A model generated the notes under the pieces. That model ran no database searches. It saw only the letters and a list, made by a program, of their open reading frames with translations, and was not told the DNA's origin. Shown piece after piece: positions 1 through 64,000 of a stretch of 64,000 nt of DNA (position 1 is its first letter; each line of letters starts with the position of its first letter). The position numbers and the translations under genes were made by a program. Origin of the DNA: Trebonia kvetii (GTDB taxonomy: Bacteria > Actinomycetota > Actinomycetes > Streptosporangiales > Streptosporangiaceae); the NCBI RefSeq assembly GCF_007827045.1, contig NZ_RPFW01000004.1, positions 558,001-622,000 of the forward strand, given 5' to 3'.

Positions 1-952
1 GGCTGCCACGCCGGCCCCGCTCTCGCTGCTTGTCACGTTCCCACTCCTGGCGGAGCAGTCGCTGCCGCTGCTCAAGGGCGTCGATCATCGCCTGCGCCGT
101 CTGCGAGACCAGGGTGGCGGCGTCGGCCACTGCGGCCCGCGGGTCATCGACGAAATCCGACTGCGCCCGTTGCCACCGGGCGCGCAGCGCGTCCGCGTCC
201 GCAAGCAGCGGCTCGTCGAGGCCTTCGGCACCCGCGGCGCCGGGCTCGCGCCCGGCCGCCGGCCGGGGCGCGGGAACCGGGGTGCTAGCGCCGCCGGCCG
301 CGGAGCGGTTCATCCCGGTGGCGGGCGACTCGACTGTCGGGCTGGCGGCCGTCGGCGCGGCGACCGTGGGCGGGGCGGCCGTCGGCACCGGAACCGTCGG
401 CGGCACCGGTGCAGCGGGCGCGTGTCCCATGGGTGCGGGTGCCGTCGATGCGGGTGCCGTGGGCGGGGGGGACGCGGGAGTCGCCGGTCCGCCCATGGGC
501 GCAGACCCTATGCGCGGCCCCATGGGCGCGGGACCCGCGCGGCCGGGGACGGGATTAGGCCTGGTGACGGCTGGGTCGTCGTCACCAGGCTCGTCCGCCA
601 GGTCATCGGCCACGACGTTGCCTGCCACGACGGTGCGACGCGGCGCCTCGTTACTGGCTCTGCCGCTGTCGCGCGGGTCGCTGTCGCGCGGGTCGCTGTC
701 GCGCGGGTCGTCGTCAGGCGTGTCGTCGGCGGGCGCGTACGCGAAGGCGTACCGGGGCCGCTCCGGGCTGCGGCCCGCCGTCGGCTGGCCCGTCTGGCCC
801 GTCTGGCCGGTCTGGCCCGCCTGGCCGGTCTGGCCGCTTTCGCCGGCCGCCGCTCCGGTGGCCGGCCGCTCGCCGTCCGCGCGCGCGTCGTCGGTCGGCC
901 GCTCGTCGTCCGCCCCGCCGTTGCGGCGTGGATGGGCTGGCAGCAGGCTCAT
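1..952 (-). CDS. Partial low-complexity protein with RW-F-DDP helical motif
   Basis: The frame starts at ATG 952, with AGAAGGGA about 7 bases upstream, and is open to the left edge, so the C-terminus is missing. The N-terminal part is polar with TGQ repeats. It is followed by three exact DPRDS repeats from three 15-bp DNA repeats (666-710) and a Pro/Ala/Met-rich linker. Near the edge a helical segment carries RWQRAQSDFVDDP and AAVADAATLV, then a charged coiled-coil-like tail. The same motif occurs in the gene just upstream (stop 20 bases before this start), so the two look like an operon of related proteins. No signal peptide or membrane segment is visible. Function unknown. Confidence 0.7.
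   Translation of the reverse strand, partial: MSLLPAHPRRNGGADDERPTDDARADGERPATGAAAGESGQTGQAGQTGQTGQTGQPTAGRSPERPRYAFAYAPADDTPDDDPRDSDPRDSDPRDSGRASNEAPRRTVVAGNVVADDLADEPGDDDPAVTRPNPVPGRAGPAPMGPRIGSAPMGGPATPASPPPTAPASTAPAPMGHAPAAPVPPTVPVPTAAPPTVAAPTAASPTVESPATGMNRSAAGGASTPVPAPRPAAGREPGAAGAEGLDEPLLADADALRARWQRAQSDFVDDPRAAVADAATLVSQTAQAMIDALEQRQRLLRQEWERDKQRERGRRGS
666..710. repeat. Three exact 15-bp tandem units
   Basis: Unit CTGTCGCGCGGGTCG three times; on the minus strand it encodes DPRDS repeats in the partial protein at the left edge. Confidence 0.85.
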
Positions 953-972
953 CGCCGTGTCCCTTCTGTTCG

Positions 973-1800
973 CTAACGCCGGGTCGCCGCCACGTCGCTG
1001 TCGGCGCGCTGGCTCTTCCAGTGCCGTCCCTGCGTGATCGCCTTCCACGCGGGCCGTGCGGGCGCCTGGTCGGCAGCGGCGGCACTGTTCGCGGCGGCAC
1101 TGTTCGCGGCGGCACTGTTCTTAGCGGCACTGTTCGCGACGGCGCTGTCGATGGCGGCCTGGTCGGCCGCGCGCTGGTCGGCCGCCCGGTCGGCGCCAGT
1201 CCGGCGGACGCCGGTGCGGTCGACGCCAGTGCGGTCCGGTGCGCTCCGCAGCGCGGCCCGGGTGAGGCTGTCGCCCGGCATCTCGAGCAGGTCGAAGTAC
1301 AGGGCACGGTAGGCGAGCAGCGCCCGCCGCCTGCCCTCGGTCGTGACGCCCTGGGCGGCCCGCCCGTTCGTCAGCCGTGCGGTGCGGTAGCCGTCGAGGT
1401 GCCGCCCGTGGTAGACCGACAGGTCCTCAAGGAGCACCTCCTCGTCGGCCGCCTGGTAGCCGCGCTCCGCGGCCACCGCGGTGACCAGCGAGTCGGCCAT
1501 GTTCACCGCCTGGGCCGGGCTGTCGATGAACCGATCCTGCGCGGTGTCCCAGCGGCGCGCGTAGGCGGATCGCTTCTCGTCGCTCAGCGACGTGATGCCG
1601 AGACCGTCCACTCGCTGACGTCGCCGGGCGAATTCCGCGCTGGCCTTGCGCGGGCCGATCTCTTTCGCCAGCCGCTCGTATTCCGGGCCGAACTGGTCGC
1701 GTTCGATCGCGCTGCGCCTGATGCGGAAGCTCGCCGCGGCTGCCGCGACGGCCAGGATCACCAAGACGACCACGATGACGATAATGGTGGCAGCGGACAC
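973..1800 (-). CDS. Membrane-anchored hypothetical protein with RW-F-DSP motif and alanine-rich repeats
   Basis: The start is taken as GTG 1800 because GGAGGT (1805-1810) precedes it at good spacing; upstream in-frame starts lack a ribosome site. Residues 3-25 form one hydrophobic helix (TIIVIVVVLVILAVA), followed by a basic stretch and a predicted cytoplasmic body. The body holds RWDTAQDRFIDSP and QAVNMADSLV, matching the motif in the downstream neighbour. The C-terminal third is degenerate: DRTG-type repeats, then NSAAA repeats from five 15-bp DNA units (1081-1155). The motif is known to me from actinobacterial proteins of unknown function; no activity is proposed. Divergent from the gene at 1965. 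Confidence 0.75.
   Translation of the reverse strand: MSAATIIVIVVVLVILAVAAAAASFRIRRSAIERDQFGPEYERLAKEIGPRKASAEFARRRQRVDGLGITSLSDEKRSAYARRWDTAQDRFIDSPAQAVNMADSLVTAVAAERGYQAADEEVLLEDLSVYHGRHLDGYRTARLTNGRAAQGVTTEGRRRALLAYRALYFDLLEMPGDSLTRAALRSAPDRTGVDRTGVRRTGADRAADQRAADQAAIDSAVANSAAKNSAAANSAAANSAAAADQAPARPAWKAITQGRHWKSQRADSDVAATRR
1081..1155. repeat. Five 15-bp tandem units inside a coding region
   Basis: Unit GGCACTGTTCGCGGC, two exact and three diverged copies. In-frame, it encodes the NSAAA-type repeats of the minus-strand protein. Copy-number change would keep the frame. Confidence 0.85.
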
Positions 1801-1845
1801 TGTGACCTCCGGGTGCGTCGGTCTTGCCGCCCCACGACTGCCCGC

Positions 1846-1857
1846 CCGGAAAGTTGT
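1846..1857 (+). promoter_or_regulatory. CCGGAAAGTTGT motif, possible ECF sigma -35 element
   Basis: The same 12-mer recurs at 3160-3171 upstream of the ECF sigma gene. Here a CGTT follows 15 bases after GGAA, loosely like the GGAA...CGTT layout of ECF promoters. It lies upstream of the gene at 1965. Suggestive only. Confidence 0.3.
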
Positions 1858-1899
1858 CAAACCACCCGTTATGCGGTCCGCCGCATTAGGTTGGCCTCG

Positions 1900-1941
1900 G
1901 TCCGCGTACGATCACCGGAAGTCCGCGTACGATCACCGGAA
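1900..1941. repeat. Perfect 21-bp tandem duplication in a promoter region
   Basis: The 21-base unit starting GTCCGCGTACGATCACCGG occurs twice back to back, ending 23 bases before the ATG at 1965. It may be a duplicated operator or simple slippage. Confidence 0.85.
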
Positions 1942-1964
1942 GAAAGTGAGGTGGGAGGTCACCG

Positions 1965-2540
1965 ATGACATGGGGTCCAGAGGTACCAGAGGTACCTGGA
2001 ATGCCCGGTCCGCCGCCGGCTCGGCGGACAGCGGCGCGATCGGCGGTCATCTGGTTTCTCACCGCGCTGATCGGCAGCGTCGTGCTCGGCCTCATCGGGG
2101 GCCTGATCTGGGGCGAGTTCGCACCGCGGGCGACGCTTCAGGAGGTCGGCGCGGGAACCGCCCAAGTGGTCAACGCGGAGACCCGCGCCTTCTTCGGCGC
2201 CGACGTCTGGTTCTGCGTGATTGCCGTTGTCGCCGGCCTGCTGTCCGGAGTGCTCGGCTATCGCTTCGCCCTCGCGCCGCGCACCGGCGCGGGCCGCCCC
2301 GCGGTGGCGGTGGCGCTCATCGTCGGCGCGGTCGCCGGCACGTTCGTCATGCTCTGGCTTGGCGAGCGGATCGGCCTGTCGTCCTACAACAAGAACCTCG
2401 CCTCAAGCCCCGACGGCACGCTGTTCCCGGCCTCCCTGGCCCTCGGTGCCAAGAGCGTCCTGGCCTTCTGGCCGCTGTTCACCGCCATCGTCATGCTCGT
2501 CGCGGAATGGGGGACCCGCCCCGGCGACACCGCCGAATAG
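1965..2540 (+). CDS. Four-helix membrane protein, DUF2567-like
   Basis: ATG 1965 has GGGAGGT ideally placed upstream. The 191-residue product has a Pro-rich N-terminus and four hydrophobic helices at about 26-49, 80-100, 112-132 and 157-181, with an extracytoplasmic loop after helix 1 (ETRAFFGADVWFC just before helix 2). The pattern resembles DUF2567-type actinobacterial membrane proteins of unknown function; this is a recollection, not a search result. It converges on the lipoprotein gene ending at 2583 and may be driven by the promoter region holding the 21-bp tandem repeat. Confidence 0.75.
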   Translation: MTWGPEVPEVPGMPGPPPARRTAARSAVIWFLTALIGSVVLGLIGGLIWGEFAPRATLQEVGAGTAQVVNAETRAFFGADVWFCVIAVVAGLLSGVLGYRFALAPRTGAGRPAVAVALIVGAVAGTFVMLWLGERIGLSSYNKNLASSPDGTLFPASLALGAKSVLAFWPLFTAIVMLVAEWGTRPGDTAE

Positions 2541-2548
2541 CGCCGAGG

Positions 2549-2564
2549 CGGCGGCGGGCCGCCG
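2549..2564. terminator. Short GC hairpin between convergent genes
   Basis: CGGCGG and CCGCCG separated by CGGG, between two convergent stops. Six base pairs in very GC-rich sequence, so weak evidence. Confidence 0.3.
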
Positions 2565-2582
2565 GGGACGGCGCGTTGGCTG

Positions 2583-3104
2583 CTACCGCGGCGAGGGCGA
2601 GGGGCTCGGCGCCGCTGGCCGCGCGGTCTTGCTCGGTATAGGGACCGGCGAGGGCGGTGCGGTGGGCGTCTTCGGCCGTACGGACTTGGTCGACGACGGG
2701 ACCGGTGTGGGCCGCGTGGTGGGCACCGGGACCGCCGACACGGTGGCCGTCGGCACCGCGGTCGGCGCCATCGGCGTAGGCGTCCCCATGGCGCTGGTCG
2801 GTACCGGGCTGGGCATCGCCGTCGGGGCGGCCTGGCCGGTGGCGGTCGGCCTCGCGGTTGGCGTCCTGGGCGTCGGGCTCGCGGTCGCGGCCGCGCTTGC
2901 CCCGTTATCCGCGGTCACCGCGCTCGCCGCGGAGGACGACGCCGAACTCCCGCCATGAGCCGTTTTCGTCGTGGCAGGCGAAGCGGAGTGACCCGTTCCC
3001 GCCGCGGCGCCGCCGCTGCATCCCGTGAGCGCCAGCCCGGCGGCGACGCCGAGCGCCGCGCCGATCGTTACCCGTCGCGTCTTGCTGATTGAGCGCACCT
3101 GCAT
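2583..3104 (-). CDS. Pro/Thr-rich lipoprotein
   Basis: The N-terminus has a short basic region, a hydrophobic core (TIGAALGVAAGLAL) and a lipobox LTGC, so the mature protein should be a membrane-anchored lipoprotein. The rest is low complexity, rich in Ser, Ala, Thr and Pro (SPTPRTPTARPTATG), typical of a wall-spanning tether; no folded domain is evident. ATG 3104 is the assigned start, but GTG 3098 has better spacing from GGGAG. It is divergent from the ECF sigma gene, and a 12-base motif shared with the 1.8-kb promoter sits between them. Function unknown. Confidence 0.7.
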   Translation of the reverse strand: MQVRSISKTRRVTIGAALGVAAGLALTGCSGGAAAGTGHSASPATTKTAHGGSSASSSAASAVTADNGASAAATASPTPRTPTARPTATGQAAPTAMPSPVPTSAMGTPTPMAPTAVPTATVSAVPVPTTRPTPVPSSTKSVRPKTPTAPPSPVPIPSKTARPAAPSPSPSPR

Positions 3105-3231
3105 ACTCCCTGGGTTCGTTACGGCGATGACACTTGCGGCGGGAAATACGTCCGGGATGCCGGAAAGTTGTGCCGGGCGGCAGGCAACCTTTCTGCCGCC
3201 CCAGCCGTAGTAGTCATGAACCGCGGCAGTC

Positions 3232-3819
3232 ATGCAGGGGACGGGTGACTGGACTGGGCGGGCAGCGGACGGGCAGGCGGAAAGGACGGCGTTGGGGCGA
3301 GCAGACGATGAGTTCGCAGAGTTCGCCCAGGCCAGCTACGGCGGCCTGCGGCACGCCGCTTGGTTGCTCACCGGCGACAGGCACGCCGCGGAGGACGCGG
3401 CGCAGACCGCGCTGGTGCGCACCTACGCGGCGTGGTCCCGGGTTCGCCGCGACGACGCCTACGCCTACGCGCGCAAGGTGCTCGTCAACCACATCACCGA
3501 CCGCTGGCGCCGCAAGCTGCGCGAGTACCCGGCCGGCGAGGTTCCGGACCGGGCCGCGAGTCCCGACCCGGCCGACGAGGTGGCGCTGCGGCACTGGATC
3601 ACCGGCGCGCTCGCCACGCTCACCGTCAGAGAGCGCGCGGTGATCGTTATGCGTTACCTGTTCGACCTGCCGGAGGCGGCCGTGGCCCGGGACCTGGGGA
3701 TCACCCAGGGCACCGTCAAGTCCACGAGTTCCCGCGCGCTGGCCAAGCTGCGTACCAGGGCGGGCGAGTTCGACCCCTGGGGCATCGGACAGGCACAGCC
3801 GATCGGAGGCGAGCGGTGA
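3232..3819 (+). CDS. SigE-family ECF RNA polymerase sigma factor
   Basis: The protein directs RNA polymerase to a small regulon. Region 2 is at about 25-90 (FAEFAQASYGGLRHAAWLLT, with AAEDAAQTALV) and region 4 at about 130-180 (LTVRERAVIVMRYLFDLPEA, then an HTH with ITQGTVKSTSSRALAKL). Length and order fit the actinobacterial SigE family of ECF factors. ATG 3232 has no clear ribosome site; TTG 3292, preceded by GGAAAGGA, would give a protein starting at LGRADDEF and is a strong alternative. The stop overlaps the start of the next gene, a membrane protein placed as its anti-sigma partner. Confidence 0.88.
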   Translation: MQGTGDWTGRAADGQAERTALGRADDEFAEFAQASYGGLRHAAWLLTGDRHAAEDAAQTALVRTYAAWSRVRRDDAYAYARKVLVNHITDRWRRKLREYPAGEVPDRAASPDPADEVALRHWITGALATLTVRERAVIVMRYLFDLPEAAVARDLGITQGTVKSTSSRALAKLRTRAGEFDPWGIGQAQPIGGER

Positions 3820-4385
3820 TGACAGGACCCGACACCGACACCCTGCGTCTCGCCCTTCGCTCGGGCATGGACGGCGCTGGCAGCGACGAGGGTGCGGCAC
3901 TGGACGTGACGCTGATCATCCACCGCGGCAGGCGGCTGCGCCTGCGCCGCCGTCTCGCCGCCGTCGCCGGCGGCGTCTGCGCGATCGCCGCGCTGACCGG
4001 CGCCGCCACCGCGGTGGCCGGCCTCACGACGCCGCCGCCGGGTCAGGGCCAGCCGGTCGGCCCAGGGCACCAGGGGCGCGCCACGCACGGCACCCCCACG
4101 CCGTCCCCGTCGCATCGCCACCCCACGAGCCCGACGCCGGTGCCCAGGGTGCCCACCGCGCGGCCGTCGGCCGCCGGTGCCCCGAGCCCGTCGCCAACCG
4201 GGCTACCGAACGCCGCGACCGGGCCTGCCACGTCGCCGGTGGCGCCCAGCCCTGGTCTGGGGACGCCGACCGCCACCGCCATCCCCACCACCAGGCCGAC
4301 GCCGACGGCGACGCGGGCCGGCAGCACGATGCGGGCGGGCTCCGCGACTCCCGCCACCCCCGTCGGTACCCTGTCGCCATCCTGA
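3819..4385 (+). CDS. Membrane anti-sigma-like protein with Pro/Thr-rich outer tail
   Basis: ATG 3819 overlaps the sigma stop by one base; GTG 3816 is an in-frame alternative, and GGAGG (3805-3809) serves either. About 45 N-terminal residues are cytoplasmic and arginine-rich at the membrane edge (RGRRLRLRRRL). One membrane helix follows at about 48-70, then a roughly 120-residue Pro/Ser/Thr-rich extracytoplasmic tail. This topology and the translational coupling fit a regulator of the preceding sigma factor. No zinc-binding anti-sigma motif (HxxxCxxC) is seen, so binding to the sigma factor is inferred from context alone. Confidence 0.65.
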   Translation: MTGPDTDTLRLALRSGMDGAGSDEGAALDVTLIIHRGRRLRLRRRLAAVAGGVCAIAALTGAATAVAGLTTPPPGQGQPVGPGHQGRATHGTPTPSPSHRHPTSPTPVPRVPTARPSAAGAPSPSPTGLPNAATGPATSPVAPSPGLGTPTATAIPTTRPTPTATRAGSTMRAGSATPATPVGTLSPS

Positions 4386-4449
4386 GGTCCCGAGGCCGTC
4401 CACCGTTGTCCAGCATGTGGACCGACCTGCGTGCCGCCTGCGACGTTCG

Positions 4450-4455
4450 TAGACT
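4450..4455 (+). promoter_or_regulatory. -10 box TAGACT of hisD, leaderless
   Basis: TAGACT ends 6 bases before the hisD GTG, which would place transcription start at the start codon. No ribosome site precedes the GTG. Confidence 0.6.
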
Positions 4456-4461
4456 GGGCGG

Positions 4462-5826
4462 GTGACTTCGGACAACGGGCCAAGCCCCAGCATCACCCGC
4501 ATTGACCTGCCCCTTATCGACTTGCGGGGTCGCGACGCGGCGGGCCTCACCCGCCGGGCGCTCGACGGCGTGCTGCCGCGCGCCGCCCTTGACGTCGACC
4601 GCGCCGTGGAGCTTGTGCGGCCGATCACCGAGGACGTCCGCGTCCGTGGCGGCGCGGCCGTCCGCGAGTACACCCGGCGCTTCGACGGCGTGGACCTCGC
4701 GCACACCCGGGTGTCCGCTGAAGCCATCGCCCATGCCCTGGCCACCATCGACCCCGCCGTCAGGGACGCGCTCGAGGAGGCGGCCCGCCGCGCCCGCGTG
4801 GTGCACGAGGCGCAGCTCCCCGACCGCAGGGACAGCCTGCCCGCCGAGGGCCTCACCGTCTCGACCCGGTTCGTCCCCGTCGAGCGGGCCGGGGTCTACG
4901 TCCCCGGGGGCCTTGTCGCCTACCCGTCGTCCGTGGTGATGAACGTGGTACCCGCGCAGGCGGCCGGTGTCGACTCGATCGCCGTCGCCTCCCCGCCGCA
5001 AAAGGAGTTCGGCGGCCTGCCACACCCCGCCGTCCTTGCCGCGTGCGCGCTGCTCGGCATCACCGAGGTGCACGCTGTCGGCGGCGCGCAGGCGCTGGCC
5101 ATGTTCGCCTACGGCACCGACGAGTGCGCGCCCGCCGACGTGATCACCGGTCCGGGCAACGTCTACGTGGCCGCGGCCAAGCGCGTCCTGCAGGGCGTCG
5201 TCGGCATCGACGGCGAAAACGGGCCGACCGAGATCGGCATCATCGCCGACCACTCCGCCGACCCGGCCCACCTGGCGGCCGACCTGATCGGCCAGGCCGA
5301 GCATGACGAACTCGCCGCGTGCCTGCTCATCACCACCGACCAGGACACCCCGGCCCGGGTCGACGCGGAGTTGCACCGCCAGATACCGCGTACCAAGCAC
5401 AAGGAGCGCGTGCTCACCGCGCTCGGCAACAACGCGGGCTACGTCCTCGTCGACGACATCAACGCGGCACGGGCCGTCTCCGACGCGTGGGCGCCCGAGC
5501 ACCTGGAGATCCAGACCGACGACGCCGCCAAGGTGGCGTCCAAGATCCGCAACGCGGGCGCGATCTTCGTCGGCCCGTACAGCCCGGTCTCCCTCGGCGA
5601 CTACCTGGCCGGCTCCAACCACGTGCTGCCGACAGGCGGCACCGCCAGGCACACCAGCGGCCTGTCGGTCTACCCCTACCTGAAGGTCGTAAACGTGATC
5701 GAGTGCGACCGCGACTCGCTGGCCGCCGTCGCGCCGCGGGTGGACGCGCTCGGCGGCGCCGAGGACCTCGCCGCGCACGTGGCCGCGGTCCGTGTCCGCG
5801 TGCCGAAGGAGGCGCAGGCCCGGTGA
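4462..5826 (+). CDS. hisD: Histidinol dehydrogenase
   Basis: Catalyses the last two steps of histidine synthesis, L-histidinol to histidine with two NAD+. The 454-residue length is close to family size. Visible family motifs are RAGVYVPGG in the N-terminal half, [19 protein letters not shown] (about 277-283, metal ligands Gln and His) and PEHLEI (about 344-349, the catalytic Glu-His pair). The start is a GTG with no Shine-Dalgarno but a TAGACT box 6 bases upstream, so the mRNA is probably leaderless. It heads the his cluster and overlaps hisC by four bases (GTGA). Confidence 0.97.
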
Positions 5827-6905
5827 CGAGCCAGCAGGACGCCATCAGGGCCCTCATCCGCGACGACCTGCGCCACCTGCACCCCTACGGCGCGCCGCAG
5901 CTTGACGTCCCCGTGCAGCTCAACACCAACGAGAACCCGTACGCGCCCAGCGAGGCGCTGCGCCAGGCGATCGCGGACGCGGTGGCCGGCGTCGCGGGCA
6001 CGCTCAACCGCTACCCGGACAGGGATGCGGTCGACCTGCGCAAGGATCTCGCCGACTATCTCGGCCACGGCCTGACCGCACGTCAGGTCTGGGCGGCGAA
6101 CGGGTCCAACGAGATCATTCAGCAGCTGCTGCAGGCGTTCGGCGGCCCGGGGCGCATCGCGCTCGGCTTCGAGCCGTCCTACTCCATGCACCCGCTGATC
6201 GCCCAGGTCACCGCCACCGGGTGGATCGCGGGCAGCCGCGACGCCGACTACGGCATGTCGACCGCGGCGGGGCAGGTAAGGCAGCACAAGCCCGCCGTCA
6301 CCTTCATCACCTCGCCGAACAACCCGACAGGCACCTCCGTCCCCCTCGCACTCGTCGAGGAGGTCTACGACGCCGCGCCCGGCCTCGTCGTCGTGGACGA
6401 GGCGTACGCCGAGTTCGTTCGCGCGGGCACGCCGAGCGCGCTCACCCTGCTGCCAGGCAGGCCGCGGCTTGTCGTCTCCCGGACCATGTCCAAGGCCTTC
6501 GCCGCCGCGGGCACCAGGCTCGGCTACCTGGCCGCCGACCCGGCCGTGATCGACGCGCTGCTCACCGTCCGGCTGCCGTACCACCTGTCCACGGTCACCC
6601 AGGCGGTCGCCCGCGCCGCCATCGCGCACCGGGCCGAGCCGCTCGCGACCGTGGCGGCGCTGCGCAGGGACCGCGACGACCTGGTCGCGTGGCTGCGCGG
6701 CCGTGGCCTGACCGCCGCCGACAGCGACGCCAACTTCATCCTGTTCGGCGTCTTCGATGACCGGGACGCCGTCTGGCAGGGCGTCCTCGATCGCGGCGTC
6801 CTCATCCGCAACACCGGCCCCGAGGGCTGGCTCCGCGTCAGCGTCGGCACTCCCGCCGAGAACGACGCGTTCAAGCAGGCCCTGACGGAGGTATGCACCC
6901 TATGA
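5823..6905 (+). CDS. hisC: Histidinol-phosphate aminotransferase
   Basis: PLP-dependent transfer of an amino group from glutamate to imidazole acetol phosphate, giving histidinol phosphate. GTG 5823 lies in a GTGA overlap with the hisD stop. The 360-residue protein has the class I/II aminotransferase marks: [10 protein letters not shown] near the N-terminus, [17 protein letters not shown], and [17 protein letters not shown], with the PLP lysine at about residue 224. A conserved arginine near the C-terminus (GWLRVSVGT) should bind the substrate. It overlaps hisB by four bases (ATGA), so hisD-C-B are translationally coupled. Confidence 0.96.
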
Positions 6906-7540
6906 GTTTCAGTCCCTCCTCCCGCCCGCCCGCCCCCTCCGATCCCCCCGCCCGCGTCGGCCGTGTCAGCAGGGAGACCAAGGAGACCAAGCTCCTGGTG
7001 GAGCTCGACCTCGACGGCCCAGGCCCGGTCCAGGTGGAGACCGGCGTCCCGTTCTTCGACCACATGCTCAACCAGCTCGGCAAGCACGGCTGCCTCGGCC
7101 TCACCGTGCACACCAAGGGCGACATCGAGATCGACGCGCACCACACCGTCGAGGACACGTCCATCGCGCTCGGCCAGGCGCTCAAGGAGGCGCTCGGCGA
7201 CAAGTCGGGCATCCAGCGCTTCGGCGACGCCCTGGTGCCGCTCGACGAGACGCTGGTCCGTGCCGCCGTCGACCTGTCGGGCCGCCCCTACGTGGTCCAC
7301 GACGAGCCCGACGGCATGTCCCCGATGATCGGCACCGGCTACGACACGACGCTGACCAGGCACATCTGGGAGTCGCTCGCCTTCTCGGCCGGCATCTGCC
7401 TGCACGTGCACGTGCTGTACGGGCGCAACCCGCACCACATCGTCGAGGCCCAGTTCAAGGCCGTCGCCCGCGCCCTGCGCACCGCGGCGGCCTTCGACCC
7501 GCGGGCGACCGGCGTCCCCTCCACCAAGGGTGTGCTGTGA
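6902..7540 (+). CDS. hisB: Imidazoleglycerol-phosphate dehydratase
   Basis: Dehydrates imidazoleglycerol phosphate to imidazole acetol phosphate. The metal-binding His/Glu motifs of the family are visible: [36 protein letters not shown] and [11 protein letters not shown]. This is the monofunctional form with no phosphatase domain. ATG 6902 is chosen over ATG 6893 because GGAGG (6887-6891) lies 10 bases from 6902 but only 1 base from 6893; it also gives the ATGA overlap with hisC. The N-terminus carries a Pro/Ser-rich extension of about 15 residues before [13 protein letters not shown]. Confidence 0.96.
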
Positions 7541-7543
7541 CCC

Positions 7544-7621
7544 ATGAAAACCCGTGATCCGCAACGCTTGAAAACCCGTGATCCCGAACCGTTGCGGCTG
7601 ATCCTGGACGCCGCACCGTGA
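7544..7621 (+). CDS. 25-codon ORF bridging hisB and hisH
   Basis: ATG 7544 lies three bases after the hisB stop; the ORF ends in TGA 7619-7621, which overlaps the hisH GTG (7618-7620) as GTGA. The peptide is MKTRDPQR-LKTRDPEP-LRLILDAAP, where the KTRDP block is duplicated by a 24-bp tandem repeat (unit start TGAAAACCCGTGATCC at 7545 and 7569). There is no clear ribosome site. It may carry ribosomes from hisB into hisH; whether the peptide itself matters is unknown. It could be chance. Confidence 0.35.
   Translation: MKTRDPQRLKTRDPEPLRLILDAAP
7545..7592. repeat. 24-bp tandem repeat between hisB and hisH
   Basis: The first 16 bases of the unit (TGAAAACCCGTGATCC) repeat exactly at 7545-7560 and 7569-7584; the remaining 8 bases are diverged. 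Confidence 0.75.
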
Positions 7622-8247
7622 CCGCGCGGGTCGTGGTCCTCGACTACGGGTCGGGCAACCTCCGCTCCGCCGAGCGGGCGCTTGCCCGGGTCGGCGCCGA
7701 CGTCACGGTGACCGCCGACCTCGCCGCCGCCGCCGAGTGCGACGGCCTTGTCGTGCCAGGCGTCGGCGCGTTCGCCGCCTGCATGGCGGGGCTGCGCGGC
7801 ATCGGCGGCGAGAAGGTGATCGCGGCCAGGGTCGAGGCGGGCCGCCCGGTCCTCGGCATCTGCGTCGGCATGCAGGTGCTGTTCGCGGCCGGCGTCGAGC
7901 ACGGCCTGCGCACCGAGGGCTGCGGTGTGTTCCCTGGCACCGTCGACCGCCTCGATGCCCCGGTGCTGCCGCACATGGGCTGGAACACCGTAGCCGCGGG
8001 CGACGGCTCCGTCCTGTTCGCCGGCATCCCCGACGGCACCCGCTTCTACTTCGTGCACTCCTACGGCCTGCGGATGCGCGACGCGGCCCCGCTCGCCGAG
8101 ACGGGCGCGACGATAAGCGTCACCGAGCACGGCGAACCCTTCGCCGCCGCCGTCGAGCGCGGCCTGGTCGCCGCCACCCAGTTCCACCCGGAAAAGTCCG
8201 GCGACGCGGGCGCGGCGGTCCTGTCCAACTGGCTGGCGACCCTGTGA
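7618..8247 (+). CDS. hisH: Imidazole glycerol phosphate synthase, glutaminase subunit
   Basis: Class I glutamine amidotransferase that feeds ammonia to HisF. The 209-residue product has an N-terminal VVVLDYGSGNLRS, the nucleophile elbow GICVGMQ with Cys at about 82, and the catalytic His-Glu in FHPEKSG (about 190 and 192). GTG 7618 is in a GTGA overlap with the short ORF from 7544. Its partner hisF is not adjacent; it lies beyond a 264-base gap and priA. The gene order matches the usual actinobacterial his cluster. Confidence 0.95.
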   Translation: MTARVVVLDYGSGNLRSAERALARVGADVTVTADLAAAAECDGLVVPGVGAFAACMAGLRGIGGEKVIAARVEAGRPVLGICVGMQVLFAAGVEHGLRTEGCGVFPGTVDRLDAPVLPHMGWNTVAAGDGSVLFAGIPDGTRFYFVHSYGLRMRDAAPLAETGATISVTEHGEPFAAAVERGLVAATQFHPEKSGDAGAAVLSNWLATL

Positions 8248-8511
8248 TGCCGGCTTCCCCTACCCAGCCGAAGATCCCTGACCGCGCCCAGCCGACGGTC
8301 CCTGACCGCGCCCAGCCGACGGCCCTGCCCCGTCTTTGCTTAACTGGCGACCACAATCAACGTCTTTGCTTAACCGGCGACCATGATCACGACCGATTTG
8401 CCCGTTATATGGCACGCTCCAGTAAGCAAAGCTGTGAGCCGGGCCAGTCCATAGCAGATAACAGCAACAAGCGCTTCGCGCAACACTCGTACTAACTCAC
8501 CGGGAGACACT
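8248..8511. promoter_or_regulatory. Repeat-rich gap between hisH and priA
   Basis: No gene is seen here. The gap holds two exact 24-bp tandem units (8275-8298, 8299-8322), a near-exact 23-base element with a 30-base period (8331-8353 and 8361-8383, containing CTTTGCTTA), and the inverted copy TAAGCAAAG at 8423-8431. It ends with GATAACAGCAA (8457-8467), a motif found twice more in the window. Inverted and direct copies of one 9-mer suggest an operator or an RNA fold ahead of priA. Confidence 0.45.
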
Positions 8512-9237
8512 GTGAGCTCACTGGTCCTGCTGCCCGCCGTGGACGTGGCCGGGGGACAGGCGGTCCGCCTGGTCCAGGGCGCGGCCGGCTCCGAGACCTC
8601 CTACGGCGACCCGCTCGAGGCCGCGCTCGCCTGGCAGTCCGCCGGAGCGGAGTGGATCCACCTCGTCGACCTGGACGCGGCCTTCGGCCGCGGCAGCAAC
8701 GCGGAACTCCTCGCGCAGGTGGTCGGCAAGCTCGACGTCAAGGTCGAGATGTCCGGCGGCATCCGCGACGACGCGTCGCTCGAGCGGGCCCTCTCGACCG
8801 GCTGCGCCCGGGTCAACATCGGCACCGCCGCGATGGAGAATCCGGACTGGGTGCGCGAGATCATCGCCAGGCACGGCGAGGCGATCGCCGTCGGCCTCGA
8901 CGTGCGCGGCCGGACCCTGGCCGCCCGCGGCTGGACCAAGGAGGGCGGCGACCTCTACGAGGCGCTTGACCGCCTCGACGCCGAGGGCTGCGCCAGGTAC
9001 GTGGTCACCGACGTGCTCAAGGACGGCATGCTGCGCGGTCCCAACCTGGACCTGTACCGCGACGTCTGCTCGCGGACCGATGCCCCGGTGGTGGCGAGCG
9101 GCGGCGTGTCGTCCCTCGACGACCTGCGCGCGCTTGCGGGCCTGACCTCGATCGGCGTCGAGGGGGCGATCGTCGGCAAGGCCCTGTACGCGGGCGCGTT
9201 CACCCTCGAGGAAGCCCTGGCCGAGGTGTCGCGATGA
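8512..9237 (+). CDS. priA: Bifunctional HisA/TrpF phosphoribosyl isomerase
   Basis: Isomerises ProFAR in histidine synthesis and phosphoribosyl anthranilate in tryptophan synthesis, as known for actinobacterial PriA. It is a 241-residue (beta-alpha)8 barrel. The catalytic acid/base pair is visible as Asp11 (PAVDV) and about Asp171 (VLKDG), with phosphate-binding SGGI and ASGGVSS loops in both halves. No separate trpF lies in the window, consistent with the dual role. GTG 8512 follows GGGAGACACT. It overlaps hisF by four bases (ATGA). The repeat-rich gap upstream may give it its own control. Confidence 0.93.
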
Positions 9238-10007
9238 CCGTCGCCGTCCGCGTCATCCCCTGCCTCGACGTCGACGCAGGACGGGTGGTCAAGGGCGTCA
9301 ACTTCGAGAACCTGCGCGACGCGGGCGACCCGGTGGAACTGGCCGCCCGTTACGACGCCGAGGGCGCCGACGAGCTGACGTTCCTCGACATCACCGCGTC
9401 GAGCGGCGGCCGCGACACCATGTACGACGTGGTCCGCAGGACCGCCGAGCAGGTGTTCATACCGCTCACCGTCGGCGGCGGCGTCCGTTCGGTCTCCGAT
9501 GTGGACGCGCTGCTTCGCGCGGGCGCCGACAAGGTGTCGCTGAACACCGCCGCGATCGCCCGCCAGGAACTGCTCCGCGAGGCGGCCGTCCAGTTCGGCT
9601 CGCAGTGCGTGGTGCTGTCGGTGGACGCCAGGCGCACCGGCCAGGACACGGCGCCGACACCGAGCGGATTCGAGGTCACCACCCACGGCGGCCGCCGTGG
9701 CACCGGCATCGACGCGGTCGACTGGGCTCGCCGCGCCACCGAACTCGGCGCGGGGGAGATCCTGCTCAACTCGATGGACGCCGACGGCACCGAGGCCGGA
9801 TTCGACCTGGAGCTCATCCGCCTGGTCCGCGCGGCCGTCACGGTCCCCGTCATCGCCAGCGGCGGTGCGGGGAAACTGGCGCACTTCGCGCCGGCCGTCG
9901 ACGCGGGCGCCGACGCGGTGCTGGCGGCCAGCGTCTTCCACTTCGGCGCGCTGCGCGTCGGTGAGGTCAAGGAGGCGCTGCGCGCCGCCGGCCACCCGGT
10001 CCGCTGA
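9234..10007 (+). CDS. hisF: Imidazole glycerol phosphate synthase, cyclase subunit
   Basis: Uses PRFAR plus ammonia from HisH to make imidazole glycerol phosphate and AICAR. The 257-residue barrel starts with the HisF signature [17 protein letters not shown], whose Asp is catalytic; the second catalytic Asp is in VLSVDARR. Phosphate loops are seen at TVGGGVRS and ASGGAGK. ATG 9234 is in an ATGA overlap with priA. The last codons and the stop fall inside the first unit of a four-copy 24-bp tandem repeat (9996-10091), so the gene end sits in an unstable tract. Confidence 0.96.
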
Positions 10008-10091
10008 CGGCCCGCCACCCCGGTCCGCTGACGGCCCGCCACCCCGGTCCGCTGACGGCCCGCCACCCCGGTCCGCTGACGGCCCGCCGCC
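9996..10091. repeat. Four 24-bp tandem units spanning the hisF stop codon
   Basis: The unit begins CCGGTCCGCTGACGGCCCGC; the first three copies are exact and the fourth has one change near its end. Each unit repeats the final Pro-Val-Arg-stop of hisF, so gain or loss of units should not alter the protein. Confidence 0.9.
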
Positions 10092-10141
10092 CAGTCCAAT
10101 AACCCGTCCGCTAACCCGGCCCGTCCCTCAGGCCACGGGCA

Positions 10142-10786
10142 TCACGGCCACCAGCCGAAGAACAGCCGCATCTTGACCGTGCCATGGCCGATGTCCGCGC
10201 CGTCCCACACCGTGAAGTGCTGACCCGGCTGGAAGAAGCTCCCCGCGTCGTCGTCAGGCACGGAGACGACCGCGGATACAGCCTTGTCGCCGGGGCGCAG
10301 CGCGCGCCCCTCCTCGGTGTGCACCAGGGCGGGGAAGTACTGCCGCAGGGTGGGCTGCTCGCAGGACGCGACGCGCAGCACAAGGCCCGATGCGTCGCTC
10401 AAGTACTGCCGCCTGAACCGTCCCGCGCCGTCAAGCGTGACGACGGCGGAGAACCGGAACCGGCGCCAGGTGTGCCCGGCGGTGCGCACCGGGCCCGGCC
10501 AGTCCTCCTCGGCACGCTGCCCGGGCACCGCGCGTGTGACATCGGCCACCTCGGCGCCCTCGGCGCTGCCGTAGAGCGGGTCGCGCCGCGCGCGGACGGA
10601 GTGGCAGCGCGGGCACTCGACGTTCTCGCCGGCCGGAGCCTCGCACGGCGTGCCATGGTGACGGTAGAACGCCCGGATGGCGCCCTCCTCGTCGACGCTT
10701 TGGCTAACCTCGAAGCTCTCCGTCCACCGCGTACCACATTCAGTGCACGTGAACAGGTATGATTCGATAGAGTTTTCGATAATCAC
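10142..10786 (-). CDS. Zinc-ribbon protein with EF-Tu-like C-terminal segment
   Basis: GTG 10786 is preferred because GGAGG lies five bases upstream; longer in-frame starts have no ribosome site. The N-terminal third has two CxxC pairs (FTCTECGTRW and ECPRCHS), likely one zinc site. The C-terminal end, with SFFQPGQHFTVWDGADIGHG, looks like the beta-barrel turn of EF-Tu domains II/III and relatives, which I have seen in uncharacterised actinobacterial proteins. Function unknown. It lies convergent to hisF and divergent from the LysM gene. Confidence 0.65.
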   Translation of the reverse strand: MIIENSIESYLFTCTECGTRWTESFEVSQSVDEEGAIRAFYRHHGTPCEAPAGENVECPRCHSVRARRDPLYGSAEGAEVADVTRAVPGQRAEEDWPGPVRTAGHTWRRFRFSAVVTLDGAGRFRRQYLSDASGLVLRVASCEQPTLRQYFPALVHTEEGRALRPGDKAVSAVVSVPDDDAGSFFQPGQHFTVWDGADIGHGTVKMRLFFGWWP

Positions 10787-11130
10787 GCGGGCCTCCGACC
10801 GCCGATCGCGATGCCTCTCACCAGTTGTCATGCCCCGCCGCGGGCCGGTCAAAAGGGCGGCGGCGGCGCAACCTCGCCGCGCGGGGAACCGTCATTCAGG
10901 CACCCGCCTCGCGTGCCTCTCTTCCGGCACGGGGCGCGCAGTGTACCTAGTCGTCCCATTGTTGCACGATCGTTGCGCATATGCGCCTTTGCATTTACGA
11001 TTCCCTGCTGTTAGGCGCTCCGAAGGCCTACGACGGCGATGCCGGCACCCGAGAACCGCCCGCATGCCGTCCTGCCCGCGTGATGCGGGCCGCCTTCCTG
11101 GTGAGCGCGAACTCCTCGGAGAGGACCCTT
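10787..11130. other. 344-base gap upstream of the LysM gene
   Basis: No gene or certain RNA is seen. I looked for a c-di-AMP (ydaO-type) riboswitch, which often precedes such cell-wall genes in actinobacteria, but the GGGGUGAAUC-type core is absent. A possible weak promoter is TTGCAT followed 16 bases later by TTAGGC. Confidence 0.4.
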
Positions 11131-11973
11131 TTGGGCACCGAAGCAACACCCGTGCGTCGTCGTATCACCCGCTGGCTTCCGGTCGCTGCCGCACCCGCTT
11201 TTGTGGGGGTAGCCGCGGCCTTCGCTTTGACAAGCGTGTCCGGCGCCGCCACCCCCGACCAGGCGACCGCGCACCGCGTCGCCCTGTCCACGGCCGCCAG
11301 GGCAGCCGCTGCCCGGGCGGCAAGCACCCCATCCGCTGCCACCCGGCTCACGTCCACCTCCCGGCCCGCCGCGAAGTCGGCCAGCCGGCCGGCGGCCAAG
11401 CCGGTCACCGCGGCAAGCAGGACGGCCACGGCAAGGAGGTACACCGTCAAGCCGGGCGACACGCTCAGCGACATCGCCAAGCGCGTGTACCACGACGACC
11501 GGTTCTGGACCGCGATCTACTGGGCCAACAACCGTCACCTCCGGTTCGCCAACCAGATCACGGTGGGCCAGGTGCTGACCGTCCCCGCCAAGCCCGCCAA
11601 GGCCCCGGCCGCCCCGAAGGTCCTCGGCGCCGCCCCGGCCCCGGTCGCCACCGCGAACGTCACCACGGGGACGGCGCAGGCGCCAGTGCAGAGCTACCCG
11701 TCGCAGAGCTCCTCGTCGCAGTCGACGGTGAGCACGTCGGGCGACAGTTCGTTCCAGGCCTGCGTCATCCAGCGTGAGTCAGGCGGCAACTCCCAGGTCA
11801 TGAACGCGTCCGGCCACTACGGCCTGTACCAGTTCAGCGCGTCCACCTGGGCCGCCTACGGCGGCAACCCGGCGGACTTCGGCAACGCGAGCGTGGCCGA
11901 GCAGAACCAGGTGTTCAACAACGCCATCGCGGCGGGCGGCCAGTCCAACTGGTCCCTCTACGACGGCTGCTAG
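11131..11973 (+). CDS. Secreted LysM protein with transglycosylase-like C-terminal domain
   Basis: Exported cell-wall protein. TTG 11131 is chosen because GGAGAGGA stands just upstream and it gives a normal signal peptide (basic VRRRITRW, then a hydrophobic run to about residue 45). Next come an Ala/Ser/Thr-rich linker, one LysM domain at about 103-151 (YTVKPGDTLSDIAKRVY) and a C-terminal domain at about 208-280 with VIQRESGGN, GLYQFSASTW and a terminal YDGC. That layout matches Rpf/transglycosylase-like domains, with the Glu of RESGG as likely catalyst. An upstream ATG at 11083 is in frame but lacks a ribosome site. A strong bidirectional terminator follows. Confidence 0.85.
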   Translation: MGTEATPVRRRITRWLPVAAAPAFVGVAAAFALTSVSGAATPDQATAHRVALSTAARAAAARAASTPSAATRLTSTSRPAAKSASRPAAKPVTAASRTATARRYTVKPGDTLSDIAKRVYHDDRFWTAIYWANNRHLRFANQITVGQVLTVPAKPAKAPAAPKVLGAAPAPVATANVTTGTAQAPVQSYPSQSSSSQSTVSTSGDSSFQACVIQRESGGNSQVMNASGHYGLYQFSASTWAAYGGNPADFGNASVAEQNQVFNNAIAAGGQSNWSLYDGC

Positions 11974-12014
11974 ATCGCTAACTAACCGGCGCTAGGACCA
12001 GGGCGCACGCTGAA

Positions 12015-12052
12015 TGTGCCGTTGGGCCGGCTATTGCCGGCCCAACGGCACA
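12015..12052. terminator. Bidirectional terminator, 17-bp perfect stem
   Basis: TGTGCCGTTGGGCCGGC, loop TATT, then the exact reverse complement. It sits between the convergent LysM gene and ppgK. Confidence 0.85.
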
Positions 12053-12072
12053 TCCATATGTCCCGCCGGCGC

Positions 12073-12822
12073 CTAGTCGTGCTTTGCCAGGCCCGCCGCC
12101 GCCATCGCGGCGCCCACAATGCCCGCGTCGTTGTGCAGGGCGGCGGGCACGATCTTCGCCCGGATGCCGGTCAGCAGCGGCACCCACTTCTCCGACTCCT
12201 TGCTGATGCCGCCGCCGACGATGATCAGATCGGGCGACAGCAGCGCCTCGACGTGCTGTAGGTACTCGGACACCCGCTCGGTCCAGTCCTTCCAGCTCCA
12301 TTCGTGCTCGACCTTGGCCCGCTCGGACGCGCGCTTCTCGGCGTCCTTCCCCCGGATCTCGATGTGGCCGAACTCGGTGTTCGGCACGAGTAGCCCGTCG
12401 GTGAACAGCGCGGACCCGACCCCGGTGCCGAAGGTGAGCATCAGCACGGACCCCTTCACGCCGACGCCCGCACCGAAGGTCATCTCCGCGATCCCCGCCG
12501 CGTCGGCGTCGTTGAGCACCGTCACGCCGAAGCCGATCGCCTTGCTGAACAGCGCCGCGGCGTCGGTGTCGATCCACGACTTATCGACGTTCGCGGCGGT
12601 GCGGACGGTGCCGCTCGTCACCACGCCGGGGAAGGTCGCGCCGGCCAGCCCGGTCCAGTTGAAGGACTGCGTCACCTGGCGGACAATCTCCGCGACCGCG
12701 TCCGGCGTGGCCGGCTGCGGCGTGGCGATCTTGTTCCTCGGGGCGGTGAGCTGTCCTGTGGCGAGGTCAACCGGCGCGCCCTTGATTCCGGTGCCGCCGA
12801 TGTCGATCCCGAATGCCTGCAT
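12073..12822 (-). CDS. ppgK: Polyphosphate glucokinase
   Basis: ROK-family enzyme that phosphorylates glucose with polyphosphate or ATP, known from actinobacteria. The 249-residue protein has the phosphate loop [21 protein letters not shown] carrying the catalytic Asp, [11 protein letters not shown], and [15 protein letters not shown] with the typical PpgK extension. The start is ATG 12822 with GGAAAGGGAAG upstream. It is convergent with the LysM gene and divergent from the small membrane protein at 12970; a GC hairpin-rich leader of about 130 bases separates them. Confidence 0.93.
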
Positions 12823-12969
12823 GTGTGTCGTCTTCCCTTTCCACCAGGAAAGCCCCCCGGTTCGCCCAGGGTTTTCCCTGAGTCTTCCCTGACCCTGTGC
12901 TGCCGTCCGGTCCCTTGGCGGCCAACCCGACTATTATCGGTGTTGCCTCAAACGAAAGGGGACGCCGCT

Positions 12970-13152
12970 ATGAGCTGGCTCAAGATCGGCGCTGTGGTGG
13001 TCGGCGGGATCGTGCTTTTCGTCGTTCTCGGCCATGTAGTCAGTTTCCTCATCGGGCTCGTCACCACGATCGCCTTCCTCGCCATTGTCGCGGGCGGTGG
13101 CTACGTGGCCTACAAGCTCCTGTCCGGCGGACGGCGGCGCGAACTGCGCTAG
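12970..13152 (+). CDS. Small membrane protein, 60 residues
   Basis: ATG 12970 follows AAAGGGGA at normal spacing, with a possible -10 TATTAT at 12931-12936. The product is almost wholly hydrophobic (IGAVVVGGIVLFVVLGHVV, then IGLVTTIAFLAIVAGGGYVA), probably two membrane helices, with a basic C-terminal tail GGRRREL. No family is recognised. It is divergent from ppgK and convergent with the TIGR03085 gene. Confidence 0.75.
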   Translation: MSWLKIGAVVVGGIVLFVVLGHVVSFLIGLVTTIAFLAIVAGGGYVAYKLLSGGRRRELR

Positions 13153-13184
13153 CCGCACGCCAGGCTTTCCGCCCGGCCCGCCGC

Positions 13185-13817
13185 TCAGGCGCGCCAGGCG
13201 GCGAGCTTAGTGACCGCCTCGTCCGTGCCGTCAAGGGTCACGTGCGCGGCGCGTCCCCGGCCCATGATCCACATGGTCAGCTCAGCCGGCGCACCGGTGA
13301 CGGTGACCGACGGCGCCGCGTTCTTCGCCACGATCAGGTCGAGCTTGCCGCCGTCGTCCCTGGCGAGCACCACCCCGGTCGGCGCCGCGCGCAGCAACAT
13401 CCGGGCCGCCTTCAGCCGTTTCCACAGCAGCTCGGCGAGCCCGTCGTCGAGCGGCCGCTCCGTCCAGCCGTCGGCGGCGCGCCGCACGTCCTCGTGGTGC
13501 ACGAAGTACTCCACGGCGTTGGCCGCCTCGTCGGCGGCCGGGATCGCGAACACGGAAAGGCGCGGCGGCCCTGACCGGAAGAGCCCTACCAGGTCGGAGT
13601 AGGAATAGCGGTCGAGGAACCCCTGCTGCACCCGGGCGGTGTGGCCGGCCAGCGGCCCGCCAAGCACCCCGGCGGCGGCGTCGGGTCTGCGCTCCCGCAG
13701 CACCAGGTGCGCCGCGAGGTCCCTTGTCCGCCAGCCCTCGCACAGCGTCGGCCCGTCGGGTCCCGTCTCATCGAGCAGCGCGGCAAGCGCCGCCCGCTCC
13801 TCACGCGCGTAGCTCAC
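13185..13817 (-). CDS. TIGR03085 family protein (DinB/maleylpyruvate-isomerase-like fold)
   Basis: The sequence pattern YAREERAALAALLDE, PTLCEGWRTRDLAAHLVLRE and EYFVHHEDVRR is that of TIGR03085, an actinobacterial family of the mycothiol-dependent isomerase/DinB fold with metal-binding histidines; its reaction is not known. GTG 13817 gives the family-typical N-terminus. It has no ribosome site but TACGAT 6 bases upstream on the minus strand, so the mRNA should be leaderless. It is 210 residues long and divergent from hisI, a common neighbour. Confidence 0.9.
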   Translation of the reverse strand: MSYAREERAALAALLDETGPDGPTLCEGWRTRDLAAHLVLRERRPDAAAGVLGGPLAGHTARVQQGFLDRYSYSDLVGLFRSGPPRLSVFAIPAADEAANAVEYFVHHEDVRRAADGWTERPLDDGLAELLWKRLKAARMLLRAAPTGVVLARDDGGKLDLIVAKNAAPSVTVTGAPAELTMWIMGRGRAAHVTLDGTDEAVTKLAAWRA

Positions 13818-13823
13818 CAGGAG

Positions 13824-13829
13824 ATCGTA
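13824..13829 (-). promoter_or_regulatory. -10 box TACGAT of the TIGR03085 gene, leaderless
   Basis: On the minus strand TACGAT is followed by 6 bases and the GTG at 13817. The choice of GTG is supported by this box. Confidence 0.6.
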
Positions 13830-13887
13830 GGCTGTAACGGTGCCGCCGCGTGTCTGGAGGCACCAACCCCGGTGAGGAGCCGTCACG

Positions 13888-14295
13888 ATGACAGAGGCTG
13901 TGCGCCCGGAGACAGGGCGCCCGTCGAACCTGGACCAGAAGATCGCTTCCCGGCTCAAGCGGGACGCCGATGGCCTGGTGCCCGCCGTCACCCAGCAGTA
14001 CGACACCGGCGAGGTGCTGATGGTCGGCTGGATGGACGACGAAGCGCTGCACCGCACCCTGACCACCGGCCGCTGCACCTACTGGTCGCGCAGCCGCCAG
14101 GAGTACTGGGTGAAGGGCGACACCTCCGGGCACCAGCAGTGGGTCAAGTCGGTGGCGCTCGACTGCGACGGCGACACCGTGCTCGTCAAGGTGGACCAGG
14201 TCGGCGCGGCCTGCCACACCGGTGACCGGACCTGCTTCGATGCGGACGTCCTCGACAGCGTGACAGGCGAGCGCCCGGAGGCGGCAGGGGTATGA
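13888..14295 (+). CDS. hisI: Phosphoribosyl-AMP cyclohydrolase
   Basis: Opens the adenine ring of phosphoribosyl-AMP in histidine synthesis, a zinc- and magnesium-dependent step. The 135-residue product has [13 protein letters not shown], the Mg-binding DCDGDT and the zinc ligands in [10 protein letters not shown]. It is a stand-alone HisI with no HisE domain. ATG 13888 follows GTGAGGAGCC. It overlaps the TIGR02234 gene by four bases (ATGA); in many relatives trpE lies between these two. Confidence 0.95.
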
Positions 14296-15059
14296 CCGCG
14301 ACAAGCGCCTCAGCCTCCCTCAAACGGGAGTACGGCATCGTCTTGCTTGTCGGTGCGGTCGGCGCGGTGGTCGTGCTGCTCGCCGTCAGGCAGCGCTGGG
14401 CGCAGGCGGTCTTCACCATGCCCAAGCCGCTGAGCCCGGAGACGGTGAACGTGTCGGGAGCCGACCTCGTCCCGCTGGCCGGCGCGCTCGCGCTGGCGGC
14501 CCTCGCGGGCCTGGCCGCCGTGATCGCGACCCGTGGCGTGGCCCGCCGCGTCGCAGGCGTGCTGCTCGCGCTGTTCGGCGCGGGAGCCGGGGCCGCCATC
14601 ATGACCTCGGTGACCGCCGCAACCGTCGTCTCGGTGGCGGCATCCAAGGTGGCCTCGCCCGAGTCCGCCGCCGTATCCGGCGCGGCGGGCTCGACGACGA
14701 GCGGCACGTCGGGCAGCGGCGCGCTCGTCGTCACCGGCTCGACCGGACACGCGATCATGACCGGCACGCCCTGGCACGTGGCGGTGCTCATCGGCGCGCT
14801 GCTGATCTTCCTCGCCGGCCTTGCCACGGCGCTGCGCGGCACGGACTGGCCGGTGATGTCCGCCAGGTATGACGCGCCAGGCGGCCACCAGGCAGGCGGG
14901 TCGGCGGCGGATGAGGCGTCCGGCGCCGCGCGGCCGCACGGTGGCGCGCGGTCCGCCGACTCGGCGTCGATGTGGGAGTCGCTCAGCGGCGGCGAGGACC
15001 CGACGGAGGACGACCAGGCGGGGACCGCCAAGGCGCCAGACGCGAAGCCGGCTCGCTGA
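14292..15059 (+). CDS. TIGR02234 family membrane protein, trp-operon associated
   Basis: An actinobacterial membrane protein regularly found beside trp genes; its role is unknown. The 255 residues hold four hydrophobic helices at about 14-33, 56-76, 80-102 and 157-178, and a hydrophilic C-terminal tail. A conserved RQRWAQA motif follows helix 1. ATG 14292 overlaps the hisI stop (ATGA). The next gene is trpC, after a 148-base gap; the small HGxxPAAW-type gene often seen there is missing. Confidence 0.85.
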
Positions 15060-15207
15060 GCCGCCATCCCCGCCCCGGAGGGGCAACGTGAACGTAAGCC
15101 CAATGCATAGCTAAGGCAAACTTCCGGGGGGGCTCCGGGAGGCCGCCAGGACGGCGGCTAGCATCGGTGGCGCAACATTTCCGATTTGAGGAGACGGCGA
15201 ATCCGCG
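15060..15207 (+). promoter_or_regulatory. trpC upstream region with -10-like TAGCAT
   Basis: TAGCAT at 15158-15163 could be a -10 box. A mini-ORF of 8 codons (15088-15114, GTG start with GGAGGGG) encodes VNVSPMHS; it has no tryptophan, so it does not look like an attenuation leader. Confidence 0.35.
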
Positions 15208-16017
15208 GTGAGTGTCCTCGACGAGATCCTCGAAGGAGTGCGCGCCGACCTGGCGGACAGGCAGTCGCGCGTCTCGCTTGAGCAGCTGAAGGACCAGGCC
15301 AGAAAGGCACCGTCCCCAGTAGACGCCCTGGCCGCGCTCAAGGCGGAGGGCGTTAGCGTCATCGCGGAGGTCAAGCGCGCCAGCCCGTCGCGCGGCGCGA
15401 TGGCCGCGATCGACGACCCGGCCGCGCTCGCCGCCGACTACGAGGCGGGCGGCGCGCGGGTGATCAGCGTGCTGACCGAGGAGCGGCGGTTCGGCGGCTC
15501 GCTCGACGACCTGACCGCCGTACGCAGGGCCGTGCAGATCCCGGTGCTGCGCAAGGACTTCGTGGTCAGCTCCTATCAGCTCTGGGAGGCGCGTGCCTAC
15601 GGCGCCGACCTGGTGCTGCTGATCGTCGCCGCTCTCGAGCAGTCCGCCCTCGTCTCCCTGGTGGAGCGGGCGCAGTCGATCGGCCTGCTGCCGCTGGTGG
15701 AGATCCACGCCGACGACGAACTCGACCGCGCGGTGGACGCGGGCGCCAGGGTGATCGGCGTCAACGCGCGCAACCTCGGCACGCTCGAGGTCGACCGGAG
15801 CATCTTCACCAGGCTCGCGCCGCGCATACCCGAGGGCATCGTGCGGATCGCCGAGTCGGGCGTGCGCGGACCGCACGACCTGCTCGCATACGCGGCCGCG
15901 GGCGCGGACGCGGTGCTCGTCGGCGAATCCCTCGTCACCGAGAAGGACCCGCGCGCCGCGGTCGCCGACCTGGTGACCGCGGGCTCGCATCCGGCACTGC
16001 GCGGCGAGCGTCCCTAA
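15208..16017 (+). CDS. trpC: Indole-3-glycerol phosphate synthase
   Basis: Closes the indole ring in tryptophan synthesis. This 269-residue barrel shows the family signatures [10 protein letters not shown] (substrate and catalytic Lys), VLRKDFVV (catalytic Lys), [13 protein letters not shown] and [11 protein letters not shown] 15208 gives the usual N-terminus [24 protein letters not shown] lies 13 bases upstream, a long spacing. A stem-loop (16036-16065) lies after the stop, and trpB appears to have its own promoter. Confidence 0.95.
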
Positions 16018-16035
16018 CAGCGCGCAAACGTTCGC

Positions 16036-16065
16036 GACGCCGCGAGGCGCTTCGCGGCGGGCGTC
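16036..16065. terminator. Stem-loop between trpC and trpB
   Basis: CGCCGCGA and TCGCGGCG flank GGCGCT, with an outer GACGC/GCGTC pairing. Followed 10 bases later by the trpB -10 box, so it may isolate trpB from trpC. Confidence 0.45.
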
Positions 16066-16075
16066 CCGAGCGCGG

Positions 16076-16081
16076 TACCCT
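16076..16081 (+). promoter_or_regulatory. -10 box TACCCT of trpB, leaderless
   Basis: TACCCT is followed by 7 bases and the GTG start of trpB; no ribosome site is present. Confidence 0.5.
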
Positions 16082-16088
16082 TTCGCAC

Positions 16089-17306
16089 GTGAGTACGCCA
16101 GCTGAACCCGACATCTTCCCAGTCCCGGACCTTACCGGGCACTTCGGCGACTACGGGGGCCTGTTCGCCCCCGAGTCATTGATGGCGGCCATCGAGCAGC
16201 TCGCTAAGGAGTACGAGGCGGCGCGCACCGACCCGGCGTTCGTGGCCGAGCTGAGCGACCTGCTTGCCAACTACGCCGGGCGGCCGACGCTGGTCACCGA
16301 GGCGAAGCGGTTCGGCGCGGAGTTCGCAGGCGGCGCGCGGGTGCTGTTCAAGCGCGAGGACCTGGCGCACACCGGATCGCACAAGATCAACAACGTGCTC
16401 GGTCAGGTGCTGCTCACCAAGCGGATGGGCAAGACCCGGGTGATCGCGGAGACCGGCGCGGGACAGCACGGTGTCGCCACCGCGACCGCCTGCGCGCTGC
16501 TCGGCCTGGAGTGCGCGGTCTACATGGGCGAGGAGGACACCCGCAGGCAGGCGCTGAACGTCTCCCGCATGCGGATGCTCGGCGCCACCGTGGTCCCGGT
16601 GACCGCGGGCACCAGGACGCTGAAGGACGCCATGAACGAGGCGTTCCGTGACTGGGTCACCACCGTGGACAACACCCACTACTGCATCGGCAGCGTCGGC
16701 GGCCCGCATCCGTTCCCGATGATGGTCCGCGACTTCCAGCGGATCATCGGGGTGGAGGCGCGCGCCCAGGTGCTCGGCCAGACGGGCCGGCTGCCGGACG
16801 CGGTCGTCGCCTGCGTCGGCGGCGGCAGCAACGCGATCGGCGTCTTCCACGCGTTCATCCCCGATGACGGCGTCCGGCTCATCGGCTGTGAGGCCGGCGG
16901 CGACGGCGACGGCCGCCCGGAGCGGTCCGCCGCGACGCTGACCATGGGCAGCCCCGGCGTGCTGCACGGCATGCGCACCTACGTGCTGCAGGACGAAGAG
17001 GGGCAGACCCTCGACACCCACTCGATCTCGGCGGGCCTCGACTACCCCGGCGTGGGTCCCGAGCACTCCTGGCTCAAGGACACCGGCCGCGCGGAGTACC
17101 GGAGCGTGAGCGACGCCGAGGCGATGGAGGGCTTCGCCGCGCTGTGCAAGACCGAGGGCATCATCCCGGCTCTCGAGTCCTCGCATGCGATCGCCGGCGC
17201 CATGCGGCTCGGCCGCGAGCTCGGTCCCAGCGCCCTGATCCTGGTCAACCTGTCCGGTCGTGGCGACAAGGACGTGGCAACCGCGTCCGCCTACTTCGGT
17301 GTGTGA
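16089..17306 (+). CDS. trpB: Tryptophan synthase beta chain
   Basis: PLP enzyme joining indole and serine to give tryptophan. The 405-residue length is normal. Visible are [16 protein letters not shown], the PLP lysine in [19 protein letters not shown] and the phosphate-binding GGGSNAIG. It forms a complex with TrpA, whose gene follows after 14 bases. The GTG start has a TACCCT box 7 bases upstream and no ribosome site, suggesting a leaderless message separate from trpC. Confidence 0.97.
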
Positions 17307-17320
17307 GGGATAACGAGAGC

Positions 17321-18118
17321 ATGAGCACCGTCAGCACCGCGTTCGAGAAGGCCGCCGCCGACAACAGGGCCGCCCTCGTCGGCTACCTGCCGGCCGGCTT
17401 CCCCGACAAGCGGACCGCGATCAGGGCCGCCCTCGCGATGGCCGAGGCGGGCGCCGACGTGATCGAGGTTGGCCTGCCCTACTCCGACCCGCTGATGGAC
17501 GGCCCGGTGATCGCCGACGCGGTCTACCAGGCGCTCAAGGGCGGCACGAAGATCAAGGACGTGCTCGACACGGTGCAGGCGATCGCCGACGCGGGCACCG
17601 CCGCGCTGGTGATGACCTACTGGAACCCGGTGGACCACTACGGCGCCGACGCGTTCGCGCGCGACCTGGCGAGCGCGGGCGGCGCGGGCCTGATCACCCC
17701 GGACCTGACGCCGGAAGAGGCGCGGCCGTGGGTCGAGGCCTCCGACGCACACAACCTGGACCGGGTCTTCCTGGTGGCCCCCTCCTCGCCGCCGCAGCGC
17801 GTCGCGGCCATCACCCGGCTGTGCCGCGGCTTCGTCTACGCGGTCAGCCTGATGGGCATCACCGGCGCACGGGACGCGGTCAGCTCGAGCGCGGCCGGCG
17901 TCGTCGCCAGGATCCGCGAGCACACGAGCCTGCCCGCCGCGGTCGGCCTCGGCGTCTCCACCGGCGCCCAGGCGAAGCAGGTGGCCGGGTTCGCCGACGG
18001 TGTGATCGTCGGCTCCGCCTTCGTCCGCCGCATCGCCGAGGCCGCCACGCCGGACGACGCGGTAGCCGCCGTCCGCGACCTCACCGCCGACCTCGCCCAG
18101 GGCGTCCGCCGCGCCTGA
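17321..18118 (+). CDS. trpA: Tryptophan synthase alpha chain
   Basis: Splits indole-3-glycerol phosphate and passes indole to TrpB. The 265-residue barrel has EVGLPYSDPLMDGPV, with the catalytic Glu and Asp, and GLGVSTGAQAKQV with a phosphate loop. ATG 17321 begins 14 bases after the trpB stop. The expected next gene in related genomes, lgt, is absent; a 563-base gap leads to gltB. Confidence 0.96.
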   Translation: MSTVSTAFEKAAADNRAALVGYLPAGFPDKRTAIRAALAMAEAGADVIEVGLPYSDPLMDGPVIADAVYQALKGGTKIKDVLDTVQAIADAGTAALVMTYWNPVDHYGADAFARDLASAGGAGLITPDLTPEEARPWVEASDAHNLDRVFLVAPSSPPQRVAAITRLCRGFVYAVSLMGITGARDAVSSSAAGVVARIREHTSLPAAVGLGVSTGAQAKQVAGFADGVIVGSAFVRRIAEAATPDDAVAAVRDLTADLAQGVRRA

Positions 18119-18681
18119 CAGATACCGTGGACCGGTTGCGGCGAGCATCGCCCGCCTCTGACCCACAGTGATCGAAACCCGCCGCCGTCCGCTGTCTGAT
18201 AACAGCAAGAAGCGCAGAGCGCCTGCCTGCTATGGGTCGAGCCTGGCTGTAACGGGATGAGAATTTGCCCACATTCTCCGGGGCGTTCACGCACCGGAAG
18301 GCAGCAGGCCCAACCCTGCGTCCGGCCGGGCCGCCGCCGCGGCCCGCGGCGGCCAGCGGGCTCCGGCCCTGCCGCCCCAGGCGAAACCGTCCATGCAAAC
18401 TGCGGTTTCGGCCTGTTTTGGCTGGGTATCGCTCACCTACCAGTCACCCTGGGGCTCCGAGTGGGGGAGCATGACGACGCAATGGTGCATGTCGGTGCTG
18501 TCGTTTACCTGATGCACACCCGCCGCACGCGCACCGGAACCTTTCAGGGTCCTCACAAGCCGGCTCTGGAAAGAGATTCCACTGTCATGTAATCTCGATG
18601 TAACTTACGTGTAGCAGCAGGGCCAGCGTCGTCCCCTTCGCAGCAGCGCATTTCAGCTGAGATATGACGACAGGAGTTCTA
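18119..18681 (+). promoter_or_regulatory. 563-base gap before gltB with hairpin and GlnR-like box
   Basis: No gene is supported. It contains GATAACAGCAA (18198-18208), a hairpin CGAAACCG / CGGTTTCG (18382-18389, 18403-18410) that may end trp transcription, and an 11-base periodic array GTAAT-n6-GTAAC-n6-GTAGC (18589-18615) resembling the GTnAC-n6 layout of actinobacterial GlnR sites. A TAATCT (18590-18595) overlaps this array as a possible -10. Confidence 0.35.
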
Positions 18682-23253
<4,572 letters not shown>

Positions 23254-23272
23254 GGGCGGGGAGGAGAAAATC

Positions 23273-24706
23273 ATGGGTGACCCCAAGGGCTTCATGAAGA
23301 CTGCCCGCGAGACACCGCGGCGGCGTCCCGTCGACGTCAGGATCGGCGACTGGCGCGAGGTCTACGAGCCGTTCGCGGGCGAGCGGACCCAGCGGCAGGC
23401 GGCGCGCTGCATGGACTGCGGCATCCCGTTCTGCCACAACGGCTGCCCGCTCGGCAACCTGATCCCCGAGTGGAACGACCTGGTCTACCGGGGCGACTGG
23501 GCGGACGCCGCCGAGCGGCTGCACGCGACGAACAACTTCCCCGAGTTCACCGGCCGGCTCTGCCCGGCGCCATGCGAGTCGGCGTGCGTGCTCGGCATCA
23601 ACGCGGACCCGGTCACGATCAAGCAGGTCGAGGTCGAGATCGTGGACCGCGCCTGGGCCGACGGCGGCGTGGTTCCGCTGCCGCCGCAGACCATGACCGG
23701 GTTCAGCGTCGCCGTGGTCGGTTCCGGTCCGGCCGGCCTCGCCGCGGCGCAGCAGCTGACGCGGGCGGGGCACGAGGTGACCGTCTTCGAGCGCGACGAC
23801 GCGATCGGCGGCCTGCTCCGCTACGGCATCCCCGAGTTCAAGATGGAAAAGCGGCACCTGGACCGGCGGCTCGCGCAGATGGCGGCGGAGGGCACCAGGT
23901 TCGTCACCGGCGTGTCCGTCGACTCCGCGGCGCAGCTCGCCGGGTTCTCCGCGGTCGTCCTCGCGGGCGGCGCGCGGGTGGCCCGCGACCTTCCGGTGCC
24001 CGGCAGGGAGCTGTCCGGCATCTATCAGGCGATGGAGTTCCTGCCGCTGTCCAACAGGCACGGGGCGGACTCGCCGGTCAGCGCGGCGGGCAAGCACGTG
24101 GTGATCATCGGCGGCGGCGACACCGGCGCGGACTGCCTCGGCACCTCGCACCGGCACGGCGCGGCCTCGGTGACGCAGCTCGAGATCCTGCCGAAGCCGC
24201 CGAAGACCCGGGCGGACAACAACCCGTGGCCCACCTACCCGGCGCTGTTCCGGGTGTCGTCGGCGCATGAGGAGGGCGGCGACCGCGTGTACGCCGTGTC
24301 CACCGAGGAGTTCGTCGGCGATGAGAATGGCGAGGTGCGGGCGCTGCGGCTCACCGAGGTGGCCTTCGAGGGCGGCAGGTTCGCGCCGGTGCCTGGCTCG
24401 CGCCGGGAGATCCCGTGCGACCTGGCGCTGCTCGCGATGGGCTTCACCGGCGCGGAGAAGCAGGGCCTGCTCGACGACCTGGGCGTCGCGTACGACGCGC
24501 GCGGCAACGTGGCACGCGACGCGTCGTACGCGACCTCGGTCCCCGGCGTGTTCGTCGCCGGTGACATGGGCCGTGGCCAGTCGCTGATCGTCTGGGCGAT
24601 CGCCGAGGGGCGCAGCGCCGCTGCCGCGGTCGACAAGCACCTGCGCCGCCTGGACCGCCCGGCACTGCCGGTCGCGATACTGCCGACCGCCAGGCCGCTG
24701 GTCTGA
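23273..24706 (+). CDS. gltD: Glutamate synthase, small subunit
   Basis: Supplies electrons from NAD(P)H to GltB through FAD and 4Fe-4S clusters. The N-terminus has the cysteine-rich cluster motifs CMDCGIPFCHNGCPLGN and CPAPCESACVLGI. The FAD loop VVGSGPAGLAAA and the pyridine-nucleotide loop IIGGGDTGADC follow, and the FAD-contacting VFVAGDMGRGQSLIVWA is near the end. It is 477 residues, normal size. ATG 23273 has GGGGAGGAG upstream. A strong terminator follows at 24722-24752. Confidence 0.97.
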   Translation: MGDPKGFMKTARETPRRRPVDVRIGDWREVYEPFAGERTQRQAARCMDCGIPFCHNGCPLGNLIPEWNDLVYRGDWADAAERLHATNNFPEFTGRLCPAPCESACVLGINADPVTIKQVEVEIVDRAWADGGVVPLPPQTMTGFSVAVVGSGPAGLAAAQQLTRAGHEVTVFERDDAIGGLLRYGIPEFKMEKRHLDRRLAQMAAEGTRFVTGVSVDSAAQLAGFSAVVLAGGARVARDLPVPGRELSGIYQAMEFLPLSNRHGADSPVSAAGKHVVIIGGGDTGADCLGTSHRHGAASVTQLEILPKPPKTRADNNPWPTYPALFRVSSAHEEGGDRVYAVSTEEFVGDENGEVRALRLTEVAFEGGRFAPVPGSRREIPCDLALLAMGFTGAEKQGLLDDLGVAYDARGNVARDASYATSVPGVFVAGDMGRGQSLIVWAIAEGRSAAAAVDKHLRRLDRPALPVAILPTARPLV

Positions 24707-24721
24707 CCTGTTGGTTCGTTA

Positions 24722-24752
24722 GGCGGCCCCGGCGCATAGCACCGGGGCCGCC
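24722..24752 (+). terminator. gltD terminator, 11-bp stem
   Basis: GGCGGCCCCGG and CCGGGGCCGCC around a 9-base loop. A second small hairpin ACCCCG/CGGGGT follows at 24761-24780. Confidence 0.8.
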
Positions 24753-24870
24753 GCATGACAACCCCGCATAACAACGGGGTGACGTTATCCGCATGAACGC
24801 CGGGTAACGCGCACAATAAGCACAATAAGCACAAATGGCGTTTGGTTTCAGCCTGGGGGAACGGGGCGCG

Positions 24871-26235
24871 ATGGTGAGTGCGACGGCACCTGCCCGCGGG
24901 GCACGCGAGGCGCAGCCGCCTGCCCGAATGAGGCGGCGGCTCATGGATTTGTCGACCACGCCGGGACGGCTGCGGCTGCTGCTCGCGGTGCTGGTCCTGC
25001 TCAGCCTGGCCTGGGGCGCGCTCGCCGCGTTCACCGCGAGCCAGTACTCGGCCGCGACGGCTGGTGTCGTCAGCGTCCGCGAGCCGCTGAGCCTGGACGC
25101 CCTGCAGATTTACCAGCGGCTATCGGATGCGAATGACGCCGCGACGACCGCCTTCCTCATCAGCGGACTCGAACCGGCCGCCGTGCAGCAGCGGTACCTG
25201 GCCGACCTCACCGCGGCGGAGACCGGGCTGGAGGACGCGGTCGCCCGCGGCGGCGCCGGGTCCGGCGCGATCGCCCACGATCTGCGCACCCTGGCCACGG
25301 ACATCAGGCTGTACGACGGCGAGGTGCAGACCGCCGTCGCCGACAACCGGATCGGCCTGCCGCTCGGCGCCGCCTACCTGCGTGAGGCCTCGGGCCTGAT
25401 GCGCGACAAGCTGCTACCGAAGGCCAAGGACCTGTACGCGGCGGAGAACGCGAGTCTGCACGGCACCAGCGCCCATGCGACGGGGCTGCCGCTGATCGGC
25501 GGCACGGCCGCCGCGGGCCTCGCCGTCGGCACCGCGTTCTGCCTGGCGTTGCGCTGGCTCGGCAGGCGGACCAACCGGGTATTCAACGTCGGCCTGCTCG
25601 CCGCGGGCGCCGCGGTCGTCGTTTCGCTCGGCTGGCTTGGCGCGGCCTACGCGGTCGCCCGCGGCGATCTGCTCGACGCGCAGGCCCGCGGCTCCGCGAC
25701 CGTCGAGGCGCTCGCCCAGGTGGGGATCGCCGCCCAGGAGGCGCATGCCGATGAGAGTCTCACCTTGATCGACAATGCCGGCGACAAGGTTGTCCGCGTC
25801 GGCGACGAAACGTACCAGGCGGACTATACGAAGAAGCAGGACGCACTCGGCCCGGGGCCCGGCACGCTGCTGACCGCCGCGGTGACGGCGGCCCGCGGTA
25901 CCCCGGCCGCGCCGGCCGTCGCGGCGACGGTCCGCGACGCCGGGTCCTGGTTCGCCGCACACCACATCGTCCGCACTCTCGACGACAACGATATGCACGG
26001 CGCCTCGGTCGACTCCGTACTCAGCACGGCGCCCGGCACCGCTGGTGCGGCGTTCGTCCGGCTGTCGTCAGACATCTCCGCCGCGAGCAAGCTGGACCAG
26101 GCAGTCTTCGACTCCACCGCGCGATCCGCATCCGGCACCTACGCCGGCCTGGCATACGGCCTCGCGGCCGGCGCGCTGATCATGGCCGCCGGCTGCGCCT
26201 GGGGCGTCAGCCGTCGGCTCGCGGAGTACCGGTGA
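24871..26235 (+). CDS. glnX: GlnX-like four-helix membrane sensor (first copy)
   Basis: Probable receptor that passes the state of the overlapping binding lipoprotein to PknG. Helices (from ATG 24871): 1 at about 34-57 (LLLAVLVLLSLAWGALAAF), 2 and 3 separated by the cytoplasmic LGRRTNRVFN, and 4 near the end, leaving a short SRRLAEYR tail. Two helical outer domains of about 130 residues lie between. Size and layout match mycobacterial GlnX. The start is uncertain: 24871 has GGGGGAACGGGG upstream, while 24835 is longer with none. A paralogue lies at 37755. GTGA overlap with the next gene. Confidence 0.75.
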   Translation: MVSATAPARGAREAQPPARMRRRLMDLSTTPGRLRLLLAVLVLLSLAWGALAAFTASQYSAATAGVVSVREPLSLDALQIYQRLSDANDAATTAFLISGLEPAAVQQRYLADLTAAETGLEDAVARGGAGSGAIAHDLRTLATDIRLYDGEVQTAVADNRIGLPLGAAYLREASGLMRDKLLPKAKDLYAAENASLHGTSAHATGLPLIGGTAAAGLAVGTAFCLALRWLGRRTNRVFNVGLLAAGAAVVVSLGWLGAAYAVARGDLLDAQARGSATVEALAQVGIAAQEAHADESLTLIDNAGDKVVRVGDETYQADYTKKQDALGPGPGTLLTAAVTAARGTPAAPAVAATVRDAGSWFAAHHIVRTLDDNDMHGASVDSVLSTAPGTAGAAFVRLSSDISAASKLDQAVFDSTARSASGTYAGLAYGLAAGALIMAAGCAWGVSRRLAEYR

Positions 26236-27260
26236 CGCGCGGCGCGCCGGGCGGCGCCGTCCTTCGCCGGGCTCCCGCGCTCGCCACCGCCACTTTCGCG
26301 GCCGGCGTGCTCGCCGCGGCCGCGCTGGCAGGCTGCTCCGCCGCGCCGGGGCCGCACGCGGCGCAGGCTCCGCGTAGTCACCCGGCGGCGCCGGCGGCCG
26401 GTCACACGGCGCGTGCCAAGACGCAGGCCGTCGGCTCCGTCCCCGAGTGCAATCCCTACGCGTCGAGCCTGGCGCCGTTGGCTGGCACGCCGCAGGTGAC
26501 CACGGGCTCCTGGATGGCTCACATCCGCAAGCGCGGCCACCTCATCGCCGGCGTCGACCAGAACACCTACCACTTCGGCTACCTGAACCCACTCGACGGC
26601 CAGTTCGAGGGGTTCGACATCGACATGGTCAAGGCGGTGGCCCAGGCCATCTTCGGCAGCCCGGGCCATATCACGTATCGGGCGATCTCCGACGACCAGC
26701 GGAAGACTGACATACAGAACGGCAGCGTTGACATCGTGGCCCACACGATGACGATCCTCTGCAGCCGGCTGAAGGATGAGGACTTCTCCAGCGTCTACTT
26801 CACAGCGCATCAGCGGGTGCTCGTGCTCAAGGACTCCACGGTGACCGGCCTCGACCAGCTCGGCGGCCAGAAGGTGTGCGCGACGAAGGGATCTGACTCG
26901 GCCGGGTTCATCGCCCACTACAACGCGACATCACCGGTCGCCGAGCACCCCGTGGTGGTTCCGGTGACCTTCTGGACGGACTGCCTGGTCCTGCTGCAGC
27001 AGCGCCAGGTGGCGGCCGTCTCCACCGACGACACGATCCTGGAGGGCCTGCAGGCCCAGGACCCGTTCACCAAGCTCGTCGGCTCCAACCTGACCGACGA
27101 GCCCTACGGCCTAGCGATCGCCAAGCAGCACCCGGAATTCGTCCGCTTCGTCAACGCGGTGCTCGCCCGCATGTATAAGGACGGCTCGTGGGAAAAGAGC
27201 TACAACCACTGGGTCAGCCCTTCATACGTAACGCCCCCACAGCCCAAATACGCGAACTGA
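26232..27260 (+). CDS. glnH: GlnH-like amino-acid-binding lipoprotein
   Basis: Family 3 solute-binding protein. The signal peptide ends in lipobox LAGC (Cys about 35). The mature protein shows the two-lobe fold marks: HIRKRGHLIAGVDQNTYHFG, GQFEGFDIDMVKAVAQAI, RAISDDQRKTDIQNGSVDIV, then a short Arg segment for the ligand carboxylate and QLGGQKVCATKGS. No ABC permease or ATPase gene is nearby; it overlaps glnX by GTGA instead, which is the mycobacterial glnX-glnH arrangement that senses amino acids such as aspartate and glutamate. A hairpin terminator follows at 27315-27353. Confidence 0.82.
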   Translation: MTRGAPGGAVLRRAPALATATFAAGVLAAAALAGCSAAPGPHAAQAPRSHPAAPAAGHTARAKTQAVGSVPECNPYASSLAPLAGTPQVTTGSWMAHIRKRGHLIAGVDQNTYHFGYLNPLDGQFEGFDIDMVKAVAQAIFGSPGHITYRAISDDQRKTDIQNGSVDIVAHTMTILCSRLKDEDFSSVYFTAHQRVLVLKDSTVTGLDQLGGQKVCATKGSDSAGFIAHYNATSPVAEHPVVVPVTFWTDCLVLLQQRQVAAVSTDDTILEGLQAQDPFTKLVGSNLTDEPYGLAIAKQHPEFVRFVNAVLARMYKDGSWEKSYNHWVSPSYVTPPQPKYAN

Positions 27261-27314
27261 CCGCGCATTCCGCTTCGCCAAATAGCCGGCTGACCAGCCA
27301 TTCCGCCCCGGCTG

Positions 27315-27353
27315 ACCGGCCATTGCGTCCCGTCGGCTGGACCAATGGCCGGT
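27315..27353 (+). terminator. glnH terminator, 11-bp stem
   Basis: ACCGGCCATTG and CAATGGCCGGT enclose a 17-base loop; the stem is followed by TATTCCTT. Confidence 0.65.
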
Positions 27354-27373
27354 TATTCCTTACCCGGTCCGTG

Positions 27374-27403
27374 GGCCGGCCCGGCCCACGGGCCGGGCCG
27401 GCC
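27374..27403. repeat. 30-base perfect GC palindrome
   Basis: GGCCGGCCCGGCCC, AC, then the exact reverse complement. Probably a second terminator or a recombination-prone cruciform. Confidence 0.6.
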
Positions 27404-27770
27404 GCGCGGCGGCGGCACCATCGCTTCGTGGTACGGCGCCAGCTCACCAGCCTGCGCATTCACTACCGCCCCGATGTCACCGGGAGACCCGTCCGTCACG
27501 GCGCCGGCGCCCCGATCGGCCCCTCACTGGCCACGATCACGGAAATTCCGATTACCACGGAAATTAGCCGCCACCGGTATTCGGTGCCTAATTTCCGCCA
27601 GGATTAAAGTTTCCGCGAACATGCTTAGAGCATCCGTTATTCCGGATATATCCGCCTTGGCGGTGGGGTGGCAAACTAGCTCAAACGGGTGCCCGCGAAG
27701 GCACGCGGGAGGCGCTTCGTCGGCGGGTGGCAACCCTCCGTTTACCAGTAGCGAAGCCAGGTGAACGTTT

Positions 27771-27785
27771 TGTGACCCCAGTCAC
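27771..27785 (+). promoter_or_regulatory. CRP-family-like site upstream of pyk
   Basis: TGTGACCCCAGTCAC matches TGTGA-n6-TCAC, and GTGAC/GTCAC is an exact inverted repeat. A -10-like TAAGGT (27804-27809) would place the site about 38 bases before transcription start, a usual activator position. Confidence 0.45.
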
Positions 27786-27837
27786 CCACTGCCCCGGATG
27801 GGCTAAGGTGGTATAGACCACCAGAAGGGGATCCAGG

Positions 27838-29274
27838 ATGAGCCGACGTGCGAAGATTGTCTGCACCCTAGGGCCAGCGACCTCAAGCCAGGAGCAGATC
27901 ACCGCGCTGATCGGTGCCGGCCTCGACGTCGCGAGGCTCAACATGAGCCATGGGCATCAGGCAGACCATCTTGAGGTTTACCGCCGGGTGCGGGCAGGCT
28001 CCGACGCGACCGGCCATGGTGTTGGCATCCTCGCTGACCTCCAGGGGCCGAAGATCCGCCTCGGTGAGTTTCCCGATGGTCCGGTGCGCTTGGCTGCCGG
28101 GGACGAGTTCACGATCACGACGGAGGACATCCCCGGCAACCAGCGCGAGGCGTCCACCACCTATGAGGGGCTGCCCGAGGACGTCCGCGCTGGCGACAGG
28201 ATTCTGATCGACGACGGCAACGTTCAGCTCGATGTCACGCGCGTCACCGGGAACCGTGTCCACCTGCGGGTGGTCGTCGGCGGGAAGATCTCCAACCACA
28301 AGGGCATCAACCTTCCTGGTGTCAACGTCAGCGCCCCCGCCCTCACCGACAAGGACGAGGCCGATCTGCGCTTTTCGCTGGACATGGGCGTGGACATGGT
28401 GGCCCTGTCCTTCGTCCGCTCGCCGGACGACGCCCAGCTGGCCCGCAAGATCATGACCGACATGGGCCGCGCCGGGGTGCCGCTCATCGCGAAGATCGAG
28501 AAGCCGGAGGCCGTGCGGGTTCTGCCGGAGATCGTGGACGCCTTCGACGGGATCATGGTGGCCCGCGGCGACCTGGGCGTGGAACTGCCGCTTGAGCAGG
28601 TGCCAGCCGTGCAGACGAAGGCGATCAAGCTCGCCAGAGAACGTGCCCGCCCGGTCATCGTGGCGACCCAGATGCTCGAGTCGATGATCAACGCGCCGCG
28701 CCCGACCCGCGCCGAGGTGTCCGACGTGGCCGGCGCCGTGGCGGCCGGCGCCGACGCGGTGATGCTGTCCGCGGAGACGAGCGTCGGCGCCTACCCGATC
28801 GAGACCGTCGCCACGATGAGCAGGATCATCGCCGCGGCGGAGGAGTCATCGCTGCGGGCGGAGCACCACCTGGTGCGGATGCCCACCACCACCGGCGGTG
28901 CCATCGCCCGTGCCGCCGCGGAGGTCGGCGCGATCGTCGGCGCCAAGGCCCTGGTCGCGTTCACCATGACGGGTGAGACCGCGCGCCGCCTGGCCAGGTA
29001 CCGGTCCCCGATCCCGCTGCTCGCGTTCACCACCGACCCGGCGATCAGGAGCCAGCTCGCGCTCACCTGGGGGGTCGAGACGTTCATCGTCCCGACCGTC
29101 CGGCACACCGACGACATGGTGCGCGAGGTTGACCAGGCACTCGTCGGCCTCAACCGCTGCGCGATCGGCGACAAGATCGTCATCGTGGCGGGCAGCCCGC
29201 CCGGCAGCCCGGGCCAGACCAACGCCCTGCGCGTGCACCGCATCGGTGACGCGATCGCCCTTCCTTATCCCTGA
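27838..29274 (+). CDS. pyk: Pyruvate kinase
   Basis: Converts phosphoenolpyruvate and ADP to pyruvate and ATP. The 478-residue protein has RAKIVCTLGPATSS, RLNMSHG, the metal-binding and catalytic IAKIEKPEAV and GIMVARGDLGVELP, TQMLESMI, and a C-terminal regulatory domain. ATG 27838 follows AGAAGGGGATCC. The promoter region carries a CRP-like palindrome (27771-27785), so carbon-state control is possible. The gene sits between the two arms of the kinase/sensor cluster, linking central carbon flux with nitrogen genes in this neighbourhood. Confidence 0.97.
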   Translation: MSRRAKIVCTLGPATSSQEQITALIGAGLDVARLNMSHGHQADHLEVYRRVRAGSDATGHGVGILADLQGPKIRLGEFPDGPVRLAAGDEFTITTEDIPGNQREASTTYEGLPEDVRAGDRILIDDGNVQLDVTRVTGNRVHLRVVVGGKISNHKGINLPGVNVSAPALTDKDEADLRFSLDMGVDMVALSFVRSPDDAQLARKIMTDMGRAGVPLIAKIEKPEAVRVLPEIVDAFDGIMVARGDLGVELPLEQVPAVQTKAIKLARERARPVIVATQMLESMINAPRPTRAEVSDVAGAVAAGADAVMLSAETSVGAYPIETVATMSRIIAAAEESSLRAEHHLVRMPTTTGGAIARAAAEVGAIVGAKALVAFTMTGETARRLARYRSPIPLLAFTTDPAIRSQLALTWGVETFIVPTVRHTDDMVREVDQALVGLNRCAIGDKIVIVAGSPPGSPGQTNALRVHRIGDAIALPYP

Positions 29275-29349
29275 TTCGGTGCGTGCCCGTTCGCGCACAG
29301 AAAAAGCCGCTTGAAAAAGGAAAAAATGGCGTCCTGACCGTGCCGGACA

Positions 29350-29355
29350 TAGGCT
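29350..29355 (+). promoter_or_regulatory. -10 box TAGGCT of the PP2C gene
   Basis: TAGGCT would place transcription start near 29362. That excludes the in-frame ATG at 29357 and supports ATG 29408 as the start. Confidence 0.5.
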
Positions 29356-29407
29356 AATGTCCTGGCGAGCGGAATGTCGCCAGGCGGACAGGAGCGGGGA
29401 TTCGGCT

Positions 29408-30382
29408 ATGAGCACGGCGCGAGATGATTCGCCAGGCGCGAGAAAGTGCGTGGCGTGTTCAGCGGACTCCGCAGAACCGGTCATGACAGATCAAGATGGC
29501 TACTGCCCGTCCTGCGGGCAGCGGGTTGCCGTCGACAGGGACCATATGAAGGAGGACCTCGGCCAGGTGGCCGGGGTCAGCGACCGCGGCCTTCGCCACT
29601 CACGGAACGAAGACGCGATGCATTTCGCAGTCGCGGAAACGACTTCCGGCCCGGTGGCGGTCGCGATTGTCTCCGACGGCGTGTCCTCGGCGCCCCGGCC
29701 CGACGAGGCGTCATGGACAGCGGTCAACACCGGCATCACCGTGCTGGCCGAGGGCGCGGAGCGCGGCGAGGATCCGGCGGAGGTGTCCAAGATGGCGGTC
29801 AAGGCCGCCGGGCGGGCAGTCACCGAGCTGGCGGACGCCGGGGGTGCGCCGGCGGCGACCTACCTGTCCGCGATTGTCAGCCAGCGGCAGATCACCGTGT
29901 GCTGGCTCGGCGATAGCCGCGCCTACTGGCTCGCGGCGAACTCGCCGGTCCAGGCGGGCCCGGACGCCACCATCGACATCACCGGCGGGTCAAAGCGCGT
30001 GACCAGGGACGACTCGCTCGCCGAGGAGATCGTCGCGGCCGGCCTCGCCACCATGGACGAGGCGATGGCCTCGCCCCAGGCGCACGTGATCACCCGGTGG
30101 CTGGGTGCGGACCTGCCCGATCCCGAGGCGCACGTGGAGCAGTTCAGCCCGTCAGGACCCGGCGTCCTGCTGCTGTGCTCAGACGGACTATGGAATTACC
30201 GCCCGGAGGCCGCGGAACTGGCCGCCATGGCGATGCCCGCGGCGCTCACCCGCCCGCTCGACGCCTCCGCCGACCTCGCCAAGTTCGCGATTGACTCCGG
30301 TGGCCTCGACAACATCACGGTCGTCATCATCCCGTTCCCGCCGCGCGCCGACGCGTCTGCGGCAAACAACCACCACGGCTAG
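29408..30382 (+). CDS. Zinc-ribbon PP2C-type Ser/Thr phosphatase
   Basis: Metal-dependent protein phosphatase, the likely eraser for the nearby kinases. A four-cysteine ribbon (KCVACS ... GYCPSCGQRV) at about 13-40 precedes the PP2C domain. The domain's metal motifs are visible: SRNEDAMHF, IVSDGVSS, CWLGDSRAYW, LCSDGLWNY and GGLDNITVVI. ATG 29408 is the first start downstream of the predicted transcription start. The ribbon is of the same style as those in PknG and the FHA protein downstream, suggesting a shared partner. Length 324 residues; no membrane helix, so cytoplasmic. Confidence 0.9.
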   Translation: MSTARDDSPGARKCVACSADSAEPVMTDQDGYCPSCGQRVAVDRDHMKEDLGQVAGVSDRGLRHSRNEDAMHFAVAETTSGPVAVAIVSDGVSSAPRPDEASWTAVNTGITVLAEGAERGEDPAEVSKMAVKAAGRAVTELADAGGAPAATYLSAIVSQRQITVCWLGDSRAYWLAANSPVQAGPDATIDITGGSKRVTRDDSLAEEIVAAGLATMDEAMASPQAHVITRWLGADLPDPEAHVEQFSPSGPGVLLLCSDGLWNYRPEAAELAAMAMPAALTRPLDASADLAKFAIDSGGLDNITVVIIPFPPRADASAANNHHG

Positions 30383-30698
30383 CCAGGTGGCGGGCCAGGC
30401 CAGCCGCGGTGCAGCCAGACACCGGCCAGGCCCGCCTGTCCCGCCCGTGAACATCTGGTGACGCAGCGGCGCATTTCGCCTTGTCGTCACCGGACTGCTT
30501 GAAATGCGGACGCACTAAGGTAAAAAGGAACTCCCATCACGGTCCGGGTGCTGGTCTCGCGACCGAGATGGCTCATCGTTGGGCATCGCTGCGGCCGGGG
30601 AGCAGGGACGAGATGTCGGGTTCAGCGCTGGCGCCGTCGAGCGGCGGGCAGCCTAGCGCGCGGCGGCGCGCCGCGCGCCGGCGGACTGCGGGGTCACG
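30383..30698 (+). promoter_or_regulatory. 316-base gap upstream of the coiled-coil/pknG operon
   Basis: Holds a -10-like TAAGGT (30516-30521). A small frame (30613-30702, MSGSALAP...) ends in a GTGA overlap with the next gene; a longer version from 30481 has one CLKCG motif. Neither has strong support as a gene. Confidence 0.35.
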
Positions 30699-31898
30699 GT
30701 GACGCCCGGGCCTGCCGGGACGCTGTCCGGCCCCGAGCGGGTGGCCGCGGTGCTCGCCGACCGCGACGCCATCCAGGCGAACCTGCTCGAGCTCGACAGT
30801 AACTACGCCAGGCAGGCCCTCGAGGGTGCGACGCTGACCGGGCTGACCAGGCAGCGCTGGGAGAAGGCATCGATCGCCCTGGCGTCCCTGTGGGAGACCT
30901 TCCTTGCCTATTCGGCCGTCGTTGACAGGATCGCCGTCCTGGGCGCAGTCCGTAAGCCATCAAGGAACGACCTGGCCGAGCTCGCCGGGCTGCTCTCCGA
31001 TGGCTGCGTGCAGCTGTCCGGGCCGAACGTCCCGCTCGCGCAGCGGGATCTGACAGCCAACGGCCGCCCTCCGGTGACCCTGGTGACCGCGGTCGGCACT
31101 ATGCGACGGGCCTTCGCCGAGGTAACCGAGGTGACCTCGGCCGTCGAGACGGTCTGGGCCGCGGTCGGCGCTCCCCTGGACGCGGCGACCGAGGAACTGG
31201 CACGCGTCCGGCCGCTGGTCGCCGGGCTCGGCGCCGACCTGGAGTCGGCGTTCGCCGAAGCCGAATCCGCCGTCGACGCGGCGCGCTCCGCGTCCAACAC
31301 CGATCCGCTCGCCCTGTGGCATGACGGGCGCACCGACACCTCGGCGGCCGACCTGGCGCGCGGGCAGGTCTCCGCGCTCACGCCGCGGATCGCCGAGCTC
31401 GCCCGGCTGCGGGAGCAGGCGCAGCGGCGGATCGCCAGCCTCTCGGCGGCCACCGCCGCCGCCCGCGGCGCGCGCAGCGACGCGGTGACGGCGTGGCGCG
31501 AGGCAGCGACACGGATCAGCGTGCTGCCGCCGCTGCCCCCCGACGTCCGCGAGCCGCCGGTGGCCGCACTCGGCGCGCTCGCGGCAGGCGGGCAGTGGAG
31601 CAGGCTGGCGGCGGAACTCGACCGCTGCGAGGCCGACCTGGCCAGGTCCGGTGAGCAGACCGACCGGGTGCGCCAGGCCGCGGCCGCGGCCATCGACAAG
31701 CGCGACGAACTGCGCGCGCTGCTGCGCGCGTACAAGGCCAAGGCCGGCCGCCTCGGCGCAGTCGAGGAATCTCGGGTGGCGGCCCGTTATGACGAGGCGT
31801 ACGCCCTGCTGTGGACGGCGCCCTGCGACCTGGCGTCGGCCGAGCCTGCCGTGGTCGCCTACCAGCGCGCGATCCTCGAAGGAGACGGACGGCGATGA
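30699..31898 (+). CDS. Alpha-helical coiled-coil protein upstream of pknG
   Basis: The 399 residues are almost entirely Ala/Leu/Arg/Glu-rich helix with no membrane segment or cysteine ribbon. Examples are LARVRPLVAGLGADLESAFAE and the heptad-like stretch ending RVRQAAAAAIDKRDELRALL. No family is recognised. GTG 30699 has only a weak GGGG ahead of it. The stop overlaps the pknG ATG (ATGA), so the two should be made in equal amounts; a scaffold or regulator of the kinase is a fair guess from context only. Related frames are expected beside other actinobacterial pknG genes. Confidence 0.75.
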   Translation: MTPGPAGTLSGPERVAAVLADRDAIQANLLELDSNYARQALEGATLTGLTRQRWEKASIALASLWETFLAYSAVVDRIAVLGAVRKPSRNDLAELAGLLSDGCVQLSGPNVPLAQRDLTANGRPPVTLVTAVGTMRRAFAEVTEVTSAVETVWAAVGAPLDAATEELARVRPLVAGLGADLESAFAEAESAVDAARSASNTDPLALWHDGRTDTSAADLARGQVSALTPRIAELARLREQAQRRIASLSAATAAARGARSDAVTAWREAATRISVLPPLPPDVREPPVAALGALAAGGQWSRLAAELDRCEADLARSGEQTDRVRQAAAAAIDKRDELRALLRAYKAKAGRLGAVEESRVAARYDEAYALLWTAPCDLASAEPAVVAYQRAILEGDGRR

Positions 31899-34300
31899 CT
31901 CAGGCGTGCGCCCAGCCGGGATGCGGCGGGACGATCCAGGACGGATACTGCGACGTTTGCGGGCTCGCGCCCGCGTCGGCGCCCGCCGGCTGGGCACTGG
32001 CGTCGGGTGGCGGCAGCATCCGCTACGCCGGCGCGGCCGCGGGCGGTGCCAGCTCAGGAGGTGCCAGCTCAGGTGGGCTGGGCACCGGCGCAACGGGCAG
32101 CGGCCCCACCGGCAGCTTCGCCTACAGCTCAGGTCCCGGCTCAGGTTCTGGCTCGAGTTCCGCGGGCACCGGCAGCCGCCGCGGCAGCCGGGGCTCGCGG
32201 GGAGGCAGCGGGCGGTCGTCGCGCGGCATGCTAGGGGCCGGGCTTGTCGAGGTGCCGCCGGTCGCGTATGTCGATCCCTCGTCCGCGGTCCTGGCCGACC
32301 CGCGAGTCCCGGAGAGCCGGCGGTTCTGCGGCAACTGCGGTCAAGCCGTCGGCCAGTCACGCGACGGTCGGCCCGGCCTGACCGAGGGGTTCTGCCCGAA
32401 CTGCCGCACCAGGTACTCCTTCAGCCCCAAGCTGGTGCCAGGCGAACTCGTCGCCGGGCAGTACGAGGTGCTCGGCTGCCTCGCGCACGGCGGACTCGGC
32501 TGGATCTACCTGGCCAGGGACCGCAACGTCAGCGACCGCTGGGTGGTGCTCAAGGGCCTGCTCAACACCGGGGACGCGGACGCCATGGAGGCCGCCGTCG
32601 CCGAGCGGCGGTTCCTGGCCCAGGTCGAGCACCCGAACATCGTCCGGATCTACAACTTCGTACAGCACACCAGCCAGGCAGACGGCGAGACCGCCGGCTA
32701 CATCGTCATGGAGTACGTGGGCGGCAAGTCGCTCAAGGAGATCCGCGTCGAGGCACGACAGCGCGGCGGTGTGGTGAAGCTAGAGCACGCGCTCGCCTAC
32801 GCGCTGGAGATCCTGCCCGCCTTCGGTTACCTGCACGACAGGGGCCTCGTCTACTGCGACTTCAAGCCGGACAACATCATCCAGACCGAGGAGCAGCTGA
32901 AGCTCATCGACATGGGCGGCGTCCGCTACATCGATGACGACGGCGCCATCTACGGCACGGTCGGCTACCAGGCGCCGGAGATCGAGACCGAGGGCCCGTC
33001 GCCGAGTTCCGACCTGTACACGGTCGGCCGGACCCTGGCCGTGCTCACCTTCGAGTTCCGCGGCTTCCAGGGCGAGTACCAGTTCAAGCTGCCCGAGTCC
33101 GAGCCGCTGCTCGCGCGGCACGAGTCCTACGCCCGGCTGCTGCGCCGCGCCACCCACGCCGACCCCGGACGCAGGTTCCAGTCGGCGGGGGAGATGGCCG
33201 AGCAGCTCACCGGGGTACTGCGCGAGGTGCTCTCGGTCGACGACGGCCGGCCGCGGCCCGCGTTCTCCGGCCTGTTCAGCCCGGAGCTGCGCGCGGTAGG
33301 CACCGACTTGATCCCGATACGCCAGAACGGTGCAGCGGTCACCGCGGCCGCGCCGCCTTCGCCTGCCGAGGTCATCGCGGGCCTGCCCGCTCCGCTCGCG
33401 GACGGCGGCGACCCGGCGGCCGGCTACCTGGCCCTGCTCGGCGGCCTCGAGCCCGCCCAGCAGGCCGAGAAGCTGCTCGCCGCGATCACGGGCGACGCGG
33501 GCGTGGATCCGGCCGTGGCCGGATCGCCGGAGACGAAGCTCGCCCTGGTCCGCGCGCTGATCGCGGCGGGCGACATGGACGCTGCCGGGTCCCACCTGAC
33601 CGAGTTGTCCGCTGCGGACCCGGGGGACTGGCGGATCACCTGGTACTGGGGACTGCACGAGCTGGCGGGCGGCAGGCCCGACAGGACGCTAGCCGCGTTC
33701 AGCGCGGTCTACGACGAGCTGCCAGGTGAGCTCGCGCCGAAGGTCGCGCTCGGGTTCGCGGCTGAGGCGGCCGGCGACCCGGCGATCGCGCGGCGGTACT
33801 TCCAGCTCGTGTGGACTATCGACCGCTCCCACGTCAGCGCCGGCTTCGGCCTGGCCAGGGCCTGTCTGGCGGCCGGCGACCGGGCCGGCGCCGTGGGTGC
33901 GGTGGCCGCGGTCCCCGAGACGTCAAGCCACTATGCCGCCGCGCAGATCTCGGCCGTCCGGCTGCTGGTCACCGGCGGCGCCGGCCAGTCGGACACCGAA
34001 CTGCGCCAGGCGGACCTGCGCCTCGGGCGGCTGTCGCTCGACGACAACGACCCGCGCAGGCACCAGCTCGGCGTGGAGATCCTGCGGGCCGCGCTCGACT
34101 GGGTGGCAGCCGTTCCCGACGGCGCGCGGCGCGGCGGCGGGCAGCCGGCCGGCGAGCGCATCCTCGGCTGCGAGCCGAACGAGCGGGCGCTGCGCTTCGG
34201 GCTCGAGCGCGGCTACCGTGCGCTCGCCAACCTGATACCCGAACGGCGGGTCGAGCTGGTCGACATGGCGAACAGCGTCCGGCCCCGGACTTGGCTATAG
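31895..34300 (+). CDS. pknG: PknG-type Ser/Thr kinase with zinc ribbon, rubredoxin and TPR domains
   Basis: Soluble kinase of the mycobacterial PknG family, which phosphorylates GarA to release control of glutamate metabolism. From ATG 31895: an extra ribbon (CAQPGCGG ... YCDVCG, 4-25), a Gly/Ser-rich linker to about 115, a rubredoxin-like domain (FCGNCGQ ... FCPNCRTRY, about 144-172), then the kinase (about 190-445) with the PknG-style glycine loop AHGGLGWIYLARD, lysine VVLKGLL near 219, catalytic loop GLVYCDFKPDNII and LIDMGGVR in place of DFG. The TPR region follows to 801. It is longer than the 750 residues of the M. tuberculosis protein because of the added N-terminal ribbon. Confidence 0.93.
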   Translation: MTQACAQPGCGGTIQDGYCDVCGLAPASAPAGWALASGGGSIRYAGAAAGGASSGGASSGGLGTGATGSGPTGSFAYSSGPGSGSGSSSAGTGSRRGSRGSRGGSGRSSRGMLGAGLVEVPPVAYVDPSSAVLADPRVPESRRFCGNCGQAVGQSRDGRPGLTEGFCPNCRTRYSFSPKLVPGELVAGQYEVLGCLAHGGLGWIYLARDRNVSDRWVVLKGLLNTGDADAMEAAVAERRFLAQVEHPNIVRIYNFVQHTSQADGETAGYIVMEYVGGKSLKEIRVEARQRGGVVKLEHALAYALEILPAFGYLHDRGLVYCDFKPDNIIQTEEQLKLIDMGGVRYIDDDGAIYGTVGYQAPEIETEGPSPSSDLYTVGRTLAVLTFEFRGFQGEYQFKLPESEPLLARHESYARLLRRATHADPGRRFQSAGEMAEQLTGVLREVLSVDDGRPRPAFSGLFSPELRAVGTDLIPIRQNGAAVTAAAPPSPAEVIAGLPAPLADGGDPAAGYLALLGGLEPAQQAEKLLAAITGDAGVDPAVAGSPETKLALVRALIAAGDMDAAGSHLTELSAADPGDWRITWYWGLHELAGGRPDRTLAAFSAVYDELPGELAPKVALGFAAEAAGDPAIARRYFQLVWTIDRSHVSAGFGLARACLAAGDRAGAVGAVAAVPETSSHYAAAQISAVRLLVTGGAGQSDTELRQADLRLGRLSLDDNDPRRHQLGVEILRAALDWVAAVPDGARRGGGQPAGERILGCEPNERALRFGLERGYRALANLIPERRVELVDMANSVRPRTWL

Positions 34301-34317
34301 ATCTCCTGGAGACTGCG

Positions 34318-35634
34318 ATGACAGGTTTGCCCGGTTTCACCGTGGACATCGATCAGAACCCGTATCTGCCGGCGGGCGGGCGTGATGTCAGCGCGATCGT
34401 CACGGTGACCGCCGACCAGTCGGGCGACGCGCCGTTCGCTGGGCCGGTCAGTGGGCCGGAGGCCGGCAGCGCGGAGATCATCATCATCGACTGCTCCGGG
34501 TCGATGGACTATCCGCCGGCCAAGCTCGCTGAGGCGCGGGCGGCCACGGCTGCCGCCGTGGACGTGATCGGTGACGGGACGTGGTTCGCGATCGTCGCGG
34601 GCACGAGCACGGCCTGGCCGGTCTATCCTCCCGACGGCTCGATGGCGATCGCCGGCGAGCGGAGCAGGGGGGAGGCGAAGAGCGCGCTGCGCCAGCTGCG
34701 GGCGAACGGGGGCACCGCGATCGGCCAGTGGCTGCGGCTGGCCGACCGGATCTTCCAGACCTCGCCTGCCGCGCTGCGGCACGCCATCTTGCTCACCGAC
34801 GGCAAGAACCAGCATGAGACGCCGGAGGAGCTGGCCGCCGCGATCGGCTTGTGCGAGGGCAGGTTCCGCTGCGACTGCCGGGGTGTCGGCACCGACTGGG
34901 AGGTCGGGGAGCTGCGCAAGATCTCCACGGCCCTGCTCGGCACTGTCGACATCATCGTGGACCCGGCCGGGCTCGCCGCCGATTTCGAGGCGCTGGCCAG
35001 GGAGGCGATGAGCAAGCAGCTGCCCGATGTGGTGCTGCGGGTGTGGACGCCGCAGCAGGCGTCGCTGCGGTTCGTCAAGCAGGTCGCGCCCGCGATCGAC
35101 GACCTGACGGAGCGCCGGCTGCAGGCCGGGGTGCAGGCGGGGGACTACCCGACGGGGGCGTGGGCGCCAGGGGAGAGCCGCGACTACCACGTGGCCGTCT
35201 CGGTGACCCCGGCCGGGCTGGGGCAGGAGATGCTCGCCGCGCGGGTCAGCCTGGTCGCCAGCTCGCCGCAGGGCCAGCAGGTGCTGGGCCAGGGCCTGGT
35301 CCGGGTGACGTGGACGGAGGATGAGGCGCTGTCCACCAGGATCAACCCCCGGGTGGCCGGGTACACCGGGCAGGCGGAACTGGCCGCCGCGGTCGCCGAC
35401 GGCCTCGAGGCGAACAAGCGCGGTGATGTGGACGTCGCGACCGCGCGGCTCGGCCGGGCGGTCGCGCTCGCCCACCAGGCGGGCAACCAGGAGATGGCGC
35501 GGCTGCTGGCGAACGTGGTCGACGTGGTGGACGAGGCGACGGGCACCGTGCGGCTGAAGAAGAAGGTCGACGCGGCCGCCGAGATGCAGCTCGATACCCG
35601 CTCGACCAAGACGGTCCGGGTGAAGAAGGGCTAG
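34318..35634 (+). CDS. vWA-domain protein (TerY-like)
   Basis: The vWA domain has a complete metal-ion site: IIIDCSGSMDYP (DxSxS), GGTAIGQW (Thr) and LLTDGKNQ (Asp), at about 55-170. A C-terminal beta-rich region (YHVAVSVTPAGLGQEMLAARVS) and a helical tail with a basic end follow. ATG 34318 comes 17 bases after the pknG stop with CCTGGAG upstream, and the FHA gene starts 2 bases after this stop. vWA proteins of this kind occur with PP2C and kinases in bacterial phospho-triads (TerY-P). A regulatory adaptor role is inferred from context. Cytoplasmic, 438 residues. Confidence 0.85.
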   Translation: MTGLPGFTVDIDQNPYLPAGGRDVSAIVTVTADQSGDAPFAGPVSGPEAGSAEIIIIDCSGSMDYPPAKLAEARAATAAAVDVIGDGTWFAIVAGTSTAWPVYPPDGSMAIAGERSRGEAKSALRQLRANGGTAIGQWLRLADRIFQTSPAALRHAILLTDGKNQHETPEELAAAIGLCEGRFRCDCRGVGTDWEVGELRKISTALLGTVDIIVDPAGLAADFEALAREAMSKQLPDVVLRVWTPQQASLRFVKQVAPAIDDLTERRLQAGVQAGDYPTGAWAPGESRDYHVAVSVTPAGLGQEMLAARVSLVASSPQGQQVLGQGLVRVTWTEDEALSTRINPRVAGYTGQAELAAAVADGLEANKRGDVDVATARLGRAVALAHQAGNQEMARLLANVVDVVDEATGTVRLKKKVDAAAEMQLDTRSTKTVRVKKG

Positions 35635-35636
35635 CG

Positions 35637-36455
35637 ATGGCGACCTGCCCGTCCGGTCACGCGTCCGCCAGCGACGACTTCTGCGACGTCTGCGGCGTCC
35701 TGATCGGCGCCGCGCCCGAGCTTGGATTCGACGGCGGCCTAGGCAGCGGCGGCGCGGCCGCGCCCGATGGTGCCCAGGCGGCCGGCCTGACCGTCGTTGG
35801 CGGCGCACCGCCGGGTGAGGCCTGCCGGCAGTGCGGCGTCACCAGGGCGGGCCAGTTCTGCGAGTCCTGCGGCTATGACTTCACCACGGCCCTGGCCGCG
35901 CCGCACAGCGCAGCCTGGACTGTCGCGCCCGCGCCGGCCTCATCCGTGTCCGTCCCACCCGTGTCTGTCCCGCCCGCGCCGGCCAGCTTCGCGCCCGCAC
36001 CCGAGACTGTCGCGCCGGCGTCGGCGTCAGGTGCGGGCGTGCCGGGCGCCCCGGTGCACTGGGCCGCAGTGGTGACCGCGGATCGTGCCTACTTCGACAG
36101 CGTTCTGGCGGCCGACGGCCCCGACGTGGACACCATCTCGTTCCCCGCCTACTACCCGCAGCGCCAGTTCCCCCTCTCCGGCACCGAGATGCGGATCGGG
36201 CGGCGCAGCGTGTCGAGCGGCATCACCCCGGAGATCGACCTGTCCGTACCGCCGTCCGACCCCGGCGTGTCCCGGCTGCACGCGGTCCTGCTCAGGTCAC
36301 CAGACGGCACCTGGGCCGTCGTGGATCCCGGCTCCGCGAACGGGACGCTCGTCAACGGCACCGAGATCCCCGAGGGCCAGGCGGTGCCTGTCCGCCCCGG
36401 CGACCTCATCCACGTGGGCGCCTGGACCGCGATCAGCATCGTCAGCGAGCCCTGA
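35637..36455 (+). CDS. Zinc-ribbon FHA protein (GarA-type)
   Basis: Phosphothreonine-reading protein, the most likely GarA equivalent here. Two ribbon pairs (FCDVCG near 17; ACRQCG and FCESCG near 62-80) lead into a Pro/Ala/Ser-rich linker. A conserved WAAVVTADRAYFDSV segment and the FHA domain (about 180-270) follow, with intact binding residues RIGRRS, SRLHA and NGTLVNG. The same WxAVxTADRAYxDSV-FHA unit ends the kinase at 39179. ATG 35637 is two bases after the vWA stop, and DFCDVCG echoes the PknG ribbon. No GarA-style ETT phosphosite is obvious; APETVAPAS in the linker is a weak candidate. Confidence 0.88.
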   Translation: MATCPSGHASASDDFCDVCGVLIGAAPELGFDGGLGSGGAAAPDGAQAAGLTVVGGAPPGEACRQCGVTRAGQFCESCGYDFTTALAAPHSAAWTVAPAPASSVSVPPVSVPPAPASFAPAPETVAPASASGAGVPGAPVHWAAVVTADRAYFDSVLAADGPDVDTISFPAYYPQRQFPLSGTEMRIGRRSVSSGITPEIDLSVPPSDPGVSRLHAVLLRSPDGTWAVVDPGSANGTLVNGTEIPEGQAVPVRPGDLIHVGAWTAISIVSEP

Positions 36456-36500
36456 CCCGCCCGGTCCCGGACCGTCACCGGACACGCGACCGGGCGTTGC

Positions 36501-36533
36501 GTGAACATTCGCTTGCTGTCCGGTGAACATTCG
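36501..36533 (-). promoter_or_regulatory. Direct repeats GTGAACATTCG, PHO-box-like
   Basis: GTGAACATTCG at 36501-36511 and 36523-36533, 22 bases apart. On the minus strand each carries GTTCAC, the core of actinobacterial PhoP/PHO boxes whose units repeat every 11 bases. It lies 116 bases before the PstS-like gene. Confidence 0.45.
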
Positions 36534-36648
36534 TCTTCGCGTCCCTGGTCACTGCCTAGGCCATGCCGCGGAAGCGCGAGAATTGCGGCGGAATCCGGTG
36601 AATTCGGCGGGCAGGCGACGGCCACCAGCGCGAGTGAGGAGCCGCAGG

Positions 36649-37758
36649 GTGGGGGGCAGGGGACGACGCTGGGGGACCCCGACGGCGCGCGCGGCGCTCG
36701 GGACGGCGATTGCCGTGCTCGTCGCGGCCTGCGGGACCGCCGGGCACGGGGCCGGCGCTACCGCGCTGTCGGCATCGACGCAGACGATCTCGGAGGCAGG
36801 CAGCAGCCTGCTGTATCCGCTCGCGCAGGACTGGGCGTCCGCCTATCAGCGGAGTACCTCCGGTGTGACCGTGAGCGCCAAGTCCACGAGCTCGGGCAAG
36901 GGGATCAACGCCGCCTCCTCGGGCTCCGTCGACATCGGCGCGTCCGACGCCTACCTGTCAAGCGGCGACCTCGTCAAGAATCACAAACTGCTCAACATCC
37001 CCCTGGTCATCTCGGCGCAGACGATCATCTACAACCTGCCGAGCCTCAGCAATGGCACGCACATCAACCTGAACGGCACCGTGCTCGCGGACATCTACAG
37101 TGGCACCATCACGAACTGGGATGACAAGCTGATCAAGCAGCTCAACCAGAAGGTACCGCTGCCGTCGCTGCCCATCCGCCCGGTGCACCGCTCGGACAAC
37201 TCGGGCGACACGTTCCTGTTCACCAGCTACCTGTCGACCCAGGACCCCGACTGGGACAGCAGAATCGGCTACGGCACGCGAGCGGCCTGGCCGCAGGTCG
37301 CCGGTAACCTGAGCGCGGGCAGCAGCACCGAGGTGGAAAAGACGTGCGCGGCGACCCCCGGGTGCGTGGCGTACAACGGCATCAGCTTCCTGCCTCAGGC
37401 GCTGAACGACAATCTCGGTTACGCGAGCCTTGCGAACACGGTCGGCACGCCCACACTGCCTACCACCGCGGCGATCCAGGCGGCCGCCGCCCCCTTCGTC
37501 AACCTGACGCCGCCCAACGAGACCATCGCGATGATCGACGGGCCGGCCGCCACCGGGTACCCGATCGTCAACTACGAGTACGCAGTGGTCAGCGTCACCC
37601 AGCCAACCGCCGCCAAGGCCAGCGCGATCAAGAGCCTCCTGCGCTGGGCCCTTACCACCGGCAACGGGTCCGGCTACTTGAGCAAGTACGGCTTCCAGCG
37701 GCTGCCTGACACGCTAGTCGCGCTCGGCATGCAGCAGATCGCGGAGATCGGCTCATGA
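36649..37758 (+). CDS. PstS-like phosphate-binding lipoprotein without transporter genes
   Basis: Periplasmic-type phosphate-binding protein. GTG 36649 is chosen because GAGGAG lies 7 bases upstream and it gives a normal signal peptide ending in lipobox VAAC (Cys28); the longer frame from 36523 starts inside a repeat. PstS marks are visible: EAGSSLLYPL, SSGKGI, DIGASDAYL, ADIYSGTITNWDD and the phosphate loop HRSDNSGDTF. No pstC, pstA or pstB is nearby. Instead the stop overlaps a GlnX-like receptor gene (ATGA), mirroring glnH-glnX, so a sensory role is proposed. PHO-box-like repeats lie upstream. Confidence 0.85.
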   Translation: MGGRGRRWGTPTARAALGTAIAVLVAACGTAGHGAGATALSASTQTISEAGSSLLYPLAQDWASAYQRSTSGVTVSAKSTSSGKGINAASSGSVDIGASDAYLSSGDLVKNHKLLNIPLVISAQTIIYNLPSLSNGTHINLNGTVLADIYSGTITNWDDKLIKQLNQKVPLPSLPIRPVHRSDNSGDTFLFTSYLSTQDPDWDSRIGYGTRAAWPQVAGNLSAGSSTEVEKTCAATPGCVAYNGISFLPQALNDNLGYASLANTVGTPTLPTTAAIQAAAAPFVNLTPPNETIAMIDGPAATGYPIVNYEYAVVSVTQPTAAKASAIKSLLRWALTTGNGSGYLSKYGFQRLPDTLVALGMQQIAEIGS

Positions 37759-39092
37759 CCACCACCCTGCCAGCCTCCCGCTCGCCAGGCGCCGCACCGC
37801 CACCCGCCCGCCGGGGTGGCAGGCGGGGCGCCGCGCCGCGCGACAGCCGGCCCGCGCTCACCACGCCGTCCGCGCTGCGGGCACTGCTCGTGGGCCTTGT
37901 CCTGCTTTCGCTCGCCTGGGGAGCGCTCGGCGGCTGGGTAGCCACCCAGCACGCCTCCGCCGCCTCGGCCCTGGTCACCGTCGACGAGCCGCTCAGCCTC
38001 GGCGCGCAGCAGATGTACCGGGACATCGCCGACGCCGACGCGACGATCACCGCGACTTACCTCACCGGACAGGCGTCCGCGGCTGACCTGCGGCGCTACC
38101 AGAGCGACATCAGGGATGCGTCGACCCACCTGGCCGCGCTGCAGGGCGGCGGCCAGGCAAGCGCAGCGCTGACCGCGCTCAGCGCGGGGATGCCCGTCTA
38201 CGCCGGCTACGTCGGCAAGGCGCAGACGGAGTACGCGATGGGCTACCCGCTGACCGGCGGCTCCTTCCTTCAGGTCGCCTCGGAACAGGCGCACCTGGTG
38301 CTCCTGCCCGCCGCGAGCACGGTCTTCGACCGGGAAAACGCCGCGCTCGACACGGCGAGCGGGCAGGCGACCGAGTGGCCGACGATGATCGCGGCGCTGG
38401 TGCTCGCCGTGGTGACCGGCTTTGTGCTGTTCCGGGCGCAGCGCTGGCTGGCACGGCGCACCAACAGGATGTTCAGCCCCGGCCTGGTCGTCGCCTCGCT
38501 GCTGCTCGTTATCGGCGCGGCGTGGCTCACCGCCGGGTTCCTTTCCGCCCGCTCCGACCTTGACCGCGGCATCGGCCACGGTTCTGTCCCCGCGCAGGAC
38601 CTGGCACGGGCGTCCATCGGCGTGCAGCAGATCAGGGGCGACGCCGTGCTCAACGTGATCTCCCGCAGCGGCAGCGCCTCGTTCTCCGACAACTTCGCGA
38701 GCACGAGCAAGCAGGTCGGCCCCGGACCTGGCAGCTGGCTCGGCGCCGCCGCCGCGGCCCAGGCAGGCACGGGGACGGCGACGTCGCTCATCGCCGAGGC
38801 GCAGCGGGACGCGACCTCCTGGTATGCCGCGAACGCAAAAATCTACCCACTCGGCAACGCGGCCGACTACGCGGGCGAGCGGAAAAGCGTCATCGGCGCC
38901 ACCGACGGCTACAGTGCGCTCGAGACCGCCATCACCAGCGCGATCAAGGCCGACCAGGCCGTATTCGAGTCGGCGGCCTCCTCGGGCAGCGGCACCCTCG
39001 GCCCGCTCGTCTGGGTCGTGATCGTCACCTCGGTGCTGATGGCGCTGGGTTCAGCGTGGGCTCTCTCCCGGAGACTTGCCGAATACCGTTAA
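37755..39092 (+). CDS. GlnX-like four-helix membrane sensor (second copy)
   Basis: Paralogue of the protein at 24871. Shared stretches include VLLSLAWGAL in helix 1, EPLSLGAQQMYRDIADADA after it, the cytoplasmic RRTNRMF between helices 2 and 3, GPGPGSWL and T/W-SWYAAN in outer domain 2, and the terminal SRRLAEYR. Four helices and two outer helical domains of about 130 residues are kept. It overlaps the PstS-like gene by ATGA and is followed after 86 bases by a soluble kinase. The likely job is to relay phosphate-binding-protein status to a cytoplasmic kinase; this is inference from the GlnH-GlnX-PknG model. Confidence 0.85.
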   Translation: MTTTLPASRSPGAAPPPARRGGRRGAAPRDSRPALTTPSALRALLVGLVLLSLAWGALGGWVATQHASAASALVTVDEPLSLGAQQMYRDIADADATITATYLTGQASAADLRRYQSDIRDASTHLAALQGGGQASAALTALSAGMPVYAGYVGKAQTEYAMGYPLTGGSFLQVASEQAHLVLLPAASTVFDRENAALDTASGQATEWPTMIAALVLAVVTGFVLFRAQRWLARRTNRMFSPGLVVASLLLVIGAAWLTAGFLSARSDLDRGIGHGSVPAQDLARASIGVQQIRGDAVLNVISRSGSASFSDNFASTSKQVGPGPGSWLGAAAAAQAGTGTATSLIAEAQRDATSWYAANAKIYPLGNAADYAGERKSVIGATDGYSALETAITSAIKADQAVFESAASSGSGTLGPLVWVVIVTSVLMALGSAWALSRRLAEYR

Positions 39093-39178
39093 GCTCCTTT
39101 TGCCAGCACATGAACGGCATGACACGCCGCACAATTGAAGGCACCACAGTCAACGACGTAGCTGCCAGAGGAGGGACG

Positions 39179-40582
39179 GTGGCCGGGGAATCCCCAGCGC
39201 AGCTGAGCGGCCCGCTGACCGGACTCGCCCCGGGCATTCGCGTGGCCGGGTACCTGCTTGAGCAACTCGTCGGCGTGGGCGGGATGGCGGCGGTGTACCG
39301 CGCGCGGGACGAGCGGCTCGGCCGGGTGGTGGCACTGAAGCTGCTGGCTGGCGACGAGTCGGTCAGGAGCAGGTTCGTCCGTGAGGCGCGAGCGGTCGCG
39401 GCGGTTGACCACCCGCACATCATCCCCGTGTACGCGGCGGGCGAGGCAGACGGCGTGCAGTACATCGCGATGCGCTTCGTGGCGGGCGACACCCTGCAGG
39501 GGGTGCTCCGCACCGCGGGAACGCTGACGCCGCGCCGCGCCGCGTCGTTCATCTCCCCAGTGGCGTCCGCCCTGGACGCCGCGCACGCGGCGGGGCTTGT
39601 CCACCGCGACGTCAAGCCGGGCAACATCCTGGTGGACTCCAGGCGCGGCGGCCCCGAGCACGCCTACCTGACCGACTTCGGCATCGCCAGGGCGATGCTG
39701 TCGATGGGCACCCTGACCGTCGCCGGGCAGTTCCTCGGTACCCCGGACTACGCGGCGCCCGAGCAGATCAACGGCCAGCCGGTGGACGGCCGCGCCGACC
39801 AGTACGCCCTCGCCTGCGTGGCCTACGAGATGCTGACAGGCACCGTCCCGTTCCCCAGGGACTCGGCCTGGTCGGTGCTCTACGCCCACCTCAACGAGCC
39901 GCCGCCGCTCGTCACCAGGATCCGCCCGGAACTGCCGCGCGCCCTCCACGACGTGCTGGCCATCGCCCTCGCGAAGTCACCGGACTACCGGTATCCCACC
40001 TGCGGCGACTTCGCCGACGCGCTGCGCCTGGCCCTGGGCCTCGATCACTACGACCCGGCCCGCTTCCCGTCCCAGCCGGGCACCGCCGCCGTGCCGTTGC
40101 CCCCGCAGGGCACCGCGCCCGTGAGGCTACCGACGCCGACCCTCGTCGAACCCAAACCGGAATCCGCCACCCCCGATCCGACACGCCCCTGGACCGCGGT
40201 GATCACCGCGGACCGCGCCTACTACGACAGCGTCCAGGTGGCTGGCGACTCCGACGCGGGCGACATCGACTTCCCCGAGGATTACGCCGAACGACGCATC
40301 CCGCTGACTGGCACCGAGATCCGCATCGGCTGCCGCAGCGCGTCCAAGGGCATCGAGCCGGAGATCGACCTGAAGGGCCCGCCACGGGACCTCGGTGTGT
40401 CCCGCCTGCACGCCAAGCTCGTCCCCACCCCCGACGGCGCCTGGACGGTCGTTGACCTGGACTCGGTGAACGGCATCCAGGTCAACGGTCGTGACGTCAC
40501 ACCGGGCGATCCTGTCCGCCTCGCCCCGGGCGACCACATCCACCTCGGCTCCTGGACCAAGATCACCCTCACCCAGGCTTAA
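39179..40582 (+). CDS. Soluble Ser/Thr kinase with C-terminal degenerate FHA domain
   Basis: PknB-type kinase at about 20-290: VGVGGMAAVYRARD, VALKLLAG (Lys about 55), LVHRDVKPGNIL, TDFGIARAM, GTPDYAAPEQ. All catalytic motifs are intact. A Pro-rich linker and the WTAVITADRAYYDSV segment precede an FHA domain (about 380-465). There the usual Gly-Arg is Gly-Cys (RIGCRS) and NGT is NGI, so phosphothreonine binding may be altered. No membrane helix. GTG 39179 is chosen for the GAGGAGGG just upstream; upstream ATGs lack one. It is the last gene of the cluster and may replace PknG as partner of the second GlnX. Confidence 0.9.
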   Translation: MAGESPAQLSGPLTGLAPGIRVAGYLLEQLVGVGGMAAVYRARDERLGRVVALKLLAGDESVRSRFVREARAVAAVDHPHIIPVYAAGEADGVQYIAMRFVAGDTLQGVLRTAGTLTPRRAASFISPVASALDAAHAAGLVHRDVKPGNILVDSRRGGPEHAYLTDFGIARAMLSMGTLTVAGQFLGTPDYAAPEQINGQPVDGRADQYALACVAYEMLTGTVPFPRDSAWSVLYAHLNEPPPLVTRIRPELPRALHDVLAIALAKSPDYRYPTCGDFADALRLALGLDHYDPARFPSQPGTAAVPLPPQGTAPVRLPTPTLVEPKPESATPDPTRPWTAVITADRAYYDSVQVAGDSDAGDIDFPEDYAERRIPLTGTEIRIGCRSASKGIEPEIDLKGPPRDLGVSRLHAKLVPTPDGAWTVVDLDSVNGIQVNGRDVTPGDPVRLAPGDHIHLGSWTKITLTQA

Positions 40583-40591
40583 CCGGGCCCG

Positions 40592-40987
40592 TCAGGCAGG
40601 GCTGATCGTCTCAATTCCGGCGATCCGCGCCGCCGCTATCAGTTCGATGTCGTAGACGATCATGGCGCGAGCGTTCAGCCGCAGTGCTGTGGCTAGATGA
40701 ATGGCGTCGGCGGATCTCAGGTTGCCGGGCAGGAGCGGCGCCATGATGAGGTCACTGCTCTCGAAATCCACGAGGGAGATCGCCGACAGCACTGCGGAGA
40801 CAGACTCACGCGCGATGTGCTCGGGTCGCCGGTTCGCCGCGCAGTGCATTTGCGTGTGCAGCAGCAGCGAGGCCACCAGCGTGTCGTTGTTATCCCTGAG
40901 CCGTTCGAGTCGATCGGCCAGTTCCGACGACTCCTTCTCCTCGATGACCAGTTTCATCGCCGCTGATGTATCGACGTAGACGATCAC
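40592..40987 (-). CDS. PIN-domain toxin, VapC-type
   Basis: Probable magnesium-dependent RNase of a type II toxin-antitoxin pair. PIN acidic residues are visible: Asp6 in VYVDTSAAMKL, Glu in the first helices, Asp in LRSADAIHLATAL, and Asp in VYDIELIAAA. The 131-residue length fits. The GTG start overlaps the antitoxin stop (GTGA). Its end lies 9 bases from the end of the convergent kinase gene. Confidence 0.88.
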   Translation of the reverse strand: MIVYVDTSAAMKLVIEEKESSELADRLERLRDNNDTLVASLLLHTQMHCAANRRPEHIARESVSAVLSAISLVDFESSDLIMAPLLPGNLRSADAIHLATALRLNARAMIVYDIELIAAARIAGIETISPA

Positions 40988-41253
40988 CTGTCGCCTCGGA
41001 GGTCGGCGATGATATCGCTGGTTGAGATCGGCGCCACCGCTCGGGGGACAGTTCGCAGATCAATCGGTCGGTCCGCCTGCGGCACCCGGACCTTTCCAGC
41101 GATGACCAGGCGCTCGTACACGGTAAGGCCAGGCGGCATCAAGACCGCCGCTACCTCGCCGTGATTGGTCACCTCGATGGTCTCCCCGGCGCTCACCGCT
41201 CGCAGGATCTCTGAGCTGTTGTTCCGCAGCTCCCGGTGGCTGATCGTCCGCAT
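40984..41253 (-). CDS. Phd/YefM-like antitoxin (VapB partner)
   Basis: The N-terminus MRTISHRELRNNSSEILRAV with GETIEVTNHGEVAAVLMPP is the Phd/YefM DNA-binding fold; the C-terminal tail should neutralise the PIN toxin. It is 89 residues. The start ATG 41253 has GGAGGTGAGG upstream and a TACGAT -10 box at 41275-41280 on the minus strand. Autoregulation through this promoter is usual for the family. Confidence 0.88.
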   Translation of the reverse strand: MRTISHRELRNNSSEILRAVSAGETIEVTNHGEVAAVLMPPGLTVYERLVIAGKVRVPQADRPIDLRTVPRAVAPISTSDIIADLRGDR

Positions 41254-41274
41254 GACCTCACCTCCGCCGTAGCA

Positions 41275-41280
41275 ATCGTA
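41275..41280 (-). promoter_or_regulatory. -10 box TACGAT of the antitoxin-toxin operon
   Basis: TACGAT on the minus strand, 21 bases before the ATG, with a Shine-Dalgarno between. Confidence 0.5.
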
Positions 41281-41486
41281 GCACGCACGGCTGACCTGAC
41301 CCGTCAGTACTTCGGCCCGACGAATTCATCGAGTCGCGCGACCGTGTCCCGCCTGACGACCGAGACTTCGGTGCAGCCCTTGGATCCGCGCTCAGCAACG
41401 CGAGTGCACGTTGCCTGACCTCGACGGTGTACATGGGGGAAGTATCACAACGACCACTGACAAACCGTCACTGAGCGTCACACAAA

Positions 41487-41504
41487 GTGCCCCGGGTGCC
41501 CCGG
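41487..41504. repeat. 9-bp tandem duplication at the tRNA 3' end
   Basis: GTGCCCCGG twice in a row; the second copy is the 3' acceptor end of the tRNA with its discriminator base and following CC. Possibly a trace of an old integration, but nothing lies between the copies. Confidence 0.6.
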
Positions 41505-41570
41505 GTGGGATTCGAACCCACACTGGATGGATTTTGAGGCCATGGACTCTACCGATTGGTCTACCGGGGC
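41497..41570 (-). tRNA. tRNA with CAA anticodon (Leu by anticodon) but short variable loop
   Basis: On the minus strand: acceptor GCCCCGG / CCGGGGC with discriminator A and CC following, T arm GTGGG-TTCGAAT-CCCAC, D loop with GG, and anticodon loop CTCAAAA, giving CAA. The variable loop is only five bases (CCAGT), whereas bacterial tRNA-Leu normally has a long arm. The anticodon stem has a C-U mismatch next to the loop, and the D stem has three pairs. It may be a degenerate or specialised tRNA; the amino acid is not certain. Confidence 0.8.
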
Positions 41571-41626
41571 GACTGCTCACCGTCCTGACCGAGGACGGGG
41601 TGCGATGACAATCTACCGGTTCCCGG

Positions 41627-41632
41627 TAGGCT
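41627..41632 (+). promoter_or_regulatory. -10 box TAGGCT of pdtaR, leaderless
   Basis: TAGGCT, six bases, then GTG 41639; no ribosome site. Confidence 0.6.
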
Positions 41633-41638
41633 CTGTGC

Positions 41639-42256
41639 GTGAGCCAGAATGCGTTGCGTGTCGTTATTGCGGAGGATGAGGCGCTGATCCGCCTGGACCT
41701 CAAGGAAATGCTCGAAGAGGAGGGCTACTCGGTCGTCGCCGAGGCCGCCGATGGCGAGGCCGCGGTGGAGAAGGTGACCGCGCTCAAGCCCGACCTCGCC
41801 ATTTTTGACGTGAAGATGCCGGTCCTTGACGGGATTACCGCCGCCGAGCGCATCGCCGAGCACCGGATCGCCCCGGTGGTCATCCTTACCGCGTTCTCTC
41901 AGCGGGAGCTGGTTGAGCGTGCCAGGGACGCCGGCGCGATGGCCTACCTTGTGAAGCCTTTCACAAAGGCGGACCTGGTGCCCGCGATCGAGATGGCCGT
42001 CAGCCGGTACACCGAGATCAAGGCGCTCGACGATGAGGTCAGCACCCTCAAGGACCGCCTCGAGGTGCGCAAGCTCCTCGACCGCGCCAAGGGCCTGCTC
42101 CAGTCCGAGCACGGCATGTCCGAGCCGCAGGCCTTCCGCTGGATCCAGAAGACCTCGATGGACCGCCGCCTGACCATGCGCAAGGTCGCCGAGGCCGTAA
42201 TCGAGGGCACCCTGAACGCCACCGCGAACAAGGAAGAGCCAGAAAAGCCCGAGTAG
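41639..42256 (+). CDS. pdtaR: ANTAR-domain response regulator
   Basis: Response regulator that binds RNA to prevent transcription termination, as known for PdtaR and other ANTAR proteins. Receiver domain at about 7-120: acidic pocket AEDEA, phospho-acceptor Asp57 in AIFDVKMPVLDG, Thr in ILTAFS, and Lys in YLVKPF. A coiled-coil linker leads to the ANTAR helices (DRAKGLLQSEHGMSEPQAF ... RKVAEAVI). GTG 41639 has TAGGCT six bases upstream. Its place next to polA is shared by many actinobacteria. A folded repeat region starts just after the stop. Confidence 0.93.
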   Translation: MSQNALRVVIAEDEALIRLDLKEMLEEEGYSVVAEAADGEAAVEKVTALKPDLAIFDVKMPVLDGITAAERIAEHRIAPVVILTAFSQRELVERARDAGAMAYLVKPFTKADLVPAIEMAVSRYTEIKALDDEVSTLKDRLEVRKLLDRAKGLLQSEHGMSEPQAFRWIQKTSMDRRLTMRKVAEAVIEGTLNATANKEEPEKPE

Positions 42257-42292
42257 GAAGCAAGAAGGAGAGCGGCAGCCCCCAAAGCAGAT

Positions 42293-42331
42293 CCCCCCGG
42301 CTCTGTCCGCCGCAAGGCGGACATCGGGGGG
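42293..42331 (+). terminator. pdtaR terminator with GCAA tetraloop
   Basis: Inner stem GTCCGCC-GCAA-GGCGGAC (42305-42322) inside an outer CCCCCCG/CGGGGGG pairing. Confidence 0.7.
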
Positions 42332-42495
42332 TAGGGGGGTCGTCCCCCCGGGAGATAGTCCTGAGGTGGGCGCCCGATACGATGGCGCTTTCTGCCGTCG
42401 GGCGTCCATCTATCGGGGGGTACGGGGGGTCGTCCCCCCCGGGAGATAGTCCTCAGGTGGGCGCCCGATACGATGGCGCTTTCTGCCGTCGGGCG
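42323..42495. repeat. Tandem duplication of an ~83-bp structured element
   Basis: Copy 1 at 42323-42404 and copy 2 at 42412-42495 differ by a few bases. Each has a GGGGG-TCGT-CCCCC hairpin, then GGGAGATAGTCCT, then a stem CGCCCGA ... TCGGGCG enclosing a TACGAT sequence. No ORF is shared, so an RNA or DNA structure is more likely than coding. Confidence 0.8.
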
Positions 42496-43081
42496 CCAGC
42501 CTCAGGGGACCCGGGGACCCGTTGGTACCGTGTCCGCCTTCCCCGGGCTGACACGTTTTCTACTTGGACCCCCGGGTCCGCTGTCGTTACGTTAGCGACA
42601 TCGAGTCCCAACGGCAAAGCGAAGTTTGCGCGCCCGACCCCTCCGAGTTCCCGGCCGATCCCGCCCCGTTTACCCAGATGAGTCGCCGTTCGTCGGACTT
42701 TGGAACTCATCGTCCCGACTTGGGTCCGGCATAGCGGCTGCGAACTGGGCAATCCTCTGGCAGTTCTGTGACTGCTCTGGATGGCTTCTGATCCTGCGGC
42801 AGCGGAGCGTGGTCGGCCGAACCTTGATAACAATCTCGCAGCGACGGCGTGTCGCGCAGGCGGCCGGCGCGCGACCGGCGTACAAGTCAACCCCTGCCTA
42901 TCCCGATCGAAGAGAATTGGCGGGCTTCTGGCCTCTATCCCGTGAATTCTACCTTGTTTGCATTCACAATCACTTGATAGGCGTGTGCAGGGTGCCAGGC
43001 GGTTCCGCAGGCGGCCGCCTGCCACCGTATTGCCGACGAGCCAAAGCACCGCGTGCGGCGGCGAACGTCGTTGTCCAGCCA

Positions 43082-43087
43082 TAGGAT
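43082..43087 (+). promoter_or_regulatory. -10 box TAGGAT of polA, leaderless
   Basis: TAGGAT, six bases, then GTG 43094; no ribosome site. Confidence 0.6.
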
Positions 43088-43093
43088 CGAACC

Positions 43094-45814
43094 GTGACGG
43101 ACACCCTGCTGCTGCTCGACGGCCACTCCCTGGCCTACCGGGCGTTCTTCGCGCTGCCGGTGGAGAACTTCGCCACCACGACAGGCCAGCCGACGAACGC
43201 GGTCTACGGCTTCACCGCGATGCTGATTAACGTCCTGCGGGACGAGAAACCGACCAGGATCGCCGTCGCCTTCGACCGCAGCGAGCCGACGTTCCGGCAT
43301 GAGCAGTACGTCGAGTACAAGGCCGGCCGCACCAAGGCGCCCGACGAGTTCCGCAGCCAGGTCAGCCTGATCTTCGAGGTACTCGACGCGCTCGGCATCA
43401 GGCACCTGTCCGCGCCCGGCTACGAGGCCGACGACATCATCGCCACCCTCGCCACCCAGGCGGAAGCCGACGGCGAGAACGTGCTGATCGTCACGGGGGA
43501 TCGCGACACCTTCCAGCTGGTGTCCGACAAGACCACCGTTCTCTACAACAGCCGCGGCGTCTCCGACATGAAGCGCTACGACCCGGCTGGCCTGCTGGAG
43601 AAGTACGGCCTCACCCCGGCCCAGTACCCGGACTTCGCCGCGCTGCGCGGCGACCCGAGCGACAACCTGCCGTCCATCCCCGGCGTCGGCGAGAAGACCG
43701 CGACCAAGTGGATCGTCGAGTTCGGCTCGCTCGAGGACCTGGTCAACCGGGTCGATGAGGTCAAGGGCAAGGCCGGCGACGCGCTCCGCGAGCACCTGGG
43801 CAACGTGCTGCGCAACCGCCAGCTCACCACCCTGCTCCGCGACCTGCCCGCCGACGTGGTCGGCGCGGCGCCGCAGGACCTCACCCCGGAGCCCTGGGAC
43901 CGGGAGAAGATCCATCAGCTCTTCGACACCCTCCAGTTCCGCGTGCTGCGCGACCGTCTCTACCAGACCTTCCCGGACGGCCTGCCGGGAGCGGTGCGCA
44001 CGGCCGCCGCGGGCACTGCTTCCCCCGCCGCGGCGAAGCCGACGGCATTCGAGGTCGACGCATCCGTCCTCGGCCCCGAGGAGGTCCCCGGCTGGCTAGC
44101 AGAACACGCATCATCCGAACGGATGGGGCTTGCTCTCGACGGCCAATGGCTGGGCGGCATGGGCCGGGTGACCGGCATCGCGATCGCCGCCCCCGATGGC
44201 ACGGGCGCCTACCTCGACCCGGCCGCGCTCACCCCCGACGACGAGCGCGCCCTGGGGGAGTGGCTGGCGTCGGAGGCTCACCCCAAGGCGCTGCACGACG
44301 CCAAGGGACCCATCCATGCGCTGGCATCGCATGGATACGTTCTGCATGGACTGACCTCAGACACCGCACTCGCCGCATATCTCGCACTGCCCGGCCAGCG
44401 GACCTTCGATCTTGCCGACCTTGCGCTGCGTTACCTCGGCAAGGAGCTGGCCGACCCCGCGGGGGACAACGTGCAGCTCACCCTCGACGGGTCGGGGGAG
44501 GAGGAGGCGGCGTTCGCGCTCGTGCTGCGCGCGCGGGCGACCCTCGACCTCGCCGCCGCGCTCGACGCCGACCTGGAGCGGCGCGGCGCGACCCGGCTGC
44601 TGAACGAGATCGAGCTGCCGCTCGTCACCGTGCTCGCGGAGATGGAGCGGACCGGGATCGCGGCCGACACCGACCACTTCGCGGAGATGTCCGCGACGCT
44701 CTACGGCGAGGTCAAGGCGGCCGAGCAGGCGGCCTACTCGATCGTGGGCCACGAGTTCAACCTCGGCTCGCCCAAGCAGCTGCAGGAGGTCCTGTTCACC
44801 GAGCTCGGCCTGCCGAAGACCAAGAAGATCAAGACCGGCTACACCACGGACTCCGAGGCTCTCGCGAACCTGCTCGCGTCCACCGGCAATCCGGTGCTCG
44901 AGCACCTCATGCACCACCGCGACGTCAGCAAGCTCAAGTCCTTCGTGGACATCCTGACCCTGGCGACCGGGGACGACGGGCGCATCCACACCACGTTCAA
45001 CCAGATGATCGCCGCGACCGGCCGGCTGTCGTCGACCGACCCCAATCTGCAGAACATCCCGATCCGCACCGAGACCGGCCGCCGCATCCGCGAGGGCTTC
45101 ATCGTCGGGCCCGGCTACGAGACGCTGCTGACCGCGGACTACTCGCAGATCGAGCTGCGCATCATGGCCGACCTGTCCGGCGACGAGGCGCTGATGGCGG
45201 CGTTCGAGTCAGGTCACGACTTCCACGCGGCGACCGCCTCCCGGGTGTTCGGCGTAGACCCGCACGAGGTTAGCCCCGAGCAGCGCGCCAAGATCAAGGC
45301 GATGAACTACGGGCTCGCCTACGGCCTGTCCGCGTTCGGCCTGTCGAACCAGCTGCGCATTTCCGTCGAGGAGGCGCGCGGCCTGATGGACGACTACTTC
45401 AAGGAGTTCGGCGGCGTCCGCGACTACCTGCAGTCGATCGTCGCCCAGGCCAGGCTCGACGGTTACACCTCCACGATCATGGGCCGCCGCCGCTACCTGC
45501 CCGACCTCACCTCGGACAACAGGCAGCGCCGCGAGATGGCCGAGCGGATGGCGCTCAACGCGCCGATCCAGGGCTCGGCCGCCGACGTGATCAAGGTGGC
45601 GATGCTTCGTGTCTCCGCAGCGCTGAAGTCATCTGGCCTGAAATCGCGGATGCTGCTCCAGGTCCACGACGAACTGATCTTCGAGGCGGCGCCGGGCGAG
45701 CTCGACGCGCTAACTTCGCTGGTCAAGACCGAGATGGGCGGCGCGACGAGCCTGCGCGTGCCGCTCGAGGTGTCGATCGGCACCGGCCGCAGCTGGGCTG
45801 AGGCCGCCCACTAG
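43094..45814 (+). CDS. polA: DNA polymerase I
   Basis: Repair and Okazaki-fragment polymerase. The 906 residues comprise an N-terminal 5'-3' exonuclease (LLLLDGHSLAYRAFF, YEADDIIATLA, SDNLPSIPGVGEKTA), a middle 3'-5' exonuclease-like domain whose acidic DxE motif is not visible (MGLALDGQW), so proofreading is probably lost, and the polymerase domain. The latter has motif A LTADYSQIELRIMA, motif B KAMNYGLAYGLSAFG and motif C QVHDELIFEA. The middle-domain loss is usual in actinobacteria. GTG start with leaderless-type promoter. Confidence 0.97.
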   Translation: MTDTLLLLDGHSLAYRAFFALPVENFATTTGQPTNAVYGFTAMLINVLRDEKPTRIAVAFDRSEPTFRHEQYVEYKAGRTKAPDEFRSQVSLIFEVLDALGIRHLSAPGYEADDIIATLATQAEADGENVLIVTGDRDTFQLVSDKTTVLYNSRGVSDMKRYDPAGLLEKYGLTPAQYPDFAALRGDPSDNLPSIPGVGEKTATKWIVEFGSLEDLVNRVDEVKGKAGDALREHLGNVLRNRQLTTLLRDLPADVVGAAPQDLTPEPWDREKIHQLFDTLQFRVLRDRLYQTFPDGLPGAVRTAAAGTASPAAAKPTAFEVDASVLGPEEVPGWLAEHASSERMGLALDGQWLGGMGRVTGIAIAAPDGTGAYLDPAALTPDDERALGEWLASEAHPKALHDAKGPIHALASHGYVLHGLTSDTALAAYLALPGQRTFDLADLALRYLGKELADPAGDNVQLTLDGSGEEEAAFALVLRARATLDLAAALDADLERRGATRLLNEIELPLVTVLAEMERTGIAADTDHFAEMSATLYGEVKAAEQAAYSIVGHEFNLGSPKQLQEVLFTELGLPKTKKIKTGYTTDSEALANLLASTGNPVLEHLMHHRDVSKLKSFVDILTLATGDDGRIHTTFNQMIAATGRLSSTDPNLQNIPIRTETGRRIREGFIVGPGYETLLTADYSQIELRIMADLSGDEALMAAFESGHDFHAATASRVFGVDPHEVSPEQRAKIKAMNYGLAYGLSAFGLSNQLRISVEEARGLMDDYFKEFGGVRDYLQSIVAQARLDGYTSTIMGRRRYLPDLTSDNRQRREMAERMALNAPIQGSAADVIKVAMLRVSAALKSSGLKSRMLLQVHDELIFEAAPGELDALTSLVKTEMGGATSLRVPLEVSIGTGRSWAEAAH

Positions 45815-46126
45815 CACTTCTCGCGCGGAACAGTGGGAGAATGGCTGTTGTTAGGGGTAAGGAGTTCAGGGTTCCGTTGGCTGTTGCTGAGTTGTAGCCG
45901 CATTCAATTGACCAGCCAGCGAGAACTACATAACCTGAACTCTGCGCTGTGTCCTCGTGCGGTCTCGTCGCCGTCACCCGGTCCGCTCCAACGGGCCGCC
46001 TGGCTGTGAGGCCGCCGGGGCGTGCCGAGGCCGTGACCGGTCAGGCAAGTCCCGCGCGTTCACTGCATAAGCCCGCCGCGCACACCGCAACATTCATCCC
46101 TGTCCGCATCCGGAGCCCACCAACTC
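45815..46126 (+). promoter_or_regulatory. 312-base leader region of rpsA with inverted repeat
   Basis: No gene. AGTTCAGG(G)TT (45863-45873) pairs with AACCTGAACT (45932-45941), and inside it TGGCTG pairs with CAGCCA. The segment is less GC-rich than its neighbours. It could be an operator or a folded mRNA leader of rpsA. Confidence 0.4.
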
Positions 46127-47653
46127 ATGACGAGCAGCACGCAAGCCACCTCGACGACCCCCAAGGTAGCGGTCAACGACATCGGGTCCGAGGAGGCATT
46201 CCTCGCCGCGATCGACGAGACCATCAAGTACTTCAACGACGGCGACATTGTCGAAGGCACAGTCGTCAAGGTCGATCGAGACGAGGTTTTGCTCGATATC
46301 GGCTACAAGACAGAGGGCGTCATCCCGTCACGCGAACTGTCGATCAAGCACGATGTCGACCCGCACGAGGTCGTTAAGACCGGCGAGCAGATCGAGGCCC
46401 TGGTTCTCCAGAAGGAGGACAAGGAAGGCCGCCTCATCCTGTCCAAGAAGCGGGCGCAGTACGAGCGCGCGTGGGGCACCATCGAGCGGATCAAGGAGGA
46501 GGACGGCGTCGTCACCGGCACCGTCATCGAGGTCGTCAAGGGCGGCCTCATCCTCGACATCGGCCTGCGCGGCTTCCTGCCCGCGTCGCTGGTGGAGATG
46601 CGCCGGGTCCGTGACCTCCAGCCGTATGTCGGCAAGGAGATCGAGGCCAAGATCATCGAGCTGGACAAGAACCGCAACAACGTGGTCCTGTCCCGTCGTG
46701 CCTGGCTCGAGCAGACCCAGTCCGAGGTGCGCCACACGTTCCTCAACACCCTGCGCAAGGGCCAGATCCGCAAGGGCGTCGTGTCGTCCATCGTCAACTT
46801 CGGCGCGTTCGTCGACCTTGGCGGCGTGGACGGCCTGGTGCACGTGTCCGAGCTGTCCTGGAAGCACATCGACCACCCGGGCGAGGTCGTCGAGGTCGGC
46901 CAGGAGGTCACGGTCGAAGTCCTGGACGTGGACATGGACCGCGAGCGCGTCTCGCTGTCGCTGAAGTCCACCCAGGAAGACCCGTGGCAGCAGTTCGCCC
47001 GCACCCACCAGATCGGCCAGGTCGTCCCCGGCCGGGTCACCAAGCTGGTGCCGTTCGGCGCGTTCGTCCGCGTCGAGGAGGGCATCGAGGGCCTGGTCCA
47101 CATCTCCGAGCTTGCCGACAGGCACGTGGAGATCCCGGAGCAGGTCGTCCAGGTCGGCGAGGAGATCTTCGTCAAGATCATCGACATCGACCTGGACCGG
47201 CGCCGGATCTCGCTGTCACTCAAGCAGGCCAACGAGGGTGCTGCCGGCGAGGCGGCGGGCGAGGAATTCGACCCGACGCTCTACGGCATGCCAGCGACCT
47301 ACGACGAGGCGGGCAACTACCAGTACCCGGACGGCTTCGACTCGGAGAGCGGCGACTGGCTCCCCGGTTTCGAGGCGCAGCGCGAGGAGTGGGAGCGGCA
47401 GTACGCCGAGGCCCGTTCCCGCTTCGAGGCGCACCGCCGCCAGATCGAAGAGTCTCGCGCCAAGGCCGAGGAGGAGGGCGAGGAGGACGGCGAAGCCACC
47501 GCTGCCGCCTCGTCCACCACCACCACCAGCGGCAGCCGCCCGCGTGGCGCCGCCCGTCCGGGTGCCCCGCAGGACAGCAACGCCCCGTCGGGCACCCTGG
47601 CCTCGGACGAGGCCCTGGCCGCGCTGCGCGACAAGCTGTCCGGCCAGAGCTGA
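46127..47653 (+). CDS. rpsA: 30S ribosomal protein S1
   Basis: Ribosomal RNA-binding protein that helps mRNA engage the small subunit. It has four S1 domains (starts near 40, 125, 210 and 295; e.g. GDIVEGTVVKVDRDEVLLDI, GFLPASLVEM, GAFVDLGGVDGLVHVSEL, VPFGAFVRVEEGIEGLVHIS). An acidic then Ser/Thr/Pro-rich C-terminal tail of about 130 residues follows, typical of actinobacterial S1. ATG 46127 has a modest GGAG 15 bases upstream. A strong terminator follows. Confidence 0.96.
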   Translation: MTSSTQATSTTPKVAVNDIGSEEAFLAAIDETIKYFNDGDIVEGTVVKVDRDEVLLDIGYKTEGVIPSRELSIKHDVDPHEVVKTGEQIEALVLQKEDKEGRLILSKKRAQYERAWGTIERIKEEDGVVTGTVIEVVKGGLILDIGLRGFLPASLVEMRRVRDLQPYVGKEIEAKIIELDKNRNNVVLSRRAWLEQTQSEVRHTFLNTLRKGQIRKGVVSSIVNFGAFVDLGGVDGLVHVSELSWKHIDHPGEVVEVGQEVTVEVLDVDMDRERVSLSLKSTQEDPWQQFARTHQIGQVVPGRVTKLVPFGAFVRVEEGIEGLVHISELADRHVEIPEQVVQVGEEIFVKIIDIDLDRRRISLSLKQANEGAAGEAAGEEFDPTLYGMPATYDEAGNYQYPDGFDSESGDWLPGFEAQREEWERQYAEARSRFEAHRRQIEESRAKAEEEGEEDGEATAAASSTTTTSGSRPRGAARPGAPQDSNAPSGTLASDEALAALRDKLSGQS

Positions 47654-47687
47654 CGCCTTCGGTCAGGACCTAGCGTCATAGCCAGTA

Positions 47688-47725
47688 CCGCTGGCCCCGC
47701 AGTCTTCGGACTGCGGGGCCAGCGG
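47688..47725 (+). terminator. rpsA terminator, 17-bp stem with TTCG loop
   Basis: CCGCTGGCCCCGCAGTC, TTCG, then the exact reverse complement. Confidence 0.9.
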
Positions 47726-47807
47726 CGTTTCCGGGAAATGTAAGCGATGTAAATGGTCTAAACCTCTTGACGGCGCCCATCTCGGTGTTAATTTCACGAT
47801 TAAAATT

Positions 47808-47826
47808 AAGTCTTTTAAAAAGACTT
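47808..47826. promoter_or_regulatory. AT-rich palindrome upstream of the glucanase gene
   Basis: AAGTCTTTT-A-AAAAGACTT, 9-bp arms, 55 bases before the ATG, in a short AT-rich stretch that stands out from the rest of the window. Likely operator or promoter element. Confidence 0.55.
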
Positions 47827-47881
47827 GATTTGGTTCCGGTGCAGCGCCGGAATCGTCCCGGGCCCGCCAAGGGAGGCGCAG

Positions 47882-49675
47882 ATGCCGTTCAAACCGCTAA
47901 TCGCGCGAGTAAGAAGGGGCCGACGCTATCGCAGGCGCATCGTGGGTGCGCTCATGGCGGCCCTCGCGCTGGCCATCATGTTCACCGCGAGCAGCGCGGG
48001 CAAGGCCCAGGCCGCCACCCTGCTGTCCCAGGGCCAGCCGGCCACCGCGTCCTCGCTGGAGAACGCCACCTTCCCGGCCTCTGCGGCCGTGGACGGCAAC
48101 ACGGGAACCCGGTGGTCGAGCGCGTTCTCCGACCCGCAGTGGCTCCAGGTCGACCTCGGCAGCTCCGCGACGATCAGCCAGGTCGTGCTGCAGTGGGAGA
48201 CCGCCTACGCGACCGCGTTCCAGATCCAGACCTCGCCCGACGCCGTGAACTGGACCACGATCTACTCCACGACCACGGGCACCGGCGGCACCCAGACCCT
48301 GAACATCACCGGCACGGGCCGCTACGTGCGGATGTACGGGACGAAGCGGGCCACCCAGTGGGGCTATTCGTTGTGGGAGTTCCAGGTCTACGGCACGCTC
48401 GGCGGAAGTTCGTGTAACACGACCGACGCGGCGCTCAACCACCCGGCAACCGCGTCCTCGCTGGAGAATGCGAGCTTCCCGGCCTCGGCGGCCGTCGACG
48501 GTAACACGGGAACCCGGTGGTCGAGCGCGTTCTCCGACCCGCAGTGGCTCCAGGTCGACCTCGGCGCGAGCCAGACGATCTGCGAAGTCACCCTGAACTG
48601 GGAGGCCGCCTACGCGACCGCATTCCAGATCCAGGCCTCGCCCGACGGCACCACGTGGACCACGATCTACTCCACCACCACAGGCACGGGCGGCAACCAG
48701 ACCCTGTCGGTCAACGGCACCGGCCGGTACGTCCGGATGTACGGGACCGCGCGAGCCACCCCGTACGGCTACTCGCTGTGGGAGTTCGGCGTCTACACCA
48801 CGACCGGCGGCACGAGCGGCGGTGGCGGCGGTGGCGGCACGGGCGCGCCACCCGCCTCGTTCTGGGGCAACACCAGCGCGATCCCCGCGGCCACGCACGT
48901 GCTCGAGGTCTCGATCGTGAACCAGACCAACGGCCAGTACCCCGACAGCCAGGTCTACTGGAGCTTCAACGGCCAGGAGGAGTCCATCGCGCAGCAGCCG
49001 TACATCGACATGCCGGCGAACTCGGCCGGGCGGATGTACTTCTACCTCGGCTCGCCTAACGCGCCGTACTACGACTTCATCGAGTTCACCGTCGGCGCGT
49101 CGTCGATCAACGTGGACACCACCCGTGTCGACCGCTTCGGGCTCAAGCTCGCCCTGCTGCTGCACGGCAAGGACGGCTCCAACCAGGAGGTCGGCGAGAA
49201 CTACACCACCTTCCAGGAAAGCAGGACCGCGACCTTCACGCGGTTCCAGAACGCCGTGCCAACCGAGTTCAAGGAGCTCGCCACCGACCAGGCGCCGTAC
49301 GGCATCCCGTCACCTGGCAACGACCCCGCGTTCCAGCCGGGCGGCGCGTACGCGAGCTACTTCAGCAGCTACGCGGCGGCCAACGGCGACAGCGCGGACA
49401 GCACCGCGCAGATCTTCGGCTGCGGCGGCACGCTCTCCGCGAACCCGACGCTGTGCGCCGGGCTCAACCGGCACGTCGCGCAGCTGCCAGCCGCGCAGCA
49501 GTCCAACCCCGCCAACTTCTACCTGGCCGCGCCGGCGAACTACTACGCGCAGTTCTGGCACCAGAACGCGATCAACGGCCTGCAGTACGGCTTCCCGTAC
49601 GACGACGACGCCGGCCAGTCGTCGGACATCTCGATCACCAACCCGCAGTACATGGTCGTCGCCGTGGGCTGGTAA
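47882..49675 (+). CDS. Secreted GH64-like beta-1,3-glucanase with two F5/8-type C domains
   Basis: Extracellular polysaccharide hydrolase. ATG 47882 has GGGAGG upstream. The signal peptide is basic then hydrophobic (ALMAALALAIMFTASSAGKAQA). Two discoidin (F5/8C, CBM32-like) domains follow at about 40-180 and 180-325, nearly identical in places even at DNA level (ASSLEN..FPASAAVDGNTG). A Gly-rich linker leads to a C-terminal domain (about 330-597) with HVLEVSIVNQTNGQYPDSQV, FIEFT and VDRFGLKLALLLHG, and a final YGFPYDDDAGQSS ... VVAVGW, resembling GH64 enzymes; Glu and Asp at the expected places may be catalytic. No operon partner. Confidence 0.8.
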   Translation: MPFKPLIARVRRGRRYRRRIVGALMAALALAIMFTASSAGKAQAATLLSQGQPATASSLENATFPASAAVDGNTGTRWSSAFSDPQWLQVDLGSSATISQVVLQWETAYATAFQIQTSPDAVNWTTIYSTTTGTGGTQTLNITGTGRYVRMYGTKRATQWGYSLWEFQVYGTLGGSSCNTTDAALNHPATASSLENASFPASAAVDGNTGTRWSSAFSDPQWLQVDLGASQTICEVTLNWEAAYATAFQIQASPDGTTWTTIYSTTTGTGGNQTLSVNGTGRYVRMYGTARATPYGYSLWEFGVYTTTGGTSGGGGGGGTGAPPASFWGNTSAIPAATHVLEVSIVNQTNGQYPDSQVYWSFNGQEESIAQQPYIDMPANSAGRMYFYLGSPNAPYYDFIEFTVGASSINVDTTRVDRFGLKLALLLHGKDGSNQEVGENYTTFQESRTATFTRFQNAVPTEFKELATDQAPYGIPSPGNDPAFQPGGAYASYFSSYAAANGDSADSTAQIFGCGGTLSANPTLCAGLNRHVAQLPAAQQSNPANFYLAAPANYYAQFWHQNAINGLQYGFPYDDDAGQSSDISITNPQYMVVAVGW

Positions 49676-49740
49676 CCAGCCCGCGGCGTTACGCCGCCCG
49701 GTTAGCCGCCGGCGGCCGCGAACCTAACGCGGCCGCTGGC

Positions 49741-49785
49741 GGTGCCGTCTCAGGCGGTGCCGTCTCAGGCGGTGCTGTCTCAGGC
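49741..49785. repeat. Three 15-bp tandem units spanning the coaE stop codon
   Basis: Unit GGTGCCGTCTCAGGC, two exact copies and one with a single change. On the minus strand each unit repeats the Thr-Ala-stop end of coaE. Confidence 0.85.
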
Positions 49786-50397
49786 GGTGCGCTGCTTGGC
49801 GCGGGCGGTCAGGTCGGCCCAGACCTCGGCGACGCGCCGCTCAAGGTCGGCCTGCGTGCCCGAGTTGTCGATCACGATGTCGGCGATCGCCAGCCGCTGC
49901 TCGCGCGTCGCCTGGGCGGCCATCCGCGCGCGCGCCTGGTCCTCCGGAAGCCCGCGCCCGGTGAGCCTGGTGACCTGGAGCTCGGTGGGCACGTCCACCA
50001 CCACGACGACGTCGAAGTCGGCCGCGCGCTGCCCCTCGGCGAGCAGCGGGACGTCGTGCACCACGATGGTATCCGGCCCGCCGTCGCGCAGCGCGGCCTC
50101 CTCCTGCGCCACGATGTGCGCCAGGATCAGCGGGTGCGTGATGGCGTTGAGCTGCTGCCTCGCTGCCTCGTCGGTGAATACGATCCCGGCCAGCTTCGCC
50201 CGGTCAAGCGTCCCGTCGGGCCGCAGCACGTCCGGCCCGAAGGTTTCCGCGATCCGCGCCAGCCCCGGCGTCCCCGGCTCCACGACGGCCCTGGCCGCCG
50301 TGTCGCCGTCGAGCACCACCGCCCCGAGCGCGGCGAGCCGCTGCGCCACCGCGCTCTTTCCCGACCCGATACCGCCCGTCAGCCCGACCCGAAGCAT
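49780..50397 (-). CDS. coaE: Dephospho-CoA kinase
   Basis: Last step of coenzyme A synthesis: ATP-dependent phosphorylation of dephospho-CoA. The P-loop GLTGGIGSGKSAVAQ is at the N-terminus, followed by VVLDGDTAAR, HPLI and VVHDVPLLAE, and the lid region with RMAAQATREQR. Length 205 residues. ATG 50397 is preferred because GAGGAGGG lies directly upstream, inside the longer frame from 50412. In many actinobacteria coaE follows rpsA as here. Its stop is within a 15-bp tandem repeat. Confidence 0.95.
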   Translation of the reverse strand: MLRVGLTGGIGSGKSAVAQRLAALGAVVLDGDTAARAVVEPGTPGLARIAETFGPDVLRPDGTLDRAKLAGIVFTDEAARQQLNAITHPLILAHIVAQEEAALRDGGPDTIVVHDVPLLAEGQRAADFDVVVVVDVPTELQVTRLTGRGLPEDQARARMAAQATREQRLAIADIVIDNSGTQADLERRVAEVWADLTARAKQRTA

Positions 50398-50500
50398 GAC
50401 CCTCCTCGCCATCCAGCGACAGTTCCTGGGTCACCCTACGCCGCCGCGGGCGCGCTGTCTCCCGCCGGGACAGCCCGCAGGGACAGCCTGCCAGGCCCGG

Positions 50501-51055
50501 CTACAGGCGCGTCACCGTCGCGGGGATGAGCACCTTCTCGCCGCCACAGGCGAGCGTGACACCGCCGCCGGTGACGGTGGCCACGGTGCACTGAGTGGTG
50601 CCGATCTTGCTGTGCGAGCCGCCGAAGTTCGCCGAGTAGCCCTGGCTCAAGTCGGTGACCGCACAGCCCTTGCCGCCAGGCTCGATGGCGAAGACGTGGT
50701 TGGTCCCCGTGTCCACGCCCATCTCGGTGACCGCGAGGCTCGCGGTCTTGCAGGCGCGCGCAGCGGCCTGGAAACAGGTCAGCGAGCCCTTGTCCGCCGA
50801 CAGGACCTGGGTGGCCGTGTTCAGGCCGTGGGTCGAGGCCCGCCCGCAACTCGCCTTGGGCAGCGCCGTCGGTGTGCCTGTCGGCGTGGGCGTCTTCGCC
50901 GGCGTGTGCCGTGTCGTTGGCGTGGGCTGACCACCCGGCCCTGCCGTCGCGGCGCCCGCCGCGCAGCCGGCGAGCGCGGCCGCCGCTACCGTCACCGTCA
51001 CCGTCGCGAGCAGCGTCCTGATCTGCGCGCCCGACCCACTCGTTCTTCGCTCCAT
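50501..51055 (-). CDS. Lipoprotein of unknown function
   Basis: ATG 51055 has GGGAGGAG upstream. The signal peptide ends in lipobox LAGC at about residue 30. A Thr/Pro linker leads to a small domain with four or more cysteines (KASCGRAST, LTCFQAAARACKTA, GGKGCAVT, TTQCTVA), probably disulphide-bonded outside the cell. No family is recognised. It is divergent from the methyltransferase gene, and a 17-base palindrome lies between the two. Confidence 0.75.
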   Translation of the reverse strand: MERRTSGSGAQIRTLLATVTVTVAAAALAGCAAGAATAGPGGQPTPTTRHTPAKTPTPTGTPTALPKASCGRASTHGLNTATQVLSADKGSLTCFQAAARACKTASLAVTEMGVDTGTNHVFAIEPGGKGCAVTDLSQGYSANFGGSHSKIGTTQCTVATVTGGGVTLACGGEKVLIPATVTRL

Positions 51056-51116
51056 TCCAGGCTCCTCCCGTGAAGCATCCCTTGCCTCTTCGACGTGGCC
51101 TGGCTTCCGTTGCGTT

Positions 51117-51133
51117 CCCGGGAAATTCCCGGG
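51117..51133. promoter_or_regulatory. 17-base palindrome between divergent genes
   Basis: CCCGGGAA-A-TTCCCGGG, about where the -35 region of the methyltransferase promoter should be. Likely operator. Confidence 0.55.
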
Positions 51134-51150
51134 GGATATTCCGGGCTCGC

Positions 51151-51156
51151 TACGAT
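51151..51156 (+). promoter_or_regulatory. -10 box TACGAT of the PF04672-type methyltransferase gene, leaderless
   Basis: TACGAT, seven bases, then GTG 51164; no ribosome site. Confidence 0.55.
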
Positions 51157-51163
51157 GTGTCTC

Positions 51164-51937
51164 GTGGCCGACTTTGACCCGACGACCCCGTCGATCGCAC
51201 GCGTCTACGACTTCCTGCTCGGCGGCAAGGACCACTTCGCAGTCGACCGCGAGGTGGCGGGCAGGCTGCTCGCCGTGGCGCCGATCTCCGCCGACGTCAT
51301 GCGGGAGAACCGCCAGTTCCTCGCCCGCGCCGTCCAGTGGGCGGCCCGCCAGGGGATCACGCAGTTCGTCGATCTCGGCTGCGGCATGCCGACAGCGCCG
51401 AACACGCACGACAGCGTGCGGCAGGCCTCACAAGACGCACGCGTCGTGCTCATCGACAACAACGCGGTGGTGCTCGCGCACCTGCGGGCGCTCGCCGCGC
51501 ACGGCGATCCCGGTGTGACCGCGATCGAGGGTGACATCCGCGAGGTTCCCGCCATCCTCGGCGCGGTCGGCGCCGCCATCGACCTGACACGGCCCGCCTG
51601 CCTGGTGATGGGGGCGCTGCTGCACTTCTTCCCGCCGGACGCGGCCCGCGACCTGGTGGCGGCCTACGTCGCCGCGCTCGCGCCAGGCAGCTACGTCGTG
51701 CTGTCCGTCGGCCGCGGCGACGGGGACACGGCCGACCGCGGCTTCGGCGCGTACTCTTCGGGCGGTACGGCGGCATACAACCACTCGGTCGCTGACTTCA
51801 CCGGCTTCTTCGGCCCGCTGGCCCTCGTCGAGCCGGGCATCGTCGACGCCCGGCTGTGGCACCCAGACGCCGCGCCTGACGGCCCGCTGCCGCCCCGCAC
51901 CGGCCAGTCTCTCGTCGGCGTCGCCCGGGTCGGCTAG
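51164..51937 (+). CDS. SAM-dependent methyltransferase, PF04672 (DUF574) type
   Basis: The N-terminus DFDPTTPSIARVYDFLLGGK is the signature of this actinobacterial family; FVDLGCGMPTAPNTHD is the SAM-binding motif I, and IDNNAVVLAHLRAL follows as motif II. Substrates are unknown. GTG 51164 is chosen from the leaderless-type TACGAT box. Length 257 residues. It is convergent with the small gene ending at 51947. Confidence 0.9.
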   Translation: MADFDPTTPSIARVYDFLLGGKDHFAVDREVAGRLLAVAPISADVMRENRQFLARAVQWAARQGITQFVDLGCGMPTAPNTHDSVRQASQDARVVLIDNNAVVLAHLRALAAHGDPGVTAIEGDIREVPAILGAVGAAIDLTRPACLVMGALLHFFPPDAARDLVAAYVAALAPGSYVVLSVGRGDGDTADRGFGAYSSGGTAAYNHSVADFTGFFGPLALVEPGIVDARLWHPDAAPDGPLPPRTGQSLVGVARVG

Positions 51938-51946
51938 CCGGCCGGA

Positions 51947-52198
51947 TCAGCGCTCGCCGCGCTCGCCGAGCTGGTCGCGGAACTCGGCGAGCGCCTCGTC
52001 CTGGTCGGCGCCAAGGCCGTCGAGCACGACCATCGCGGTCCCTGTCCAGTAGGCGCCCGCGTAGCTGCCGTCGCCCGGCACGAGCATGAAATCGTGCGCG
52101 ATCTTGATGTGATCGCACACCTCGTCCCACGAGACACCCGCCGGGACCATGGTGATCGACGGGGGCTCGCTGTCGTCGTAGGTCAGTCCGTCGAGCAT
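51947..52198 (-). CDS. Small conserved-looking acidic protein, 83 residues
   Basis: ATG 52198 is preceded by GAGGAAGTGG. The product, with GVSWDEVCDHIKIAHDFML and GAYWTGTAMVVLDGLG, reads as a compact alpha/beta domain; codon pattern and composition look genuine, unlike the longer frame from 52495, whose extra N-terminus is Pro/Arg/Ser noise. No family is recognised. Confidence 0.65.
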   Translation of the reverse strand: MLDGLTYDDSEPPSITMVPAGVSWDEVCDHIKIAHDFMLVPGDGSYAGAYWTGTAMVVLDGLGADQDEALAEFRDQLGERGER

Positions 52199-52334
52199 GG
52201 ACCACTTCCTCACTGGCCGGCCGACGCCGAACCACGACAATCGGGGCCGGATCGGGACGGCCGGTGCGGACACCGTACGCTCCCGGCCCTCCGCGCGACG
52301 TCTCATCGGCGGACGCCCGCGCGCACGGTCAGGC

Positions 52335-53591
52335 TCAGCGCTCGGCGTGCGCCGGGGCGACGGCGACACCCTTGAAGAACGTGTAGCAGAACACGCCGTC
52401 GTCCTCGGCGGTACGGTACAGGTCCCTGATCCCCTCGTCGAAGCGCGCGGGCTCGATGAGGCCGCCGGCCACCGCGGGCTCCCGGACACCCTCAATCATC
52501 GCGGTGAAGGTCTTGCGGATGAAACCGTCGGCGAGCGCCGGATTGCCGCCGTCGGCGTAGACGACGCGCGGCGACACGGCGACATCGCGGTAACCGGCCG
52601 CGGCGAGCAGCGGGTACAGCCGCCGCCCGATCATCGCGTCGCCGCCCGCGTGTCGCTGCAGCGTGACCTGACAGCCGATCGCGTCGCGGGCCGCCTCGCT
52701 GTCCGGATGGAAGTAGGCCGAGCCATGGTCGCCCTCGATGACCGTGATCGTGCCGCCGGGCCTGAGCATGGCGCGCAGCCTGACGAGCGCCTCCGCCGGC
52801 CGGTCCAGGTGCTCGAGCAGGAAGCAGACGAAGACGTGGTCGAACGTGCCCGCCCCGAGCTCGCCGTCGGAGCGCGGTAGCGAGAACACGTCGACCTCAC
52901 GGAAGGTGACGTTCGTGATGCCCGCCGCGCGCACTCGCGCGCGGGCCTCGTCGAGCGACGCCGCTGACTTATCGATTGAGGTCAGCTGGGCGCCCGGGCT
53001 GCGGCTGCCGAGCGTCACGGTCTGCGCGCCCACGCCGCAGCCCGCCTCGAGCACCCGGCTGCCATCTGGATAGCAGGTGCCGTCGTGCAGCAGGTCGACG
53101 AGGGTGCTCGCCTGGTCATGCAGCCGCAGGTTCTCCTGGGCCTGGTAGCCGTGCACGTACTGCTCGAACATCGTCATCGTCTCGATCACCTTCATGAGCG
53201 CGGCGGCAGTGCCGCCGTCGGTGCTGTCGTGGTTACCGTCGTAGGCGCGCAGCGCCGCCGCGAGCCGGTCCCGCAGTTCACCTCGGCGGCGCAGGTCCTC
53301 CTCGAGCTGGGCCAGGTGCGTCCGCAGCGTCGCGGCCGGATCCGGGTCCCGCTCGGCCAGCAGCGCGGCGATCTGCCCGAGCCCGAAGCCGGCGCGGCGC
53401 AGCGCCACTGCCCGGTAGAGCCGGGTGACCTGGGCCGGGCCGTACCTCCGCTGCCCGCCGGCGGTTCGGTCCGGTGCGACGACGCCCATCTCCTCCCAGT
53501 GCCGCAGCACGCGCACGGAAAGGCCGGTGGCGCGGGCCAGTTGCCCGACGCTCCAGGAGGCGGTGACCGAATTGGTCTCGTCGTTGCTCAT
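52335..53591 (-). CDS. MerR-type regulator fused to a SAM-dependent methyltransferase
   Basis: One continuous frame of 418 residues. Residues about 12-85 are a MerR winged helix (SVGQLARATGLSVRVLRHWE, GQRRYGPAQVTRLYR), followed by a coiled-coil (AQLEEDLRRRGELRDRL). From about 140 a class I methyltransferase follows: VLEAGCGVGAQTVTLG (motif I), TSIDKSAASLDEAR, FVCFLLEHLDRP, and LRPGGTITVIEGDHG. The promoter overlaps in MerR style with a 19-base spacer and palindrome, so self-control is likely. ATG 53591 is eight bases after the -10 box, nearly leaderless. The methyltransferase may act as the ligand sensor, or as an enzyme controlled with its own gene. Confidence 0.88.
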   Translation of the reverse strand: MSNDETNSVTASWSVGQLARATGLSVRVLRHWEEMGVVAPDRTAGGQRRYGPAQVTRLYRAVALRRAGFGLGQIAALLAERDPDPAATLRTHLAQLEEDLRRRGELRDRLAAALRAYDGNHDSTDGGTAAALMKVIETMTMFEQYVHGYQAQENLRLHDQASTLVDLLHDGTCYPDGSRVLEAGCGVGAQTVTLGSRSPGAQLTSIDKSAASLDEARARVRAAGITNVTFREVDVFSLPRSDGELGAGTFDHVFVCFLLEHLDRPAEALVRLRAMLRPGGTITVIEGDHGSAYFHPDSEAARDAIGCQVTLQRHAGGDAMIGRRLYPLLAAAGYRDVAVSPRVVYADGGNPALADGFIRKTFTAMIEGVREPAVAGGLIEPARFDEGIRDLYRTAEDDGVFCYTFFKGVAVAPAHAER

Positions 53592-53599
53592 CGGTTTGA

Positions 53600-53630
53600 A
53601 CTGTAGGGGGTGACACCGTGTCAGGTTCAA
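53600..53630 (-). promoter_or_regulatory. MerR-type promoter with 19-base spacer and central palindrome
   Basis: Minus strand: -35 TTGAAC (53630-53625), spacer of 19 bases, -10 TACAGT (53605-53600). The palindrome TGACAC-n-GTGTCA (53611-53623) lies in the spacer. This is the usual layout of MerR-regulated promoters. Confidence 0.75.
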
Positions 53631-53736
53631 GCGCGCGCAGCGGCCGGTGCGGAGCGTTTCCGCCCGCGCCGGCCGTCGCCGTCGGCGTCGCCGGGATCGG
53701 CCAGTTGCCCGGCCGCGGCTGACCGACCTGCCTCGG

Positions 53737-55155
53737 CTAGGTGACGGGGTCCGGCATCTGGCGGGCGTCCCACCCGTCGCTGTGGCCGATGACGCGATGC
53801 AGCCGGCGCTCGTACCTGGCGGGCAGCCGCCCGGTGACCCGGCCGAGGCTCCACTGGTCGCCGGAATCCCGCGGGCCCGTCCCGCGCTGCCGGTCGGCGA
53901 GCATCGCCCACGCGTACAGCGAGATCGGGTAGATGAAGTAACCGAAGCGCGTCGCGGGCGCCAGCAGGAACAGCGCTGTCAGCCCGATGGCGACCCGCCG
54001 GGCGGCGGCCGCGGGCGTGGCCGGCGGCGCGACCACCAGCGAGGCGGCGATGGCGATCCCGGCCGCGGCGAGCAGCAGCAGCGCGGCCAGGTGCCCGCCG
54101 GAACCGAGCGTGGCGAGCAGGTGGCCGGGCAGCGGGCTCGCCGCGGGTGACGTGGCCCCGGTCAAGCCGAGCGGGTAGTCCACCGTGTTCCGCAGCAGCG
54201 AGGCCGGATTGCCGAGCGCGGCGGGCGCGAGCGCCGCGACGAGCGCGGCGGCGGCCGCGAGCACCACGGCGGTGAACCTGACCGCGGCGCGCCATCCGTC
54301 GCGGGCGGCGACCATGACCGCGACGATGACGAGCGCCGGCCAGGCGGTGTACTTCATCGCGCACGCCACGCCGAGAACCAGCGCGGCCGCCGCGAAGTCA
54401 CGATTCCACCCGCGACCCGCGAGCCCGCGACCCGTGAGCCCGCGACCCGCGAGCTCCCGACCCGTGAACCCGCCCGCTTCCCACCCGCGGCCCTCCCGCG
54501 CGCCGGTGCCCCGGGCGAGCAGCGCGAGCCCCAGGCAGGTCAGCGCGATCACCGGCGGATCGGTGATCCCCATCGTCAGCGGGAACGCCATGACCGGGCA
54601 CGCCAGCCAGAACGCGGCATAGCCGAACGCCGCGCGCCCCCGCCGCGGCATACCGGGCCGGAGCGTGACCCGGAAGGTGGCGTAGAGCAGCAGGAACGTC
54701 GCCGCGATCAGCCACGGCCAGGTCTTGCCCGGCAGGCCGAGCGCCCCCGGCAGCCCGAACAGCGCCATGACCGGCAAGTACGGGTTGTAGTCGAGCCAGC
54801 CGGTGAGCCCGGACAGCGGCAGGTACGGGCTGCCATGGTGCAGCAGCAGCACGCCGGACCTGGCCACCACGGCGACATCGGGCGGCGTCGGCTCTTGCGT
54901 CATCAGCCAGATGGCCGGACCGATCAGCGCCCCCGCCACGCTGACGGCGACCGCGGCCCTGCCGCTCCACGGGCGCCCCCACGCCGTGATCGCCGCGGCG
55001 ATGGCGTAACCGCCCGCGGCCCACGTCCCCCACCAGTGATCGAGCCCGGGCCCGCTGAACAGCGCGACCCCGGCGGCGTACAACGCGAATCCTCCGTAAA
55101 GCACTGCACGGCGGCGCCCCCCGCCAAGCAACATCGATATAACCCCGTATCCCAT
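53737..55155 (-). CDS. Polytopic membrane protein, GT-C/DUF2029-like
   Basis: The 472-residue protein has about ten hydrophobic helices. Loop motifs DYNPYLPVMALFGLPGALGL and GITDPPVIALTCLGLALLA are reminiscent of GT87/DUF2029 polyprenyl-phosphate-mannose-dependent transferases, but the catalytic loop is not certain. A hydrophilic insert in the middle consists of LAGRG/LTGRG repeats from four 15-bp DNA units (54409-54468). The start is uncertain: ATG 55155 has no ribosome site and ATG 55134 is an alternative. Possible cell-envelope glycan role, by family resemblance only. Confidence 0.65.
   Translation of the reverse strand: MGYGVISMLLGGGRRRAVLYGGFALYAAGVALFSGPGLDHWWGTWAAGGYAIAAAITAWGRPWSGRAAVAVSVAGALIGPAIWLMTQEPTPPDVAVVARSGVLLLHHGSPYLPLSGLTGWLDYNPYLPVMALFGLPGALGLPGKTWPWLIAATFLLLYATFRVTLRPGMPRRGRAAFGYAAFWLACPVMAFPLTMGITDPPVIALTCLGLALLARGTGAREGRGWEAGGFTGRELAGRGLTGRGLAGRGWNRDFAAAALVLGVACAMKYTAWPALVIVAVMVAARDGWRAAVRFTAVVLAAAAALVAALAPAALGNPASLLRNTVDYPLGLTGATSPAASPLPGHLLATLGSGGHLAALLLLAAAGIAIAASLVVAPPATPAAAARRVAIGLTALFLLAPATRFGYFIYPISLYAWAMLADRQRGTGPRDSGDQWSLGRVTGRLPARYERRLHRVIGHSDGWDARQMPDPVT
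54409..54468. repeat. Four 15-bp coding tandem units
   Basis: Unit CCCGCGACCCGCGAG and variants; encodes GRG-type repeats in a loop of the membrane protein. Confidence 0.85.
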
Positions 55156-55556
55156 GTGTCGAGCATGTCAGGCGCCGATTAAGCGCGACGATAGGGTTAA
55201 ACCCCGAATTAACCCGGAGGCTAGGTACACCCCGGCTGAGTATCTGGCTTCACGTCGGCTGAGTATCTGGCCGCACGTCGAAGGCGGTCTGGAACAGATA
55301 GGCGGTCGCCAGGCTACGGTCCGGCCGCCATGGCTCGGCGATCGTCAGCACCTCCTGCTGGCTCGGAACTCATCCGCCATCTAAGCACCCGCACCGCCCG
55401 CCACGGAATGTCGGACCCGCACCGTAGAGTTGAAATGGTGGGCCGCCGCCGGGGACACGCGGCAGGCGAGCCGTCCCGAGCATGAGAACCACCGATAACA
55501 AGCGGTGGCAGAGTTTGGCGAGCAGAGTTGGCTAGCAGAGTCGAGGAGATGACGTC
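55156..55556 (+). promoter_or_regulatory. 401-base uvrB upstream region
   Basis: No gene. Two 23-bp tandem units (55233-55278, differing at two or three bases), a -10-like TAGAGT (55425-55430), and a hairpin CCACCG-n8-CGGTGG (55489-55508). No LexA-type GAAC-n4-GTTC box is visible. Confidence 0.5.
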
Positions 55557-57680
55557 ATGCGCCCGGTAACCGACCTGCAGCGGAAGGTGGCGCCGTTCGA
55601 GGTCGTCACCGAGATGACCCCGGCCGGCGACCAGCCGACCGCGATCGCGCAGATCGCCGAGCGGATCGGCGACGGCGAGAAGGACACGGTCCTGCTGGGC
55701 GCGACGGGCACCGGCAAGACGGCGACGGTGGCGTGGGTGGCCGAGCAGCTACAGCGCCCGGTGCTCGTCATGCTGCCGAACAAGACGCTCGCCGCCCAGT
55801 TCGCCAACGAGCTGCGCGAGATGCTGCCGCACAACGCGGTCGAGTACTTCGTCTCCTACTACGACTACTACCAGCCCGAGGCGTACATCCCGCAGACCGA
55901 CACCTACATCGAGAAGGACTCCTCGATCAACGACGAGGTCGAGCGGCTGCGCCACTCGGCCACCAACAGCCTGCTGACCAGGCGCGACACCATCGTCGTG
56001 GCCTCCGTCTCGTGCATCTACGGCCTCGGCACGCCGCAGGAGTACGTCGACCGGATGCTCAAGGTCAAGATCGGCGACACGATCGAGCGCGACCAGCTGC
56101 TGCGCAAGCTGGTTGGCATGCAGTACACCCGCAACGACATCGCGTTCACCCGCGGCACGTTCCGGGTCCGCGGCGACACCATCGAGATCATCCCGCAGTA
56201 CGAGGAGCTCGCGGTGCGGATCGAGATGTTCGGCGACGAGGTCGAGCGGCTGTCCACGCTGCACCCGCTGACCGGCGAGGTGGTCAGCGAGGACGAGGAG
56301 CTGTACGTCTTCCCCGCCAGCCACTACGTGGCGGGCGACGAGCGGATGGAACGGGCCGTCAACGGCATCGAGGCCGAGCTGGCCGAGCGGCTCGGCGAGC
56401 TCGAGCGGCAGGGCAAGCTGCTCGAGGCGCAGCGGCTGCGGATGCGCACCACCTACGACATCGAGATGATGCGCCAGGTCGGCAGCTGCTCCGGCATCGA
56501 GAACTACTCGCGGCACATCGACGGCCGCGGCCCTGGCACTCCGCCGAACACGCTGCTCGACTACTTCCCCGAGGACTTCGTCCTGGTCATCGACGAGTCG
56601 CACCAGACGGTGCCGCAGATCGGCGCGATGTACGAGGGCGACATGTCCCGCAAGCGGATGCTCATCGAGCACGGCTTCCGGCTGCCGAGCGCCGCCGATA
56701 ACCGCCCGCTCACCTGGGACGAGTTCTGCGAGCGGATCGGCCAGACGATCTACCTGTCGGCCACGCCGGGACCGTACGAGATGACACGCGTCGCCGGCGA
56801 GGTGGTCGAGCAGGTCATCAGGCCCACCGGCCTCATCGACCCGCAGGTCATCATCAAGCCGACCCGCGGCCAGATCGACGACCTGCTCGAGGAGATCAGG
56901 CAGCGCACCGAGCGCAACGAGCGCGTCCTTGTCACCACGCTGACCAAGAAGATGTCCGAGGACCTCACCGACTACCTGCTCGAGAACGGCGTGCGGGCCA
57001 GGTACCTGCACAGCGAGGTCGACACGTTGCGCCGCATCGAGCTGCTGCGCGAGCTGCGGCTTGGCGAGTACGACGTGCTCGTCGGCATCAACCTGCTCCG
57101 CGAGGGACTCGACCTGCCCGAGGTCTCCCTGGTGGCGATCCTCGACGCGGACAAGGAGGGCTTCCTTCGCTCGCCCACCAGCCTCATCCAGACCATCGGC
57201 CGCGCCGCCCGTAACATCAACGGCGAGGTCCACATGTACGCGGACAAGATCACCAACGCGATGCAGCACGCGATCGACGAGACCAACCGCCGCCGCGAGA
57301 AGCAGGTCGCCTACAACACGGCCAACGGCATCGACCCGCAGCCGCTGCGCAAGAAGATCGCCGACATCCTCGACGCGATCATCCGCGAGGACGCGGACAC
57401 CCAGGAGCTGATCGGCGGTGGCGGCCGCCAGCAGTCGCGGGGCAAGTCCCCGGTCCCCGGCCTGTCCTCGCGCGCCAGGGCGGCCGCGCAGGGCGCGGGC
57501 GAGCAGCCGTTCGCACCCACAGGCGAGGCACGCGGCGACCTGGTGGCCCTCATTGGCCAGCTCACCGACCAGATGCACGCCGCCGCGGCGGAGCTGCAGT
57601 TCGAGGCCGCCGCCCGGCTCCGCGACGAGATCAAGGACCTCAAGCGCGAACTGCGCGGCATGGAAGCCGCTGGCGTCTAA
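55557..57680 (+). CDS. uvrB: UvrABC system protein B
   Basis: DNA damage-verifying helicase of nucleotide excision repair. The 707 residues show Walker [16 protein letters not shown], the beta-hairpin region [32 protein letters not shown] (DExH-like), LYLSATPG-type motif, [17 protein letters not shown] and [10 protein letters not shown]. The C-terminal UVR domain ([19 protein letters not shown]) binds UvrC. ATG 55557 has GAGGAG upstream. Confidence 0.97.
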
Positions 57681-57828
57681 CCGGATCATCCCGAACGGGT
57701 TCGGGTTTACCCGTCCCGCATCACGGCGATGTCACCATGACGGTGATGCCCCATAAAGAGGGATTTAGCGGGCGGTAGAGTGCACCGCGAAGGCGCCGCA
57801 CTCCGGGCGCGTTCGTGGGAGGTAGTTC

Positions 57829-58809
57829 ATGCCCTGGGTGGTTCGGGAGGCGGTGCGCGACATCAACCGCGCCGTCGGCCGGCGTTGGCACGCCATCGAC
57901 CCGCTGCTGCCCGACCCCTCGGCGCTGCCGGCCGGCTGCGGCGAACCGCTGGTCGTCAACGGCGAGAACGGCCGCATCGCCGGGCTCGGCGTCTGCGTCC
58001 ACCAGCACGTTCCGCCCCAGTCACTCAACCAGACCTGGGGCGCGGCCGACCGGTTCACGCTGGTGCCGCGGCTGCCGGGACAGGACATCGCGGTTGCCGC
58101 CGGGCAATTGCTCGTCCAGTGGCGCGACCACCTGGCGGGCATCGGCGCCGCCCGCGGCCCCGACACGTCGGCGAGCGTGGTCTGGCCGAGCCTGGACATC
58201 GGCGGCGTGGGCGCCCTGCTGCGGCACGGGCTGCAGCCGCTCACCGTGATCGCCGCCAGGACCAGGCCGAACGGGCCGCCGCCAGCGCCACGTCGCGCCT
58301 ACGGCGTCACGATCAGGGAGGCGGGCCCGGCGGACGAGGAGCAGATCCTCGACCTGGAACTGCGGCTGATCCGCTACGACATGCACTTCGGCGGCCCGGT
58401 GTGGCGCCAGGCCACCGCCAGGCTGGTCCGCGAGGAGATCCACGGCTCACTGGAGCGTGGTGCTCTCGACCACGGGGTCAGCTGGACGTGGCTCGCCGAG
58501 CGCAACGGGCGCGCCGTCGGCCTGCTCGTCGCACAGCCCCCGCAGGACGCGGGCTGGATCGCCGGCATGACGAGCAGGTCACCCGCCGCCTACCTGCAGA
58601 CCATGTTCGTTGAGGGGCAGGAACGCGGCACGGGCATCGGCGCCGCCCTGGTCAGGAACCTGCACGCGAGGCTGGACGGCATGGGCGTCGCGGTCACGCT
58701 GCTGCACCACAGCCAGGTCAACCCGCTGTCCGCCCCGTTCTGGTACCGGATGGGCTACCGCCCGCTATGGACGAGCTGGGAGGCCCGCCCGGCGAGCGCG
58801 CTGCGTTAG
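57829..58809 (+). CDS. GNAT-family acetyltransferase with N-terminal extra domain
   Basis: Acetyl-CoA-dependent transferase of unknown substrate. ATG 57829 has GGGAGGTAG upstream and a -10-like TAGAGT at 57776-57781. Residues 1-150 form a divergent, possibly GNAT-derived domain; residues about 160-326 are the catalytic GNAT fold, with the CoA loop QERGTGIGAALVRNL and FWYRMGYRPLW. The double-domain plan recurs in actinobacterial GNAT proteins. Confidence 0.85.
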   Translation: MPWVVREAVRDINRAVGRRWHAIDPLLPDPSALPAGCGEPLVVNGENGRIAGLGVCVHQHVPPQSLNQTWGAADRFTLVPRLPGQDIAVAAGQLLVQWRDHLAGIGAARGPDTSASVVWPSLDIGGVGALLRHGLQPLTVIAARTRPNGPPPAPRRAYGVTIREAGPADEEQILDLELRLIRYDMHFGGPVWRQATARLVREEIHGSLERGALDHGVSWTWLAERNGRAVGLLVAQPPQDAGWIAGMTSRSPAAYLQTMFVEGQERGTGIGAALVRNLHARLDGMGVAVTLLHHSQVNPLSAPFWYRMGYRPLWTSWEARPASALR

Positions 58810-58874
58810 CTTGCGGAGGGACGAGCTGGCTGAAGGCGGGCTGATAGCTCGCTGAAGGCTTATGGCGGGCGGGG

Positions 58875-58880
58875 TAGGCT
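58875..58880 (+). promoter_or_regulatory. -10 box TAGGCT of the DMT gene, leaderless
   Basis: TAGGCT, six bases, then GTG 58887; no ribosome site. Confidence 0.6.
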
Positions 58881-58886
58881 TGGTGT

Positions 58887-59795
58887 GTGGTCATTAGCCT
58901 GATCGCCGCGGTGGTCTCGGCGCTTTGCTACGGGATCGCGTCGGTCATGCAGGCCGTCGCCGTGCGCGAGGCGAGCAACCGGTCGCTCGCCCAGGCGAGC
59001 GCCGGCGGGATCGACCCCGGCCTGGTGCCGCGCATGCTCGGCCAGTGGCGATTCGTGGTGAGCGTGCTGATCGACCTGCTCGGCTTCATCGCCCAGCTCG
59101 TCGCGCTGCGCCGGCTACCGCTGTTCGCGGTTCAGGCGATAGTGGCGGCCAACCTGGCGGTGATCGCGGTCGTTGCCACGGTCGTCATCGGCGTCACCCT
59201 GTCGCTGCGCGAATGGCTCGCCGTCACCGGCGTGGTGGCCGGCGTGGGACTGCTCGGCTCCTCCGCGGGCGCGGAGGGCGCCAGCCACCCTGGTGTCGCG
59301 TTCAAGATCGCGCTGATCGCCGCGACCGGGGTGGTCTGCCTTTGCGGACTCGTCGCGGCCCGGGTGCTTCGCGACCCGGCGCGCACCCTAGTCCTCGGCA
59401 CGGTGGCCGGCTTCGGTTTCGGCGCGGTCGGCGTCGCGGCGCGGGTGCTCAACGGATTCGCGCCGCTCACCCTGGCGCGCGACCCCGCCGCGTACGCGGT
59501 CGCCGCGGCGGGCATCGTGTCGTTCGTCTTCTACGCGACGGCGCTCGAGGGCGGCAGCGTCACCGTCGCCACCTCGGCCGTCGTGCTCGCGGAAACCCTG
59601 CCGCCCGCGGCGGTCGGCGTGATCTTCCTCGGCGACACCACGCGTCCGGGGCTCACGCCGGTGGCCGCGATCGGCTTCGCGGTCGCGGTCGCCAGCGCGG
59701 TCATGCTGGCCAGGTTCGGCGAGGCGGACCACGCGCCCGGCCATGGCGAGGGCCAGCAGGAGCTGCGCCAGGCCCGCCCGGCGCCAAGCAGGTGA
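58887..59795 (+). CDS. DMT-like membrane transporter
   Basis: About nine to ten hydrophobic helices in 302 residues, starting AVVSALCYGIASVMQAVAV, which is like EamA/DMT superfamily transporters. An inner repeat is visible (LAVIAVVATVVIGVTLSLREW against LAETLPPAAVGVIFLGD, each followed by a helix). No substrate can be named. It lies between GNAT and pyrG in the same direction but has its own leaderless-type promoter. Confidence 0.75.
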   Translation: MVISLIAAVVSALCYGIASVMQAVAVREASNRSLAQASAGGIDPGLVPRMLGQWRFVVSVLIDLLGFIAQLVALRRLPLFAVQAIVAANLAVIAVVATVVIGVTLSLREWLAVTGVVAGVGLLGSSAGAEGASHPGVAFKIALIAATGVVCLCGLVAARVLRDPARTLVLGTVAGFGFGAVGVAARVLNGFAPLTLARDPAAYAVAAAGIVSFVFYATALEGGSVTVATSAVVLAETLPPAAVGVIFLGDTTRPGLTPVAAIGFAVAVASAVMLARFGEADHAPGHGEGQQELRQARPAPSR

Positions 59796-59805
59796 ACGCT
59801 CGTGA

Positions 59806-61626
<1,821 letters not shown>

Positions 61627-61629
61627 CCC

Positions 61630-61635
61630 TAGGCT
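61630..61635 (+). promoter_or_regulatory. -10 box TAGGCT of the Nudix gene, leaderless
   Basis: TAGGCT, six bases, then ATG 61642; it starts just after the pyrG stop. Confidence 0.6.
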
Positions 61636-61641
61636 TCGGCC

Positions 61642-62244
61642 ATGGTCTCTGATCTCCCCCCGGACAGCTGGCCGGTAGCCGCCAGCGAGGAACAGTTCAG
61701 CAACTGGCTGATCGCGGTCAGGAACGACAAGGTCCGGCTGCCCGACGGCGAGCACGCCGACCGGACCGTGGTCACGCACATCGGCGCCGTCGCGGTCCTC
61801 GCGCTCGACGAGCAGGACCGGGTGCTGATGATCCGCCAGTACCGGCACCCGGTGGCCAGGGAGCTGTGGGAGATCCCGGCCGGGCTGCGCGACGTCTCGG
61901 GCGAGGCGCTCGTCGACACCGCGCGCCGTGAGCTGCTCGAGGAGACCGGGTACGCCGCACGCGAGTGGCAGGTGCTCATCGACTCCTACGCCTCGCCGGG
62001 GATCACAAACGAGCGGATCAGGATCTTCCTGGCCCGCGGGCTGGCCGCCGCGGAATCGGGGTATCAGCGGGTGGGCGAGGAGAAGTTCCTGCGCACCGCC
62101 TGGGTCCCGCTGACGGAGGCGATGCGGGCCGCACTCGCGGGAAAATTGCACAACGGCTCGACTATCCAAGGTGTTCTTGCTGGGTATATCGCAGCGACAG
62201 AAGGATTTTCAGGGCTTCGCCCCGCGGACGCGACGGAGGAGTAG
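61642..62244 (+). CDS. Nudix hydrolase, ADP-ribose pyrophosphatase-like
   Basis: Cleaves nucleoside diphosphate derivatives; ADP-ribose is the likely substrate by family. The Nudix box is GLRDVSGEALVDTARRELLE followed by ETGY. Upstream VLMIRQYRHPVARELWEIPAG is typical of ADP-ribose pyrophosphatases. The glycine is one residue further from the first Glu than in the strict consensus, a common actinobacterial form. It is 200 residues long, in the pyrG-nudix-xerD order often seen in actinobacteria, with ald inserted before xerD. Confidence 0.92.
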   Translation: MVSDLPPDSWPVAASEEQFSNWLIAVRNDKVRLPDGEHADRTVVTHIGAVAVLALDEQDRVLMIRQYRHPVARELWEIPAGLRDVSGEALVDTARRELLEETGYAAREWQVLIDSYASPGITNERIRIFLARGLAAAESGYQRVGEEKFLRTAWVPLTEAMRAALAGKLHNGSTIQGVLAGYIAATEGFSGLRPADATEE

Positions 62245-62298
62245 CCGCGCTTGCGGCTGCCGCCACCGACCCCAGGGGCTTGACGGGAACGGTGACTC

Positions 62299-63414
62299 AT
62301 GAAGGTCGGGGTGCCTCGCGAGGTCAAGAACAACGAGTTCCGGGTGGCGATCACGCCTGCGGGGGTGCACGAGCTTGTGCGCTCGGGTCACGAGGTGGTC
62401 ATCGAGGCGGGCGCGGGCGAGGGGTCCTCGCTGCCCGATGAGGAGTTCACCGCGGCTGGTGCGGCGATCTTGCCCACCGCCGACGATGTGTGGGGCGCGG
62501 CCAACCTGGTGCTCAAGGTCAAGGAGCCGGTGCCCGAGGAGTACGAGCGGATGCGGGCGGGCCAGGTGCTGTTCACCTACCTGCACCTGGCCGCCTCCAA
62601 GGAGTGCACCGACGCGCTGCTGACCAGCCGCGTCACCGCGATCGCCTACGAGACCGTGCAGCTCGGCGACGGCTCGCTGCCGCTGCTGGCGCCCATGTCG
62701 GAGGTGGCGGGCCGGATGGCGCCGCAGGTGGGCGCGCACCACCTGCAGCGCGACGGCGGCGGCCGCGGCGTGCTGATGGGCGGCGTGACCGGGGTGTACG
62801 CGGCGAAGGTGGTCGTGCTCGGCGCGGGCATCGCGGGGATGAGCTCGGCGACGATCGCGCTCGGCATGCAGGCCGAGGTGCTGCTGCTGGACAAGAACGT
62901 CGCGCGGCTGCGCGGCGCGGATGCCATCTACCAGGGCTACTGCCAGACGGTCGCGTCGAGCGCCTACGAGGTCGAGCGGGCCGTGATCGACGCCGACCTG
63001 GTGATCGGCGCGGTCCTCGTCCCCGGCGCGAAGGCGCCCAAACTGGTCAGCAACGACCTGGTTTCCCGGATGAAGGCGGGCTCGGTGCTCGTCGACATCT
63101 CCATCGACCAGGGCGGCTGCTTCGAGGATTCCCGCCCGACCACCCACGACAATCCGACCTACCGGGTGCACGACTCGATCTTCTACTGCGTGGCGAACAT
63201 GCCGGGCGCGGTCCCGCACACCTCGACCTACGCGCTGACCAACGTGACCCTGCCCTACACGGTGGAGATCGCCAACCGGGGCTGGCGCGATGCGCTGCGC
63301 AACGACGAGGCGCTCGCCCTTGGCCTGAACACCCACGACGGCGCAGTCACCTGCGCGCCGGTCGCCGAGGCGCACGGCATGACCTACACACCCGTCAGCG
63401 CGCTGCTCGGATAA
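62299..63414 (+). CDS. ald: Alanine dehydrogenase
   Basis: NAD-dependent interconversion of alanine with pyruvate and ammonium. The 371 residues show the start [30 protein letters not shown], and the NAD-binding [20 protein letters not shown], followed by a short Asp segment for the ribose. The substrate His/Lys motifs are in TYLHLA and VKEP. ATG 62299 has only a weak GACGGGAACGG upstream. The stop codon lies inside GATAACAGCAA, a motif found twice elsewhere in the window. Confidence 0.96.
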
Positions 63415-63430
63415 CAGCAACATTCGCGAA

Positions 63431-63487
63431 GCGCGACATGTCCTGCGGAGCGCGGCATGTCCCGTGCGGCGCGACATGTCGCGCGGA
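63431..63487. promoter_or_regulatory. Three 19-bp repeats with ACATGTC core upstream of xerD
   Basis: Copies begin at 63431, 63450 and 63469 (GCGCGACATGTC, with one base change in the middle copy). The last forms a perfect 16-base palindrome GCGCGACATGTCGCGC (63469-63484). The array lies 31-87 bases before the xerD start. Confidence 0.6.
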
Positions 63488-63504
63488 GCGCGGAGGCGAC
63501 CGGC

Positions 63505-63510
63505 TACGAT
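63505..63510 (+). promoter_or_regulatory. -10 box TACGAT of xerD, leaderless
   Basis: TACGAT, seven bases, then GTG 63518. Confidence 0.55.
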
Positions 63511-63517
63511 CCCCGGT

Positions 63518-64000
63518 GTGGTGAGCGTGGCGGAGGGGGTGCGCAGGTACCTCGAGCACCTGGTCGTTGAGCGCGGCCTCGCGGCCAACACGGTCGAGTC
63601 CTACGGGCGGGACCTGCGCCGGTACACCGCTGTGCTCGCCGCGCGCGGCAGGACCGACATCGCGGAGGTCACCGCGCTCGACGTCGCGGAATTCCGCGCC
63701 GCGCTCGCGGCGGGCGACGAGGAGCACCCGCCGCTGTCGGTGAGCTCGATCGGCAGGGCGGTCGTCGCGGTCCGCGGCCTGCACGCGTTCGCGCTCGCCG
63801 ACCGCCTCGCCGCGGCCGACCCGGCGCGCGAGGTGACGCCGCCCGCACCCGCCAGGCGGCTGCCGAAGGCGATCAGCGTCGACGCGGTGGAGCGCCTGCT
63901 CGACGCAGCGGGGTCGACGGCGGACGCCGACCCGCGGGTGCTGCGGGACCGCGCCCTGCTCGAGTTTCTTTACGGCACGGGCGCGCGCATCTCCGAGGCG
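63518..64000 (+). CDS. xerD: Tyrosine recombinase XerD, partial
   Basis: Site-specific recombinase for chromosome dimer resolution, cut by the right edge after 161 codons. The N-terminal SAM-like domain is recognisable (RRYLEHLVVERGLAANTVES then YGRDLRRY), followed by PKAISVDAVERLL and the start of the catalytic domain with the Arg motif FLYGTGARISEA. GTG 63518 or the next codon GTG 63521 is the start; TACGAT is seven bases before 63518. The catalytic Tyr lies outside the window. Confidence 0.9.
   Translation, partial: MVSVAEGVRRYLEHLVVERGLAANTVESYGRDLRRYTAVLAARGRTDIAEVTALDVAEFRAALAAGDEEHPPLSVSSIGRAVVAVRGLHAFALADRLAAADPAREVTPPAPARRLPKAISVDAVERLLDAAGSTADADPRVLRDRALLEFLYGTGARISEA

Follow-up and report, generated by a model that had tools for sequence, protein, structure and literature searches.

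The closest described system is GlnH-GlnX-PknG, which serves amino-acid signalling in Mycobacterium smegmatis, M. tuberculosis and Corynebacterium glutamicum (PMC6069109, PMC9769921). GlnX of C. glutamicum has a helical-tandem architecture, and comparison of structures has revealed relatives of its individual bundles; contacts of GlnH with GlnX and of GlnX with PknG are undemonstrated in the literature (PMC9769921). The TPR domain of PknG is the published candidate for the inner partner of GlnX (PMC6069109, PMC8546545). In phosphate chemotaxis of Pseudomonas aeruginosa, PstS docks on the chemoreceptor CtpL (PMC4926252), and XylFII-LytS, as cited in PMC9769921, combines a sugar-binding protein with a four-helix-bundle histidine kinase. 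The authors of the GlnH study foresaw further links of binding proteins to kinases (PMC6069109). It is already known that GlnX-family proteins are recognised by NCBIfam and that binding-protein receptors act in chemotaxis. New is a PstS in a GlnH-type pairing with a GlnX, a variant of GlnH-GlnX-PknG, which is encoded in the stretch of 64,000 nucleotides analysed here (the window).

The pair and its surroundings

The PstS*-GlnX2 pair forms the back end of a complete PknG operon in which a GlnX and a GlnH are present as well (Table 1). The genes of the block are ordered GlnX1-GlnH (24835-27260), pyruvate kinase, PP2C phosphatase, the 399-residue protein, PknG, VWA, zinc-ribbon/FHA protein and PstS*-GlnX2. 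The phosphatase gene is kept between the PknG and VWA genes in relatives, the 399-residue protein is without a Pfam or NCBIfam match, and the real start of PknG may lie further inside its open reading frame. The genome (G000; 9.25 Mb in 93 contigs) holds two GlnX genes, both inside the window, and several further PstS genes, one of which adjoins pstC and pstA. A duplicated FHA module brackets the pair: the downstream kinase has an FHA domain with 52% identity to the stand-alone zinc-ribbon/FHA protein.

Table 1. Features of the window, and GlnX loci of other genomes that adjoin SBP_bac_1 lipoproteins
Feature	Position	Strand	Basis
PstS*, PstS-type phosphate-binding lipoprotein	36649-37758	+	TIGR00975 291 bits; 1pc3 E 7e-95; AlphaFold model
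GlnX2, GlnX-family receptor	37755-39092	+	NF058618 257.7 bits; model; hydropathy
ATGA stop/start overlap of PstS* and GlnX2	37755-37758	+	sequence; likewise in L133 and L197
Direct repeat GTGAACATTCG, two copies 22 bp apart	36501-36533	.	same spacing before the pair in L133
Zinc-ribbon/FHA protein, final PknG-block gene preceding the pair	35637-36455	+	PF00498 53.9 bits
Soluble Ser/Thr kinase with C-terminal FHA, directly 3' of GlnX2	39179-40582	+	PF00069, PF00498
PknG (rubredoxin, kinase and TPR domains)	31811-34300	+	PF16918 275 bits, PF16919, PF00069
GlnX1, GlnH-linked paralog of GlnX2	24835-26235	+	NF058618 303.6 bits
GlnH, amino-acid-binding type lipoprotein	26232-27260	+	resembles GlnH from related PknG operons
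PP2C-type phosphatase of the PknG operon	29357-30382	+	assigned by sequence
Conserved 399-aa protein (cc399), gene preceding PknG	30699-31898	+	follows GlnX in L195 and L197
SBP_bac_1-linked GlnX loci	L077:8925-11659, L126:4120-6452, L083:8829-11044, L135:9158-11637, L138:10201-12560, L069, L071, L074		

A preliminary description had reported a PstS-like lipoprotein gene and a GlnX-like gene that share ATGA, a glnX-glnH pair that overlaps by GTGA in the opposite gene order, and the retention of the motifs HRSDNSGDTF and GASD. All of this is borne out, the GTGA being found at 26232-26235. PstS* has a GTG start, a GAGGAG ribosome-binding site and the lipobox VLVAAC. Its score exceeds the cut-off of the PstS equivalog TIGR00975 (205 bits), and its profile family is PBP_like_2/PstS, not SBP_bac_3. 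The solved structure nearest to its AlphaFold model (pLDDT 83.5) is M. tuberculosis PstS-1, with an rmsd of 1.3 Å and about 50% identity. HRSDNSGDTF and GASD coincide with R135-T141 and D56, which are phosphate ligands in E. coli PstS. At the contact sites PstS* has S, L, S, D, R, S, G and D, against T, L, S, D, R, S, G and D in M. tuberculosis PstS1; the contacts are kept with the one conservative change T10S.

The receptor gene starts with ATG. Its product is GlnX-like, as had also been proposed: it narrowly exceeds the cut-off of 250 bits for NF058618 ('GlnX family signal transduction membrane protein'; residues 36-445), while it stays far below that of the equivalog for PknG-activating GlnX, NF041460 (87.5 against 780 bits). 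The model (pLDDT 91.1, pTM 0.84) is all helical with long helices, and hydropathy peaks at residues 40, 208, 245 and 419 give four transmembrane segments, which agrees with the helical tandem described for GlnX of C. glutamicum (PMC9769921). There are two periplasmic helical bundles, an eight-residue C-terminal tail, SRRLAEYR, and no cytoplasmic output domain. A C-terminal motif near RLxEYR is present in most members of the GlnX family, including those paired with SBP_bac_1 proteins. A whole-chain fold search of the PDB gave no significant match.

Between the GlnX2 group and the four nearest GlnH-linked GlnX, 13 positions are differently fixed (L129, Y152, G169, S170, Q173, V174, R294, G295, N300, S303, F310, Y372 and E390). 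The periplasmic bundles contain all 13, the cytoplasmic loop and the tail none; loop and tail have between-group identities of 0.60 and 0.80, respectively. Judging from helix limits and secondary structure, and not from coordinates, most of them would be near the membrane-distal bundle ends. Periplasmic change combined with a conserved loop and tail agrees with an outer docking partner that is new and an inner partner that has stayed the same.

The direct repeat upstream of PstS* is probably an operator. It reads GTTCAC-N16-GTTCAC on the minus strand and is the only match with this spacer in the genome, while GTGAAC-type repeats with the same 22-bp distance precede the pair in another genome, G314 (L133, 7446-7473). 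PHO boxes, the sites of the PhoP-type phosphate regulon, consist of tandem 11-bp repeats of the GTTCACC type at phosphate genes. The reading of the repeat as a PHO box lacks genome-wide support, and the name is not warranted: a spacing of 11 or 22 bp shows no enrichment over the genome, and the repeat is missing before the pst operon of this genome.

Recurrence and descent

The pair is found in five genomes of four genera, all of one family (Streptosporangiaceae MAGs): the window genome, G314 (Streptosporangiaceae MAG JAFARZ01, L133), G463 (L195), G439 (L196) and G433 (L197). The genes overlap by TGATG in L195. In L196 they are adjacent with a gap of about 100 bp, and as in the window they are located behind VWA-FHA, with a zinc-ribbon/FHA gene preceding PstS; GlnX runs past the contig end. 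The order in L195 is PstS-GlnX-cc399-PknG-PP2C-VWA, so that the pair occupies the glnX-glnH place directly before the PknG genes, and in L197 it is PstS-GlnX-cc399, followed by the contig end. The pair of L133 stands alone, far from PknG. The PstS-GlnX pair shares an operon with PknG at the back in the window and in L196 and at the front in L195, and complete direct contact with the PknG gene block is seen in one genome only (G463). In relatives, GlnX-GlnH is commonly located at the block front or behind FHA, and the PstS-GlnX pair therefore takes positions held elsewhere by GlnX-GlnH. No pstC, pstA or pstB was seen beside the five GlnX-linked PstS genes, and separate PstS genes adjoin pstC in G000, G463, G439 and G374.

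A survey of 297 sampled genomes of the class and of relatives (family coverage about 250 genomes) gave about 70 other GlnX loci, in all of which PstS is absent beside GlnX; GlnH, SBP_bac_1 or no binding protein is found instead. The pairing is rare. The preliminary description had suggested conservation of the adjacency across actinobacteria as a check: the pair is indeed kept, without transporter genes, in five genomes, but within a single family, and wider conservation is not supported. Its supposition that the pairing had gone unnoticed agrees with the openly licensed literature searched, in which no paper was found that mentions a pairing of PstS with GlnX.

The five GlnX-linked PstS proteins form one clade (support 97/91; 98% of bootstrap trees), nested among transporter PstS and excluding the PstC-linked ones, in a tree from which L175 was left out. 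Closest to this clade are one pstC-linked PstS and the orphan PstS of G374; outside the clade, PstS1-type proteins have pstC next to them with few exceptions. Likewise, a single clade (96% SH-aLRT) within the GlnH-linked GlnX unites the four complete PstS-linked GlnX, and its sister is the GlnX of G374, which no binding protein adjoins. Both relatives are therefore present in G374 in unlinked form. This GlnX heads a PknG operon, and the orphan PstS adjoins pstSCAB-phoU genes (L162:8936-11652; L198:8374-9501). The mirror-tree correlation between PstS and GlnX is weak (r 0.59), with 7 of 120 permutations as high.

GlnH was found in G000 and G314, and a search gave none in G463, G433, G439 and G374, with assemblies that are 67-91% complete. 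Owing to this incompleteness each absence is weak singly; the four jointly fit a replacement. The five assemblies with the pair are fragmented or partly contaminated, so that a missing GlnH could be a gap.

Divergent GlnX paralogs make up a separate clade adjoining SBP_bac_1 lipoproteins, and in L077, L126 and L083 they are preceded by a PknG-like and a VWA gene. With SBP_bac_1 lipoproteins also as partners, GlnX seems to serve as a receptor for binding proteins in general.

Proposed function and its alternatives

On the basis of the gene pairing, the co-inheritance, the operon position, the domain make-up and the placement of divergence, we favour with moderate confidence a function of PstS* as a membrane-anchored phosphate binder for signalling and of GlnX2 as its receptor, with a kinase output and an origin from GlnX-GlnH. 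The analogy with GlnH-GlnX and CtpL-PstS (PMC4926252) suggests that phosphate-loaded PstS* would dock and that the signal would reach a soluble kinase. Phosphate would close PstS*, which would dock on the membrane-distal ends of both periplasmic helical bundles of GlnX2. The transmembrane helices would carry the change to the short cytoplasmic loop and the RRLAEYR tail, and these would act, by activation or inhibition, on a soluble Ser/Thr kinase, most likely PknG; in the window the adjacent FHA-kinase might be an alternative or additional target. As to its origin, a GlnX-GlnH system may have captured a PstS1-type transporter binding protein, with PstS-GlnX replacing GlnH as the PknG input in some genomes and being added as a second input in others. 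A sensor swap, by which PstS informs PknG (or the adjacent FHA-kinase in the window) of phosphate through GlnX, is likely.

PknG is favoured as the output because the L195 pair heads the PknG genes with no other kinase near. That the receptor of the window would instead act on the FHA-kinase deserves serious consideration but is less likely. The kinase gene directly follows GlnX2 on the same strand, its product has no transmembrane peak in hydropathy, and the FHA domain of the kinase shares 52% identity with the separate FHA protein encoded ahead of PstS*. Against this output, no such kinase adjoins the pair in L195 and no kinase at all in L133, and the cytoplasmic segments of GlnX2 match those of PknG-linked GlnX.

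Phosphate as the ligand of PstS* would follow from S38, D56, R135, S139, G140 and the PstS1-type Asp at T141, all of which are kept in the window and in three others of the paired PstS. It is rather improbable that another oxyanion or a new ligand is bound by a recruited PstS fold with a drifting site. Such drift would accord with T10, which is S, G or N in part of the clade, and with the longer end branches of GlnX-linked PstS (0.50 vs 0.20). In the paired PstS of G439 (L196:2600-3739) the phosphate loop SGDT is changed to SAAT, together with T10N and F11E; ligands may therefore differ within the clade, and that of G439 is perhaps not phosphate.

Very unlikely is a role of PstS* in ordinary phosphate transport, as the binding protein of a PstCAB with genes at another place, its adjacency to GlnX2 being an operon accident. 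PstS* does have the fold and the binding site of a transport PstS, and one binding protein can serve a transporter as well as a receptor, as CtpL-PstS illustrates (PMC4926252). However, the five recurrences in three different gene settings, the tie between a single PstS clade and a single GlnX clade, the failure to find GlnH where PstS leads the PknG operon and the separate pstS beside pstC in most of these genomes argue against it. Finally, ATGA overlaps are common in bacteria and by themselves prove little, but a chance overlap is ruled out by the two clades and the recurrence, as an overlapping pair in three of the four other genomes.

Significance and comparison with known systems

Which stimuli act on bacterial Ser/Thr kinases is still unsettled; GlnH-GlnX-PknG is among the rare systems for which a ligand has been proposed. 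It is conceivable, though we put it forward tentatively, that GlnX constitutes a modular actinobacterial receptor class wiring extracellular binding proteins of different families (SBP_bac_3 for amino acids, PstS for phosphate and SBP_bac_1 of the sugar type) to PknG-type kinases, with the input of PknG swapped from aspartate/glutamate to phosphate in some lineages. A natural exchange of binding proteins in front of one and the same set of kinase genes would reveal a modular receptor, and would connect the supply of phosphate with the 2-oxoglutarate node, which PknG controls. PknG, a central metabolic kinase, may listen to phosphate instead of, or beside, aspartate and glutamate; if so, external phosphate would gate carbon-nitrogen flux. 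Through the 13 periplasmic positions, the exchange itself would allow the site of docking to be tested.

Like M. tuberculosis PstS1, its closest solved structure, PstS* has the SGDT loop; PstS1 serves ABC phosphate transport, whereas PstS* is without adjoining pstC, pstA or pstB. In CtpL-PstS, as probably here, PstS presents phosphate to a transmembrane receptor. The difference is that the transporter's own periplasmic PstS and a chemoreceptor are employed there, and a separate lipoprotein and a GlnX here. In XylFII-LytS, a four-helix bundle in the periplasm is the docking site of the binding protein, which would be paralleled by PstS*-GlnX2; the binding-protein family is another one and the output is a histidine kinase. 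With GlnH-GlnX-PknG the locus has in common a GlnX receptor with two periplasmic bundles, a lipoprotein partner, a PknG operon and a conserved loop and tail. It differs in its partner, a PstS (PBP_like_2, TIGR00975) and not GlnH (SBP_bac_3 according to PMC9769921), and in the reversed gene order of PstS-GlnX, which takes the place of GlnH in two genomes.

Follow-up and report, generated by a model that had tools for sequence, protein, structure and literature searches.

A MerR-type DNA-binding head fused to a class I methyltransferase behind a conserved MerR-type promoter in Trebonia kvetii

On the minus strand of the window (the whole stretch of 64,000 nucleotides of the Trebonia kvetii genome that was analysed), a single open reading frame runs from an ATG at 53591 to a stop at 52335 and encodes 418 residues. 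The original prediction described it as a MerR head and a complete SAM-binding domain joined in one frame. A Pfam search of its domain architecture bears this out, MerR_1 and Methyltransf models all scoring over their cut-offs. The span proposed at that time, 52335-53630, does contain the gene, but its upper end is base 1 of the -35 box and not the start of the protein. Since this box begins at 53630 and happens to read TTG, the span corresponds to the gene plus its promoter. The locus comprises the following features.

52335..53591, minus strand: MerR-methyltransferase fusion gene, an open frame of 418 amino acids plus stop, with full-length orthologues in four Streptomyces
53355..53552, minus strand: MerR winged HTH domain, residues 14-79 (Pfam MerR_1, 2.3e-17)
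53235..53339, minus strand: predicted long (dimerisation-type) helix, residues 85-119 (AlphaFold2 model, pLDDT about 56-65)
52347..53174, minus strand: class I SAM methyltransferase domain, residues about 140-415 (Pfam; structural match to 3MGG)
52860..52874, minus strand: five-residue insertion, residues 240-244, common to all five fusions (alignment)
53625..53630, minus strand: -35 box TTGAAC (sequence; comparison of orthologues)
53606..53624, minus strand: 19-bp spacer CTGACACGGTGTCACCCCC with the operator palindrome TGACAC-G-GTGTCA, conserved in four Streptomyces orthologues
53600..53605, minus strand: -10 box TACAGT (TAGCGT in Streptomyces), 8 nt before the ATG

The N-terminal winged HTH is of MerR type, MerR_1 reaching 63.3 bits over residues 14-79 against a cut-off of 21.6. 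Several Methyltransf models match residues 176-294 (best 3.6e-17), and the closest solved protein to this half is 3MGG from Methanosarcina mazei (residues 143-415, E 1.3e-89). In the AlphaFold2 monomer model (mean pLDDT 82.8), the enzyme domain is predicted with confidence and the head moderately well, the two being joined by the long helix and a weakly predicted hinge. The enzyme domain superimposes on 3MGG over 253 residues with Z 35.2 and rmsd 1.4 A. Together with the Pfam matches, this fold match identifies the Rossmann-like fold with SAM-binding motifs of a class I SAM-dependent methyltransferase. Every other structural match stays at Z about 20 or below; most of them are methyltransferases of small molecules. 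Foldseek ranks TmtA, a gliotoxin-type S-methyltransferase, second after 3MGG with GtmA close behind; we give no weight to a TmtA/GtmA-like function, as both (Z about 19) are tied with many others.

A frame error or mis-assembly of two genes is ruled out by four more genomes carrying the same fusion and operator. The fourth genome (G691, locus L101) was taken to be Streptomyces from 89% protein identity to the S. coelicoflavus copy and from shared neighbours. A tree built from 114 methyltransferase domains places all five fusions in one clade (support 100/93), which supports a single origin of this family and not several independent joins. All five fusions have the insertion at 240-244 and V258L; at least 95% of free-standing enzymes do not have them. 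The window copy matches the columns conserved in at least 95% of free enzymes everywhere but at V258, at this insertion and in the C-terminal tail. The SAM-binding motif E182-x-G-C-G-x-G (E182, G184-C185-G186, G188) is kept, as is D207, and a second stretch well outside the SAM motifs, EGDHGSxYFHP at 286-296, is conserved to the same extent. Degenerate methyltransferase residues across orthologues had been named in advance as the finding that would speak against the prediction; essentially all conserved residues are kept. A degenerate enzyme is thus ruled out, no conserved residue of the catalytic fold having been lost, and the catalytic domain is apparently intact in all five fusions.

For the head, dN/dS between pairs of Streptomyces copies is 0.16-0.22, and between the window copy and Streptomyces it is 0.20-0.25; for the enzyme the corresponding ranges are 0.12-0.21 and 0.34-0.40. 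These pairwise values place both halves under constraint (purifying selection). The linker leading from the long helix to the enzyme varies in length in the alignment, whereas residues ~132-145 beside the enzyme are nearly invariant between the window copy and Streptomyces.

The promoter was predicted as TTGAAC, a 19-base spacer with TGACAC-n-GTGTCA, and TACAGT; the letters match and the arrangement is conserved in the orthologues. In each of the four Streptomyces genes the order is TTGAAG or TTGCAC, CTGACACCGTGTGAGG(A/G)CC, TAGCGT, 7 nt and GTG. With 8 nt following the -10 box in the window and 7 nt before the GTG in the Streptomyces copies, the spacing is consistent with a near-leaderless mRNA. 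In an anchored alignment scored by ungapped identity, the window promoter is 74% identical to each Streptomyces copy across 31 nt, while the 100 nt upstream reach only 27-39%. Among the four Streptomyces copies the promoter is 90-100% identical and the 100 nt upstream 20-36%. A consensus pattern of the promoter (up to 3 mismatches) has one match in the window and none in 100 shuffles. This single match and the conservation in four Streptomyces orthologues indicate that the promoter is not due to chance.

MerR-controlled promoters typically have a spacer of 19-20 bp, which is essential for control (PMC9909328). The palindrome lies inside just such an overlong spacer between the -35 and -10 boxes, as is characteristic of the MerR family (PMC9909328), and is kept there in five orthologues.

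We then searched the five genomes carrying the fusion for the 20-nt operator TTGNANCTGACACNGTGTNA, allowing up to 2 mismatches. In each of them the exact operator occurs solely at the fusion gene itself. A further site with 2 mismatches occurs once in each of two Streptomyces genomes, and minor other targets of the fusion protein are therefore possible. Because the operator is kept together with the gene, is exact only there and lies next to a flank that is not kept, autoregulation is its likeliest role. The best inference from these comparisons is that the fusion protein serves its own gene as a dedicated regulator. The enzyme would then probably control its own amount through the predicted binding site in its own promoter, as the original prediction proposed in speaking of an enzyme that controls its own dose.

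What signal, if any, the protein reads can be approached from the same data. It might sense SAM, SAH or the reaction product, so that methylation state or end product is read and the head feeds back on enzyme dose; the fully retained SAM-binding motif with D207 and the sole exact operator at the gene itself would suit such a sensor. On the other hand, a sensor of the SAM pool should control genes of the SAM cycle, and no exact operator exists elsewhere in the five genomes. The conservation of 286-296 to the level of the SAM motifs rather fits a retained specific substrate. We hold a SAM, SAH or product sensor to be unlikely. SAM, moreover, is always present in the cell, which makes the substrate a likelier inducer than SAM; the substrate is the probable inducer.

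Alternatively, the protein may be plainly bifunctional, the head acting as a constitutive autorepressor or autoactivator that sets the dose and the enzyme domain sensing no ligand. The clear autoregulatory site agrees with this, as does the variable length of the linker that leads from the long helix to the enzyme. Against it speak the 19-bp spacer, a hallmark of promoters that need active distortion to fire (PMC9909328), and the near-invariance of residues ~132-145, not shared by the linker before them. This explanation, too, seems improbable to us.

Besides this fusion, two further MerR fusions are encoded elsewhere in the T. kvetii genome.

L003:1492-2601 (L003/L137), contig C21: second MerR-methyltransferase fusion, 370 amino acids (Methyltransf_11)
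L181:547-1704, contig C40: MerR-PP2C fusion (Pfam MerR_1 5.3e-12, PP2C_2 4.9e-08)

The second fusion shares architecture and promoter plan with the 418-residue one but differs in its operator and in its methyltransferase, which is of another type and gives no full-domain alignment to the enzyme of the first. Of 246 other genomes sampled from the class, 12 encode it in full length (78-90% identity). Its promoter in T. kvetii reads TTGACC, a 19-bp palindromic spacer, CATAGT, 7 nt and GTG, again a near-leaderless arrangement. In each of the nine upstream regions compared, TTGACC is followed by a spacer of 19 nt bearing a palindrome like CACGTGACGTCA; next come CATAGT or something close to it and ~7 nt leading to the start. 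Of five genomes checked, four have no other site closer to its operator than two mismatches; the fifth has one other site at a single mismatch. The existence of this unrelated fusion with a separate operator of its own indicates, from sequence comparison, that the MerR-methyltransferase design arose at least twice.

The MerR-PP2C fusion likewise joins a MerR head to an enzyme-type domain, here protein phosphatase 2C, behind TTGACC-19 nt-CAGGGT-7 nt-GTG. The 418-residue fusion had been said to stand under a textbook MerR promoter. The layout is indeed of MerR type, but it is ordinary in this genome, where other MerR genes have TTGACC-19 nt-start; as further MerR genes, MerR-PP2C included, follow the same plan, the promoter alone does not set the fusion apart. 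The unusual feature is an enzyme in place of the passive ligand-binding domain, and even this has a second instance in T. kvetii.

The fusion is rare. Among the genomes sampled, the MerR head is fused to this enzyme in five, Trebonia kvetii and four Streptomyces; only 1 of 393 sampled whole genomes of the Streptomyces genus group carries the full fusion. None was found in 395 genomes of the class or in 60 near relatives (the window's genome aside), and the seven further genomes of the genus all lack a strong match. In one relative from the genus, uvrB, a frame of 83 amino acids and a glycosyltransferase-like gene occur together and the fusion gene is missing. Given its absence from genus relatives, this neighbourhood included, the gene looks accessory in its genus. 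The set compared lies in the window as follows.

51947-52198: frame of 83 amino acids
53737-55155 and 55557-57680: the pair formed by uvrB and the glycosyltransferase-like gene
51095-51937, plus strand: gene of the Methyltransf_19 family (PF04672), also near the fusion

In the relative (L212) the 83-residue frame sits between uvrB and the glycosyltransferase-like gene, and in the window the fusion gene separates it from both; this changed position shows that the spot was rearranged. Methyltransf_19 genes are present in 13 copies (E 1e-40 or better) in T. kvetii and in 7 to 20 copies per genome in the rest of the genus. An operon of the fusion with a gene downstream is unlikely, a gap of ~136 nt being followed by a small unrelated frame.

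By itself, the methyltransferase half is widespread as a free-standing enzyme: 455 relatives were confirmed when GTDB genomes were scanned, and the best 80 of them were analysed. These 80 come from many bacterial phyla and from methanogenic archaea, and nearly all of them align across only ~140-410 of the fusion, with 55-69% identity. This distribution bears on another idea, namely that the enzyme methylates a macromolecule, for instance a protein near the promoter or DNA, and that DNA binding puts it in place. The physical tether to a DNA-binding head would be convenient for such a task. In most genomes, however, this enzyme stands alone, and of the PDB entries related to it in sequence, those beyond 3MGG mostly methylate small molecules (RebM, MitM and AtmM, for example). 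We regard a macromolecular target as very improbable.

Examination of the loci of free enzymes revealed further regulators. In their main actinobacterial clade, 32 of 36 loci (L090, L091, L096-L098, L100, L102, L103, L105-L127 and L129) have a divergent regulator of the MocR type (GntR plus aminotransferase), a pairing with the free methyltransferase of which our literature search found no report. In Caballeronia, an AraC-type gene stands directly upstream on the same strand in 6 of 6 cases. With the fused MerR, the divergent MocR and the adjacent AraC, the enzyme is placed beside three kinds of dedicated regulator. This fits what is expected of an inducible enzyme, called for solely in the presence of its substrate. 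Outside actinobacteria and Caballeronia there is no recurring neighbour (ten downstream and several upstream genes were tried, all different), and the gene neighbours at the loci examined gave no hint of the substrate.

The architecture, the conserved catalytic fold, the conserved cognate promoter and the restriction of the operator to the gene itself are well supported by these comparisons. Beyond them we infer catalytic activity, a substrate that serves as inducer, activation through distortion of DNA, and a purpose in detoxification or resistance. To the resulting model, an inducible self-dosing methyltransferase contained in one gene and following a TipA-like logic, with the substrate as inducer, we give an even chance. 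A dimeric MerR head would sit on its own promoter with the 19-bp spacer and keep the gene nearly off. Binding of a small-molecule substrate, with SAM, by the C-terminal methyltransferase domain would change the shape of the head, which would untwist the overlong spacer and switch on the nearly leaderless mRNA, yielding more fusion protein. Fresh enzyme would methylate the inducer, and with the signal gone the loop would turn off. Its purpose would be detoxification or resistance. Against this model weigh the rarity of the fusion, the silence of the gene neighbours on a substrate, the possible minor targets and, for the coupling of substrate binding to the head, the weakly predicted hinge of the monomer model.

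In multidrug-type MerR regulators, a passive ligand-binding domain does the sensing and a separate resistance gene is usually switched on. A bolder form of the model makes the catalytic pocket itself the sensor, substrate binding turning the gene on and turnover turning it off, a circuit in one polypeptide reached at least twice. It is a tentative proposal, and we would sooner expect it to fail than to hold. In either form of the model, a single protein under one promoter would unite sensor, switch and enzyme, and turnover would provide a built-in off-switch. The fusion also offers a handle on a highly conserved and widespread orphan methyltransferase, the 3MGG family. As the fused enzyme should report its own substrate via its own promoter, a screen for inducers could reveal what substrate the entire 3MGG family acts on.

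Among the matches listed from the open-licence full-text literature we found no description of a MerR regulator with a whole methyltransferase as its effector domain, nor of related HTH- or enzyme-regulator fusions; a looser search for enzymes doubling as regulators had no such fusion among the matches listed. The nearest known systems are TipA (TipAL, Streptomyces) and others of the TipA class (Mta, SkgA), built from a MerR head, a long helix and a C-terminal domain as is predicted for the fusion; their promoter is autoregulated, which for the fusion is probable. The head of TipA (2vz4) is also the closest solved structure to the head of the fusion (residues 12-114, E 9.5e-15; 1e-15 with the head alone). 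TipA is described as a minimal autoregulated MerR resistance system, and its C-terminal domain is the drug-binding TipAS, not an enzyme (PMC7762955). The fusion protein gives no Pfam match to this antibiotic-binding domain; unlike TipA it ends in a full class I methyltransferase. On the enzyme side, 3MGG and its free relatives belong to the same family as the fusion across the whole domain. They differ in having no MerR head, no insertion at 240-244 and no operator, and in actinobacteria they mostly lie divergent to MocR. The parts are known, and it is their combination that is rare.
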